Program-made: the position numbers and the translations under genes
Part shown: in pieces, positions 1 to 49,181 of the stretch
Numbering within the stretch: position 1 is the first letter of the stretch
Layout of the letters: every line of letters starts with the position of its first letter
The notes under the pieces: model-generated
The model's database searches: none
What the model was told of the DNA's origin: nothing
The model's input: the letters and a program-made list of their open reading frames with translations, nothing else
NCBI GenBank assembly: GCA_022566015.1
Contig: JADFJT010000005.1
Span: 1-49,181, forward strand
Length of the DNA: 49,181 bases
Direction: 5' to 3'
Source of the DNA: Pseudomonadota bacterium
GTDB lineage: Bacteria > Pseudomonadota > Gammaproteobacteria > GCA-001735895

Positions 1-398
1 GCAAGCCAATCACTACTCCAAAAACTTTTTTTCATGTTTTCATCGGCATTTATCAATGGTAAAGATAATCGAGCAGACGACTCGAAACAATCGATCGTCG
101 ATTATAGTCCTGGACTACTATCGGTTTTTTAGATCGAAGCAAGATTATCGAATCCCCGGTTTTTTTATTTTCATTATGCGCGTAATTATTAGTCGAATCG
201 GATGTAAAATTGTCTGAACTATAACCAATCAGTCATCCTGTTTACAGCGAGATTCAACTATAAAGTTGTAGGCCCTGTTTTACCAGTGTTCGAGAGAAAA
301 TAGTTGCTAGTTGAAACTACAATCTGTAAAACATTAGAATACCATTAATTCGAAGTATATAAGGTTTCCAAACTTGTCCAGGTTAAAAAAATTGGCCT
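1..398. other. intergenic region at window start, no gene recognised
   Basis: No convincing coding frame is seen on either strand. The stretch is AT-rich and has a small hairpin near 256-269 (CAACT, loop ATAA, AGTTG). The last hundred bases should hold the promoter of the HD-GYP gene that follows, but no clean -35/-10 pair or strong ribosome-binding site is visible. It may also contain the end of a gene lying outside the window. Confidence 0.5.
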
Positions 399-2009
399 AT
401 GTCTGAATTACTCGAGAGAATAGAGCGTCTAAACGAAATAGGGATTGCACTCTCTGCCGAACGCAATACTGGAAGATTGCTGGAATTGATCATGATGGGA
501 GCCAAATCCTTGACGCACGCGGATGGTGGATCGCTCTATTTCCTCAAGCAAGGTAAGCTTAGTTTTGAAATAATTTCGAATGATTCCCTGAATATACAGA
601 TGGGTGGAACTTCAGGCAACGAAATTACCTTTCCCTCTATTTCGCTATCCTTAGATGGAAAAGACAATCATGCTAACGTCGTCTCCCATTGTGTTTTAAC
701 GGGGGAAACGATCAATATTGACGATGCCTACAGTGAAGATGGATTCGATTTTACCGGCACGCGCGATTTTGACAATCTCACGGGGTACAGAACCCGTTCG
801 ATACTGACCTTTCTATTGAGAGATCACGAAAAAGAAACGATTGGCGTCTTGCAGTTGATAAATGCTCAGGATCCTAAGTCTGGAGAAGTGATCAGCTTTA
901 GTGCGATCGATCAGCAATTAGCCGAATCTTTAGCCTCTCAGGCAGCGGTTGCTTTAACCCAGCGTCGCTTGATCGCTGAATTACAGGTTTTGTTTGAGTC
1001 ATTTATCAAAATGATCGCAGGGGCTATCGATGACAAATCTCCCTATACTGGAGGACATTGTCGGCGTATTCCTGTGTTGACAATGATGATCGCGGAGGCT
1101 GCGCATAATGCTGAAAGTGGCCCATTAAAGGATTTTCATATCACCGACGAGGATCGTTACGAACTTGAAACAGCCGCCTGGCTGCATGATTGCGGTAAGG
1201 TTGTAACGCCAGAACACGTGATGGATAAATCCACCAAACTGGAGACTATTTTTGACCGTATTCAGATACTTGAAATTAAAATTGAAGTGTTAATTCGTGA
1301 TGCAGAAATAACTTATCTTCGGGCAACAATTGACAGCGATGGTTCGAAAAAGAAATTAACCCTATTGAAACAGCAGTACGAAAATCGATGCCAGCAATAC
1401 CGAGATGACCTGGCTTTCTTACGAAAAATTAATATTGGCGGCGAGTTCATGTCGAACGAGGACATCACTCGCGTGTCAGATTTGGCCGGGTACAGCTGGA
1501 TTGACCTGAATGGCGAGATTCGGCCTTTGGTCTCGGAAGATGAACTTAAGAATTTGAGTATTCGGCGCGGTACATTGAATGACAGCGAGCGCAAAATTAT
1601 CAATAACCATATTGTCGCAACTATAAAAATGCTCGAGTCTTTACCTTTTCCGAAGCATTTAAAAAATGTCCCGGAATTTGCCGGGGGTCATCACGAAAAA
1701 ATGGATGGATCCGGTTATCCGAAAGGTCTGCACCGAAATGAAATGTCAGTACAGGCGAGAATAATGGCGGTTGCTGATATTTTCGAAGCCCTGACAGCCA
1801 CCGACAGACCTTACAAAAAAGGTAAAACCTTATCGGAGTGCCTGAAAATTATGGGGTACATGAAAATAGATCAGCATATTGACCCCGATATCTTCGATAT
1901 TTTTGTAAAACAGAAAATCTATCTGGACTATGCCAACGAATATCTCGATCCAGAACAGATCGATCAAATTGACGAAAGCGCTATTCCCGGTTTTTCTGAG
2001 GGAAATTAA
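399..2009 (+). CDS. GAF domain and HD-GYP domain cyclic-di-GMP phosphodiesterase
   Basis: A predicted cytoplasmic c-di-GMP phosphodiesterase of 536 residues. Residues about 1-190 resemble a GAF sensor domain. The rest is an HD-GYP domain: the metal-binding HD pair is H263-D264 in HDCGK, followed by HH at 431-432 and the GYP signature at 439-441. HD-GYP enzymes hydrolyse c-di-GMP to pGpG or GMP and act on motility and biofilm control. Between the HD motif and the distal helices (about residues 285-395) lies an unusually long charged insert, partly coiled-coil-like, so the catalytic domain is longer than the usual 170-200 residues. It faces a cNMP/rhodanese gene tail to tail, 14 bases away. Function is inferred from motifs; the GAF ligand is unknown. 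Confidence 0.9.
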   Translation: MSELLERIERLNEIGIALSAERNTGRLLELIMMGAKSLTHADGGSLYFLKQGKLSFEIISNDSLNIQMGGTSGNEITFPSISLSLDGKDNHANVVSHCVLTGETINIDDAYSEDGFDFTGTRDFDNLTGYRTRSILTFLLRDHEKETIGVLQLINAQDPKSGEVISFSAIDQQLAESLASQAAVALTQRRLIAELQVLFESFIKMIAGAIDDKSPYTGGHCRRIPVLTMMIAEAAHNAESGPLKDFHITDEDRYELETAAWLHDCGKVVTPEHVMDKSTKLETIFDRIQILEIKIEVLIRDAEITYLRATIDSDGSKKKLTLLKQQYENRCQQYRDDLAFLRKINIGGEFMSNEDITRVSDLAGYSWIDLNGEIRPLVSEDELKNLSIRRGTLNDSERKIINNHIVATIKMLESLPFPKHLKNVPEFAGGHHEKMDGSGYPKGLHRNEMSVQARIMAVADIFEALTATDRPYKKGKTLSECLKIMGYMKIDQHIDPDIFDIFVKQKIYLDYANEYLDPEQIDQIDESAIPGFSEGN

Positions 2010-2023
2010 ATCTTCTCTGGCGT

Positions 2024-3076
2024 TCAGGACTCAAGATCGGCTGCTGCTGCTGTATCTACGCCATCCCTGAGTACAAAGGTTACAATCTCTTTCTCGTTGA
2101 GTAAAAAGGAAGCCGCTGAACTTCTTCGCCCAGTATCGCAATAAATGACATACTTCTTTTTGCTATCCAGCGAATTAGCTTTCATACGCAAAAAGATCAA
2201 TGGAATATTAATACTATTCTTAATATGGTTGGCACTGTGTTCTGCCGGCAAGCGTACGTCGAGCCATTCTGCGCCATTGCTTATCAGTTCTTTGGCTTCT
2301 TCGTAATTCACCCAGTTCAATAGGGGTTCATTCAACAGTGAGTTAAAATCTTCTTTATTGAGTCGCATCAAATGACCTTTGGACAACATCGTAACCGTGG
2401 CATTTCGCTTTGTTTCTGATATCAATGCTTCTTCGCCAAAGCTGTCACCAACCGATAAAGTAGCCAATTTAACGCCATTTGGGTTGGCGGGGGTGGCTCG
2501 CGAAACCATGCATCTGCCTTCCTTAATAATGTAAAAGAAATCGCCGTCCTGCCCTTGTTCAACCACTTTGTCGCCAGGCTTATAGGAGACATCTTCCATA
2601 CGCATAAACATGGCCTGAATATTGGCAGGGGGGATACGATGGAACGCGCGTGTCTGCAGAATTCTGGACATCCAGTCGGTTTCATCGTCTTCTTCTTCGA
2701 CGGTCTCTACCATGTAATTACCCGTTTGATCCCAGGTCAGCATGATGTCTATCATATCGCTGTTGATTTTGGTGATGACCGACTCTGTTTTAGCCCTGGC
2801 TGAAACCGGTCTGGGAAAACTGTGCGCGATGGGCTCGAGGCCAGACGGTGTGCCAGCCTTGATTATTTTAATAACTTTCTTGCCGAGTATTAGTTCGACT
2901 TCGCCCTTTAATACATAAATGTGGCTCTTTTCCGCATCATCTTTTTTAAATATGTAATGGCCTGCCTTTACGCTTATAGCGGTGACCTTGCTCACTAAAT
3001 CCTGCTTATTTTCAGAACTCAGTGAATTAATCGGCGACAAGGCCTTGATCTGATTGGCATCAATTTTAATCGACAT
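2024..3076 (-). CDS. double cyclic-nucleotide-binding domain protein with C-terminal rhodanese domain
   Basis: A 350-residue protein with two cNMP-binding-like beta barrels (about 15-125 and 140-250) and a rhodanese domain (about 255-345). The second barrel has a good phosphate-binding cassette, FGEEAL at 213-218 with R224 close behind; the first is degenerate. The rhodanese loop CDTGRRS carries the catalytic cysteine C313. There is no Crp-type helix-turn-helix, so this is not a transcription factor of that class. A reasonable reading is a sulfurtransferase gated by a nucleotide or other small ligand, but substrate and ligand are not shown. The first barrel resembles the N-terminal half of the broken HDOD gene at 16.3 kb. 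Confidence 0.85.
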   Translation of the reverse strand: MSIKIDANQIKALSPINSLSSENKQDLVSKVTAISVKAGHYIFKKDDAEKSHIYVLKGEVELILGKKVIKIIKAGTPSGLEPIAHSFPRPVSARAKTESVITKINSDMIDIMLTWDQTGNYMVETVEEEDDETDWMSRILQTRAFHRIPPANIQAMFMRMEDVSYKPGDKVVEQGQDGDFFYIIKEGRCMVSRATPANPNGVKLATLSVGDSFGEEALISETKRNATVTMLSKGHLMRLNKEDFNSLLNEPLLNWVNYEEAKELISNGAEWLDVRLPAEHSANHIKNSINIPLIFLRMKANSLDSKKKYVIYCDTGRRSSAASFLLNEKEIVTFVLRDGVDTAAAADLES

Positions 3077-3183
3077 ATTTTATTTTACTGGTATTCCACT
3101 AAAAACAGTTTTTGAAACGAACTCATTCTGGTGTCTGGAGGCATATAATGCAACTAAAGCTAAGCCGAATTCATGGTATCGAA

Positions 3184-4986
3184 TTATCCTGATTGGCGAG
3201 TGATATCGACGAACAGCTTGATCTTCTGTCCAGGCTGCAGGTATTTGCCAATCTTGTTCCAGCGTTTGATATCCGTTACTCGAATGTTAAATTTATTCGC
3301 TATTCGGTAAAGAGAATCACCTTTTCTTACAGTATACCGAAGTGCCTGCAAACCCTGGTTCGGCCCTGTTGCGATTAGCGTGGCCACCGTTTGAACCAGG
3401 ACAGCTTGCCTGTTGATCCAAACGGTTAATTTCTGGCCTACCCTGAGCGTATCGATCGGTGCTATTCCATTCCATTTTGCCAGCGCATTGGTAGATACTC
3501 CATAGCGCTGTGAAATACTCCATAAGCTTTGTCCCCGGCGAACGACATGCACCTGTTTGGTGCCGCTGCGGCGGGTATTTTGAATTTTACTTACACGGGC
3601 GGACTGGCTTAGAGTATAGGATTTCAACGATTTTGTTGCGGTGGCAATAGTCAGGTATTTGCCCGCTCGAATCTGCGTACCACGGATTTTATTAACGCTT
3701 TTGATCAGCGCCGTCGTAGTCCGATATTTGCGTGAAATTTCGCTCAGGGTTTCTCCGGGTTTGATTTTGTGGCGCACCCAGTTAATGTGTTTTTCTACGG
3801 GAATTTCTTTTAAAGCTAATTTAAACTGTGCGCTTTTGTTTCGTGGTAATAGTAAGCGATGAGGCCCATTGGGTGATGTTGCCCAGCGATTGAAGGCCGG
3901 ATTGTATTGGTACAATTCATTAATGGTTATTCCGGCTAAATCGGCTGCCAGAGCTAAATCGATTTGCTGACCGAGCTCGACCACTTCGAGGACTGGCTCG
4001 TTGCTGATGGGCAATAACTCTAGTTGATACCGTTTCGGGTGGCCAAATAATTCTTTCAGTGCATACAGTTTCGGAACATAGTTCCTGGTTTCCCTGCGAA
4101 TTTTTGTCAGGTTCCAGAAGTCGGTTTGTCGTTTACGCTTTTTGTTATATAGAACGGCTCTTCTGATTTTACCTGGACCGGCATTATACGAAGCCAGAGC
4201 CAGATCCCAGTCACCGTTAAATTCACCGGCTAATGTTTTCAGGTAGCGAATTGCAGCTCGAGTTGATTCGATGATGTCACGACGCCCGTCGTACCACCAG
4301 TTTTGCTTCAAGCCTAGAAATCTACCGGTTGAGGGTATTATTTGCCACATGCCCGAAGCGCGGCCATGCGAGTAGGCAAAAGTCTGGTAGGCACTTTCTA
4401 CTATCGGAAGTAGTGCGAGTTCGGTCGGCAAGTTATCTTTTTCCAGTTCATCGAGGATGAAAGGTAAAACCAGTCTGGCGCGTTGCATGACACGTTCCAG
4501 ATATCCTCGATTGTTTAAATACCAGCTCAGTTGTGCGATTACCCTGTCGTTTAATACCGGTTCTAGTTGCATGCCCTGCTGCAGGCGGTACCAGGCGCCA
4601 TTATTTTTTTCTAGTTCAGCGAGTGCCCGCAATGCGGCCGCCTGGCGACGTTGCAATACGATAGACTCACGTGTCTGCGCCATTTTGGATGCCAGATTTA
4701 TTTTGCGTCGATCAACAATTTCGACTAGTTCTGGTTGTGCTGAACCTACGAAGGGAGATTTTTCTATTATGTTGTCGGGCAGGGAAAAGTCGAAATAATC
4801 AGCGGAAATTAACAGGTTTGAGTCATGTGGACTAATTACTTCAATTTTGGCCGTAGGTACCGTAACCTCGGCCTCTACGACGGGTTGAACTTGCACTGCT
4901 GTTTCTGCCACTTCTGCCTGAAATGTAGTACAGGCCCCCAACAAGAGTGACAATAGTACTGTCGAAATTTGATTTCGATTGCGCAT
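3184..4986 (-). CDS. mltD: membrane-bound lytic murein transglycosylase D, LysM-containing lipoprotein
   Basis: MltD cleaves peptidoglycan glycan strands to 1,6-anhydro products at the inner face of the outer membrane. The start at 4986 gives a 600-residue protein with a lipoprotein signal, lipobox LGAC with C19; an upstream start would bury that signal. The SLT domain spans about 185-310, with catalytic glutamate E197 in PIVES and the downstream SGMWQI motif. Three LysM peptidoglycan-binding repeats follow at about 404-447, 479-523 and 550-594. E. coli MltD has two LysM repeats, so this one is slightly extended. It is divergent from a yafS-like methyltransferase; in E. coli gloB lies between these two genes and is absent here. 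Confidence 0.93.
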   Translation of the reverse strand: MRNRNQISTVLLSLLLGACTTFQAEVAETAVQVQPVVEAEVTVPTAKIEVISPHDSNLLISADYFDFSLPDNIIEKSPFVGSAQPELVEIVDRRKINLASKMAQTRESIVLQRRQAAALRALAELEKNNGAWYRLQQGMQLEPVLNDRVIAQLSWYLNNRGYLERVMQRARLVLPFILDELEKDNLPTELALLPIVESAYQTFAYSHGRASGMWQIIPSTGRFLGLKQNWWYDGRRDIIESTRAAIRYLKTLAGEFNGDWDLALASYNAGPGKIRRAVLYNKKRKRQTDFWNLTKIRRETRNYVPKLYALKELFGHPKRYQLELLPISNEPVLEVVELGQQIDLALAADLAGITINELYQYNPAFNRWATSPNGPHRLLLPRNKSAQFKLALKEIPVEKHINWVRHKIKPGETLSEISRKYRTTTALIKSVNKIRGTQIRAGKYLTIATATKSLKSYTLSQSARVSKIQNTRRSGTKQVHVVRRGQSLWSISQRYGVSTNALAKWNGIAPIDTLRVGQKLTVWINRQAVLVQTVATLIATGPNQGLQALRYTVRKGDSLYRIANKFNIRVTDIKRWNKIGKYLQPGQKIKLFVDITRQSG

Positions 4987-5075
4987 AATATTCAAGATCT
5001 GGTTTATTATCATTAGTATAGATGATGCGTAGACGCTAAAATGTGGCATTGTACCGATCATAACCCAAGATTCAA

Positions 5076-5834
5076 ATGCAAATTGATCCACAAAATACCA
5101 CTAATATACCCAATTTGGACATCAACGAGTGGTACCAGTCGCCGTTGGGACAATACCTGTTTGAAGATTTGAAATCGATGATGGAACCTGTGCTGGCTAC
5201 GAGTTTTGGCTATTATTCCTTGCAAATTGGCTGCACTGATCATTCCAGTCTCTTGCTCGATTCGTGCCGAGTGAAACATCACTTCGATCTTGGTGGAGTA
5301 AATGCTGACATCGATGTACAGGCGCATGCATCGCTGCTACCGATTGCCAATGATAGTGTCGATTTGATTGTATTGATGCACCATTTGTCTAATACCGAAG
5401 AACCGCATGCGGTGCTGCGTGAAGCCTCTCGAGTTTTGATTCAGGAAGGGAAGTTGATTATCATAGATTTTAATCCACTGTCACTATGGGGTGTCCGTCA
5501 TTTCTTGCAGTCCTGGTTGGAACATGCACCCTGGAGTGGGCACTATTATACTGCGCGGCGGCTAAAAGACTGGATGAATCTGCTCGGCTTCGACCAGCAA
5601 AAACACTATCGGGTAGGATATGTGCTTCCCATTCAGCATTTAAGCGTAACTCGGCACCTAACCTGGTTAGAAAAAGGACTGAAAAGTTGGGTCAAATTTT
5701 CAGCCGCACTCAATGTACTGGTCTATAGCAAAAACATTTCACCAATGACTCCGGTTCGCCACCACTGGGTGACACGAAAATTACTACCCGGAAAGATAGC
5801 TCGTCCTGGTGGTCTGTCCAGGCAGGAAAGATGA
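5076..5834 (+). CDS. class I SAM-dependent methyltransferase, YafS-like
   Basis: A 252-residue protein with a class I methyltransferase fold. The SAM-binding motif I is weak (LQIGCTDHSS), but the later parts are typical: a DLIVLMHHL strand, a REASRVL helix, and the NPLSLWG segment common to YafS-like proteins encoded beside rnhA. The substrate is not known. The gene ends at a TGA (5832-5834) and rnhA starts at the next base, so the two are almost certainly cotranscribed and translationally coupled. The 89-base gap to the divergent mltD start must contain both promoters. Methyltransferase assignment is firm; the YafS label depends mainly on gene order. Confidence 0.85.
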   Translation: MQIDPQNTTNIPNLDINEWYQSPLGQYLFEDLKSMMEPVLATSFGYYSLQIGCTDHSSLLLDSCRVKHHFDLGGVNADIDVQAHASLLPIANDSVDLIVLMHHLSNTEEPHAVLREASRVLIQEGKLIIIDFNPLSLWGVRHFLQSWLEHAPWSGHYYTARRLKDWMNLLGFDQQKHYRVGYVLPIQHLSVTRHLTWLEKGLKSWVKFSAALNVLVYSKNISPMTPVRHHWVTRKLLPGKIARPGGLSRQER

Positions 5835-6278
5835 ATGACTAATAAGGTTATCATGTATACCGATGGTGCTTGCCGAGGGAATCCCGGACCAGGCGGCTGG
5901 GGAGTAATTTTGCATTATGGAAATACACAGAAAACACTGAAGGGATTCGACCCCGATACCACGAATAACCGAATGGAACTTACCGCTGTTATTGAGGGTT
6001 TGCGGGCGCTTAGGCGGAGCTGTTCGGTTGAATTGAATACTGATTCAAAATATGTGTTGCAGGGGATCAATGTGTGGATTGATAACTGGAAGTCGAATGG
6101 GTGGAAAACTGCAGGTAAAAAGCAGGTAAAGAATGTTGATCTGTGGCAGCTGCTGGAGCAAGAAACAGTTCGGCACCGTATTATTTGGCATTGGGTGAAG
6201 GCTCATTCGGGTATCAGAGGAAACGAAATGGCGGATCAGCTTGCCAATCAGGCGATAGACATCGAGGCAATAAATTAA
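5835..6278 (+). CDS. rnhA: ribonuclease HI
   Basis: RNase HI cuts the RNA strand of RNA-DNA hybrids, removing primers and R-loops. At 147 residues it is close to the 155 of E. coli. All active-site residues fall at the same numbers as in E. coli: D10, E48, D70, H124 and D134, within the motifs [27 protein letters not shown] and GNEMAD. It begins immediately after the methyltransferase stop, and its TAA overlaps the dnaQ ATG (TAATG). In E. coli rnhA and dnaQ are divergent; here they are codirectional and overlapping. Confidence 0.97.
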
Positions 6279-6979
6279 TGAGACAAATCGTGTTAGATAC
6301 GGAAACCACGGGTCTTGAGACCAGTTTGGGGCATCGTATAATCGAAATTGGATGTGTCGAATTAATCGACCGCCGTATTACCGATAATCACTGGCACTAT
6401 TATGTAAACCCGGAGAGAAAGATCGACGACGGGGCTTTCGAAGTACATGGTATTAGCAATGAATTTCTGCAGGACAAGCCTCGATTTTTCGAGATTGCAA
6501 AGAAATTTCTCGCCTATATCGATGGCGCCGAACTCATTATCCATAATGCACGCTTCGATGTCGGTTTTCTTGATTACGAGCTGGAAAAATTGGAAGGAGA
6601 GACGATTACGATCGAGCAGCATTGCCGCATTCTCGATACGTTGGTGATGGCACGTCAAAAACACCCGGGCCAGAAAAACAGCCTGGATGCATTGTGCAGG
6701 CGCTACGAAATAGACAATAGCCAGCGTAGCCTGCATGGTGCATTACTCGACGCGCGAATTTTGGCAGAAGTGTACCTGGCTATGACTGGAGGGCAAACTG
6801 CTCTGGGTCTGGATGAATCTGACGGGGAACAAGATCTGGGATATTCTCAAGTGGGCAGGCAACCTGTCTCACGAAGCGGGCCCTTACCTGTATGGAGAGG
6901 GAATCCTGAATCAGAACAGGCGCACCTCGAGTATGTAAAGTTCTTACAGGAGCAAAGCGACCAACCTGTGTGGGAATAG
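6278..6979 (+). CDS. dnaQ: DNA polymerase III epsilon subunit, 3'-5' proofreading exonuclease
   Basis: Epsilon is the proofreading exonuclease of the replicative polymerase. The start at 6278 overlaps the rnhA stop and gives 233 residues, near the 243 of E. coli; a longer in-frame extension would lie inside rnhA. DEDDh exonuclease motifs are visible: DTETTG (D7, E9) at the N-terminus, the ExoII region NARFDVGFL, and ExoIII HGALLDARIL. The C-terminal tail, beyond about residue 180, is low in conservation and would carry the alpha-subunit contact. It converges on smpB with 22 bases between them. Confidence 0.96.
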   Translation: MRQIVLDTETTGLETSLGHRIIEIGCVELIDRRITDNHWHYYVNPERKIDDGAFEVHGISNEFLQDKPRFFEIAKKFLAYIDGAELIIHNARFDVGFLDYELEKLEGETITIEQHCRILDTLVMARQKHPGQKNSLDALCRRYEIDNSQRSLHGALLDARILAEVYLAMTGGQTALGLDESDGEQDLGYSQVGRQPVSRSGPLPVWRGNPESEQAHLEYVKFLQEQSDQPVWE

Positions 6980-7001
6980 AATCGCCTGGTAATATTAGTG
7001 G

Positions 7002-7481
7002 TTACGAATGCTTTAAAATTCTGGCCTTGTCACGTTGCCAGTCGCGATCTTTCTCGGTCGCTCGTTTATCGTGATGCTTTTTCCCTTTGGCGATGCCAAT
7101 TTTTAATTTAGCTCGGCTTCGACTCCAGTAGGCCGATAGTGCGACCAGAGTATAGCCACGCCGGTCAACCATTCCCACGAGACGATCAATTTCTCTTTGA
7201 TGCGCAAGCAGTTTACGAGTGCGCGTGGGATTCGGGCTGATATGTGTTGATGCGGTATTCAGCGCGCTGATGTGAGCGCCAATAATCCATAATTCTCCAT
7301 TTTTTACCATCACATAGCTTTCTTTCAATTGCAGGTTTTTTTCACGCAGACTTTTCACTTCCCATCCTTCGAGCACGATACCGACTTCGATTTCATCCTC
7401 GATAGTATAATTATGGCGGGCCACGCGATTGCGTGCAATCGTATTGTCCTCAGATTTAGACTTCTTCTTTTTTGCAGCCAT
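7002..7481 (-). CDS. smpB: SsrA-binding protein SmpB
   Basis: SmpB binds tmRNA and is required for trans-translation, which rescues stalled ribosomes and tags incomplete proteins. The 159-residue length and the conserved segments (NRVARHNY, GIVLEGWEVKSLR, and the basic C-terminal tail with KGKKHHDKR) are diagnostic. The lysine-rich N-terminal extension MAAKKKKSK is common in the family. The gene is divergent from the SRP RNA to its right. No tmRNA gene is seen in this window. Confidence 0.97.
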   Translation of the reverse strand: MAAKKKKSKSEDNTIARNRVARHNYTIEDEIEVGIVLEGWEVKSLREKNLQLKESYVMVKNGELWIIGAHISALNTASTHISPNPTRTRKLLAHQREIDRLVGMVDRRGYTLVALSAYWSRSRAKLKIGIAKGKKHHDKRATEKDRDWQRDKARILKHS

Positions 7482-7582
7482 AGCGGCGTATTAAACTACT
7501 GGCAGGAGAGGCCGAGTATTTTCGGTTCAAAAAGTCGCTATGACAAGTAAAACCTATGATTCTTGTTCAATCATTCAATTTC

Positions 7583-7611
7583 TTTCAATTTGCCCTGACA
7601 AGCCTTATGAT
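7583..7611 (+). promoter_or_regulatory. putative sigma-70 promoter of the SRP RNA
   Basis: A TTTCAA at 7583-7588 and TATGAT at 7606-7611 are separated by 17 bases, a good sigma-70 spacing. Transcription would begin around 7618-7620, just before the 5' strand of the RNA's basal stem. The -35 hexamer is a weak match, so this is an inference from spacing and position. Confidence 0.4.
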
Positions 7612-7625
7612 TTCGTTCTTGCAAT

Positions 7626-7736
<111 letters not shown>

Positions 7737-7785
7737 TCCAGTTTTCTATCCAGTGCGAATGATCAATAAGTTAAAAATACATTAG

Positions 7786-7805
7786 GGAGTCTCTGATCAA
7801 TTCAT
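7786..7805 (+). repeat. solo terminal repeat of the 9.5 kb MITE-like family
   Basis: GGAGTCTCTGATCAATTCAT follows a TTAG. Its last 15 bases (CTCTGATCAATTCAT) are identical to the left end of the MITE-like element at 9534. No matching right end is clear nearby, so it looks like a remnant. It sits about 45 bases before the dnaX start and could affect its leader. Confidence 0.5.
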
Positions 7806-7850
7806 CAATCAACTTCTGTTTCCGCACGATGCTATGCCAGGTTTAAACGC

Positions 7851-9523
7851 GTGAGTTACCAGGTGCTGGCGCGAAAATGGCGCCCCCGCGATTTTACCGA
7901 AATGGTCGGACAGGAACATGTCGTGCAGGCATTGGTTAATGCGCTCGATAGCGAGCGTCTCCACCATGCCTATTTATTTAGCGGCACACGCGGTGTAGGG
8001 AAAACCACGATAGCTCGCATTTTTGCAAAATCGCTAAATTGCGATCAGGGACTCAGTTCCAAACCCTGTGGAGAATGTGCTTCCTGCACCGAAGTAGACC
8101 AGGGGCGCAGTGTCGATTTAATCGAAATTGATGCTGCATCGCGTACCGGTGTCGATGATATGCGCGAGTTACTCGATAATGTTCAGTATGCGCCGACTCG
8201 GGGACGCTTCAAGATATATCTGGTGGACGAGGTGCATATGCTGTCAAAGCACAGTTTCAACGCCTTATTAAAAACCCTGGAAGAGCCGCCACCACATATT
8301 AAGTTTCTGCTCGCGACTACCGACCCGCAAAAATTACCTGTGACCGTCTTGTCGCGATGTCTACAATTCAATCTGAAACGTATGTCCAGACAGCAAATAT
8401 TGTCGCATTTGCAGTACTTGACTGATCAGGAAAAGGTGGAAGCTGAAACCGCCGCGATGGTGCTATTGTCTAGTGCGGCAGACGGGAGTATGCGTGACGC
8501 TCTGAGCCTGCTCGATCAGGCTATTGCCTGTGGTGGCGGATCTGTCTCGCTGAGTACCACAGAAGTAATGCTGGGAACAATATCCAGAGATTATCTGGTT
8601 AAAATATTTGATTCACTAGTGCAACAAGACGCTGCCGGGCTAGTCAGGGAAGCCAGAAATGTGATTGCGTATAACCCCGATTACCAGCGAGTTTGTGCCG
8701 AAATGATCTCGTTACTACATCAAATGGCGTTGTATCAAAGCGAGGCAGAAATAGAGCCCGAAGATGACTGGATGGGAGAGCAGATAATTGGCCTGTCCGC
8801 ACGATTGTCGAGTGAGGAAATTCAGCTTTACTACCAGATCATGTTGCAAGGACGCCATGACCTCAGCCTTAGTCCAGATGCGGCCGTGGGGTTCGAGATG
8901 TTGATGCTGAGATTATTGGCTTTCTCGCCTGATTCAGGCGCGATTCCCCAGGCATCGGCGGAAAAAAAAAGTCCGTAAATCAACATTCGACTGGATCGCA
9001 GGATAATTCCCAACCAGCAAAAAACGGTCGCTCGAAGGATGATACCGGGCAGGCTCAGATTAGTGAATCCGTTCAAACAGTCGTCCGGGAACAGGGCGAA
9101 TCATCGCTAGATGATGCGGTCGCGTCCAGACTCAGTGATTCGATTGACTGGTCGGTGCTTGCATTCGAGCTTGGGCTACAGGGCCTCGCGCAGGAAATCG
9201 CGATCAATAGCATCGTTGAGTCTTACGATCAGAATCATCTCTGCCTGAAGTTGGAGCCGGAAATTCTGGAATTAGCGAATGCGACCATTCGAGATGAAAT
9301 TACCCAGGCTATAGAGTCAAAACTTGGGGTATCATTAAGTGTCGATTTGCTGGCACAGGATAAGCTGACAGTAGAAACACCCCAGCAGGCCAGAATACGT
9401 GCCCAGGAGGAACATCGTCGGGCGGCAATCGACGCCATCAGGCAGGAAGCTGTGGTACAAAAGTTACACCAGGCGTTCGGTGCAGAACTGGTTGAGTCGA
9501 GTGTCACAAAGCGAGACGTTTAA
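7851..9523 (+). CDS. dnaX: DNA polymerase III tau/gamma subunit, full length requires a -1 frameshift
   Basis: Clamp-loader ATPase subunit and replisome organiser. Translation starts at a GTG (MSYQVLARKWRP). The first frame has Walker A GTRGVGKT (45-52), the four-cysteine zinc site (C64, C73, C76, C79), Walker B DEVH (126-129) and the SRC motif, then stops at 8978 after 375 residues: a gamma-like product with domains I-III only. The tau C-terminal part (WSVLAFELGLQGL onwards, to 9523) is in the -1 frame. That frame is open right through a hydrophilic linker from the A9 run at 8962-8970. A -1 slip there joins both parts into about 557 residues. The gene is followed by a MITE, then ybaB and recR. 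Either the frameshift is programmed, or the run has lost or gained a base in sequencing. Confidence 0.92.
8961..8978 (+). promoter_or_regulatory. dnaX: candidate programmed -1 frameshift site in dnaX
   Basis: In the zero frame the codons read GAA AAA AAA AGT CCG TAA. The P- and A-site AAA codons at 8964-8969 can both re-pair one base back (A AAA AAA), and the zero-frame stop follows only two codons later. After slipping, the -1 frame is open to the end of the tau domain at 9523. An A9 run can also cause RNA polymerase slippage, as known for Thermus dnaX. No obvious upstream Shine-Dalgarno stimulator or strong downstream stem-loop is seen. Confidence 0.6.
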
Positions 9524-9533
9524 CTCATCTTAA

Positions 9534-9851
9534 GGAATCCTCTGATCAATTCATGCTGAATTGCTGTGGACGAAAACCGAAAAATGTGAGTTCGGTTTTC
9601 ATACAAAATCGAAGCCTTACAGGGGCCGATTTTGTTGGCACTTGACCTACACGGACGTGGGAAATGCAGGTTTTTCATCGTTACATGGGCAAGGGATGTT
9701 CCGACATCCCCATTGCATTTCCACCGTCCTTGGCGGTCATGTAACTTATTAGAGCACCAAAAGTAGGCGCTTTTAGGCGGTGCTGGAGCAACTGCCGAGG
9801 AGCAAAAACCTGCCCATGTGCGACAGACACTCTGATTAAAGCAGAGTTTCC
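9534..9851. mobile_element. 318 bp MITE-like element between dnaX and ybaB
   Basis: Imperfect terminal inverted repeats bound the element: left GGAATCCTCTGATCAAT (from 9534), right end read in reverse GGAAACTCTGCTTTAATC (from 9851). TTAA precedes the left end and TTAG follows the right end, compatible with a TTA-type target duplication. There is no transposase. The inside is highly structured: a perfect 10 bp stem (GAAAACCGAA 9572-9581 with TTCGGTTTTC 9591-9600), CAAAATCG 9604-9611 with CGATTTTG 9627-9634, a GTTACATG/CATGTAAC pair enclosing the hairpin GGGATGT-TCCG-ACATCCC, and a module at 9751-9779 shared with 27.4 kb. IS5-like origin is a guess from the end sequences. Confidence 0.6.
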
Positions 9852-9880
9852 TTAGAGGCTATTTAATAAGAGGTAATGAC

Positions 9881-10204
9881 ATGAAAGGCGCTCTTGGCGA
9901 TATGATGAAGAAAGCGCAGGAAATGCAGGAAAATATGCAGAAGGCGCAAAAAGAACTGGCCGGTAAAGAAGTTACTGGTGAATCCGGAGGTGGTCTGGTT
10001 CAGGTGGTCATGCGTGGAACGCACGAAGTCAATCGGGTGAAAATAGATCGTACCCTGATCGGCGAGGACTGGGAAATGCTTGAAGACCTGATTGCCGCCG
10101 CGATCAACGATGCGGTGCACAAGGTGGAAAAAGTCAATCAGGCAACCATGCAGGAAATGGCTGCCGGCCTTTCTCTACCGCCAGGCTTTAAATTACCCTT
10201 TTAA
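9881..10204 (+). CDS. ybaB: YbaB/EbfC family nucleoid-associated DNA-binding protein
   Basis: A small dimeric DNA-binding protein of 107 residues, matching the 109 of E. coli YbaB. The N-terminal half is a charged coiled-coil (MMKKAQEMQENMQKAQ) and the middle has the family motif GGLVQVVMRG. The family forms a tweezer-shaped dimer that coats DNA. It lies between dnaX and recR, its usual place, though here a MITE separates it from dnaX. A ribosome-binding site (AAGAGG) precedes the ATG. The gap to recR is only 19 bases, so these two share a transcript. Confidence 0.96.
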   Translation: MKGALGDMMKKAQEMQENMQKAQKELAGKEVTGESGGGLVQVVMRGTHEVNRVKIDRTLIGEDWEMLEDLIAAAINDAVHKVEKVNQATMQEMAAGLSLPPGFKLPF

Positions 10205-10223
10205 TCAGTTCGTTCTTTTAAAC

Positions 10224-10826
10224 ATGTCATCATCACCCACGCTGGATCAATTAATTGCGGCTTTAACCTGTTTGCCCGGGGTGGGGCAAAAGTCGGCTCA
10301 GCGCATGGCACTCTATTTGATCGAACGCGACCAGGTTGGTGCAAAGAGAATCGCGGAGGCTATGCTGAGCGCGTTGGACAAGGTTCGCCATTGTGATCGC
10401 TGCAGAAATTTCGCCGATTCGAATCTGTGCGATATATGCTCGAATGGGAAGCGAACCAGTACTATGCTGTGTATCGTAGAAGCGCCTGCCGATGTGCTCG
10501 CAATTGAGGCATCGGGTGCATATAAAGGCCTTTATTTCGTATTGCTCGGGCGTCTGTCTCCACTCGATGGAATTGGCCCGGACCAGCTTGGCCTGGAAAT
10601 ACTCGAGAATCGACTGCAAAATGAAGGTGTAGAAGAAGTCATACTTGCCACCAGTGCCACGGTAGAAGGGGATATCACAGCGCAACTAATCGCCGATATT
10701 GCACGCAAATTTGATGTAAATACCAGCCGTTTGGCGCGTGGTATTCCCCTCGGTGGCGAACTGGAATTTGTAGATGGTGGCACCCTCTCGCAGGCCCTCG
10801 CGGGACGCCACCAATTCGATAGGTAG
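10224..10826 (+). CDS. recR: recombination mediator protein RecR
   Basis: RecR works with RecO and RecF to load RecA on SSB-coated gaps. The start at 10224 gives 200 residues, the standard length; the open frame extends upstream into ybaB but has no family similarity there. The N-terminal helix-hairpin-helix contains PGVGQKSAQRMALYL. A four-cysteine zinc finger is formed by C57, C60, C69 and C72, and a Toprim domain follows (about 80-175), starting LCIVEAPAD. All expected features are present. Confidence 0.97.
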   Translation: MSSSPTLDQLIAALTCLPGVGQKSAQRMALYLIERDQVGAKRIAEAMLSALDKVRHCDRCRNFADSNLCDICSNGKRTSTMLCIVEAPADVLAIEASGAYKGLYFVLLGRLSPLDGIGPDQLGLEILENRLQNEGVEEVILATSATVEGDITAQLIADIARKFDVNTSRLARGIPLGGELEFVDGGTLSQALAGRHQFDR

Positions 10827-10920
10827 CCCGTATATTACATGAAGGCGGTCAAATCTTTTGACTTTAACCAATAAATTCAAATAATTACCCACGAATTAAG
10901 TGAAATACGATTATTGCAGT

Positions 10921-10950
10921 TTGCACCTGCGTTCGTTCCCTTCATACAAT
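10921..10950 (+). promoter_or_regulatory. putative sigma-70 promoter of the HIT protein gene
   Basis: TTGCAC at 10921-10926 and TACAAT at 10945-10950 are 18 bases apart, 22 bases before the ATG at 10973. The leader carries a GAGAGGAAA ribosome-binding site. Prediction from sequence only. Confidence 0.5.
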
Positions 10951-10972
10951 ATGCGGGCAGAGAGGAAATATA

Positions 10973-11317
10973 ATGTCAGAAACCATATTTGCTAAAATTA
11001 TTAGACGCGAACTGCCCGCAGACATCGTTTATGAGGACGATGAAATACTGGCGTTTCGGGATATAAATCCGAAGGCGCCAGTTCACGTACTGGTAATTCC
11101 CAAGATAGAAATAGCCACCATTAACGATCTGGAGGATGAGCATGCTGAGCTAATTGGGAAAATGGTGCTCGCCGCTCAAAAGGTGGCCAGGCAGGAGGGC
11201 ATCGCGGAAGAGGGTTATCGACTGGTATTCAACTGTAATCAACACGGGTGCCAGGTGGTATTCCATATCCACATGCATTTGCTCGGAGGGAAGCAATTGC
11301 GCGGCTCAGCAGCCTAG
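10973..11317 (+). CDS. hinT: HIT family purine nucleoside phosphoramidase, HinT type
   Basis: A 114-residue HIT protein that in its family hydrolyses nucleoside phosphoramidates such as AMP-lysine. The histidine triad is H98-I-H100-M-H102 followed by LLGG, and the N-terminus (FAKIIRRELPADIVYEDD) is characteristic. Length fits E. coli HinT (119). A small oddity is GCQVVFH where GGQ is usual before the triad. The gene has its own promoter and ribosome-binding site and is convergent with rsgA across a repeat-bearing gap. Confidence 0.94.
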   Translation: MSETIFAKIIRRELPADIVYEDDEILAFRDINPKAPVHVLVIPKIEIATINDLEDEHAELIGKMVLAAQKVARQEGIAEEGYRLVFNCNQHGCQVVFHIHMHLLGGKQLRGSAA

Positions 11318-11593
11318 AATTATATCGTTTTTTAACGGGCCTCTCATTCGATCCCGGCGAAGCAGAGTGTGCTTCAAAATAGTCAGGAGCAGGGCCTGGA
11401 AAGCGAGCAATAGCACAGCTATTGCCAAATTTCACCAAGCTTCCGTTCCTCGTCTTTGGCTTCCTGCTTCGCTCTACCACCTCCATCCCTGGAGGCGGGA
11501 TTCTTCGCCCTTCAACGGTAGGTCGGACCAGCTAGCCCCATGTAGGCGGCACAGAACCTGGTGTTGAGTGCTCGTTGTTCCTAAAATTGATCA
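11318..11593. repeat. repeat-bearing intergenic region between hinT and rsgA
   Basis: No gene is seen. It holds an 8 bp perfect stem (GCAATAGC 11407-11414 with GCTATTGC 11418-11425) and a CCTCC/GGAGG hairpin at 11480-11495. On the minus strand the latter reads GGATGGAGGTGGTAGAGC, close to GGATGCAGGAGGTAGAGC at about 27380 on the plus strand, suggesting a dispersed repeat. Neither hairpin has a T-run, so terminator function is uncertain. Confidence 0.45.
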
Positions 11594-12547
11594 TTATTGT
11601 CGATCCAGTAATTTAAGATAATGCTGGTATCGGATTTCGAATATCTCTCCCGCTGATACGGCATCAACCACCGCACAACCGGGTTCATTAACATGCTTGC
11701 AATTACTAAACCGGCATCGATCCGCTAGAGCCGATATATCTCGAAATCCCGTGCTGAGTGGTTGGCTCGTGTCGATCAGCGGATTAAATCCGCGTATGCC
11801 GGGCGTATCGATCAAATGACCGTTATTGGGTAAATGATATAACCGACTAGTACGCGTGGTGTGTCTGCCTTCTTCGTTGGCCTCTGAAATTTCGGCGATT
11901 TTGATATCAATATCAGGTAATAATGCTCTCGTTATGGATGATTTTCCAACGCCGGAAACGCCGCTTAAGACGGTAGTCTGGTGGTCAAATAATGACTTGA
12001 GCTGGTCAAAGTTTTGTCCGAATATAGCACTCGTAAACACAACTGTGTAGCCCATAGGTTGATAAATAGATTTAAGCCTGTAGGGGTCTTCTTCTGGTGC
12101 CGATAGTAAATCAAGCTTATTTAAAATGATTAGGGGGTTAATATTTTGTTGTTCTGCGGACAGTAAATACTGATCTAGCAGGAATAGATTGGGTTCAGGC
12201 TTCACCGCCAGACAAATCATCAGTTGACTGAGATTTGCTGCAATTGATCGGATCTTCCCAGAGCCATCCATTCGTTGCAAAAGATTTTCGCGGGGCTTGA
12301 TGGCGACCACACGAAACGCGTCGTTACCAGTATCTTCACAGACCACCTGATCGCCGCAAACTATGACACCCAGGTTCGACTTCAGCTTACATTCGATTAA
12401 GTGCATATCGGGTGTTTCGACCAGAATTACCCCTCCGCGATGTGAGATAACGAGCCCATCGCTGTGGTTTTGAGAATGGGAGGGCACTGCATCCTGAGCT
12501 TTCTGGATGCGTTTCTTTTGTTGCTTGCTCAGTCTTCGCTTTGCCAT
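11594..12547 (-). CDS. rsgA: small ribosomal subunit biogenesis GTPase RsgA
   Basis: A circularly permuted GTPase that assists late 30S maturation. The 317 residues contain an N-terminal basic segment and OB fold (about 30-100), then G4 NKLD (143-146) before G1 GVSGVGKS (196-203) and G3 DTPG (247-250), the permuted order that defines the family. A C-terminal zinc site uses C278, C283, H285 and C291. The N-terminus MAKRRLSKQQKKRI matches gammaproteobacterial homologues. It follows the M48 and phhB genes on the same strand. In many gammaproteobacteria rsgA and orn are neighbours, as here at a few kilobases. Confidence 0.96.
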   Translation of the reverse strand: MAKRRLSKQQKKRIQKAQDAVPSHSQNHSDGLVISHRGGVILVETPDMHLIECKLKSNLGVIVCGDQVVCEDTGNDAFRVVAIKPRENLLQRMDGSGKIRSIAANLSQLMICLAVKPEPNLFLLDQYLLSAEQQNINPLIILNKLDLLSAPEEDPYRLKSIYQPMGYTVVFTSAIFGQNFDQLKSLFDHQTTVLSGVSGVGKSSITRALLPDIDIKIAEISEANEEGRHTTRTSRLYHLPNNGHLIDTPGIRGFNPLIDTSQPLSTGFRDISALADRCRFSNCKHVNEPGCAVVDAVSAGEIFEIRYQHYLKLLDRQ

Positions 12548-12663
12548 CTAGCTCGCAAATTGCATGAAGGGAGCGAACAGCAGGCGAGGTAAGGCAAGCA
12601 GGCTTGTTCGATAGTCGTTACCCCCTGCATTCAATATGTGGGTCAGGAAACTAGAATTCACGC

Positions 12664-12999
12664 TTATTTCAATAGTGAATCGAGACGGGCCGCACATATA
12701 AAGTCATTTATCGATAAGCCGTTAACCGAGTGTGTAGTGTAGCTGATCGCACAGTGTTTGTAGCTTATGGTCAAATCAGGGTGGTGATCCTGGCGGTGCG
12801 CTACCCAGAATACCGAGTTGGCAAATGCGGTGGTGTGATAATAGTTCTTGAATTCGAAGGTTCTGGAGATCACTTGTTTCGACATGTCGAGTCGCCAGTC
12901 CGGGTCTAATTTAAGCATCAAGTTTTGGCATTCTTCCTCATTCAATCTGGGTGACTTGTCCGGATCGCTATTACATTGCTGGTCGATTAATTCAACCAT
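12664..12999 (-). CDS. phhB: pterin-4a-carbinolamine dehydratase
   Basis: The family dehydrates 4a-hydroxytetrahydropterin to recycle the pterin cofactor of aromatic amino acid hydroxylases. The 111-residue length and the motif DHHPDLTISY (H72, H73) with a later TTHSVNGLS (H90) are diagnostic. The start lies 8 bases inside the end of the M48 protease gene, so the two are translationally coupled. No phenylalanine hydroxylase gene is visible here, so the physiological role in this organism stays open. Confidence 0.93.
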   Translation of the reverse strand: MVELIDQQCNSDPDKSPRLNEEECQNLMLKLDPDWRLDMSKQVISRTFEFKNYYHTTAFANSVFWVAHRQDHHPDLTISYKHCAISYTTHSVNGLSINDFICAARLDSLLK

Positions 13000-14251
13000 G
13001 GGAAGACGACTGAGCGAGCGAATTTAAATGGTTGATACGAATCGATGCCGGGGGATGGGAATCGTAAAACATAGAATGTATCGGATCTGGGGTTAATGTA
13101 CTGGCATTGTCCCTGTATAGATTGACCAGCGCCGAAATGAGCGCGCGGTAATCGCTGTTAGATATGGCAAATTCGTCCGCCTCGAATTCATGCTTGCGCG
13201 ACAGAGCCGAATACAGAGGACTAATGAAATAAGTGAATACAGGCATAACTAACAGGAATAATAATAATGCATTATGGGTAGATTCTGTCTCGACACCAAG
13301 CGAGGTGTAGAACCAGTTCGACTGCATTAGCCAGCCCAGGAGTGCAAAGCCGATCAATGTGGTTACCATTGACAGCAACAGAGATTTCTTTATGTGATGG
13401 CGTTTGAAATGTCCCAGTTCATGAGCCAATACGGCTTCGACTTCGTCTTCAGAGAGGGTATCGAGTAATGTATCGTAAAAAACGATGCGTTTGCTTTTCC
13501 CAAATCCGGTGAAGTAAGCATTGCCATGGGCAGAGCGTTTCGACCCATCAATCACGAATACCCCCTGACTCTGAAAACCGCAACGCTGCAGAAGCTGGTC
13601 AATTCGAGCTTTCAGTGACAGGTCTTCAAGCGCGCTGAAGCGATTAAATAATGGCGCGATAAATGCTGGCCAGGCCCAGATCATCAGTAATGAAAAAGTG
13701 ATCCAGACCATCCAGGCGTACAACCACCAGTACTCCCCGGCCTGGTTCATTATCCACAATATGGCAGCGATTAACGGGATTCCAAGAATGACCACCAATA
13801 ATGAAGTCTTGACCAGATCCATGAGCCAGGTTTTTAGCGTTGTCCTGTTAAATCCGAAACGCTGTTCGATAATAAAGGTGTTATAAAGGGTGATCGGCAT
13901 ATCGAGCAGCGCAATCATAATACTCAGGGTTGCAATTACGGCTATTCCCCCGAGCAACGGAGATAGATTGTAATCAGCCCACCACTGATCGATCAGGTTC
14001 AGTCCACCACCTATAGTCCAGAAAAGTAACCACAGGCTCTCCCAGGCCAGGCTGACTCGGCCAACACGTAGTTTGGTACACGAATAATTAGCTGCCTTTT
14101 GGTGGTCTTCCAGCTTTATTTTATCGGTGAAAGCCGGTGGAACCTGATTTTGGTGGCGTTGTATATGATTAATCTGGCGCTGAGATAACCACAGGCGCAC
14201 CACGATAGACGCGATCAGAAAAGACAGAAAAATCAATGTAAAGTAATGCAT
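12992..14251 (-). CDS. M48 family membrane metalloprotease, CAAX-protease/Ste24-like
   Basis: A multi-pass inner-membrane zinc protease of 419 residues. The zinc motif is H277-E-L-G-H281 and a downstream KHEFEADEFA supplies the third ligand. Several hydrophobic segments precede it, including a membrane anchor starting MHYFTLIFL. The start at 14251 is chosen because the longer frame (to 14341) would run into orn. Ste24-like proteins cut near the C-terminus of prenylated proteins in eukaryotes; bacterial substrates are mostly unknown, probably misfolded membrane proteins. It overlaps phhB at its 3' end and is divergent from orn across 73 bases. Confidence 0.9.
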   Translation of the reverse strand: MHYFTLIFLSFLIASIVVRLWLSQRQINHIQRHQNQVPPAFTDKIKLEDHQKAANYSCTKLRVGRVSLAWESLWLLFWTIGGGLNLIDQWWADYNLSPLLGGIAVIATLSIMIALLDMPITLYNTFIIEQRFGFNRTTLKTWLMDLVKTSLLVVILGIPLIAAILWIMNQAGEYWWLYAWMVWITFSLLMIWAWPAFIAPLFNRFSALEDLSLKARIDQLLQRCGFQSQGVFVIDGSKRSAHGNAYFTGFGKSKRIVFYDTLLDTLSEDEVEAVLAHELGHFKRHHIKKSLLLSMVTTLIGFALLGWLMQSNWFYTSLGVETESTHNALLLFLLVMPVFTYFISPLYSALSRKHEFEADEFAISNSDYRALISALVNLYRDNASTLTPDPIHSMFYDSHPPASIRINHLNSLAQSSSHG

Positions 14252-14324
14252 GCCCAAACCGTTGAAGGTAAACTTGCTATAGTTTAGCGCAATTTTTAAA
14301 TGTTTGATGAAATATGGAATGCCT

Positions 14325-14870
14325 ATGGCAATCGATGACAATAACTTGATATGGATTGATCTAGAAATGACCGGACTTGAGCCGCAACAGGATCAAATCA
14401 TTGAAATAGCCACCGTAGTTACCGACTCCAACCTGATCATTCTAGCCCAGGGCCCCGTGATTGCTATTCACCAGCCTGATTCGGTCATGGATGAAATGGA
14501 TGACTGGAACACCCGGCATCATAGCAATTCTGGGCTCAGCGAACGCGTACTTAAAAGCGAGCACAGTGTGCGCGATGCTGAACTCGAAACTCTGGATTTT
14601 CTGGGCTCGTATTTGGCTGCCGACAAATCGCCGATGTGCGGTAATAGTATTTGTCAGGATCGTCGATTTATGGCAAGGCTGATGCCGGAACTCGAGGCAT
14701 TTTTTCACTATCGAAATCTGGACGTGAGTACCCTGAAAGAACTGGCGGCACGCTGGAAGCCTGAAATAGCGAATGGCTTTTTTAAGCGGGGCGCACATCA
14801 GGCCTTAGACGATATTCTGGAATCGATCGACGAACTTAAATACTATCGTGATCACTTTATTAAGATTTAG
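14325..14870 (+). CDS. orn: oligoribonuclease
   Basis: Orn degrades dinucleotides, including pGpG from c-di-GMP breakdown, so it functionally complements the HD-GYP protein at the window start. The start at 14325 gives 181 residues, the same as E. coli, and places the DEDDh residues at D12 and E14 (IDLEMTGL). GGA six bases upstream serves as ribosome-binding site. Later motifs include NSICQDRRF and [11 protein letters not shown]. In-frame ATGs at 14304, 14307 and 14319 are possible but less likely starts. Confidence 0.95.
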
Positions 14871-15411
14871 AAAAGTCCAAAGGTATTTATTTAACAATAG
14901 AAACCAATCCAGCCGCAGAACCACTAATGTCAGGATTAGATTGCTCAATAATTTACCAGTGGAACTTAATTTCTAAGTTTACGGCGACAAGCGGTGACTC
15001 ATCTCGTGGTGAGCGTAACCACCGGCATATTTCCACAGAAACGCCGTGCCGAAGTGCCGGGCCGCCCATTCCATGGGGGCTTGCAGGTAAAATGACCACT
15101 ATGGAGCAGCCCTTGCCCCTGTCGTGTAACGTCCTGTAAAAATATTCCAGTAGTCACTCCTCAGATTGTGAAGTTACTTCGAGCGAAAGGGCTCGGTAGC
15201 TTATTTTTCAGGGATGAATCGAAGCGGCGATACGGCGTTTCGATTCAGAGCGTACGCGGATGGAACGGTCCGACGCTTCGGCACAGCGTGTATTGAGTTC
15301 TTTCACTTACGGTAGCTGGCAAACTTCGATGACCTTTATGAATTGTCAAAATTGGAGGTTGAAGATTTATCCTCGACGCTGTGGTCCCGAAGCGGAAACC
15401 CTGATAGCCTG
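14871..15411. other. intergenic region after orn, content not recognised
   Basis: About 540 bases with no gene I can support. Two overlapping plus-strand frames at 15260-15490 and 15343-15618 run into the minus-strand gene that follows and look like shadows. A GC-richer block at about 14985-15085 has a GTGGT/ACCAC hairpin and a repeated GCCG..CGGC pattern, which may be a decayed repeat or structured RNA. I could not match it to a known riboswitch. Confidence 0.4.
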
Positions 15412-15804
15412 TCAGATGTGTTCGATATATTTTTCGTGCTCAGAGAGGCTAAAACTCAGGTATTCGCCAAAGAATTTCAGCGGTGGCTGATCATCAGCAA
15501 AGTGCAAGATGACGCCCACGTTACCATGGAATTCGAAGGGGATGTTTATCTCTCCTCTGTAAGTCATCTGATTATCCCTGATATCAGCGCTAGCCAGCGT
15601 AACCGGAAAAGTCGGTAGTTCATCTGGGCTCTGGTATAAATCGGATATCGTCAGGCAGCCTCGGCCATACCAGCGCGTGTCGCGCTCGGCACCATCCATA
15701 TTGGTAATTATTATTGTGTGATCAACCCGGATTTCGGCGCGATCGCCACCTAATTCTATAGCGCCAATAGTCATTCCCGCAAATTGCATATTACGGCTAC
15801 TCAC
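15412..15804 (-). CDS. hypothetical protein
   Basis: A 130-residue soluble protein I do not recognise by name. It has no signal peptide or membrane segment. The composition and the alternation of hydrophobic and polar residues suggest a beta-rich fold, ending KYIEHI. Translation as given starts at a GTG. The frame stays open about 50 bases upstream of it without an ATG, back to a stop near 15858, so the N-terminus is uncertain. It lies just after another unknown gene on the same strand, and the two probably form an operon. Confidence 0.6.
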   Translation of the reverse strand: MSSRNMQFAGMTIGAIELGGDRAEIRVDHTIIITNMDGAERDTRWYGRGCLTISDLYQSPDELPTFPVTLASADIRDNQMTYRGEINIPFEFHGNVGVILHFADDQPPLKFFGEYLSFSLSEHEKYIEHI

Positions 15805-15844
15805 TTCAATATGCCCGGAGATGCTATCAAATTTCTGCTGTCTT

Positions 15845-16132
15845 TCATGAATCGGTTATGTAGTCTAAATGATTAATTCCAGGGATCAATTTTATGACCG
15901 GCCAAAATGGTAATACGCGTTGATCGGTATTCCTTAAAAATGCTCTGAGGTAATCGGTCAAATTATCATGACCAGTCTGAAAAATCGATCGAAAGGAACG
16001 CAACAGCTCAGACAGTCCGGCAGAAAGTGGTTCTACCAGCGTAGATGCTTCGTCCATGAACTCTTCGTCATATACAATAGCGGCGCGTAATTCTTCGACC
16101 TCATCCAGCGCCTGACTAATCCAGCCTGCCAA
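15845..16132 (-). CDS. hypothetical protein
   Basis: A 95-residue, acidic, mostly helical protein with no membrane segment and no domain I recognise. The only in-frame start is a TTG at 16132, preceded by GGCGGAA; a stop lies just upstream, so a longer version is not available. It precedes the 130-residue unknown gene by about 40 bases on the same strand. Divergent orientation from the motility cluster suggests a regulatory region between 16133 and 16305. Confidence 0.5.
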   Translation of the reverse strand: MAGWISQALDEVEELRAAIVYDEEFMDEASTLVEPLSAGLSELLRSFRSIFQTGHDNLTDYLRAFLRNTDQRVLPFWPVIKLIPGINHLDYITDS

Positions 16133-16305
16133 TTCCGCCTGACCGTGGGATCCTGATTATAGTGTACAGGGTAAATATCCTCATTTTAGTCCCGATAGTA
16201 TGGCATTGAGAATATTTTGAATAAAGTGTGTCTGATAGATTTTCTCTGTTCAAACTTGCCGAAATAAAATAAAAAAACGAGAAGACTAATCTAGACTATT
16301 TGGTT

Positions 16306-17554
16306 ATGAAATCCAGAAAGCAGACCGATCGTGCCTTTATTCTGGGCCGTATGAAGCTTCTATTGCCAGTAGCAGATTTGGGTCCGGATATTCTGGGGAA
16401 ACTGTTCGAAAATGCCCAGGTCACTAATTATCCTGGAGGCTTACATTTTTTGATTCCTGCGGACCAGGGCCGCGAGTATGTCTACTTGCTTGACGGCAGT
16501 TTAATCGTTTATCAGAAAGGAAAACTCTAGATAGAGATTAGTGCTGATGATACCGCCGCCAGGCTGCCTATTTGCGAGGCTAATACCGACGAAATTAAAC
16601 TAAATGCTCGGAAAAAATGCAGGATATTGCGTTTCAATAGAAATTTATACGACATTTTGACCACCCACTCCGATGGCATGTCGATCGAAGCTGAAGAGTC
16701 GGACGATGGGACGGATGCACTATTTGTTGAGATATACCAGGCTTATGTCGATGGTTATCTTAAAGTGCCAAGCCTGCCCGGCCTTGCACTTCGAATCCGT
16801 AAAGCCGTTAGTGATCCTAATTCGAGTGCGGCCGATATCAGTCGGATGATACAGGCTGATCCAGCCATGGTGGGTCGGCTGATTCAAGTCGTAAACAGCG
16901 CCGCGTTCAAGAGTGAGAATCAGATCGATGATTGTCAAATGGCAATTATGCGCCTGGGACTGAGTACCACCCAGGATATGGTCATAGGATTTGCATTGAA
17001 AAATCTATTTACCGGGCAAACTGTCCCGATGAAAAAGCGTATGACCAAATTATGGCGTCAATCGACCCAGGTGGCAGCATTGAGTATGGAGCTTAGCAAA
17101 CAATCGAAGATTTTAACCTCGGAGCGGGCACTACTGCTAGGATTAATCCATAACGTTGGTGCAATGACGATACTCGCTTACAGCGATACGTTTCTAGAAA
17201 CTGATCCTGAGCAATTTAATTTACAATTTGTTCTGGATAAATTGCGTGGACAGGTTGGTGCTATCGTTATCAACCAGTGGGGGGCTGGGAGCCGATTTTG
17301 TCGAAGTTGTCCTCGAGGCAGATAACCCGGGACGTGATTATTTGGGAGCAATCGATTATGCCGATATAGTGATAACAGCAAAGCTAATACTAGATGCTAG
17401 CAAGGGTAGCCGCGACTCAAAACACCCGCTGCAGCAAGCCAAAATATGGTCGATGAATCCTGACGCGGAGGAGGTTGGCTTTGGTCTGGAAATATTGAAT
17501 CAGGCGCGCTGCGAAATTGACGAACTCATGCAATTGTTTGGTTCCTATAATTGA
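16306..17554 (+). pseudogene. cNMP-binding-like/HDOD domain signalling protein, disrupted
   Basis: One gene can be read from 16306 to 17554 if two lesions are ignored. An amber TAG at 16528-16530 interrupts the N-terminal cNMP-like barrel, and the same frame continues without a further stop as IEISADDTAARLPI into the HDOD domain. Near 17279-17284 a G6 run puts the tail out of frame; removing one G restores NQWGLGADFVEVV and reading to 17554. The HDOD part has PSLPGLALRIRKAVSDP, the typical start. HDOD proteins are regulatory relatives of HD phosphohydrolases and are often tied to motility or c-di-GMP. The nearest neighbour is motA. Two independent lesions make a real pseudogene more likely than a sequencing error. 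Confidence 0.8.
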
Positions 17555-17574
17555 AACCATGGTTACGGTTCCCT

Positions 17575-17601
17575 TAAAGAAATCTACGCGTCTGCCGATG
17601 T
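17575..17601 (+). promoter_or_regulatory. sigma-28 (FliA) flagellar promoter for motAB
   Basis: TAAAGAAA at 17575-17582, an 11-base spacer and GCCGATGT at 17594-17601 match the FliA consensus TAAAGTTT-N11-GCCGATAA in both hexamers and in exact spacing. The motA ATG is 40 bases downstream. This links the cluster to the class III flagellar regulon. Confidence 0.8.
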
Positions 17602-17641
17602 TAGAAAAGAGTATTTTTAAACCGATTCCTGGGAATTCTTC

Positions 17642-18352
17642 ATGGATATAGCCTCGCTTTTTGGCGTTTTTTCAGGCATTGGACTGATTGTTTCCGCAAT
17701 TATAGTTGGCGGGCAAGTACACAATTTTCTAAATGTCCCCGGAGTGATGATAGTTATGGGAGGCACCATGGCAGCAACTTTGCTGACCTTCCAGTTTAAG
17801 GATGTGGTAACCGCTTTCGGGAGCGCTTATTTTGTATTCAGTTCACCGAAGCAGGATTCACAGGAATTGATAAATACCATGATTAAGCTGGGGACGATCA
17901 GTCGGCGCAAGGGCCTGTTGAGTCTGATGGACGTGAAAACGAACTCGCCGTTTTTGAAGCGAGTATGCACATTGATAGCCGATGCCGCCGATGAAGATAC
18001 TCTGCGTTCGGCGATGCGTACAGAAATCGAGTCGATGCAGATGCGCCATTTTATCGTGCAGGACATATTCAAGAAAATGGCGATTTACGCTCCCTCCTTC
18101 GGAATGCTGGGTACGCTGATAGGCTTGATTCAAATGCTGTCCATGTTGGCAGATCCGGATAGTCTCGGCCCGGCGATGGCGGTCGCGCTGCTGACCACAT
18201 TCTACGGGAGCTTGTTGGCCACTGTTATTTTTCTGCCAATAGCGGGAAAGTTACGCTCTAGAACCATGATAGAGGTGATGCACTTCGAAATTATTTATCA
18301 AGGTGCGGTGAGTATTTTGCAGGACAATAATCCAATGTCGGTATATGAATAA
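17642..18352 (+). CDS. motA: flagellar motor stator protein MotA/PomA
   Basis: MotA with MotB forms the ion-conducting stator that drives flagellar rotation. The 236-residue protein has four membrane segments: two at the N-terminus and a pair after about residue 140 that contains YAPSFGMLGTLIGL and the conserved proline-bearing TM4. The large cytoplasmic loop lies between them. The sequence looks more like the PomA branch (sodium type) than E. coli MotA. In the loop the segment RRKGLLSLMD has methionine where the stator family usually has the charged glutamate that contacts FliG. It is preceded by a sigma-28 promoter and followed by motB after 65 bases. Confidence 0.93.
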   Translation: MDIASLFGVFSGIGLIVSAIIVGGQVHNFLNVPGVMIVMGGTMAATLLTFQFKDVVTAFGSAYFVFSSPKQDSQELINTMIKLGTISRRKGLLSLMDVKTNSPFLKRVCTLIADAADEDTLRSAMRTEIESMQMRHFIVQDIFKKMAIYAPSFGMLGTLIGLIQMLSMLADPDSLGPAMAVALLTTFYGSLLATVIFLPIAGKLRSRTMIEVMHFEIIYQGAVSILQDNNPMSVYE

Positions 18353-18417
18353 TTATCTTCATTTGTGCCTGCTAAAAAACGCAAACCCATGCAAAATATA
18401 AAGGACAGGTCCTAACC

Positions 18418-19164
18418 ATGTCATCGAAATCGGTGCTGGAAATGTTCGATAATGAAGAAAATTCAAACGCATGGGTAGTAACCTTTGCCGATATTATGAC
18501 ACTGATACTGGTGTTTTTCATTCTACTCTATGCGCTGTCAGATTCTAATGAGCAATCATTCTATGAGTTAATTTCGAACCTGGTGGTGTTTGATGGCGAA
18601 GGCAATCAAATTAGCGTGATTGACTATGCCGCAAAACAGGGTAGAAATCCGGAACCGTTAAGGCCTATCGAGGAAATGATCGGGTTAAATCAGGCACAGC
18701 TGGCGGTTGAATTATTAAAACCGGCCATGGTGGTTGAACTGGAGAGTATGATCAATTACACCGACCTGGCAGAGGGCATCGAGCTATCCTATGATAGTGA
18801 CCAGATAAATATCCAGATCGATGGTCGTTTTTTGTTCGAATCGGGGAAGGCCGAATTGAAAGACAGTGCGCTGATAATATTTGCCAATCTCGGGCAGTTA
18901 TTTCGACAGTATGCTGACTATAGGATTGCCATTCGAGGTCATACCGACGACCGAAATATTGAAACCATTCAATTTCCGTCTAACTGGGAGCTATCGGCGG
19001 TACGCGCAACCACAGTATTGAGATACTTTATCAGGCAGGGGATGGATCCCGAAAGAATGAGTGCGACTGGCTATGCTGACATCATTCCACTAGTGGATAA
19101 CGATACCGCAGAAAACAGGGCGCGAAACAGGAGAGTAGAATTTGTTCTGGAAAAAGAAAAGTAA
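18418..19164 (+). CDS. motB: flagellar motor stator protein MotB/PomB
   Basis: MotB anchors the stator to peptidoglycan and carries the ion-binding aspartate. The 248-residue protein has one N-terminal membrane helix with TFADIMTLILVFF, in which D25 is the conserved channel aspartate. An OmpA-type peptidoglycan-binding domain fills the C-terminal half (RGHTDDRNI, NWELSAVRA, ENRARNRRVEF). All features of a functional stator subunit are present. Its last 23 bases overlap the start of the PilZ gene. Confidence 0.94.
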   Translation: MSSKSVLEMFDNEENSNAWVVTFADIMTLILVFFILLYALSDSNEQSFYELISNLVVFDGEGNQISVIDYAAKQGRNPEPLRPIEEMIGLNQAQLAVELLKPAMVVELESMINYTDLAEGIELSYDSDQINIQIDGRFLFESGKAELKDSALIIFANLGQLFRQYADYRIAIRGHTDDRNIETIQFPSNWELSAVRATTVLRYFIRQGMDPERMSATGYADIIPLVDNDTAENRARNRRVEFVLEKEK

Positions 19165-19522
19165 ATCTAATATACAACTGGAACAGGAGTATAGCGACCA
19201 TCGAGACGCTTTTAGAATTGCGCCAGACGCTGCCAAACCTGTAATAGTTACGATTAAGGGCGACTCTTTCAACGCGTTGAATATTAGTGGAACGGGAATT
19301 TGTTTTCGGTCGCACAGGTTTCCTGAAGGAACTATTATCGGCGCGACCTTGCGCCTTCCGAGCGAAGACCGTATATTTCCGATTACGATCGAAGTGGTGT
19401 CAAAACAGGGCGATATGTGCCGTTGTAGTTTCCGTTAAATTCACCAGGAATCTGAAAATTTGCTGCATGCTTATATTCTCGAGCTACAAAAAGCAAAAAT
19501 TCGTAAAAATCATTCGCAGTAA
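19142..19522 (+). pseudogene. PilZ domain protein interrupted by an in-frame UAA
   Basis: A PilZ c-di-GMP receptor-like protein starting at a TTG inside the end of motB. The RxxxR switch (RDAFR) and a NISGTG version of the D/NxSxxG motif are visible. Reading stops at TAA 19436-19438 after 98 residues, but the same frame then continues IHQESENLLHAYILELQKAK to a TAA at 19520-19522. That is the helical tail expected at the end of a PilZ domain. So one point change, not a frameshift, appears to truncate the protein. The remaining 98 residues hold the binding motifs but lose the tail. Position after motAB suggests a flagellar brake role, as inferred for YcgR-like proteins. Confidence 0.72.
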
Positions 19523-19712
19523 TGCGATTAGATTGAAAAGTAAGGATGGGGCGACTGATTAATCGAAACTTGTAGTTAATTCAGTAATTTATTCACCTTT
19601 TCCCATGATATAGATTGATTTTTTAACTAAAATCGCCGAACATTGCCGTTTAAGGCGAAAAAATAATTTTATCGTCTATACTCCTTTATTTATTCGTTTT
19701 TAGGACGCAAAC

Positions 19713-20624
19713 TTGATTAAGCAGCGCACTCTGAAGAATGTGATTCGCGCCATGGGCGTTGGATTGCATACAGGGAAAAAAGTATATTTAACATTACGCC
19801 CCGCACCCATTGATTCGGGTATCAGATTTAGAAGAATTGATCTCGAAAAGCCTGTCGAAATCCTGGCACGACCCGAAAAAGTAGGTGACACTAATTTATC
19901 GACTACTCTGGTGGAAGATGGCGTGCGAATTTCGACGGTCGAGCACCTGTTGTCAGCGATCGCTGGTCTCGGTATTGATAACGCTTTCATTGACGTCAGC
20001 GCCGAAGAAGTACCAATTATGGACGGCAGCGCCGGGCCTTTTGTATTTCTGATTCAATCAGCCGGCATCGTCGAGCAAAATGCGGCCAAGAAATTTATTC
20101 GAATCAAAAAAACTGTACGAGTCGAAGATGGAGACAAATGGGTCGAATTCAAACCGTTTAATGGATTCAAGGTTAGTTTCCAGATTGATTTTGATCATCC
20201 GTTGTTTACCGCCAAAACACAGACTTGTGAAATAAACTTTTCGACAACTTCATTCGTTAAAGAAGTTAGCCGAGCACGCACATTTGGTTTCCAAAAAGAT
20301 ATCGAAAATTTACGCGCGAACAATCTGGCGCTGGGTGGTAGTCAGGATAATGCGATAGTTCTGGATGATTACCGTGTATTAAACGAGGATGGCTTACGTT
20401 ACGAAAATGAATTTGTGAAGCACAAAATTCTCGATTCAATAGGCGATCTTTATCTGTTAGGTCACAGTCTGATCGGTGCCTTCTCGGGCTACAAATCAGG
20501 TCATGCACTGAATAATCGATTACTTCGAACTTTGTTGGCAGATAGTGAAGCCTGGGAAGAAGTAATTTTTGAAGATGCGACAAAAGCCCCCATTTCCTAC
20601 GCACAGCCCGTAGAGGCTGTATAA
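19713..20624 (+). CDS. lpxC: UDP-3-O-acyl-N-acetylglucosamine deacetylase LpxC
   Basis: LpxC catalyses the committed step of lipid A synthesis, a zinc-dependent deacetylation. The protein is 303 residues, matching the 305 of E. coli. It starts at a TTG with AGGA upstream. Zinc ligands H78 (in VEHLLSA), H237 and D241 are present, as is the catalytic H264 (in KSGHALNN), each one residue offset from the E. coli numbering. In many gammaproteobacteria lpxC ends the mra/fts cell-division cluster; here the fts genes are not in the window and the preceding genes are motility genes. It is followed by an M23 peptidase and secA, the usual order. Confidence 0.97.
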
Positions 20625-20633
20625 GTACCTGAT

Positions 20634-21548
20634 GTGAACATACTTTTTCTATCATCCAGGAAAGGCAAAATCGGATACCTGAATCTGGGTAGAATTTTAC
20701 ATTTGTCGTTGATGATAGGAGTCATTGGTGGATTGGTGGGGGGCGCTGCCTATTGGGGTTATCGACTCAACCCGTATCAGGATAATCAGGCGCTGGTGAC
20801 ACGGTGGCAACAGCAAATTCATCAACAGAAAGTTCAGCTTCAATACCTCAGGCAGGAAGCTGAAGCCGACGTTGACGCGCTTTCCTCCCGACTAGGTCTG
20901 TTACAGGCACACGTGATGCGATTAGACGCGCTCGGGCAAAAATTAATCCTGATGGCGAATATCGACAAGGCTGAATTTGATTTTGGCAGTATCCCGGCAC
21001 TGGGAGGGCCCGAATCTGCATCTCAGAAAGCATCGAATGTTTCCGAGCTTTCAAACGCTATCGAGCAACTGGGACTTCTACTTGATAATCGCGAAAATCA
21101 ACTGATTTTTCTTGAAGGCCTGGTGATGAATAAAAACCTGCAAAAAGAAGTACAGCCCAGCGGACGTCCCATATTGAAAGGCTGGTTATCTTCTTACTAC
21201 GGCATGCGTACTCATCCCATATCGGGCAAAAGAGAAATGCATAAAGGAATCGATTTTGCCGGGGAAATGGGAGGCAGTGTCATTGCGGTCGCGAAGGGCG
21301 TTGTGACCTATGCCGGAAAACGGTGGGGATTTGGTAACGTCGTCGATATCGCACATGGTAATGGCTACACTACACGTTATGCGCATAATTCAAAAATTCT
21401 CGTTTCTGTCGGCGACACGGTAGAAAAAGGATTTCAAATAGCAGAAATCGGATCAACTGGCCGCTCGACAGGTCCCCATGTTCATTTCGAAGTGCTGAAA
21501 AATGGTCGTCCGATCAATCCGGTAAAATTTATTCAATCATCGAATTGA
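20634..21548 (+). CDS. M23 family (LytM) peptidoglycan endopeptidase, membrane anchored
   Basis: A 304-residue inner-membrane protein with one membrane helix (about 22-43), a coiled-coil region (about 55-170) and a C-terminal LytM domain. The zinc site is complete: H203 and D207 in MHKGIDF, and H282-V-H284. So it is likely an active endopeptidase, unlike the degenerate EnvC and NlpD activators. It starts at a GTG ten bases after lpxC and precedes secA. A peptidase of this type between lpxC and secA is common in gammaproteobacteria; the substrate is presumably crosslinked peptide in the periplasm. Confidence 0.92.
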   Translation: MNILFLSSRKGKIGYLNLGRILHLSLMIGVIGGLVGGAAYWGYRLNPYQDNQALVTRWQQQIHQQKVQLQYLRQEAEADVDALSSRLGLLQAHVMRLDALGQKLILMANIDKAEFDFGSIPALGGPESASQKASNVSELSNAIEQLGLLLDNRENQLIFLEGLVMNKNLQKEVQPSGRPILKGWLSSYYGMRTHPISGKREMHKGIDFAGEMGGSVIAVAKGVVTYAGKRWGFGNVVDIAHGNGYTTRYAHNSKILVSVGDTVEKGFQIAEIGSTGRSTGPHVHFEVLKNGRPINPVKFIQSSN

Positions 21549-21636
21549 TACAGGCCTCGACATCTCCGTCATCAGGCTTGCTATTTTTCAAGCAGTCTCC
21601 AACTAGAGCTCTATATTCCGCGTACTGGTACGTTTG

Positions 21637-24333
21637 ATGTTTGCTAAATTATCCAGAAAAATATTCGGTAGTCGCAATGACCGAATAATCAAATTTCTCA
21701 GTCAACGTATCACCAAAATTAATCAGCTCGAAGCAGATATGCAAGCACTCAGTGACGAGCAGTTTAGCCAGAAAACTGACCAGTTCCGGCAAAGATTTGT
21801 AGCAGGGGAAACACTGGATCAGTTGCTCGATGAAGCATTTGCCGTTTGCCGGGAGGCTTCAGTTCGTACTTTAGGTATGCGCCATTATGACGTGCAGCTC
21901 ATTGGTGCCATGATTCTGCATAACAATCAGATCACCGAAATGCGAACCGGCGAAGGCAAGACCCTGGTAGCAACATTATCCGCCTACCTGAATGCGCTGA
22001 GTGACAAAGGGGTTCACATTGTTACCGTAAACGACTATCTGGCAGAACGCGATGCGGCCTGGATGGGGCAGATTTACCAATTTCTCGGACTGAGTGTCGG
22101 CGTAGTAATCAGTACCATGGACTATGATGCCAAGCGCGATGCTTATAACTCCGATATTACCTATGGGACCAACAATCAGTTTGGCTTCGATTACATGCAC
22201 GATAATTTGACCTTCACCCTGGACGACAGGGTGCAGCGAGAACTCAATTTTGCTATTGTCGACGAGGTCGATTCGATATTAATCGATGAAGCACGTACAC
22301 CATTAATCATTTCTGGCCAGGCCAGTGATAGCTCAGACCTGTACGCTAAAATTAACCGTATTATTCCTAAACTGACCAAAGTAGAAATAGAAGATGGTCC
22401 CGGTGATTACACGGTAGATGAAAAGTCAAAGCAGGCTTTTTTGACCGAAAAGGGACACGACAGCGCCGAAAATTTAATGGTTGAGGCGGGTCTTTTAACC
22501 GAGGGTGAGAGTCTGTATGAAGCGGTAAATATTGGGCTAGTACATCACCTAAGTGCCGCCTTACGGGCGCATGCGATATTTAATCGAGATGTCGATTATA
22601 TCGTTCAAGATGGAAAGATAGTCATTGTCGACGAATTTACCGGGCGCACCATGACGGGCAGGCGATGGTCGGAAGGCTTGCATCAAGCCATAGAGGCCAA
22701 GGAAAATGTCAGTATTCAGCATGAAAATCAGACCATTGCTTCGATTACATTCCAGAATTATTTTCGCCTCTACAACAAGCTGTCGGGCATGACCGGTACA
22801 GCGGATACTGAAGCCTTTGAATTCCAGCAAATTTACGGGCTCGAAGTGGTTGTGGTACCGACTAACCAGACCATGATTCGTGAAGACCTGGGGGATTTAA
22901 TCTATCTAACGGTACCCGAAAAATACAACGCGATTATTGACGATATCAAGGATTGTGTCAGTCGAGACCAACCGGTGCTGGTAGGCACCACCTCGGTTGA
23001 AGCCTCTGAAGTGCTCTCAGGCTTACTGGATAAAGAAAAGCTTAAGCACCAGATATTAAATGCCAAGCAGCACGAACGCGAAGCGAAAATCATAGCCGAT
23101 GCAGGGATGCCTGGGACAGTCACGATAGCAACCAATATGGCGGGTCGAGGCACTGATATCGTGTTGGGTGGCAATCTGGAGGTCTACCTGAAAGAAATTA
23201 CTGAAGACCAGACCGATAAACGCGAACAGTTGAAGCTGGAGTGGCAGGATCGCCATAACGCCGTGATAGAGGCGGGTGGACTGCACATCATTGGTACCGA
23301 GAGGCATGAGTCACGGCGTATAGATAACCAGCTGCGTGGACGTTCAGGGCGCCAGGGCGACCCGGGATCCTCACGATTTTATTTATCCATGCAGGATAAC
23401 CTGATGCGAATTTTTGCGTCGGAAAAAGTTTCCGGACTGATGCAAAAGCTTGGTATGGAAGAAGGCGAGGCGATTGAGCACCCATGGGTGAGTAAGGCTA
23501 TTGAAAATGCGCAACGAAAGGTTGAAGCCCATAACTTCGATATCCGCAAGCAACTGTTGCAATACGACGACGTAGCGAATGACCAGCGTAAGGTTATATA
23601 CCAGCAGCGTGACGATTTGTTACATGCTGATAATATAGGCGAAGCAATAAAAAATATGCGACTCGACGTGTTGGAATCTGTATTCAGAACCCATATCCCG
23701 GTAAATTCCATCGATGAACAATGGCATATCGAAGCGCTCGAACAATCGTTGTTGAATGAATTTGGGGTCGAGTTGCCAGTACAGCAATGGCTCGAAGAGC
23801 AGGAAACGGTTGATGATGAAGCGATCCTCAGTCGAATCGTCGAGCATTTCGAAAAAGAGTACCAAACGAAAGTCGGCCTGGTCGGTGAAGATCTTTTTGT
23901 GCGCTATGAAAAAGAATTGATGTTGCTGGTGCTCGATCGACATTGGAAAGACCATATCGCGGCGATGGATTATTTGCGACAGGGGATTGGATTGCGCGGA
24001 TACGCCCAGAAAAATCCAGTTCAGGAATACAAGCGTGAATCGTTTGAAATGTTTACCGATATGCTGGAAGGTATTAAATACGAGGCGATTCAGGCGCTGA
24101 CACGGGTTCAGATTAGAAGCGAAGCCGAGGTTGAAGCGATCGAGCAAAGTCATAGCAATGACGAAAATATTAAAATGGAACATGCGAGTGCGCATAGCGC
24201 GTTGAGTAATCGCGAGAAGGAAGAAAGTGTCAATCAGCCATACGTCAGAAAGGAAAAAAAGCTAGGACGCAATGACCCTTGCTGGTGCGGATCGGGGAAG
24301 AAATTCAAACAATGTCATGGAAAACTGAATTAG
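21637..24333 (+). CDS. secA: preprotein translocase ATPase SecA
   Basis: SecA drives export through SecYEG. The start at the ATG 21637 gives 898 residues (E. coli 901); a TTG one codon earlier is also open. Motor motifs are clear: Walker A MRTGEGKT, Walker B VDEVDS, the [14 protein letters not shown] region, and the NMAGRGTD and [11 protein letters not shown] motifs of NBD2. The C-terminal zinc-binding tail [13 protein letters not shown], which contacts SecB and phospholipids, is intact. argJ follows after 7 bases. There is no sign of a SecM-like regulator upstream; the M23 gene takes that place. Confidence 0.98.
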
Positions 24334-24340
24334 CACAGGC

Positions 24341-25552
24341 ATGGCAGTCGGATTAGAAAAACCTGGACCACTAAAAGCAATAAGTGGAATCCGTTTAAGT
24401 GCAGTCCATAGCGGTATCAAGTCAGACGCGGATAAAAAAGATCTGGTTCTGATTGAATTATCCAGCTCATCCAGCCTTGCCGCTGTGTTTACCAGCAACA
24501 AATTTTGCGCAGCACCCGTGGTCGTCGCGAAGGAGCATTTGGCCATCCAGGACCGGGTGCGATATCTGCTCATCAATTCGGGTAATGCCAACGCCGGAAC
24601 CGGCGAAGCTGGCTATCGGGATGCATTGCAATGCTGTGATGAAATTGCCCAGCGTAGTGCTATACAACGAGTTTCGGTACTGCCTTTCTCGACTGGCGTG
24701 ATCGCAGCGAGGCTCCCGGTGTCAAATATTTTCCAGAGTCTTCCATTATTATTCGAGCAGTTGGACAAAGACCGCTGGCTGGAGGCTGCACAGGGCATCA
24801 TGACAACCGACACCTTGCCCAAGGCAATTAGCGAACAGGTTGATATAGCGGGGAAAACGGTCACTATCACCGGTATTGCCAAAGGGTCAGGGATGATTAA
24901 GCCCGATATGGCGACCTTGCTGGCCTTTGTCGGCACCGATGCTGTCCTGGACCGAATAGTATTACAGGATATGAATAAACAGGCTGTCGACTGTTCCTTT
25001 AATTCTATTACGGTCGATGGCGATACATCGACCAATGACGCCTGCGTCTTAATCGCTACCGGCGAGTCAGGCGTGGTAATAGATAAGGATAACCAGGGGT
25101 TTGTCAGTGCGCTGAAGCGTGTCTATCAATATTTGGCACAGTCGATTATTCGCGATGCGGAAGGTGCGACAAAATTTGTCGAAATCGAGGTTCAGGGGGC
25201 GAATTCCCTGGCTGAGGCACGTGAAGTGGGATATACCATCGCGCATTCTCCATTGGTAAAAACAGCGCTTTTTGCATCCGATCCCAACTGGGGTCGTATC
25301 CTGGCGGCGATAGGTCGGGCCAAAATCGAAAATCTTGATATCAGTCGGGTTGATTTGTTCCTGGGTCCAACCTGCCTTCTGAGAAGCGGTGTTCCAGATA
25401 AAGCCTATCGTGAAGAATTGGGGCAGATTGAAATGGATAAAGAGGATATTAAAATTACCGTGAACCTGGGGCAAGGCGATCGATCTGCTACCATTTGGAC
25501 CTCCGACCTTTCCTACGACTATGTAAAAATAAACGCCGAGTATCGTAGTTAA
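24341..25552 (+). CDS. argJ: bifunctional glutamate N-acetyltransferase/ornithine acetyltransferase ArgJ
   Basis: ArgJ recycles the acetyl group in cyclic arginine synthesis, from N-acetylornithine to glutamate. The precursor has 403 residues. It self-cleaves before T192 in KPDMATLL, giving alpha and beta chains. NSGNANAGTG (79-88) and STGVI are conserved active-site loops. The gene follows secA by 7 bases, a frequent gammaproteobacterial order. The 3' end is directly followed by a MITE with CTAG ends. Confidence 0.96.
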   Translation: MAVGLEKPGPLKAISGIRLSAVHSGIKSDADKKDLVLIELSSSSSLAAVFTSNKFCAAPVVVAKEHLAIQDRVRYLLINSGNANAGTGEAGYRDALQCCDEIAQRSAIQRVSVLPFSTGVIAARLPVSNIFQSLPLLFEQLDKDRWLEAAQGIMTTDTLPKAISEQVDIAGKTVTITGIAKGSGMIKPDMATLLAFVGTDAVLDRIVLQDMNKQAVDCSFNSITVDGDTSTNDACVLIATGESGVVIDKDNQGFVSALKRVYQYLAQSIIRDAEGATKFVEIEVQGANSLAEAREVGYTIAHSPLVKTALFASDPNWGRILAAIGRAKIENLDISRVDLFLGPTCLLRSGVPDKAYREELGQIEMDKEDIKITVNLGQGDRSATIWTSDLSYDYVKINAEYRS

Positions 25553-25556
25553 CGAG

Positions 25557-25748
25557 CTAGCCCGGACAATTCATGAATTACCGCGATGATTGCGCAGGAT
25601 TTTGTTCCCTCAGGATATTTTCCGAAGAAGTGTCGCTTCAGAGCGCCTACTTTTGGCGGACCAATGGATCCGGCCGACTGAGGAAAATCTCCGGAGGGAA
25701 CAAAGGACTAGCAAGGGCGTGAGTATATTTATGAAATGTCCGGGCTAG
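25557..25748. mobile_element. MITE with CTAG-flanked terminal repeats, inserted at the kbl locus
   Basis: Terminal inverted repeats CTAGCCCGGACAATTCATGAA (left) and CTAGCCCGGACATTTCATAAA (right, reverse strand) agree at 19 of 21 positions. CTAG at 25557-25560 and 25745-25748 fits a 4 bp target duplication of the IS5-like kind. A second inverted pair inside (TTTGTTCCCTC near 25600 with GAGGGAACAAA near 25705) makes most of the element fold on itself. It carries no coding capacity. The right edge abuts a kbl remnant, so the insertion or a later deletion removed the rest of that gene. Confidence 0.75.
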
Positions 25749-25826
25749 ATTATCGAATCGGCGAAAAAGGCTTTTGAGGAGGTGGGTGAAGATTTAGGAA
25801 TTATTAAACTCACCGAAAAGCCATGA
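25749..25826 (+). pseudogene. kbl: 3' remnant of kbl (2-amino-3-ketobutyrate CoA ligase)
   Basis: Twenty-five codons read IIESAKKAFEEVGEDLGIIK and on to a TGA at 25824-25826, resembling the C-terminus of Kbl (AFTRIGKQLGVIA in E. coli). The TGA overlaps the ATG of tdh, as expected of the kbl-tdh operon. Everything upstream has been replaced by the MITE at 25557-25748. Identity rests on a short match plus gene order. Confidence 0.65.
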
Positions 25827-26844
25827 AATCGCTGGTCAAAAAAAGCGGAAACCGGTATCTGGATGGAAGATATCACAGAGCCCGAATGTGGTTTCGAGGA
25901 TGTAAAAATAAAAATCCACAAGACCGCAATCTGTGGCACTGATATCCATATTTATAACTGGGATCACTGGGCCCAACAGACTATCGTCGTTCCCATGGTC
26001 ATAGGGCACGAATACGCCGGAGAAATCGTCGAACTAGGCAGCCATGTACACGGCCTTGAGATTGGTCAACGAGTGTCGGGGAAGGCCATATTGTTTGTGG
26101 TATTTGCCGGAACTGCCGTGCAGGCAAGCTACATCTATGTCGTAATACAATGGGTGTCGGGATTAATTGTCCGGGCGCATTTGCCGAGTACCTGGTAATC
26201 CCGGCTCGTAATGTTTATCCGTTACCCGACGATATCTCGGACGATTTCGCTCCTATTCTCGACCCGCTTGGCAACGCTACTCATACGGCCCTGTCATTCG
26301 ACCTGGTCGGAGAAGATATCCTGATTACTGGCGCAGGCCCGACAGGCATCATGGCGGCAGCGGTTGCACGACGTTCGGGTGGCGTCACGTGGTCATTACC
26401 GATGTGAACGAATATCGTCTTGCCTTTGCCGGTAAGCTCGGCGCCACCCGTGCCGTCAACATCGCAAACAAATCGATCGATCAAGTGATGTCTGAAATTG
26501 GCATGCAAGAAGGGTTTGAGGTGGGACTGGAGATGTCGGGCAATGCCCAGGCATTTAACGATATGCTCCAAAACATGGTTCATGGTGGCCGCATCGCGTT
26601 ACTCGGTATCCCACCTAAAGACACGGCAATAGACTGGAACCAGGTTATATTTAAAGGCCTCAACATCAAGGGCATCTATGGTCGTGAAATGTTTGAAACC
26701 TGGTATAAAATGACCGCGCTACTACAAAGTGGCTTGAAACTGGAACCTGTAATCACTCACCGCTACGATATCGACGACTTCCAGACTGGATTTGATGTAA
26801 TGCGTTCTGGACAATCAGGAAAGGTAATTTTGAACTGGTGTTGA
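25823..26844 (+). pseudogene. tdh: L-threonine 3-dehydrogenase, frameshifted three times
   Basis: Tdh oxidises threonine to 2-amino-3-ketobutyrate for Kbl. Similarity to E. coli Tdh runs from MKSLVKK to GKVILNWC, but the frame changes three times: in an A7 run at 25838-25844 (one A too many), at GGGG 26078-26081 (one G short), and near 26375-26390. Catalytic zinc motifs such as [15 protein letters not shown] and [13 protein letters not shown] survive as text. With kbl gone, the pathway is lost here. Two of the three lesions lie at short homopolymers, so some could be sequencing errors, but three in one gene plus a truncated partner argues for decay. Confidence 0.85.
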
Positions 26845-27084
26845 GACATATTTGGGCTGCATGCTAATATAAAACAACTTAATACCGGCATCGATATTAA
26901 TTGCTATCCAGCAGTCTTTACAAAAGCTATATTTCGACTACGCTTAAGCGCACTTGCGTGGTGTGCTCTTCCATTTCAAGCATTAGCCCAGTTATCTAAA
27001 TTTTAGATTTTGGTTCATTGGTGTCCCGTTAACTTTTTTATAAAACTAGTAAGTTATTGTTATATTTAAGATTAAATATTTTAA

Positions 27085-27296
27085 ATGGCTCTGCACAAAA
27101 ATACTGTTGTTTTGAATGTTTATAACTCCATCGTCATTCCGGCATGTTTTTAGCCGGAATCTAAGGTAATTGGACGCATTATTACTAATTTTGGCTCCGT
27201 TTTCGATAGATTCCGGCTCGTGGGCCGGAATGACAGGATGGTTATATAGCGAAATTTCGAATTATTTTTAATCACAGTAATTTCATGCAGAGCCAT
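27085..27296. repeat. inner 212 bp element with ATGGCTCTGCA ends
   Basis: The terminal inverted repeats ATGGCTCTGCA (27085-27095) and TGCAGAGCCAT (27286-27296) are perfect over 11 bases and extend imperfectly further in (both then approach ...ATACTGT/TTACTGT). It lies within the larger repeat island. Inside, two CGTCATTCCGGC hairpins face each other. No gene. Confidence 0.6.
27132..27234. repeat. pair of inverted CGTCATTCCGGC hairpins
   Basis: Unit one: CGTCATTCCGGC 27132-27143, with GCCGGAATCTA 27153-27163. Unit two, in the opposite sense: TAGATTCCGGC 27207-27217, with GCCGGAATGAC 27224-27234. Each unit is a hairpin and the two together form a larger palindrome. CGTCATTCCGGC-type repeats are widespread in proteobacterial intergenic DNA. 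Confidence 0.65.
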
Positions 27297-27340
27297 TATA
27301 TTTTATGATTATTTTAGACATGAATCATCGGAAGAGTATT

Positions 27341-27452
27341 CGTCATTCCGATACGTCGGACCGCCGCACACGACTGCATGGATGCAGGAGGTAGAGCACC
27401 AACAGTAGGCGCTTTAGGCGACGCAGGAGCAGTTGCCGAGGCGGGAATGACG
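27341..27452. repeat. palindromic unit with shared GTAGAGCACC module
   Basis: CGTCATTCCG at 27341-27350 and CGGGAATGACG at 27442-27452 bound about 112 bases. These contain a CTGCAT/ATGCAG hairpin (27374-27387) and the module at 27393-27420. That module is nearly identical to 9751-9779 in the dnaX-ybaB MITE, one substitution and one indel apart. Confidence 0.6.
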
Positions 27453-27485
27453 TGCAACTCATTGATACAACTGAGTATTAAGACA

Positions 27486-27518
27486 CTAGATTCCGGCTAG
27501 AAACATGCCGGAATGACG
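27486..27518. repeat. CGTCATTCCGGC-type hairpin, third copy
   Basis: CTAGATTCCGGC 27486-27497 pairs with GCCGGAATGACG 27507-27518. Same family and orientation as the second hairpin at 27207-27234. Confidence 0.65.
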
Positions 27519-27655
27519 ATTGTTGAGTTAACGGGACAGCAATGATTTTGGTTAATTAAATGACCCCTCCGGAACGAGTAATTGCAATTAATTTGTACAT
27601 ATTCCTGGCAAGCGATCATGATTAAGCAAAACTGGACAATATTTAAATTCTCTTT

Positions 27656-29497
27656 GTGACCGGCATGAAATTTCGTACTCGATTGAAAAATTTATTTCCA
27701 TTCCTCAAATGGGGGAAAAACCAGACAAAGGAATCTTTGCACGCTGACATGATGGCCGGGCTAACCGGTGCGGCCATTGTATTGCCACAGGGCGTTGCCT
27801 TTGCGGCCATCGCTGGAATGCCGCCAGAATATGGGCTATACACAAGCATGGTACCCGCCATTATCGCGGCATTGTTCGGTTCATCCTGGCACCTGGTATC
27901 AGGCCCGACTACGGCGGCTTCGATCGTGATGTTTTCTTCCTTGAGTGTATTAGCCGTACCTGGCAGCGAACAATATATCGCGCTCGCAATCACCCTGGCT
28001 TTCATGGTTGGTGTTATACAACTCGTCATGGGACTGGTGCGATTAGGCACCCTGGTTAACTTTATATCCCATTCTGTAATCGTGGGCTTTACCGCAGGGG
28101 CAGCCTGCCTGATCGCAGCCAAACAGGCGAAAACATTTTTTGGCATCGACTTGCACGATAGCGAGCACCTGTCCCAGGATATCAGCTACCTGTTCACTCA
28201 TTGGGACTCATTGCATCCGCTTGCATCTGCAGTGGCTTTGGCAACATTAACTGTCGGGGTGATTGCACTTAAAATAAACCCTAAATTTCCGGGAATGATA
28301 GTGGCACTATTGATCGGAAGTACATTCGCGGTTTTACTCAATTTGACATTTGGCGAAGAATTCACTGGCATACAAATGGTAGGGGCCTTACCGCGCCAAC
28401 TACCCCCTCTGTCCACACCAATATTTTCACTGCATGTGCTAAGAGACCTGGCACCGCTCGCATTAGCCATGACACTATTTGCATTAACCGAAGCAGTATC
28501 CATCTCCCGGTCTATCTCGATTAAATCGGGCCAGCCTATTTCGGGTAGTCAGGAATTTATCGGGCAGGGTTTATCTAATATTGCCGGTAGCTTTTTCTCG
28601 GCCTATGTCGCCACCGGCTCGTTTAACCGTAGCGGTGCCAACTACGACGCTGGTGCCCGATCGCCTTTCGCGGCAGCTTTTGCCGGCGTAATTTTGATAG
28701 TCATCGTACTCGCTGTAGCTCCGCTAACCTCTTATTTACCGAAAGCGGCAGTCGCAGGCTTGCTGATCCTGGTTGCCTGGCGCATCATCAATTTCAGTCA
28801 AATCAAGAAAATATTACGCGCTGACCCGAATGAAGCTGCGGTTTTAATCGTCACCTTTTTGAGCACCATATTTCTCAAGCTTGAATTCGCGATCTTGCTT
28901 GGAGTCATATTATCGCTAATGATATTTCTTCGCAGAACCTCGCGCCCCAGGCTACTGCCACGCGTTCCTGACCCGGATAGCAGGAACCGTAAATTTGTAG
29001 TCGGGCTGACTCGTCCCGAGTGTCCGCAATTGAAAATGCTACGACTTGAAGATTCGCTATATTTCGGATCGGTCTCCCATGTCGGCGAATTACTCAGGCG
29101 CTACCGGGAACACTATCCAGAACAAAAACACCTGTTAATTCTCACCAAAGGCATCAATCAGGTCGATATCGCCGGAGCAGAATTACTCGTAAACGAAGCC
29201 AGGTCGAGACGTAAAATGGGCGGCAGGCTATATCTTTATCGACTCAAAGACCGTGCAGCCAAAGTGATGGAACGCGGTGGTTATAATGAAGAGATCGGCG
29301 AAGAAAATATCTTTGACTCAAAGAGCGAAGCGATATCTGAAATTTTTGACAGGCTGGATAAAAATATCTGTGCTAAATGCACTAATCGAATTTTCCTGGA
29401 GTGCGGTTCCCCCGACCCATCGTCTCGTAGAAAACAGTTAGAGGATAGTGATCAGACCGATACCTCTAGCGACCCAGACGCACCCGTACCAACCTGA
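27656..29497 (+). CDS. SulP family inorganic anion transporter with STAS domain
   Basis: An inner-membrane SLC26/SulP transporter of 613 residues with 10 to 12 predicted membrane segments and a cytoplasmic STAS domain at about 460-565. The SulP signature near the N-terminus (VLPQGVAFAAIAGMPPEYGLYTS) is strong. Substrates of the family include sulfate, bicarbonate and fumarate; no carbonic anhydrase or sulfur gene sits beside it to decide. The C-terminal tail has an unusual CAKCTNRIFLEC cysteine cluster and a Ser/Asp-rich end. The start is a GTG at 27656, with ATG at 27665 an alternative; neither has a clear ribosome-binding site. Confidence 0.9.
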   Translation: MTGMKFRTRLKNLFPFLKWGKNQTKESLHADMMAGLTGAAIVLPQGVAFAAIAGMPPEYGLYTSMVPAIIAALFGSSWHLVSGPTTAASIVMFSSLSVLAVPGSEQYIALAITLAFMVGVIQLVMGLVRLGTLVNFISHSVIVGFTAGAACLIAAKQAKTFFGIDLHDSEHLSQDISYLFTHWDSLHPLASAVALATLTVGVIALKINPKFPGMIVALLIGSTFAVLLNLTFGEEFTGIQMVGALPRQLPPLSTPIFSLHVLRDLAPLALAMTLFALTEAVSISRSISIKSGQPISGSQEFIGQGLSNIAGSFFSAYVATGSFNRSGANYDAGARSPFAAAFAGVILIVIVLAVAPLTSYLPKAAVAGLLILVAWRIINFSQIKKILRADPNEAAVLIVTFLSTIFLKLEFAILLGVILSLMIFLRRTSRPRLLPRVPDPDSRNRKFVVGLTRPECPQLKMLRLEDSLYFGSVSHVGELLRRYREHYPEQKHLLILTKGINQVDIAGAELLVNEARSRRKMGGRLYLYRLKDRAAKVMERGGYNEEIGEENIFDSKSEAISEIFDRLDKNICAKCTNRIFLECGSPDPSSRRKQLEDSDQTDTSSDPDAPVPT

Positions 29498-29563
29498 ACT
29501 GGTTGCCACAACTGTTTTCGACTATAGTCGCACCCCGAGTGAAATCAAAGGATCCCTGGCATC

Positions 29564-30526
29564 GTGTCGTTTAGTATTGGACCCTATAAATTTGAAAACC
29601 GATTAATACTAGCGCCAATGGCGGGTGTGACCGATCGACCATTTCGCCAACTGTGCCGTTCCCTTGGTGCTGGCATGGTGGTTTCCGAAATGATTACCAG
29701 CCGGCCTGATTTGAGAAATAGCCGTAAGACTCAATTACGAATGGATCACACGGGTGAACCGGGTCCAATCATTGTCCAGATAGCCGGTGGTAATCCCAAA
29801 ATGATGGCGGATGCGGCTGTTTATAATGTCGATCACGGCGCACAAATCATCGATATCAATATGGGTTGCCCGGCGAAAAAGGTTTGCAAGGTCGATGCCG
29901 GGTCAGCGCTACTAAAAGACAGTGCGTTGGTACAGGCCATTTTGAATAACGTCGTGAAATCTGTTTCTGTCCCGGTGACATTAAAAATGCGTACCGGATG
30001 GTCTCGCGATAGCAAGAATGCACTGGAAATAGCAAAAATCGCCGAAGATTGTGGCATCCAGGCCCTGGCCATTCATGGGCGCACGCGAGAGGACAGATTT
30101 ACCGGTGAAGCCGAATACGAAACCACGCGCGCAGTTAAACAGGCGGTGAGCATTCCAGTGATTGCCAACGGAGACATCTGTTGTGAGAAAAAAGCAAAAA
30201 TGATCGTGAACTTCACGGCCGCGGATGCTATCATGATCGGCCGAGGTGCGCAGCAACGACCGTGGATTTTTCAACAAATCGACCGCTATCTTGAAACCGG
30301 TCGATTCGCCGATGAACCCACCGCCGAACAAAAACAACGATGGTTAATAAGCCACCTTAAAAATTTATACGCTTTTTACGGGGAATATCAGGGCGTACGA
30401 GTTGCACGTAAGCACATTAACTGGCAGCTCGGGCAAAACAAAAATTATGATTCTATCAGGTCTACACTCATGCAGGCGACTACGGCAGAAGACCAGTTAA
30501 ATATTGTCGAAAGTCGGCTGGAATAA
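29564..30526 (+). CDS. dusB: tRNA-dihydrouridine synthase B
   Basis: DusB reduces uridine to dihydrouridine in tRNA using FMN and NADPH. The 320 residues match E. coli DusB (321). LAPMAGVTDRPFR is the FMN-binding start and the catalytic cysteine is C102 in NMGCPAKKVCK. Also present are KMRTGW and HGRTR. Translation begins at a GTG with AAAGGAT about ten bases upstream. dusB-fis is a conserved gammaproteobacterial operon, kept here. Confidence 0.97.
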   Translation: MSFSIGPYKFENRLILAPMAGVTDRPFRQLCRSLGAGMVVSEMITSRPDLRNSRKTQLRMDHTGEPGPIIVQIAGGNPKMMADAAVYNVDHGAQIIDINMGCPAKKVCKVDAGSALLKDSALVQAILNNVVKSVSVPVTLKMRTGWSRDSKNALEIAKIAEDCGIQALAIHGRTREDRFTGEAEYETTRAVKQAVSIPVIANGDICCEKKAKMIVNFTAADAIMIGRGAQQRPWIFQQIDRYLETGRFADEPTAEQKQRWLISHLKNLYAFYGEYQGVRVARKHINWQLGQNKNYDSIRSTLMQATTAEDQLNIVESRLE

Positions 30527-30567
30527 TGGATTCCGCAACAGCTTGCCAAAGCATCATAGATTTTCAT

Positions 30568-30603
30568 AAGGAGGATTTAATGGTAAGTTTTCGTGAAAAA
30601 TAA
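30568..30603 (+). promoter_or_regulatory. strong ribosome-binding site and seven-codon reading frame overlapping the fis start
   Basis: AAGGAGG at 30568-30574 is an ideal Shine-Dalgarno placed 5 bases before ATG 30580. That ATG opens only MVSFREK before TAA at 30601-30603. The fis frame is +1 relative to it and its first start codon, GTG 30593, has no ribosome-binding site of its own. The mini-frame overlaps the fis start by 11 bases, so translation of fis may depend on it by re-initiation or by a frameshift. Confidence 0.5.
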
Positions 30604-30841
30604 GAAGCATAAAAGCGCATTACAACAATCCGTCGAATCGGCAATTTCCCGGTATCTGTCCGATCTGGACGGAGAAATTCCCTGCAACCTGTTCGAAACT
30701 GTAATCGCCGAAATTGAGCAACCGATGCTCCAGACCGTGCTGCGGCACTGCGACAACAATCAATCCAGAACTGCCGCTTATCTCGGCATTAATCGTGGTA
30801 CCCTGCGAAAAAAACTCAGACAGTATCAAATAGAGTACTAG
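30593..30841 (+). CDS. fis: DNA-binding protein Fis
   Basis: Fis is a nucleoid protein that bends DNA and activates stable-RNA genes in growing cells. This 82-residue version keeps the dimer helices (SVESAISRYLSDLDG, VIAEIEQPMLQTVL) and the C-terminal helix-turn-helix (NQSRTAAYLGINRGTLRKKL), but lacks most of the N-terminal arm, which in E. coli helps contact Hin and Gin invertases. The start is uncertain: a GTG without Shine-Dalgarno, overlapped by a short frame that does have one. A single missing or extra base would give a fused start at ATG 30580. Position after dusB is canonical. Confidence 0.92.
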   Translation: MKNKKHKSALQQSVESAISRYLSDLDGEIPCNLFETVIAEIEQPMLQTVLRHCDNNQSRTAAYLGINRGTLRKKLRQYQIEY

Positions 30842-30877
30842 CCCTGATATAACTTAGCCCCGATATTTTTGATCCGC

Positions 30878-30883
30878 TATAAT
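30878..30883 (+). promoter_or_regulatory. putative -10 element of purH
   Basis: A perfect TATAAT lies 33 bases before the purH ATG. The -35 region (around 30854-30860) is a poor match, so this may need an activator. No PurR-type operator is visible. Confidence 0.4.
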
Positions 30884-30915
30884 GCCGGATTTTTCCAGGC
30901 GGGTACTTCGTCAAA

Positions 30916-32484
30916 ATGACTCATACTGCTCAAATTGTTAGGCGTGCATTAATTAGTGTGTCTGATAAGTCGGGTGTAGTTGAACTAGCACAGGCCTTAC
31001 ACGAAGTCGGGGTAAAGCTTTTATCTACAGGCGGGACTGCAAAGCTATTCGCCGAACATGGCATCCCCGTGACCGAAATAGCTGACTATACCGGTTTTCC
31101 GGAGATTATGGATGGCCGCGTCAAAACTCTGCACCCAAAAATTCACGGCGGCATTCTAGGGCGAAGGGGCACAGACGACGCTGTCATGCAGGCTCACGAT
31201 ATTGAGCCAATAGACCTGGTTGTGATTAATTTATATCCCTTTCAGGAGACGGTTTCAAAACCTGACTGTACGCTCGAAGATGCAATCGAAAATATCGATA
31301 TCGGTGGCCCGGCGATGGTTCGCGCCGCGGCAAAGAATCACGAAAGTGTGGCCGTGGTAGTTGATCCTGCTGATTACCCCGACCTGCTCAATGAAATGGC
31401 TAGCAATAGTGGTAGCCTGTCTGATGAGACCCGCTTTTCGCTCGCTATCAAGGCTTATGAGCATACCGCAAGTTACGATGGGACAATCGCTAATTATTTC
31501 GGTCGTATGGTACAAAAACCTGACGACAGTCAGTTTCCGCGCACGATTAACTTTCAGTTTCGACACGCACAAGCCATGCGTTATGGCGAGAACCCTCACC
31601 AGAATGCAGCATTTTATGTAGAAGCGAATATACCAGAGCCTTGCATAGCCACCGCGACTCAACTGCAGGGCAAAGCTCTGTCGTTTAATAATATTGCTGA
31701 CACAGATGCAGCGCTAGAATGCGTCAAGCAATTTCAACAACCGGCCTGTGTCATCGTAAAACACGCTAACCCCTGTGGCGTTGCAGTCGCTAACAACCTC
31801 CAAGATGCCTACCAGCAGGCTTTTAGCACCGACCCCGAGTCTGCATTCGGGGGCATCATAGCGTTTAATCAGACCCTCGATGCACAGACAGCCAAAACGA
31901 TTCTCGACCGCCAGTTCGTTGAGGTAATCATCGCACCACAGATAGATGACGAGGCCAGTGCTATCCTGGCCAGTAAGGAAAATATTCGCCTGCTCAGTTG
32001 TGGTCAGTGGCAGGATGCGGGTCATCGCCTCGACTTCAAACGAGTGAATGGCGGTCTGCTGGTTCAGGATACGGACAACAAGCTCTACGATTCGCTAAAA
32101 GTCGTGTCTGATCTCAAGCCGACCGACACGCAAATGGACGATATGCTGTTTGCCTGGAAGGTGGCGAAGTTCGTCAAGTCAAATGCCATCGTGTACGCTA
32201 GAGAACAGACGACTATTGGCGTCGGCGCGGGTCAAATGTCCCGTATCAACAGTGCCCGCATCGCCACAATTAAGGCAGAACACGCCGGTCTAAAGGTGGT
32301 CGGCTCAGTCATGGCCTCGGACGCATTTTTTCCATTTCGTGATGGTATCGACGCAGCCTACGAAGCGGGTATCGCTGCCATAATCCAGCCCGGGGGATCG
32401 ATGCGCGACGACGAAGTAATAGCAGCCGTTAACGAGCATGGCATGGCAATGGTGTTTACAGGTATGCGACATTTTAGGCATTGA
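30916..32484 (+). CDS. purH: bifunctional AICAR formyltransferase/IMP cyclohydrolase
   Basis: PurH performs the last two steps of IMP synthesis. The 522 residues comprise an N-terminal IMP cyclohydrolase (MGS-like, with STGGTAKLF and [12 protein letters not shown]) and a C-terminal transformylase ([15 protein letters not shown]-like [10 protein letters not shown], and GVGAGQMSR). Length and motifs are canonical (E. coli 529). It is followed by purD after 45 bases, the standard purHD operon. Confidence 0.98.
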
Positions 32485-32529
32485 ATATAATATTGACTAA
32501 TTCGACAGGTCTGGTCATTGGATAAACGC

Positions 32530-33801
32530 ATGAAAGTGCTGGTTGTAGGTGGCGGTGGTCGTGAACACGCTTTGGCATGGAAAGCCTCCCACTCGCAACT
32601 AGTTGATCAGGTTTTCGTCGCACCAGGCAATGCGGGCACCGCACTCGAAGCCGGGTTAACTAACGTCGAAATAGCTGCCGACGACCTCCAGTCTTTACTC
32701 GAGTTTGCACAACTGGAAAGCATAGGTCTGACCATCGTTGGACCAGAATTGCCATTGGTAAGCGGAATTGTAGACCTGTTCAGAGCAGCTGGACTACGAA
32801 TCTTCGGACCCAGTGCTGCAGCCGCACAGCTAGAGGGGTCAAAAACTTTCACCAAGGACTTTCTCGCCCGTCATCTGATACCCAGCGCGAAGTATAAAAG
32901 CTTTACCGAAATTGACCCCGCCATCGAATATGTCAGGCAACAGGGAACTCCCATCGTAGTCAAGGCTGATGGCCTCGCCGCCGGCAAGGGTGTCATCGTG
33001 ACGGATAGCGAGACAAAGGCAACTAAGGCTATCCAGGATATGCTCGCTGGCAATGCTTTTGGTGAAGCCGGTCATCGAGTCGTCATCGAGGAATTTCTTG
33101 AAGGTGAAGAAGCCAGTTTTATCTGCATCGTGGACGGCGAACAGGTATTACCGATGGCTAGCTCACAAGATCACAAAGCCCGTGATAATGGTGATCGGGG
33201 CCCTAATACTGGTGGCATGGGGGCCTATTCCCCGGCACCGATCGTGACAGCTGAAGTCGAAGCTCGAGTCATGCAGGATATCATTATGCCCACGGTTCGA
33301 GGCCTGGCCGCCGAGGGAGTCAGCTATACCGGGTTTTTATACGCAGGCCTGATGATTAACGAACGGGGTGAGCCCAGTGTGGTGGAATATAATTGCCGAT
33401 TCGGCGATCCCGAAGCACAACCGATTATGATGCGGCTAAAGTCCGATCTGGTAGAGCTCTGTCTGGCTGCCTGCGACGGCGAGTTGGCCAGCAAAACCGT
33501 ACAATGGGATTCACGTAGCGCTCTGGGTGTCGTGATGGCAGCCGATGGTTACCCTGGAAGTTACGACAAAGGTGAATTAATACAAAAAATTCCTCTCTCG
33601 ACGGAGTGGTCGAAAGTATTCCATGCAGGCACCAAAATCAATCTGGATGAAAATATCGTTTCCAATGGAGGACGAGTGCTTTGTGCAGTAGCGCTCGGTA
33701 ACAATATCACCGAAGCTCAACAAAATGCCTATAGCCTGGTCGACCAGATAGACTGGGAAGGTGCTTATTTTCGTACTGATATCGGTTTTAAGGCGCTTTA
33801 A
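32530..33801 (+). CDS. purD: phosphoribosylamine-glycine ligase
   Basis: PurD joins phosphoribosylamine and glycine, the second step of purine synthesis. The ATG at 32530 gives 423 residues starting MKVLVVGGGGREHALAWK, which is the usual N-terminus; a TTG four codons earlier is less likely. ATP-grasp motifs are present (KADGLAAGKGV, EEFLEGEEAS, NCRFGDPEAQ). Two palindromes follow the gene. Confidence 0.98.
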   Translation: MKVLVVGGGGREHALAWKASHSQLVDQVFVAPGNAGTALEAGLTNVEIAADDLQSLLEFAQLESIGLTIVGPELPLVSGIVDLFRAAGLRIFGPSAAAAQLEGSKTFTKDFLARHLIPSAKYKSFTEIDPAIEYVRQQGTPIVVKADGLAAGKGVIVTDSETKATKAIQDMLAGNAFGEAGHRVVIEEFLEGEEASFICIVDGEQVLPMASSQDHKARDNGDRGPNTGGMGAYSPAPIVTAEVEARVMQDIIMPTVRGLAAEGVSYTGFLYAGLMINERGEPSVVEYNCRFGDPEAQPIMMRLKSDLVELCLAACDGELASKTVQWDSRSALGVVMAADGYPGSYDKGELIQKIPLSTEWSKVFHAGTKINLDENIVSNGGRVLCAVALGNNITEAQQNAYSLVDQIDWEGAYFRTDIGFKAL

Positions 33802-33847
33802 CCTGTACCCGAATCCATTACCCCAACAGGACGAAAATTGCAGGTAA

Positions 33848-33880
33848 TGTCTCAACACATCCACCCAATATATTGAGACA
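33848..33880 (+). terminator. hairpin after purD
   Basis: TGTCTCAA (33848-33855) pairs with TTGAGACA (33873-33880) across a 17-base loop. A short T-run (CTTTTT) follows at about 33887. The stem is AT-rich and the loop long, so it is a weak terminator candidate. Confidence 0.35.
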
Positions 33881-33947
33881 TCTATACTTTTTAAATATTG
33901 ACGAAATTGGCCTGCCTACCATATATAGTAGTCCAGGATATTATTCG

Positions 33948-33968
33948 TCACAATATATTGTGATTTTT
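33948..33968 (+). terminator. perfect palindrome followed by T5
   Basis: TCACAATATATTGTGA (33948-33963) is a perfect 16-base palindrome followed by TTTTT. It could be a weak terminator or a dimeric repressor operator 41 bases before the zinc-ribbon gene. The all-AT centre makes the operator reading at least as likely. Confidence 0.4.
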
Positions 33969-34008
33969 CCATTTATAGATATACTACGCGTGATTCGTTT
34001 TTTTCCCA

Positions 34009-34233
34009 ATGCGAGTAATATACGTGAAGTGTCCTAATTGCAGTTCGACCATGTTACAAACCGACGAAAATGCGACTTCGAGAAGCCTGGTTAAGTTTTT
34101 CCGCTGCACCAATTGTGTGGGCGGGCACGTGAAATCGGAGCCGGTTTTGGAAATTAACCCGTTTTATGACCCGGATGCTGAATTTTTCGATCCGACCATG
34201 GTCTCATTTAATAAGCGTATGCAATTGATATAG
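34009..34233 (+). CDS. small zinc-ribbon hypothetical protein
   Basis: A 74-residue protein with two cysteine pairs, CPNC near the N-terminus and CTNC about 25 residues later, the spacing of a zinc ribbon. A FYDPDAEFFDP acidic segment follows. No other domain is seen and I do not recognise it. The ATG at 34009 and a GTG at 34024 (giving the common start MKCPNC) are both possible. A second small gene follows after 55 bases. Confidence 0.6.
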   Translation: MRVIYVKCPNCSSTMLQTDENATSRSLVKFFRCTNCVGGHVKSEPVLEINPFYDPDAEFFDPTMVSFNKRMQLI

Positions 34234-34288
34234 ATTTATTGGATCGAAATGATAATTATCGCGCTTAATTAGGTTCTATGGAGGGAAT

Positions 34289-34417
34289 ATGCAAACCATT
34301 TTCTACAGAGACCAGGGCAAGCTGCCGACGATCTGGTCGAAGCTATTGAACAGACTAGTTTATCTGCCTGGTGCAGTGATCATGCTGTACGGAGTCTGGC
34401 TCCTGATCAGTGCTTAA
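34289..34417 (+). CDS. small single-pass membrane protein, 42 residues
   Basis: A 43-codon frame starting at ATG 34289 with a strong Shine-Dalgarno, GGAGGG, about three bases upstream. The product begins MQTIFYRDQGKLPTIW, with a basic linker, then LPGAVIMLYGVWLLISA, one likely transmembrane helix at the C-terminus. It resembles the small membrane proteins that regulate larger membrane partners, but no family is recognised. It lies between the zinc-ribbon gene and the convergent phoQ. The ribosome-binding site and the amphipathic-then-hydrophobic layout are the support. Confidence 0.55.
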   Translation: MQTIFYRDQGKLPTIWSKLLNRLVYLPGAVIMLYGVWLLISA

Positions 34418-34438
34418 CTCCACAGGCTATAGTCGCGC

Positions 34439-35785
34439 TTAAACAGTCTGAAAAATTAATTTGACTCGCAAACCACCGAATTCAGATCGCTCGAAATTCA
34501 TATCGATATTGTAGGCTCTGACAATATCGGCAACCACCGCCAGCCCTATTCCCTGTCCTTCGCTGGATTGATCCAGACGCGTTCCCCGACTCAGGATCTG
34601 CTGCACTTCTTCCTGCTCGAGCCCACGGCCATCATCATCTATGCGCAATTCCATTTCATTTTCGTTCAGCATCGCTGCAATGATAGCTATCCGACCTGCG
34701 CTATACTTGAATGCGTTATCCAGTAAATTCCCGACAACCTCAAGGCAATCACTCTCATCCATTCTGATCATGATTTGCGTAGGCAGCTTAGATTCTACCT
34801 TAACCATTTTTTCCCGATACACTTTTTCAAGCGCCGATACAATTTTAGTGATGATTTGTACCATATTGACTGGTTTATTTATCTTTGCTCCGGCAACATT
34901 GGTGGCCTTTCGTAATTGGTAGGATACAATTTGATTCATCCTGTTGACCTGCTCTCGTAATGTCTTCAGATCCACAACACCATTCTTATCGCTATCCGAA
35001 AGGCCGCTTAAAACCGCCAAAGGGGTTTTAAGGCTGTGCGCCAGATCATCCATCGCGTTACGATAAAGCTCTCGTTGATACTGCTCCTGACTCAATAATA
35101 TATTCAAATTTTCTGTAAGCGGGGTTATTTCCAACGGATAACTAAACTCGAAGCCAGACTGTTTCCTGTCTTCTATCGCCTTAACTTCCAGGCCGACTTT
35201 CTTGAGTGGCCATAAGCTCCACATCATTACAAAATACATCACGATCAATAATAATAAAGTGGTCACAATCAGCCAGGTCCACAGAGTTTGCCGAAATCGC
35301 TCGAGTTGGCTGAAATATTCGGTCGCTTCCTGCCACACAACTATATTGTAACGCTCCAGTTTATCATTCACATTGGGCCATTGAATGGCAAATATCAGCT
35401 GGAAATACGGCTTGCCGCCGAATTCAGGTGTATTAAATTGCCACTCGCCTGACTGGATACTGAAATCATCCGGGAACCTGGCGAGCGTAGATTGAGAACG
35501 CCAAATCTGCTCGTTGCTGTTATTATAAAGCATCGCATAAAGGCCCGAATTTCGGGTCAGCAGACTACTCTCGAATAGCCGCTCGTCCGCTATCGTTATA
35601 CTCAGACCCGCGTGATTTCTATCAACTGCGGCTAACAAGCTATAGATCAATAACTGCAACCTGTCTTCTTCGGCCTGCAAGGCTCGTTTCACCACCGCCC
35701 TTTCGAGGGCTATTGCAGTCAATATCATAAAGACCACGAGCACGAGCAGGGAAACAAACGTAAGTCGTGACTTGATCGACCTCAC
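34439..35785 (-). CDS. phoQ: sensor histidine kinase, PhoQ-like
   Basis: An inner-membrane kinase of 448 residues: membrane helices at about 8-30 and 170-192 flank a periplasmic sensor of about 140 residues. A HAMP-like linker follows, then the phosphoacceptor helix with H250 in HSLKTPLAVL, the PhoQ-type H box. The ATP-binding core has NLLDNAFKYS, DDDGRGL and GQGIGL. In enteric bacteria PhoQ senses low Mg, acid pH and cationic peptides. The sensor here is only loosely similar, so the signal is uncertain. It follows phoP by 14 bases. Confidence 0.88.
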   Translation of the reverse strand: MRSIKSRLTFVSLLVLVVFMILTAIALERAVVKRALQAEEDRLQLLIYSLLAAVDRNHAGLSITIADERLFESSLLTRNSGLYAMLYNNSNEQIWRSQSTLARFPDDFSIQSGEWQFNTPEFGGKPYFQLIFAIQWPNVNDKLERYNIVVWQEATEYFSQLERFRQTLWTWLIVTTLLLLIVMYFVMMWSLWPLKKVGLEVKAIEDRKQSGFEFSYPLEITPLTENLNILLSQEQYQRELYRNAMDDLAHSLKTPLAVLSGLSDSDKNGVVDLKTLREQVNRMNQIVSYQLRKATNVAGAKINKPVNMVQIITKIVSALEKVYREKMVKVESKLPTQIMIRMDESDCLEVVGNLLDNAFKYSAGRIAIIAAMLNENEMELRIDDDGRGLEQEEVQQILSRGTRLDQSSEGQGIGLAVVADIVRAYNIDMNFERSEFGGLRVKLIFQTV

Positions 35786-35799
35786 TTATAGATGACCAT

Positions 35800-36486
35800 T
35801 CAAGGCTGTTCAGCGCGAGCCAGGGTAAACCTGTAGCCTCTTCCCCTCAGGGTTTCAATAGGTTGCAGGCTTTCATCTGGGTCGAGTTTTTGCCGTAGGC
35901 GTCGAATGAACACCTCGATTACATTGCTATCATTGTCAGCATCGTCGTCATACAGGTGCTCGGTAAGCACCGTTTTTGAGATCACCTCACCCGCATGTAG
36001 CATCAGATATTCGAGTACCTTGTACTCGAACGCGGTAAGATCAAGTTCCCGGTCCTGCACGTAGGTTCTTTGTGTCACGGTATCGAGACTGACCGGCGAA
36101 CAAAGAATACGAGAATCTGACCATCCTGATGCACGCCGAATCAGGACTCGGAGTCGAGCCATCATTTCTTCGTGGTGGAATGGTTTAACCAGATAATCAT
36201 CGGCACCTGCATCGAGACCCTCGACCTTGTCCTGCCAGCGCCCGCGTGCGGTCAGGATCAAGATTGGGATACTGTTTCCCTGCTTGCGTAGCGTTTGAAT
36301 GACTTCGAGTCCCGACATCTTCGGAAGGCCAAGATCAATAATCGCCACATCACAGGGATATTCCTGCATCAGGTACAGCCCCTCGCTGCCGTTGTCGGCG
36401 CTATCTACTGCAAAACCTTCTCTTTTCAGCCGCTCGACGATTTGGCGCTGTATATCCAGGTCGTCTTCAATGACTATGGCGCGCAT
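35800..36486 (-). CDS. phoP: OmpR/PhoP family response regulator
   Basis: A 228-residue DNA-binding regulator. The receiver has acidic residues E7, D8 and D9, phosphoacceptor D51 and K101. The segment WQDKVEGLDAGADDYLVKPFH is the PhoP-type motif. A winged helix fills the C-terminal half, ending in the recognition stretch RRLRQKLDP and LRGRGYRF. It is the middle gene of a three-gene operon, preceded by a glycine-zipper protein and followed by phoQ. Confidence 0.92.
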   Translation of the reverse strand: MRAIVIEDDLDIQRQIVERLKREGFAVDSADNGSEGLYLMQEYPCDVAIIDLGLPKMSGLEVIQTLRKQGNSIPILILTARGRWQDKVEGLDAGADDYLVKPFHHEEMMARLRVLIRRASGWSDSRILCSPVSLDTVTQRTYVQDRELDLTAFEYKVLEYLMLHAGEVISKTVLTEHLYDDDADNDSNVIEVFIRRLRQKLDPDESLQPIETLRGRGYRFTLARAEQP

Positions 36487-36515
36487 TGGGAACCTCTTTA
36501 TCTGCGAGATTTCGA

Positions 36516-37079
36516 TTAAATCACAGGTACAATCTGAATGCGCAACTTTATACGCTTTCCAGGGTGATAAGGCATTTCAACCTGGTATTGTTCACCCTGA
36601 TAACGATAAGTGACCTGATACCCCTCAATCACTTCCTCGTAACTCACCTGATGGCGTACATTGCAACGCTCCTGATATTCGATATTGCTGCTTCGACCCG
36701 ACTCAATGTGCCCGTTTACCGCATTGTGACCAATTTGTGCCCCGATCAGTGTACCCATTATAGTAGCCAGTTTATTGCCATTACCCTTGCCTATCTGGTG
36801 TCCTATAATTCCTCCCAGTATGCCGCCGACGGCCATACCGCTTGCCGATTTCGGATGTGAGTAATCGTTTTGAGCATGAATCACCGGCTCATCCCAGCAT
36901 TCCCGCACCGGATAAGTTACTTTGATCTGGCGGTAAATAGGGGTAACTTCTACTACCTTTCCAAAGCCATCAGACATATTTATCGGCCCATGTCCTATGC
37001 CACGATGCCTGGAATCAGCCAACAGGTTTGCAGACATTAATACCAGGGTCATTGCTAATACAGTTTTGAAGTATTTCAT
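36516..37079 (-). CDS. glycine-zipper 2TM periplasmic or outer-membrane protein
   Basis: A 187-residue exported protein: signal peptide at residues 1-21, ending near LLADS. A central glycine zipper (about 78-118: GMAVGGILGGIIGHQIGKG and a second GTLIGAQIGH half) resembles the SlyB/17 kDa antigen families. There is no lipobox. A cysteine pair (C61, C139) could form a disulfide. It heads the operon with phoP and phoQ, 29 bases before phoP. In Pseudomonas the outer-membrane protein gene oprH holds the same place before phoPQ, so envelope stabilisation or sensing under PhoP control is a reasonable inference. Confidence 0.8.
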   Translation of the reverse strand: MKYFKTVLAMTLVLMSANLLADSRHRGIGHGPINMSDGFGKVVEVTPIYRQIKVTYPVRECWDEPVIHAQNDYSHPKSASGMAVGGILGGIIGHQIGKGNGNKLATIMGTLIGAQIGHNAVNGHIESGRSSNIEYQERCNVRHQVSYEEVIEGYQVTYRYQGEQYQVEMPYHPGKRIKLRIQIVPVI

Positions 37080-37112
37080 ATCGATCTCCGTGTTTGTTTG
37101 TCGATGATCACT

Positions 37113-37146
37113 AATATAGGCGGAGATAACTGAATTGAGGCTTAAC
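37113..37146 (-). promoter_or_regulatory. putative promoter and regulator box of the glycine-zipper-phoPQ operon
   Basis: On the minus strand a TATATT -10 lies at 37118-37113. About 11 bases further upstream, the plus-strand sequence CTGAAT-TGAGG-CTTAAC (37130-37146) gives two half-sites spaced 11 bases apart, the layout bound by OmpR-family regulators. The half-sites resemble the YTTAAK-N5-YTTAAK pattern of PmrA/QseB more than the classical PhoP box. Autoregulation is an inference. Confidence 0.4.
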
Positions 37147-37212
37147 GGGTATCCATTCGACCCACTTTGTGAAAAAATTACGTCGCTAAATCAGATGAGG
37201 ACACAATAAAGG

Positions 37213-38007
37213 TCAATTGCTTAAGGCTGACTCAATCATTTGCTTGATTTCGGCTGGTCTAAAAGGCTTGTCTACGATAGCAGACACACCGTCTTTCTGG
37301 ACCGCAGCGAGCTTACTGGCGTCACCTTCGGTGGTGACCATTAATACCGGCACCGAACTCTGGTTACTTTCGTTTCGAATAAAACGCAGCAATTCTCTGC
37401 CATCCACTTCCGGCATATTCAAATCGGTTACGATAAGGTCGTAGATATTGGACTGAATCATCGGTATCGCTTCGCTTCCATCGCTGGCTTGAGTAATGTG
37501 TCCTATACCCATTTTCTGTAATGTCCGGCTAATCATTTTGCGCGCCAATGCGCTATCGTCGACTACCAGTACTTGCAGGCTTTCCGGATTCAGGTCTTCG
37601 AGTTCTATTCGGTCCGGATTTTCCCATTCCATGGTCGTGATTACGGACCGCCTCAGATCTTTTGAGGTAAAGGGTTTGGGTAAAACGGCAGACGCCCCTG
37701 CCTGTTTAATCAGGTTGAGTTCGCGAAACGAGGTCGTGGTCGAAATTAATATAAACGGCGTATCGATGGTAGATTCGCTATTCCTCATTTTTAGTACCAG
37801 GTCGCTTCCGCTCATATCTTCCAGGTATAAGGAACTGATCACGAGATCGGGAACGTCGTTAATGATCGATTCGAGAGCCTCTTCTCCTGTATGCAAATGA
37901 GCAAACTGATGAATACCTAACTCCTCAAACTGCCTGATGATAATTCTGGCCTGAGACCTGGACGGTTCAACTAAAACCACATAAAGAGATGCAAGCTGAT
38001 GTTCCAT
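37213..38007 (-). CDS. tandem receiver-domain protein with one degenerate receiver
   Basis: A 264-residue protein with two receiver domains and no output domain. The second (about 145-264) is canonical: VVDDS, phosphoacceptor D195 in VTDLNMPE, T225 and K247. The first (about 8-125) has lost the phosphoacceptor aspartate: S59 replaces it, and its acidic pocket is reduced to a glutamate; K111 remains. The first is presumably a pseudo-receiver that dimerises or senses. No cognate kinase gene is adjacent (PhoQ is upstream but paired). Similar double receivers appear in chemotaxis and c-di-GMP pathways. It is divergent from the yadG-like gene. Confidence 0.85.
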   Translation of the reverse strand: MEHQLASLYVVLVEPSRSQARIIIRQFEELGIHQFAHLHTGEEALESIINDVPDLVISSLYLEDMSGSDLVLKMRNSESTIDTPFILISTTTSFRELNLIKQAGASAVLPKPFTSKDLRRSVITTMEWENPDRIELEDLNPESLQVLVVDDSALARKMISRTLQKMGIGHITQASDGSEAIPMIQSNIYDLIVTDLNMPEVDGRELLRFIRNESNQSSVPVLMVTTEGDASKLAAVQKDGVSAIVDKPFRPAEIKQMIESALSN

Positions 38008-38151
38008 AAAATTACCATCATCGAATTATTTGTATTACTGGAGATATATAGCACATGTGTTTCATTTATTAGTTTTTAACCCACCGGCACAGCTTGATTT
38101 TTAGATTCGAATGCCTAATCTAGTCGCCTGTCTATTTGATGCTAAAACTGT

Positions 38152-39102
38152 ATGTACGCTCTCGAAATTAAAGATTTACATAAAACCTATGCCAATGGGA
38201 GGCAAGCCCTCAAGGGCATTGATCTTTGCGTCGAGCAAGGCGATTTTTTTGCATTGCTCGGTCCCAATGGTGCCGGCAAATCAACCTGCATCGGCATTAT
38301 TTCCTCGTTGGTGAACAAAACCAGCGGTACAGTCAGCGTATTTGGCCATTCAATCGACGAGGAATTGATCAAGGCTAAATCATTACTGGGCTCGGTTCCG
38401 CAGGAGTTCAACTTCAATAGCTTCGAACCGGTGCAGGAGATCGTCGCCAATCAAGGTGGCTTTTATGGAGTGCCGGCCAAAATTTCCAGGGAACGCACCG
38501 AACATTATCTGAAGCAACTAGGTCTATGGACGCATCGGTATGAGCAGGCTAGAAAATTATCCGGCGGGATGAAAAGGCGACTAATGATTGCGCGCGCTTT
38601 GATTCACCGCCCTCGCCTGCTAATCCTGGACGAACCGACCGCAGGGGTCGATATCGAACTGCGCCGCTCGATGTGGCAATTTATGGACGAAATCAATCAA
38701 CAGGGTACGACCATTATTCTAACCACACACTATCTTGAAGAAGCGGAACGCATGTGCCGTAACATCGCGATCATCGATGAGGGTTTGCTGATTAAAAATA
38801 CCAGCATGAGTAGCCTGTTAAAAACTCTGAACAGCGAAACCTTCATTTTATATCTGAGAGATAATATCGATATCGCGCCGGTACTCAATGGTTTCTCGAC
38901 GCAGATGCTCGACCCGCATACGATCGAAGTCGACGTACCAGAGAAAGGGTCACTCAATGACCTGATTCAGCAACTGGACACCCAGAATATTGTCGTCAAT
39001 CGAATGCGTAACAAGGTAAATCGGCTGGAAGAATTATTTATCAAAATAACCGCCAAGCCAAATGGCGCTCAGAAAGGTGTTGTCGCCCCAAAGGACTGGT
39101 AA
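38152..39102 (+). CDS. yadG: ABC transporter ATP-binding protein, YadG-like
   Basis: A 316-residue ABC-2-type exporter ATPase. Walker A is GPNGAGKS (37-44). The signature is LSGGMKRR, Walker B is LLILDEPTAGVD, and the switch histidine is in TTHYLEEAE. The accessory C-terminus of about 80 residues is as in YadG (308 residues in E. coli). It pairs with the permease that follows after 2 bases. The exported substrate is unknown. Naming rests on length and partner. Confidence 0.85.
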   Translation: MYALEIKDLHKTYANGRQALKGIDLCVEQGDFFALLGPNGAGKSTCIGIISSLVNKTSGTVSVFGHSIDEELIKAKSLLGSVPQEFNFNSFEPVQEIVANQGGFYGVPAKISRERTEHYLKQLGLWTHRYEQARKLSGGMKRRLMIARALIHRPRLLILDEPTAGVDIELRRSMWQFMDEINQQGTTIILTTHYLEEAERMCRNIAIIDEGLLIKNTSMSSLLKTLNSETFILYLRDNIDIAPVLNGFSTQMLDPHTIEVDVPEKGSLNDLIQQLDTQNIVVNRMRNKVNRLEELFIKITAKPNGAQKGVVAPKDW

Positions 39103-39104
39103 AA

Positions 39105-39875
39105 ATGTGGCCTAAATACTGGATCGCCTACAAAACCATAGCCCGCAAGGAAATATTGCGATTCGCTCGCATCTGGATACAAACAATCATTCCGCCAGCC
39201 GTGATGGTATGTTTATATTTTATTATCTTTGGAAATCTAATCGGTCAAAAAATTGGCGATATGGACGGTATGGCTTATATCGATTTTATCATGCCCGGTC
39301 TGGTGATGATGTCTATTATTACCAATTCCTACGCCAATGTCGTGTCGTCATTTTGGGGTGCCAAGTATTCTCACTACATCGAGGAAATGCAAATTGCACC
39401 CATTCCCAATATCGTGATATTGTTGGGTTATGTCACCGGCGGAGTCATACGGGGAATCAGTGTCGGGATAGTAGTTACCCTGGTTTCGCTGATATTTACG
39501 GACTTTTACATATACAGCCCCGTCGTTGTTCTGGTAGTAGCAGTTCTGACCGCATTTTTATTTTCGCTCGCAGGATTGATCAATGGTATCTTCGCCAATA
39601 GCTTCGACCACGTTACCATTATCCCAACCTTTGTACTGACCCCGCTAACCTACCTGGGCGGAATTTTCTACTCGATCACACTATTACCGGTTTTCTGGCA
39701 ACGAGTATCGTTGGGCAATCCGATTGTTTATATGGTCAATAGTTTTCGGTACGGGTTTCGAGGAACCAGTGACATCGGGCCAGAATTAGCCATAGTGGTT
39801 ATTCTGTTCTTTATTCTGGTACTTTTCGTGGCATGCATGACACTGCTTAATCGGGGCACCGGTATTCGTCCATGA
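39105..39875 (+). CDS. yadH: ABC-2 type transporter permease, YadH-like
   Basis: A six-helix inner-membrane permease of 256 residues, the same length as E. coli YadH. It keeps the ABC-2 pattern: a cytoplasmic N-terminus, then a PGLVMMSIITNSY segment and a C-terminal PLTYLGGIFYSITLLPVFWQ motif that marks this subfamily. It overlaps the TatD gene start by 4 bases (ATGA), so the three genes form one operon. Confidence 0.88.
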   Translation: MWPKYWIAYKTIARKEILRFARIWIQTIIPPAVMVCLYFIIFGNLIGQKIGDMDGMAYIDFIMPGLVMMSIITNSYANVVSSFWGAKYSHYIEEMQIAPIPNIVILLGYVTGGVIRGISVGIVVTLVSLIFTDFYIYSPVVVLVVAVLTAFLFSLAGLINGIFANSFDHVTIIPTFVLTPLTYLGGIFYSITLLPVFWQRVSLGNPIVYMVNSFRYGFRGTSDIGPELAIVVILFFILVLFVACMTLLNRGTGIRP

Positions 39876-40660
39876 CGTTGTATGTCGATATCGGCGTCAA
39901 TCTTACCAATAAGAGCCTGATGCGCGATCTGGACTCGGTCATTCACCGAGCGCGCGATGCAGGAGTCGAGCATATGGTGGTAACCGGCACCCACCTGAAA
40001 GAAAGTGCAAAGGCTATCCAACTGTGCGAGCAATATCCACAAACCCTGGTTTGTACTGCAGGCGTTCACCCACACCATGCCAGTGACTGGCACGCATCCT
40101 CCGAGGATAGCCTGCGTGAACTAGCCACGCATGCCAGCGTACGCGCTATTGGTGAAACAGGCCTGGACTTCAACCGAAATTACTCTCCACGCGAGGCACA
40201 AATAGAAGTTTTTCATCGTCAACTGAATATCGCGGCATCAATTAAAAAACCTGTGTTCACCCACCAACGTGATGCCCACCAGGAATTCGTCTCGATTATA
40301 CGTGAACATCGGGATTCTCTGGCCAAAGTCGTGATCCATTGCTTTACCGATACCCGGTCAGCATTACTCGATTACCTTGACCTGGATTGCCACATAGGCA
40401 TTACCGGCTGGATATGCGACGAACGCCGAGGTCTCGATCTACAGCAACTGGTCAAGCTTATTCCTGATAACCGGCTCATGGTCGAAACCGACGCACCCTA
40501 TCTGTTACCGAGAAATTTACCGACTAAACCGGTAAATAGAATCAATGAACCGGCATACCTGCCTCATATTCTGCACACTATCGCCTATCACCAAAACAAA
40601 ACTGTTAGCCAGTTAGCGAACGAATGCCTGAATACCAGTCGTCAATTTTTCGATATTTGA
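39872..40660 (+). CDS. tatD: TatD family metal-dependent deoxyribonuclease
   Basis: A 262-residue TIM-barrel hydrolase, close to E. coli TatD (260). Metal-binding motifs are in order: DIGVNLT near the start (in TatD this is the HxH-equivalent position), GVHPHHA, GETGLDF, HQRDAH, VIHCFTD and VETDAPYL. TatD enzymes are Mg-dependent 3'-5' exonucleases acting in DNA repair and apoptosis-like degradation. The start overlaps the permease stop, so it is translationally coupled to the ABC genes, as in some gammaproteobacteria. Confidence 0.92.
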   Translation: MTLYVDIGVNLTNKSLMRDLDSVIHRARDAGVEHMVVTGTHLKESAKAIQLCEQYPQTLVCTAGVHPHHASDWHASSEDSLRELATHASVRAIGETGLDFNRNYSPREAQIEVFHRQLNIAASIKKPVFTHQRDAHQEFVSIIREHRDSLAKVVIHCFTDTRSALLDYLDLDCHIGITGWICDERRGLDLQQLVKLIPDNRLMVETDAPYLLPRNLPTKPVNRINEPAYLPHILHTIAYHQNKTVSQLANECLNTSRQFFDI

Positions 40661-40795
40661 TTCAGTAGTGGAAGTTCCAGCTCCCCCTGGCAGGTTATTG
40701 AGCTAATAATGTTAATTTTTTCTGCAAGCTTTCAATTCCCGTCTAAACTAAATTAGGATAAAATTACTACCAGTTTCGACAATCATCGTGTATTG

Positions 40796-41500
40796 ATGAA
40801 CGATCACACTAAATTACATTTTTTCGCATCCACCGCAGAATCCTGTAGTTATCTCGAAGGCAGGAAGTCTGTCAGCGCGTTTGCAAACCCCCATATGGAT
40901 ATGGACATGAAAACCTACGACGAATTAATCCAGCACGGTTTTCGCCGATCAGGTGGCTATATATACCGACCCCATTGCCCAAGCTGCCAGGAATGCATAT
41001 CGGTCCGAGTTCCAGTAAAATTCCACCAATATTCGCACAATGAAAAACGCATACTACGGCGAAACAAAGATATCACTCTAATCCGCCGGAATAGTAAGTT
41101 TCGCGAACAGCATTTCGATTTATACAAGCGCTATATTAGTAGCCGACATGGCGATGGGGCGATGGCTAATCCTGGCAAGTCAGATTACCACCGATTTCTG
41201 ATTTGCGACTGGACCGACACAACATTCACCGAATTTCGTCTTCATGGGCAACTTATTGCTGTCGCAGTAGTGGATGTGATGAGTACCGGGCTATCAGCTG
41301 TTTACACGTTTTTTGACCCCGATTACGCTAATCGTAGCCCAGGCCACCTCGCAGTACTACTTCAGATCGAGCAGGCTAAATCGCGCGATCTTGATTATTT
41401 ATACCTGGGATACTGGATCAAAGACTGCAAAAAAATGACCTACAAGCGCCGTTACAAACCACTGGAAGGTTTTATCAACGACCACTGGGTGCCGCTTTAG
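40796..41500 (+). CDS. bpt: aspartate/glutamate leucyltransferase (Bpt)
   Basis: Bpt transfers leucine from tRNA to N-terminal Asp or Glu and so creates N-degrons for ClpS-ClpAP. The start at ATG 40796 gives 234 residues. The conserved cysteine block YRPHCPSCQECISVRVPV and the GNAT-like core (TFFDPDYANRSPGH, YLGYWIKDCKKMTYK) are diagnostic. ClpS and ClpA are not in this window. In many gammaproteobacteria bpt is found with aat and infA; here it stands alone. Confidence 0.95.
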   Translation: MNDHTKLHFFASTAESCSYLEGRKSVSAFANPHMDMDMKTYDELIQHGFRRSGGYIYRPHCPSCQECISVRVPVKFHQYSHNEKRILRRNKDITLIRRNSKFREQHFDLYKRYISSRHGDGAMANPGKSDYHRFLICDWTDTTFTEFRLHGQLIAVAVVDVMSTGLSAVYTFFDPDYANRSPGHLAVLLQIEQAKSRDLDYLYLGYWIKDCKKMTYKRRYKPLEGFINDHWVPL

Positions 41501-41563
41501 AAAAATTCGAAATTCCAGGTAATTCACTCGTTGAGAGACGCCTGATTTACTCAGACTAAATGA

Positions 41564-42421
41564 TCACCAGTATTGAAATAAGGCAACAAATCCAATCCAT
41601 AAAACAAGGGCACGAAGCACCAGTCCCCGACTGGCCTTTATCACTTCAAGCATTTGTAATTCGGTTACCGCATCTACGGTTCTGATCGATGCAAGACCTA
41701 CTTGCTGTAAATAATTGTCGTTAACGCTACCCACATTAAAATCGAACAAAATTTGATCACGCAGGCGTTTCAGACCCGCATCAAAGTTCCCGCAAATCAA
41801 AAACAATACTCCGCTTAATAATGCAGGAATCCACTCCAGCCAGGCCATAATTTTCCCCGCCATACCATTCAAACTCGGGTTGTCGGATATATAAGTTTGC
41901 GTCGCAATACGTTCTAACAGCCTATAAGCAACAAGAATAATGGGGCCACCTACCACCATCCAGAATATCACCGTATAGAAATTACGATTGGCTAAAACAA
42001 AAATGCCGCCCGCTACCTGCTTGATTTGTGCTTCTGGTTCGGAAACCACATCCCCGCCAAGCATTGCTTTAGCTACCTGTGCAGCTCGCTCATGGTCCGA
42101 TTCAGAAAAAGATTCGAGGTAGGCATCAATGTCCCTGTCAAGGTTACGTGATCCCAGGCAGAGATAAACCACTACTATGTAAAATGCGAGTGTCAATAGA
42201 TTGGGCGGATCACTGGAAAACACAGCATTAATCAAACTGATCAAAAGTACTACTGGGATAACTCTAAGCCCAAGCATCGGCCATATGCCATACCGATCCA
42301 GATTCCATCGATCACTCAGGATACGACAATAGTTGGCAATCCACTTATCCGACCGGTAGGCCTGCAAATCGGGAAAGATCCGATCCAGCACCAAAGCAAT
42401 GATTAAACTTAGAGTTAGCAT
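41564..42421 (-). CDS. ampE: AmpE-like inner-membrane protein
   Basis: AmpE is a membrane protein of 285 residues (E. coli 284) encoded after ampD. It has four or more hydrophobic segments, starting MLTLSLIIALVLDRIFPDLQ and ending LWIGFVALFQYW. Its middle cytoplasmic part carries the DIDAYLESF segment. It is proposed to sense cell-wall turnover in beta-lactamase induction, but its true activity is unsettled. No ampC or ampR is seen. The ampD stop overlaps its ATG by one base. Confidence 0.92.
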   Translation of the reverse strand: MLTLSLIIALVLDRIFPDLQAYRSDKWIANYCRILSDRWNLDRYGIWPMLGLRVIPVVLLISLINAVFSSDPPNLLTLAFYIVVVYLCLGSRNLDRDIDAYLESFSESDHERAAQVAKAMLGGDVVSEPEAQIKQVAGGIFVLANRNFYTVIFWMVVGGPIILVAYRLLERIATQTYISDNPSLNGMAGKIMAWLEWIPALLSGVLFLICGNFDAGLKRLRDQILFDFNVGSVNDNYLQQVGLASIRTVDAVTELQMLEVIKASRGLVLRALVLWIGFVALFQYW

Positions 42422-42981
42422 TATGGAGACTCAAGCAAATAATGCAGCTGTTGCCAGTCGAATGCCGGTCCAGGATCGGTCTTTCTTCCGGGTGCAATAT
42501 CGCTGTGACCACAGATAGCATCGTTTTCGATATCCGCGTAGCGTGACTGGAGGCTGGCAACCAACCGACTCAGCTGGCGATATTGAACCTCAGTGTAATT
42601 CTGGTCGTCGGTACCTTCCAGCTCGATGCCGATCGAGAAATCGTTGCAGGCCTGTTCTCCACGCCAACACGACTCCCCTGCATGCCATGCACGATCCAGG
42701 AAGGAAACAAACTGAATAATATTACCATCACGCTCGATCAGGCAGTGCGCCGATACCCGCATCTCGCCAATGGCAGAAAAATATTCGTGCGCGTCGATAT
42801 CCAGCGTATTACAAAATAGCTGTTGAATATAACCACCACCAAAATCCGCCGGCGGCAAACTGATTCCGTGTATGACGATCAGTTTTATTTTACTATTATC
42901 AGGCCTGGAATCGTAATTGGGCGATTGGATCGCCTCGACTAAACTTAGCCAGCCGGTATCATCAATTATCAATTCGCTCAT
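42421..42981 (-). CDS. ampD: 1,6-anhydro-N-acetylmuramyl-L-alanine amidase AmpD
   Basis: AmpD removes the peptide from anhydromuropeptides in the cytoplasm, enabling murein recycling. The start at 42981 gives 186 residues (E. coli 183); a longer open frame runs to 43056 but lacks similarity. Zinc ligands are H38, H159 and D169. It has the characteristic HG near the start (VIHGISLPP) and the segment GIELEGTDD. MltD in this window produces the anhydro products AmpD acts on. Confidence 0.96.
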   Translation of the reverse strand: MSELIIDDTGWLSLVEAIQSPNYDSRPDNSKIKLIVIHGISLPPADFGGGYIQQLFCNTLDIDAHEYFSAIGEMRVSAHCLIERDGNIIQFVSFLDRAWHAGESCWRGEQACNDFSIGIELEGTDDQNYTEVQYRQLSRLVASLQSRYADIENDAICGHSDIAPGRKTDPGPAFDWQQLHYLLESP

Positions 42982-43225
42982 CCAGACTTTTTTAATATCA
43001 GCGCCAATAAAACTCTGCCTCGAAGGCAAGATAGAATATCTCGTATAAACCTGCAAGTGTGATTTTCCCGTGAAGGGATATAGCTACCGGCGTAATTTTG
43101 CCAGGTCCCACTCAACACTGGTTGGTAATCATTAAACCTGGTGATATATACTCTCTTCATTAAACAGGCCGAGGCATACAAATCGAATATTGACGTACCT
43201 GTTTAAAAATAACCTGGAGAAAAGC

Positions 43226-43723
43226 GTGGACACCGAAGAATTGAAAGAAATTCAGGCACCCCTGAAACAGCAATATAAAGACAATCCAGACACGGCCTTG
43301 ATCACCTTACGCGCCAGATCTCGAATCGGCGAGGGAATTACCTGCAAAGTCGAAACAGGGCAATCACTGGTCGAAGCGGGGCTGCACCCTGCCACCGGCG
43401 GAAGTGGACTGTCGGCCTGTTCCGGGGACATGCTACTGGAAGCATTGGTCGCCTGCGCGGGTGTCACATTAGGCGCTGTTGCAACTTCGATCGGTGTCGA
43501 TTTACGCGATGCAACAATCAGTGCCGAAGGTGACCTGGATTTTCGAGGTACGCTTGCTGTTGATAAAGAAGCCCTGGTTGGATTCAAGGCAATCTGGCTG
43601 AATTTTGACCTGGATAGCGATGCAGACGATGTGCAATTGGCATCGCTTATTAAGTTAACCGAGCGATATTGCGTTGTTTACCAGACATTAACCAGTACAC
43701 CCGATATCACAATATCCCACTAG
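43226..43723 (+). CDS. OsmC family protein
   Basis: A 165-residue OsmC/Ohr-type protein. The start is taken as GTG 43226, which has GGAGA six bases upstream; a TTG at 43190 gives a longer version with no ribosome-binding site. The motif LLEALVACAGVT with C77 and the later ERYCVVYQTL with C149 supply the two cysteines expected of OsmC peroxidases. Whether it reduces organic hydroperoxides or belongs to a non-peroxidase subfamily is not clear. It is divergent from ampD. Confidence 0.85.
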   Translation: MDTEELKEIQAPLKQQYKDNPDTALITLRARSRIGEGITCKVETGQSLVEAGLHPATGGSGLSACSGDMLLEALVACAGVTLGAVATSIGVDLRDATISAEGDLDFRGTLAVDKEALVGFKAIWLNFDLDSDADDVQLASLIKLTERYCVVYQTLTSTPDITISH

Positions 43724-43726
43724 ATC

Positions 43727-43897
43727 GTGGCATGGTACTCCTCAGCAACCATTAAGACATCTGACGAATTCGCCGCCGCCAAACATATAGCGATAGCGGG
43801 CAAATTTAATGGAATGGGCAGTATCGGTATTTGTAATCAGGTGGGGGCTGGGTTACCGGCACCACCCTATTTGTCTTGCTCGAATAGACCACAGTAA
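43727..43897 (+). other. unassigned 56-codon open frame after osmC
   Basis: A GTG-initiated frame starting three bases after the osmC stop encodes VAWYSSATIKTSDEFAAA and on to a TAA at 43895-43897. It has no clear ribosome-binding site. It could be a decayed fragment or chance. The rest of 43724-44024 holds a TATACT -10-like hexamer (43902-43907) and a hairpin just before the GST gene. Confidence 0.2.
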
Positions 43898-43964
43898 TTG
43901 GTATACTATTCCGCCGATTCAGTGGCAATTTAATCGCACTGGTTAAAGTTATTTTGTTATTCAG

Positions 43965-43997
43965 GCTAGACATCGTCAAGTGTATCGTCTAGCTTTT
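43965..43997 (+). terminator. hairpin with T4 before the GST gene
   Basis: GCTAGAC (43965-43971) pairs with GTCTAGC (43987-43993) and TTTT follows. It lies 28 bases upstream of the GST ATG and downstream of a plausible -10 (43902-43907), so it may act as an attenuator or end upstream transcription. Confidence 0.4.
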
Positions 43998-44024
43998 CAT
44001 AATTAACGCAAAAGGAGATCTACA

Positions 44025-44663
44025 ATGGACAAACCAACTCTCTACGGCCCCGCATACAGTACCTATACGCGCAGCGCACGCCTGGCACTGGAAGAAAAAG
44101 GGGTAGATTACAATTTTGTCGAAGTCGATTTTATGCAGGGTCCAATGCCTGACGAGCAAATCGAGCGTCACCCCTTCGCCAGGGTTCCCGCTTTCGAACA
44201 TGATGGATTTCAATTATACGAAGTCACTGCCATCGAACGCTATGTAGATGAGGCATTTGACGGTCCTTCGTTACAACCAGAAAACGTCCAGGAAAGGGCG
44301 CGCATGAATCAAATCATAAGCATCCTGGATAGCTATACCTACTCCTGTACCGTCGGGCAACTGGTGATTCAGCGCCTGGTGATGCCGATGCTCGATAAGC
44401 AGCCCGATGAAGCGGCCATAACAGCAGCTCTGCCAGAAATAGCTACTAGCATGAGCACCCTCGCAGCACTGCGTGGTAATAACACTTTCCTGGCGGGTAA
44501 CCAGCTAAGCCTCGCTGACCTCCATTTTGCGCCTATTTTCGATTACTTTCGAAACACCCCCGAAAGTGGGCCTATCCTGGAAAAAAATTCGGGATTAAGT
44601 GACTGGTGGAATGAAATGAGCGAACGTACAAGTATACAGAAAACACCATTTCAACCGGGCTAG
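44025..44663 (+). CDS. glutathione S-transferase family protein
   Basis: A 212-residue GST-like protein: thioredoxin-fold N-terminal domain (LYGPAYSTYTRSARLALEEKG; then FARVPAFEHDGFQLYE, with the cis-proline and the E-x-T-A-I of the glutathione site) and a helical C-terminal domain (NQLSLADLHFAPIF). Substrate is unknown. Catalytic Ser/Tyr cannot be assigned with confidence. A good Shine-Dalgarno, AAAGGAG, precedes the ATG. It faces the antiporter gene tail to tail. Confidence 0.9.
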   Translation: MDKPTLYGPAYSTYTRSARLALEEKGVDYNFVEVDFMQGPMPDEQIERHPFARVPAFEHDGFQLYEVTAIERYVDEAFDGPSLQPENVQERARMNQIISILDSYTYSCTVGQLVIQRLVMPMLDKQPDEAAITAALPEIATSMSTLAALRGNNTFLAGNQLSLADLHFAPIFDYFRNTPESGPILEKNSGLSDWWNEMSERTSIQKTPFQPG

Positions 44664-44786
44664 CAGCCTGGCAAGGTTCTGATAATATTGACTTTATCTG
44701 GCAATCAGTGGTGAATGGCAGCTGTTACTGGGTGAGACCGCGTCGTTTCTATAAGCCTACCGGTAAACCGTGTGTGGAACCCCGCG

Positions 44787-47344
44787 CTATATTGGGAAGG
44801 CTTCGTAGAAACGGTTGAGGCCATCAATCGTACCGCAAATGTAAATATCATCCCCTTCGGCCAGTACCAGCGAAGGAGAGATATCCATGATTACCTCTCC
44901 GGCGCGTTCGACCGCGACTATGGTACATTGGGTTTGCTCGCGAATTCCCGAATCCAATGGATGGCGGCCGATCAGACTACCTGCAACACGCTTGACCAGT
45001 TTAATATGAGCCTGCTGCGACACCATTTCACCCAATATATGATGGGCAAGGAGCTGACCAGACACCTGGCTTACCGAAAGTGCGAAGTCGGCCCCAGCTT
45101 GCTGAATCCGCGCAATATTATCTTCTAAGGCCACACAGGCGATGATTGGCAAATCAGGCGCATAATCACGCACTACGGTGGCCGCCAGTAACGTAGCACT
45201 GTCGTTCTCACAAGCTAGTACCACGACGCGGGCAGTAGCCAGGTCAGCCCGTTCGAGTATTCCCGTATCGAGAATGTCTCCCACCAGGTCTACCCCTGAC
45301 TGCTCGGTATTGTCGATGACGCATACTTCTTCATCGGCGTCTTTGAGCATTTCAACTAACTTGATACCGACATCACCATATCCGGCAATTACGATCCTGC
45401 CTTCCCTGGTAATCGGGCGAACTATCTCGCTAAGGCGTTTTATACTATCGGGGCTACCAGCTACGACAAGAATCATGCCTGGTCGTAACAGTTGGTCAAC
45501 CGATGGTGCCGAATGCAGTGCATCGTCGACCCATTGCCCAACAACATGCACCCCGGTATCAGACAGGATGCCAGATTCCGCGAGTGTCTTCTGCGCGAAC
45601 GGGCTTTTGTCGTGTATCCGAATTTCGACCACTTCGAGTAAATTACCGAGCGGCTGTACACCGGTAATCCTCGGACCTATCCTGGCGCTGGCACGTACCG
45701 CAACCGAGGCAGCGAGCACATGACTGGGTGTAAAAGCAGTCGTCGCACCTGCGAGCTGCAGCGGCGCGCGACGATTTGGATTATCGATCAAGGCCACGAT
45801 AGGACCTTTAAATCCCAGCTCTCGCGCACTCAGCGCGAACAGGGCGTTGTATTCATCGTCACCATTGGCGACCAGAGCCCGAGCCTCTGTCAGCGGCTGT
45901 AAGTCCAGATCGCCTTCGGCTAACGAAGCGTGCACGACCTTTTCACCACGAGCATGCAAGCGACGCGCCACGATCTCATCCTCTTCGATTACGACCGTTG
46001 GTATATCTCGGCTATCTAGTTCTGACATCAGGGAAGCTACTTCGGGACCAAAACCGTAAATAACCACCGCGCCAGAGAGGTCGGGTAATTTATGCAGGAG
46101 TTGTCCCTGGTAACGTTCTTCCACCAGTGGTTCATCAAATTTATCGATCTGCACAACTCCTCGAGTCGCATCCACCTGGTGAGCTGCCTTACCCTGAAGT
46201 AACACGGCGCATCCCTTCAATGCCATTGGGGTAAACAGGTTCAGCAGAAAGCATGTGAAAATTAGCGTCGTAAAAGTGGACTGGCCGATGGCTCCCTGGG
46301 CCAACGCCAACGAAGCGAGGATAAAAGCTATTTCGGCGCGCCCGCACATGCCGACCCCGACTGTCAGTGCCTCGCGAGGTGGCATACCCATTCGCAATGC
46401 CATACCGCCGGCGCTTATAATCTGGCCGACGATCACCGTAATTGTGAGCAGTGCGATAAACCCTACAGTTGAAGCGCTGATGTCAAAAGTAATCGAAAAA
46501 CCCAGAGAAATGAAGAAAATCGGGCCCAGGAATGAATACGCGATTCCGTAGGCACGATCCTTGACGATTCTGACCAGGTTCGGGTGCGCAACCTTATCCT
46601 CGAAAAACAGGCCAGCCACATAGGCACCGAGGATAATGTGCAGACCGATGGCTTCGGCTAACAATCCAAACGCAAACGCCAACATCAGCACGAAGGTGAA
46701 ACCCTTACCCCCTTGGAATGAAACGGCAGTGTCAGGCGGGGATAGACGAATCGTCCCACCAGAACTGCTACTACGACGAAGCCAATGACTTTACCGAGCG
46801 TAATTACGACGATGATAGGCTCGAACTCTCCGCCCGAAAGCACCCCAATCACAAGGCCAAAGAAAACCAGCGTCAGCAGGTCGTCGATCACGCAACTTGC
46901 GATGATTACCCGTGCTACCCGGGTATTGGCCAATTTGAGATCTTTCAGGCTCTTGAGTGTAATCACAACGGCAGTGGCGGTCATGGTCAGTCCGACGAAA
47001 GTGGCTCCGATGAGGTCCAGACCGAACAGCAAGGCGATGCCAAAACTGACCGTAAACGGTACTATGGCACCCACCACCGCGACGCCCATCGAACGCTTCA
47101 ACGCCTGATAAAATTCGACTGGTTGCGTCTCGATTCCGGCATGAAACATCAGGAAGAAAATTCCGATCTCGGCCAGTAGCTGTATCAGCTCGCCCGGTTG
47201 GATCCACCCCAACACCGCAGGACCCAGGAGCACTCCTACGATCAATTCACCCATGACCGTCGGTAAACCGAGCGGTCGCAGGGTGACGGCGACCAGCCAG
47301 ACACCGCCGAGCAGAAGCAGCAGGTCTAATGCAATATCATGCAT
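44787..47344 (-). pseudogene. Kef/CPA2-type monovalent cation:proton antiporter with RCK domains, frameshifted
   Basis: The intact protein would have about 850 residues: an N-terminal CPA2 antiporter domain (about 380 residues, 12 or so helices), then two TrkA-N (RCK) nucleotide-binding domains (VVIYGFGPE and VIAGYGDVG Rossmann motifs), each followed by a TrkA-C domain. The frame breaks at 46685-46740. The first frame ends after RLTLPFHSKG, the rest starts at LMLAFAFGLL in another frame. One more C in the C5 run 46708-46712 would restore HSKGGKGFTFVLMLAF. This is either a sequencing indel, slippage, or a real pseudogene. Two RCK units in one chain is more than KefB or KefC carry. Confidence 0.75.
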
Positions 47345-47581
47345 GGCATGCTACCTGTGTGGATTTCAGCAGCGAGGAGGTATTTAGACGCGCTGATCGA
47401 TAATAACATTTCATAAATTTCATGAGCATAAACAATTGAATCACAAATCTCGAAGTTGTGTAGCAAATTCCAGCGGATCATAAGTCGGGTAAATGCCCTG
47501 ACTTAAAGCCAACGAATAACACTGATTGCCCCCATTTTACCACGATTGAAAGGCCTGAACCCCGGGACATTCCCTATTTGC

Positions 47582-47712
47582 TTACACCCAAAAGCCAAAA
47601 CGATGGTAACGGTTTTGACCAAACTTGCGCCGATAAATGCTGGGCGTCAGTGCAACCCTGCGCTTGAATTTACGCCTGAAAGATGCTGGATCCTGGCGTA
47701 TCGCCAATAAAT
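47582..47712 (-). pseudogene. C-terminal fragment of an AraC/GlxA-family transcriptional regulator
   Basis: Reading from about 47712 down to the TAA at 47584-47582 gives RQDPASFRRKFKRRVALTPS and then IYRRKFGQ, the second helix-turn-helix of AraC-type regulators (typically DPASFRRLFKRRVGLSPSAYR). Nothing upstream continues the domain; the frame meets a stop near 47735. The rest of 47345-47904 shows no gene. Confidence 0.7.
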
Positions 47713-47904
47713 TCTTGTGGATCAATAATAATATTTAAAAACCCTATTTCCTGAATCCCTGATACGGCCATGTGTAGTAAATTAACTAAACGCTCCGAGA
47801 GAGTAATTTTTATTGGCGCGATTAATTTTTTTAGTTATATCGGAAATCAACACTGGTATAGGCGGCTCCTCCTGATAGCAAAGGGCCAATGTTATGCGGA
47901 TAAA

Positions 47905-48645
47905 TTAACGCGCATAACGCCTGACAAATCGTTTCAGTATTTCTTGAGCAAAGGGTGTGTCTTCTTGACTGACCGCCTCGATCAGGCCCTGGGCTTCCTC
48001 GGGCTGGAAATAACCATGATGTTTATAGACATTAATTCTCAGTATAAATCCCTCGCTATCGCCCTCGGGGTGAAACTGCGTGGCGTAGACATTATTGCCG
48101 ATACGAAACATTTGTACCGGACAGGCCTCCCCGCACATTAACAGGGTTGCACCCACAGGAGTCTCGTCACAGGCTTCCTTGTGCCCAAGTAAAACCTTGA
48201 TTTGATCGGGGAAGCCAGAAAGTAGCTCATCGCACTTCCCTGCTTCAGTGAGTCTTATCGTAGCGCTTCCAACAGGCTCCGCATATCGACTAGAAATTGG
48301 CGTATTCAGGTAGGAACCCAATAATCCACATCCTGAACAGGCGCCAAAAAATGGAAAATCGTTTGAAACGATTTCATTCAGCAGCCGCCTGAAGTCATTT
48401 TCTATTTTCCTTTGAATAGATGACTTTTCCGCTTCTGGTGTACTGATGTCGAAAGGACTGCCCCCGACGATGACGGCCGAGTAGTCATCGAGGGATAAAC
48501 CAGGTATCCCAGTCTTTTCTATGCGCATTCGACGGACTTCTATCTCATCAAGTCCGCCGTATTTTAAAATGGCGGCAAACTCACTGTCAGAGGTATCATC
48601 TTCCGGGCGCAATTGTAAAATAAGGAATGGTTTTGAGATGGACAT
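47905..48645 (-). CDS. class I glutamine amidotransferase domain protein
   Basis: A stand-alone GATase1 of 246 residues. The triad is visible: nucleophile C103 in FFGACSGCG, and H192 with E194 in QFHPEGD. The family motif FGACSG resembles GMP synthase-like and YfeJ-like proteins that release ammonia from glutamine or act on related amides. The substrate and partner are unknown and no synthase gene is adjacent. It sits after the AraC fragment on the same strand. Confidence 0.85.
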   Translation of the reverse strand: MSISKPFLILQLRPEDDTSDSEFAAILKYGGLDEIEVRRMRIEKTGIPGLSLDDYSAVIVGGSPFDISTPEAEKSSIQRKIENDFRRLLNEIVSNDFPFFGACSGCGLLGSYLNTPISSRYAEPVGSATIRLTEAGKCDELLSGFPDQIKVLLGHKEACDETPVGATLLMCGEACPVQMFRIGNNVYATQFHPEGDSEGFILRINVYKHHGYFQPEEAQGLIEAVSQEDTPFAQEILKRFVRRYAR

Positions 48646-48793
48646 AGAAATAATTCTAGCTCGACAGAGTTATAGAATCCAAAAGCATAGCAACAAGCAA
48701 ATAATTGATCAGCAAAAAATTCTATAGTTCAGAGTACTAGTCTACACGGTAGAACTGATGTTCATATACGATTCGAAGTAAACCGCTGACACG

Positions 48794-49181
48794 ATGGGAA
48801 GAATTACGAATATTGGTGGTGATACTGGCCTTTGGCATCGTAAAATTACCGAGGGACTGGCTGGCGTTTCACGACGAATTGAAACCATCGAGGCACTGGC
48901 GATAGAATCTGGACAGGCAATCCTCGATCTCGGCTGCGGGGGGGTCATCTGGTTCGCGATATTGCGCTGGCAGTTGGAGATAATGGCAGCGCCGCTTTTA
49001 TTTCGGTACTATGGGATCGTTGACGCTTCCAGGGAGCAGAACCGGGACTGGATAATCGAGTGCACGAAATCTTTCGGGCTCATTGCTCACACCAAATGCT
49101 GCCATTTGAAATGCCAGGCAAGCTGATGGAGGCAGGATTTAGTGGGGTAGTGAAAAAACCCATCGTATTTATAAACAACAC
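48794..49181 (+). pseudogene. class I SAM-dependent methyltransferase, degraded
   Basis: The N-terminus is intact to motif I (ESGQAILDLGCGGG). A G7 run at 48938-48944 is one base short for the expected GCGGGHLVRDIALAVGD, so the frame is lost. After restoring it the sequence reads on to WDR, a TGA at 49021-49023, then resumes in the same frame as GAEPGLDNRVHEIFRAH and MPGKLMEAGF, the end of such enzymes. The middle of the fold is missing, so a deletion is also involved. It continues past the window end. Confidence 0.75.

Follow-up and report, generated by a model that had tools for sequence, protein, structure and literature searches.

The intergenic island at 27016–27544 is very probably a non-autonomous MITE of the IS4 family, here called M1, which is moved in trans and takes a pair of REP hairpins along, and one copy of which has itself received a second MITE, M2. 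It lies in the 49-kb window (the whole stretch of DNA analysed, 49,181 nucleotides), which is contig 91 of a 2.97-Mb draft genome, taken as gammaproteobacterial (G000; 197 contigs, completeness about 96%), in a spacer of about 810 bp that holds no long ORF and separates two plus-strand genes. This reading builds on direct observations: the ends and duplications of the elements, a transposase partner in relatives, the nesting and a common architecture. The outer element and its neighbours are placed as follows.

Ends at 26844, plus strand: zinc-binding dehydrogenase gene, 5' neighbour of the spacer
27007–27015, plus strand: 9-bp target duplication ATTTTGGTT, left-hand copy (from the sequence; register fixed by 36 TIR pairs)
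27016–27544, minus strand: M1, outer MITE, 529 bp including M2 (from the TIR pair, target duplication and same-genome paralogues; the REP end, on the right, is taken as the start)
27016–27034, plus strand: left TIR of M1, CATTGGTGTCCCGTTAACT, differing from the right TIR at one position
27526–27544, minus strand: right TIR of M1, CATTGCTGTCCCGTTAACT
27545–27553, plus strand: target duplication ATTTTGGTT, right-hand copy
27656–29497, plus strand: ORF of the SulP sulfate permease gene, downstream of M1

Ends and transposase partner of the outer element

An earlier, sequence-only reading of this DNA had proposed a 10-bp target duplication immediately outside 20-bp inverted repeats with one mismatch. 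The direct repeat is indeed present (GATTTTGGTT at 27006–27015 and 27544–27553), as are inverted arms of 20 nt (27015–27034 and 27526–27545, 95% complementary), and the two exact matches to the 13-mer TGTCCCGTTAACT in the window both fall at M1 (13841 matches it with 2 mismatches). However, the right 19-bp TIR ends with G27544, the complement of C27016. Because this base belongs to the TIR, and given the register obtained from 36 TIR pairs, the target duplication measures 9 bp (ATTTTGGTT) rather than 10. The inverted repeats thus keep their single mismatch at a true length of 19 bp, and the match of G27006 to G27544 is due to chance or to target preference.

The TIR pairs that fix this register were chosen blind to their flanks, from loci in relatives and from a scan of a genome collection, and number 36 after removal of identical duplicates and of pairs with fewer than 14 flank bases; they keep the copy at C46 and its orthologue in G007 (L021, L092) as two rows and include the likely misjoined C180 (L026). 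A perfect 9-bp repeat is found at 18 of the 36 pairs and a match at 8 or more of the 9 positions at 26, against 0.5 and 0.84 expected when flanks are randomly re-paired, while perfect repeats of 6, 7, 8, 10, 11 or 12 bp in the same register occur at 0/36. Matches at 7 of 9 positions or fewer are seen at 10 pairs, among them an autonomous copy in G008 (5/9) and C180 (3/9). Within G000, the duplication is 9/9 for the window copy, 9/9 for C120, 8/9 for C46 and 3/9 for C180, and the copy at C127, whose left end has degenerated too far to match the TIR-pair pattern, has ATAACTGTT on both sides. The collection scan returned at least 80 loci, and distribution counts are lower bounds; most of the sources are draft metagenome genomes, and the MITEs counted are related to each other, such that the counts are not independent events.

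M1 is dispersed in G000 in several copies, and every ORF of at least 100 aa lies clear of 27016–27544. With its TIRs, small size, lack of a transposase gene, target duplication and dispersed copies, M1 is a MITE by the criteria tested. Two side observations concern such ends. At C127, three head-to-tail copies of the REP-side end of M1 (TIR plus a CAACAATCGTCATTCC-like start) lie 29 bp apart (L023 7147–7231; G000:C127:33146–33230), as if an M1 end had been duplicated repeatedly. A MITE of 106 bp, its 19-bp ends perfect, occurs in the gammaproteobacterium IMCC1989 (L179 5439–5544) and consists of nearly nothing except TIR and one imperfect palindrome.

The genes that flank M1 are adjacent in G007, 3 bp apart, with neither M1 nor the spacer between them (G007 alone among the matches listed for 31 genomes of the genus, G000 included). 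Since the spacer is missing together with M1, this locus neither supports nor refutes the M1 duplication, and a true empty site for M1 was not found among the matches listed for the same 31 genomes. A promoter and terminator scan of 26800–27700 yielded chance level only, and we therefore make no claim that M1 ends transcription. Elsewhere in the window, a bacterial small SRP RNA gene is located at 7635–7730 (Rfam RF00169, 62.5 bits).

Which enzyme might act on the M1 ends? Ends of 19 bp identical to those of M1 bound elements of 1274 and 1275 bp in the congeneric genomes G005 and G008, each with a 383-aa ORF. Both ORFs match Pfam DUF4372 and DDE_Tnp_1 and score 268.8 and 271.5 bits against the NCBIfam IS4 model (NF033592, cut-off 115); the target duplication is 9/9 in G005 and 5/9 in G008. 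Zhongshania antarctica contains a 1273-bp element with M1-type ends, a 9/9 duplication and a 398-aa ORF that, judged by eye, looks like the same protein as the G005 and G008 transposase. The best full-length plasmid match to this IS4 transposase has 51.1% identity (Pseudodesulfovibrio).

The sequence-only reading had suggested a search for the ends together with a transposase, which was thus successful in congeneric genomes and negative in G000 itself. The search that detected the G005 and G008 elements returned 0 matches to an IS4 transposase with M1 ends in G000, a draft of 197 contigs that is about 96% complete, and its five DDE_Tnp_1 loci show, by eye, no inverted end pair around the ORF, with scattered M1 and M2 end matches at 2–3 mismatches. 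M1 may be stranded in G000, or its transposase may reside in the unassembled part.

Two further observations concern the transposase. In the congeneric genome G001, 64 matches to the IS4 transposase query are listed, at about 25–40% identity and many of them partial. In the leader of the transposase gene (L097 2100–2190 and other autonomous-type 5' ends), GGCCTGATTC ... GAATCAGGCC surround a Shine-Dalgarno-like GGAGAA before the start codon, possibly forming a fold that hides the start codon from read-through transcripts.

The inner element and the nest

The sequence-only reading had also placed another TIR element inside the outer one, and this proved right. M2 is a second MITE, which sits in the left arm of an M1 copy as a nested insertion.

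27076–27083, plus strand: M2 target duplication ATATTTTA, left-hand copy (L021 and L022 have this target once)
27084–27297, plus strand: M2, inner MITE of 214 bp with TIR AATGGCTCTGCA, in the left arm of M1 (free-standing copy at L024)
27298–27305, plus strand: M2 target duplication ATATTTTA, right-hand copy

The M2 TIRs pair 27084–27107 with 27274–27297, and the target duplication matches at 8/8 positions in the window. The M1 copies at C46 and C127 of the same genome lack M2 and contain ATATTTTA once, and hence represent paralogous empty sites. A free-standing M2 at C13 has TAAACAAA on both sides; altogether, a perfect 8-bp duplication surrounds two of four complete M2 copies, those at C80 and C26 having no clear one. 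M2 ends were detected in G000 and, beyond it, as one single-ended match among 273 other genomes searched. Family-wide, class-wide and own-genome pattern searches found no transposase partner for M2, and G000 contains no transposase-sized pair of M2 ends at up to 3 mismatches.

Hairpins resembling CGTC REPs and a distant box in one layout

The CGTCATTCCGGC hairpins of the island resemble REPs of the CGTC type and are built into M1 and M2 rather than being separate insertions. Together with the second motif of the layout, the AGACATGAA box, they are arranged as follows.

27132–27161, plus strand: CGTC REP unit 1 of M2, 97% over 34 nt, inverted, to unit 1 of M1
27207–27235, minus strand: REP unit 2 of M2, inverted, minus-strand TGTCATTCCGGC...GCCGGAATCTA
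27316–27324, plus strand: AGACATGAA box of M1, 59 nt inside the left TIR after discounting M2 and one target copy (222 bp)
27341–27452, plus strand: slot of REP unit 2 of M1, inverted relative to unit 1 and expanded, holding the GGTAGAGCACC...GCCGAG module at 27387–27440
27487–27518, minus strand: CGTC REP unit 1 of M1 (CGTC-ATTCCGGC-loop-GCCGGAAT-CTA), 7 nt inside the right TIR

Three such hairpins had been counted from the sequence; the hairpins themselves hold, and their number is four, two in M2 and two in M1. Arms of the CGTCATTCCGGC type start at 27132, 27224 (reverse complement), 27341, 27441 (reverse complement) and 27507 (reverse complement). It is the paired layout of these arms that carries the weight, rather than the raw count of the 12-mer, which with 8 window hits against 4.64 expected (up to 2 mismatches allowed) falls short of significance. 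The palindromic module copy, at 27387–27440, is likewise real, being a repeat found at several places in G000 and G007. M1 copies vary in the expansion of this second REP slot, which in the C127 copy is filled by a minimal 28-nt REP; the variation looks as if the element had grown or recombined internally. As an observation on its own, the GC-rich module of about 50 bp (GGTAGAGCACCAACAGTAGGCGCTTTAGGCGACGCAGGAGCAGTTGCCGAG; window 27387–27440 and 9750–9800) is dispersed at high identity over contigs of G000 and G007, with many sites outside M1.

Is the REP pair a regular constituent of elements with such ends? Among 34 MITEs with M1-type ends, a set that excludes three transposase-length elements, the CGTC tag begins 6–7 nt inside one TIR in 20 (for L022, whose hand-set boundary is 2 nt off, the distance is 7, printed as 9), and 19 of these 20 contain a second, inverted REP unit at up to 1 mismatch. 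The tagged MITEs derive from about ten genomes and, by eye, fall into about six subfamilies according to their non-hairpin arms; clustering merged most of them through their shared hairpins. Across loci L097–L191, a CGTC tag lies within 25 nt of 15 of 118 TIR ends, against 0.0006 expected per end from tag density. The remaining 14 of the 34 MITEs have no CGTC tag at an end, 4 of them (L121, L131, L133 and L156) having a CCCTCTCCC-type hairpin there, and the REP is therefore common but not obligatory.

The stem itself is maintained in these units. In an alignment of the first units of 18 of the 20 tagged MITEs (A1; L021 and L102, with diverged loops, were left out), the outer five stem pairs are paired in 90/90 cells, 12 of which have changed on both sides. 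None of 500 shuffles reached the observed percentage paired, number of changed cells or covariation score, while the pairs changed on both sides and the further pair types, two of the five measures, stayed within the shuffles; the covariation comes from one base pair, which exists in five types. The REP subtype of the window has 18 sites in G000 at up to 3 mismatches, of which 16 are inside M1 (8) or M2 (8), a count that is partly circular in that the subtype was defined from the MITEs; the sites at C74 and C96 have no M1 or M2 end nearby.

Toward the opposite end of the element, the AGACATGAA box, at up to 1 mismatch, lies 57–65 nt inside a TIR in 22/34 MITEs (0.07 expected from mononucleotide shuffles) and anywhere in the element in 24/34 (1.7 expected from dinucleotide shuffles), the other 12 of 34 having no box at the fixed place. 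When up to 2 mismatches are allowed, the box arm is near-constant in length in 25/34, with 65–72 nt from motif to TIR, in arms that are otherwise dissimilar between subfamilies. At 26 autonomous-type ends, sorted by end motif and with near-identical copies included, no match to the box was better than 3 mismatches. AGACATGAA resembles a ribosome-binding site followed by ATG, a role that was considered and rejected, the 18 frames read after the box having 16–45 codons and no peptide common across subfamilies, and no conserved RNA structure of the box arm was found (alifold energy 0.0).

How else might the island have arisen? The sequence-only reading saw a transposon landing pad built by successive insertions. 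Such a pad would be an intergenic spot that tolerates insertions and has accumulated hairpins, TIR elements and the palindromic module as separate events. Part of it has proven correct, because M2 is a genuine nested insertion, and the second REP slot does hold modules found elsewhere in the genome, with copy-specific extra DNA at C46. Taking each hairpin as a further insertion, however, conflicts with the REP pair being at the same TIR-adjacent place in M1 copies and in MITEs of other genomes (20/34), and with the partly circular tally of 16 out of 18 sites inside M1 and M2, and we consider the landing pad very unlikely. Even less credible, to the point of being nearly dismissed, is that the nest was created by draft assembly. 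Several M1 and M2 copies do sit at contig ends, the flank at the start of C180 recurs at the start of C120, and the left flank of C180 matches the right flank of C2 (GGTAATTAA; L026 1–100, L027 1–100, L025 321–335), which suggests a misjoin at an M1 copy. The window copy, in contrast, is internal to a 49-kb contig and has two perfect nested target duplications, and the C46 copy recurs with the same flanks in the sister genome G007.

A more serious contender is that MITEs with M1 ends have merely captured REPs that are common in intergenic DNA, perhaps because the IS4 group lands beside REPs, and that the layout is functionless. There is precedent in IS1111, which is known to target the GTAG REP of QMITE2 according to the parts of that account considered here (PMC5896051), and the occurrence of different hairpin classes in the slot (CCCTCTCCC in the four MITEs named above) would fit capture as well. 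Yet the REPs are found inside and not outside the ends: a REP tag is absent from all 72 flanks of 50 nt outside the 36 end pairs, and the AT fraction of the adjacent 14 nt is high (0.73; whole loci, 0.51). Moreover, the box keeps its near-constant TIR distance in otherwise dissimilar arms. We regard capture as improbable, though clearly less so than the landing pad, and continue with M1 as a MITE moved in trans with its REP pair.

Proposed mechanism and known systems

How might M1 and its hairpins have spread? An IS4-type transposase (DUF4372 plus DDE_Tnp_1), supplied in trans, would recognise the CAYTGCTGTCCCGTTAACT ends, excise M1 and paste it at a 9-bp staggered cut. The mobile unit would have the order TIR, 6/7 nt, inverted CGTC REP pair, AGACATGAA box some 60 nt before the second TIR, and that TIR; with the REP pair built into this layout, each jump would therefore also spread the REP pair. 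M2, with a CGTC REP pair and an 8-bp duplication of its own, would have entered the left arm of an M1 copy. We infer mobilisation in trans, cut-and-paste transposition and the gain of REP copies by jumping from this arrangement, and IS4-type MITEs are a plausible vehicle of CGTC REPs.

A wider idea can be put forward tentatively, and we rate it as somewhat more likely to be wrong than right. CGTC REPs may owe their spread in Gammaproteobacteria to an IS4-family MITE superfamily of which they form a functional module, the box keeping a near-fixed distance of about 61 nt from the other TIR. Other hairpin classes could replace the REP in its slot without loss of ends or box. For at least part of the CGTC REP class, the missing transposase might then be the IS4-type enzyme, and bare REPs might be what remains of such MITEs. 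Since IS4-ended MITEs of about ten genomes contain CGTC REP pairs at a constant position, the question of what moves these REPs becomes directly testable, and the window adds a clean nest of M2 in M1, for which G000 itself offers paralogous empty sites. Among the matches listed in a search of open-licence literature (GTCATTCC, ends, MITE/REP/IS4), none described an M1-type element by its title or the start of its abstract.

Among known insertion sequences, ISAbe18 of the IS4 family provides a relative. The transposase is homologous, plasmid proteins annotated as ISAbe18 family matching 97% of the query at 46.4% identity, whereas M1 lacks a transposase gene. The ends of one ISAbe18 copy begin with CACTGCTGTCCC and CATTGCTGTCCC, the inner part of the TIR reads GTTAACT in the M1 group against ATAGTTT/ACAATTT in ISAbe18, and the one ISAbe18 copy examined is flanked by a 10-bp repeat (GCTTCCTGAG) as opposed to the 9 bp of the M1 group.

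The hairpins resemble the CGTC REPs of Di Nocera et al. (2013; PMC3733652), which, in the parts of that study considered here, have a CGTC/TGTC tag, an 8-bp stem starting with AT, a 4-/5-nt loop and a CCA-like tail, all of them features that also appear in our units from other genomes; inverted pairs occur in both. The REP of the window fits in its CGTC tag and its 8-bp AT-starting stem and differs in its longer loop (ATGTTTTTA, 9 nt) and its tail CTA, units from other genomes fitting better. The same parts report a few fortuitous associations of CGTC REPs with transposase genes and no dedicated transposase, and the REPs described here differ from those CGTC REPs in being located inside MITEs with IS4-type ends.

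An analogous composite is QMITE2 of Coxiella burnetii (PMC5896051), which, as far as the parts considered describe it, is like M1 a REP-containing MITE; it measures about 190 bp and has TIRs and direct repeats of 7–9 bp, its smaller copies resemble bare REPs, and those parts mention no transposase partner. This REP is of the GTAG type, as opposed to the CGTC type here, and the two are likened by description. The nest itself is reminiscent of the BOX, RUP and SPRITE clusters of Streptococcus pneumoniae (PMC10969869), in which, according to the parts of that paper considered, small repeats, one of them terminator-like, have inserted into one another. Those repeats belong to different families, whereas the REPs described here are a module of the MITE.
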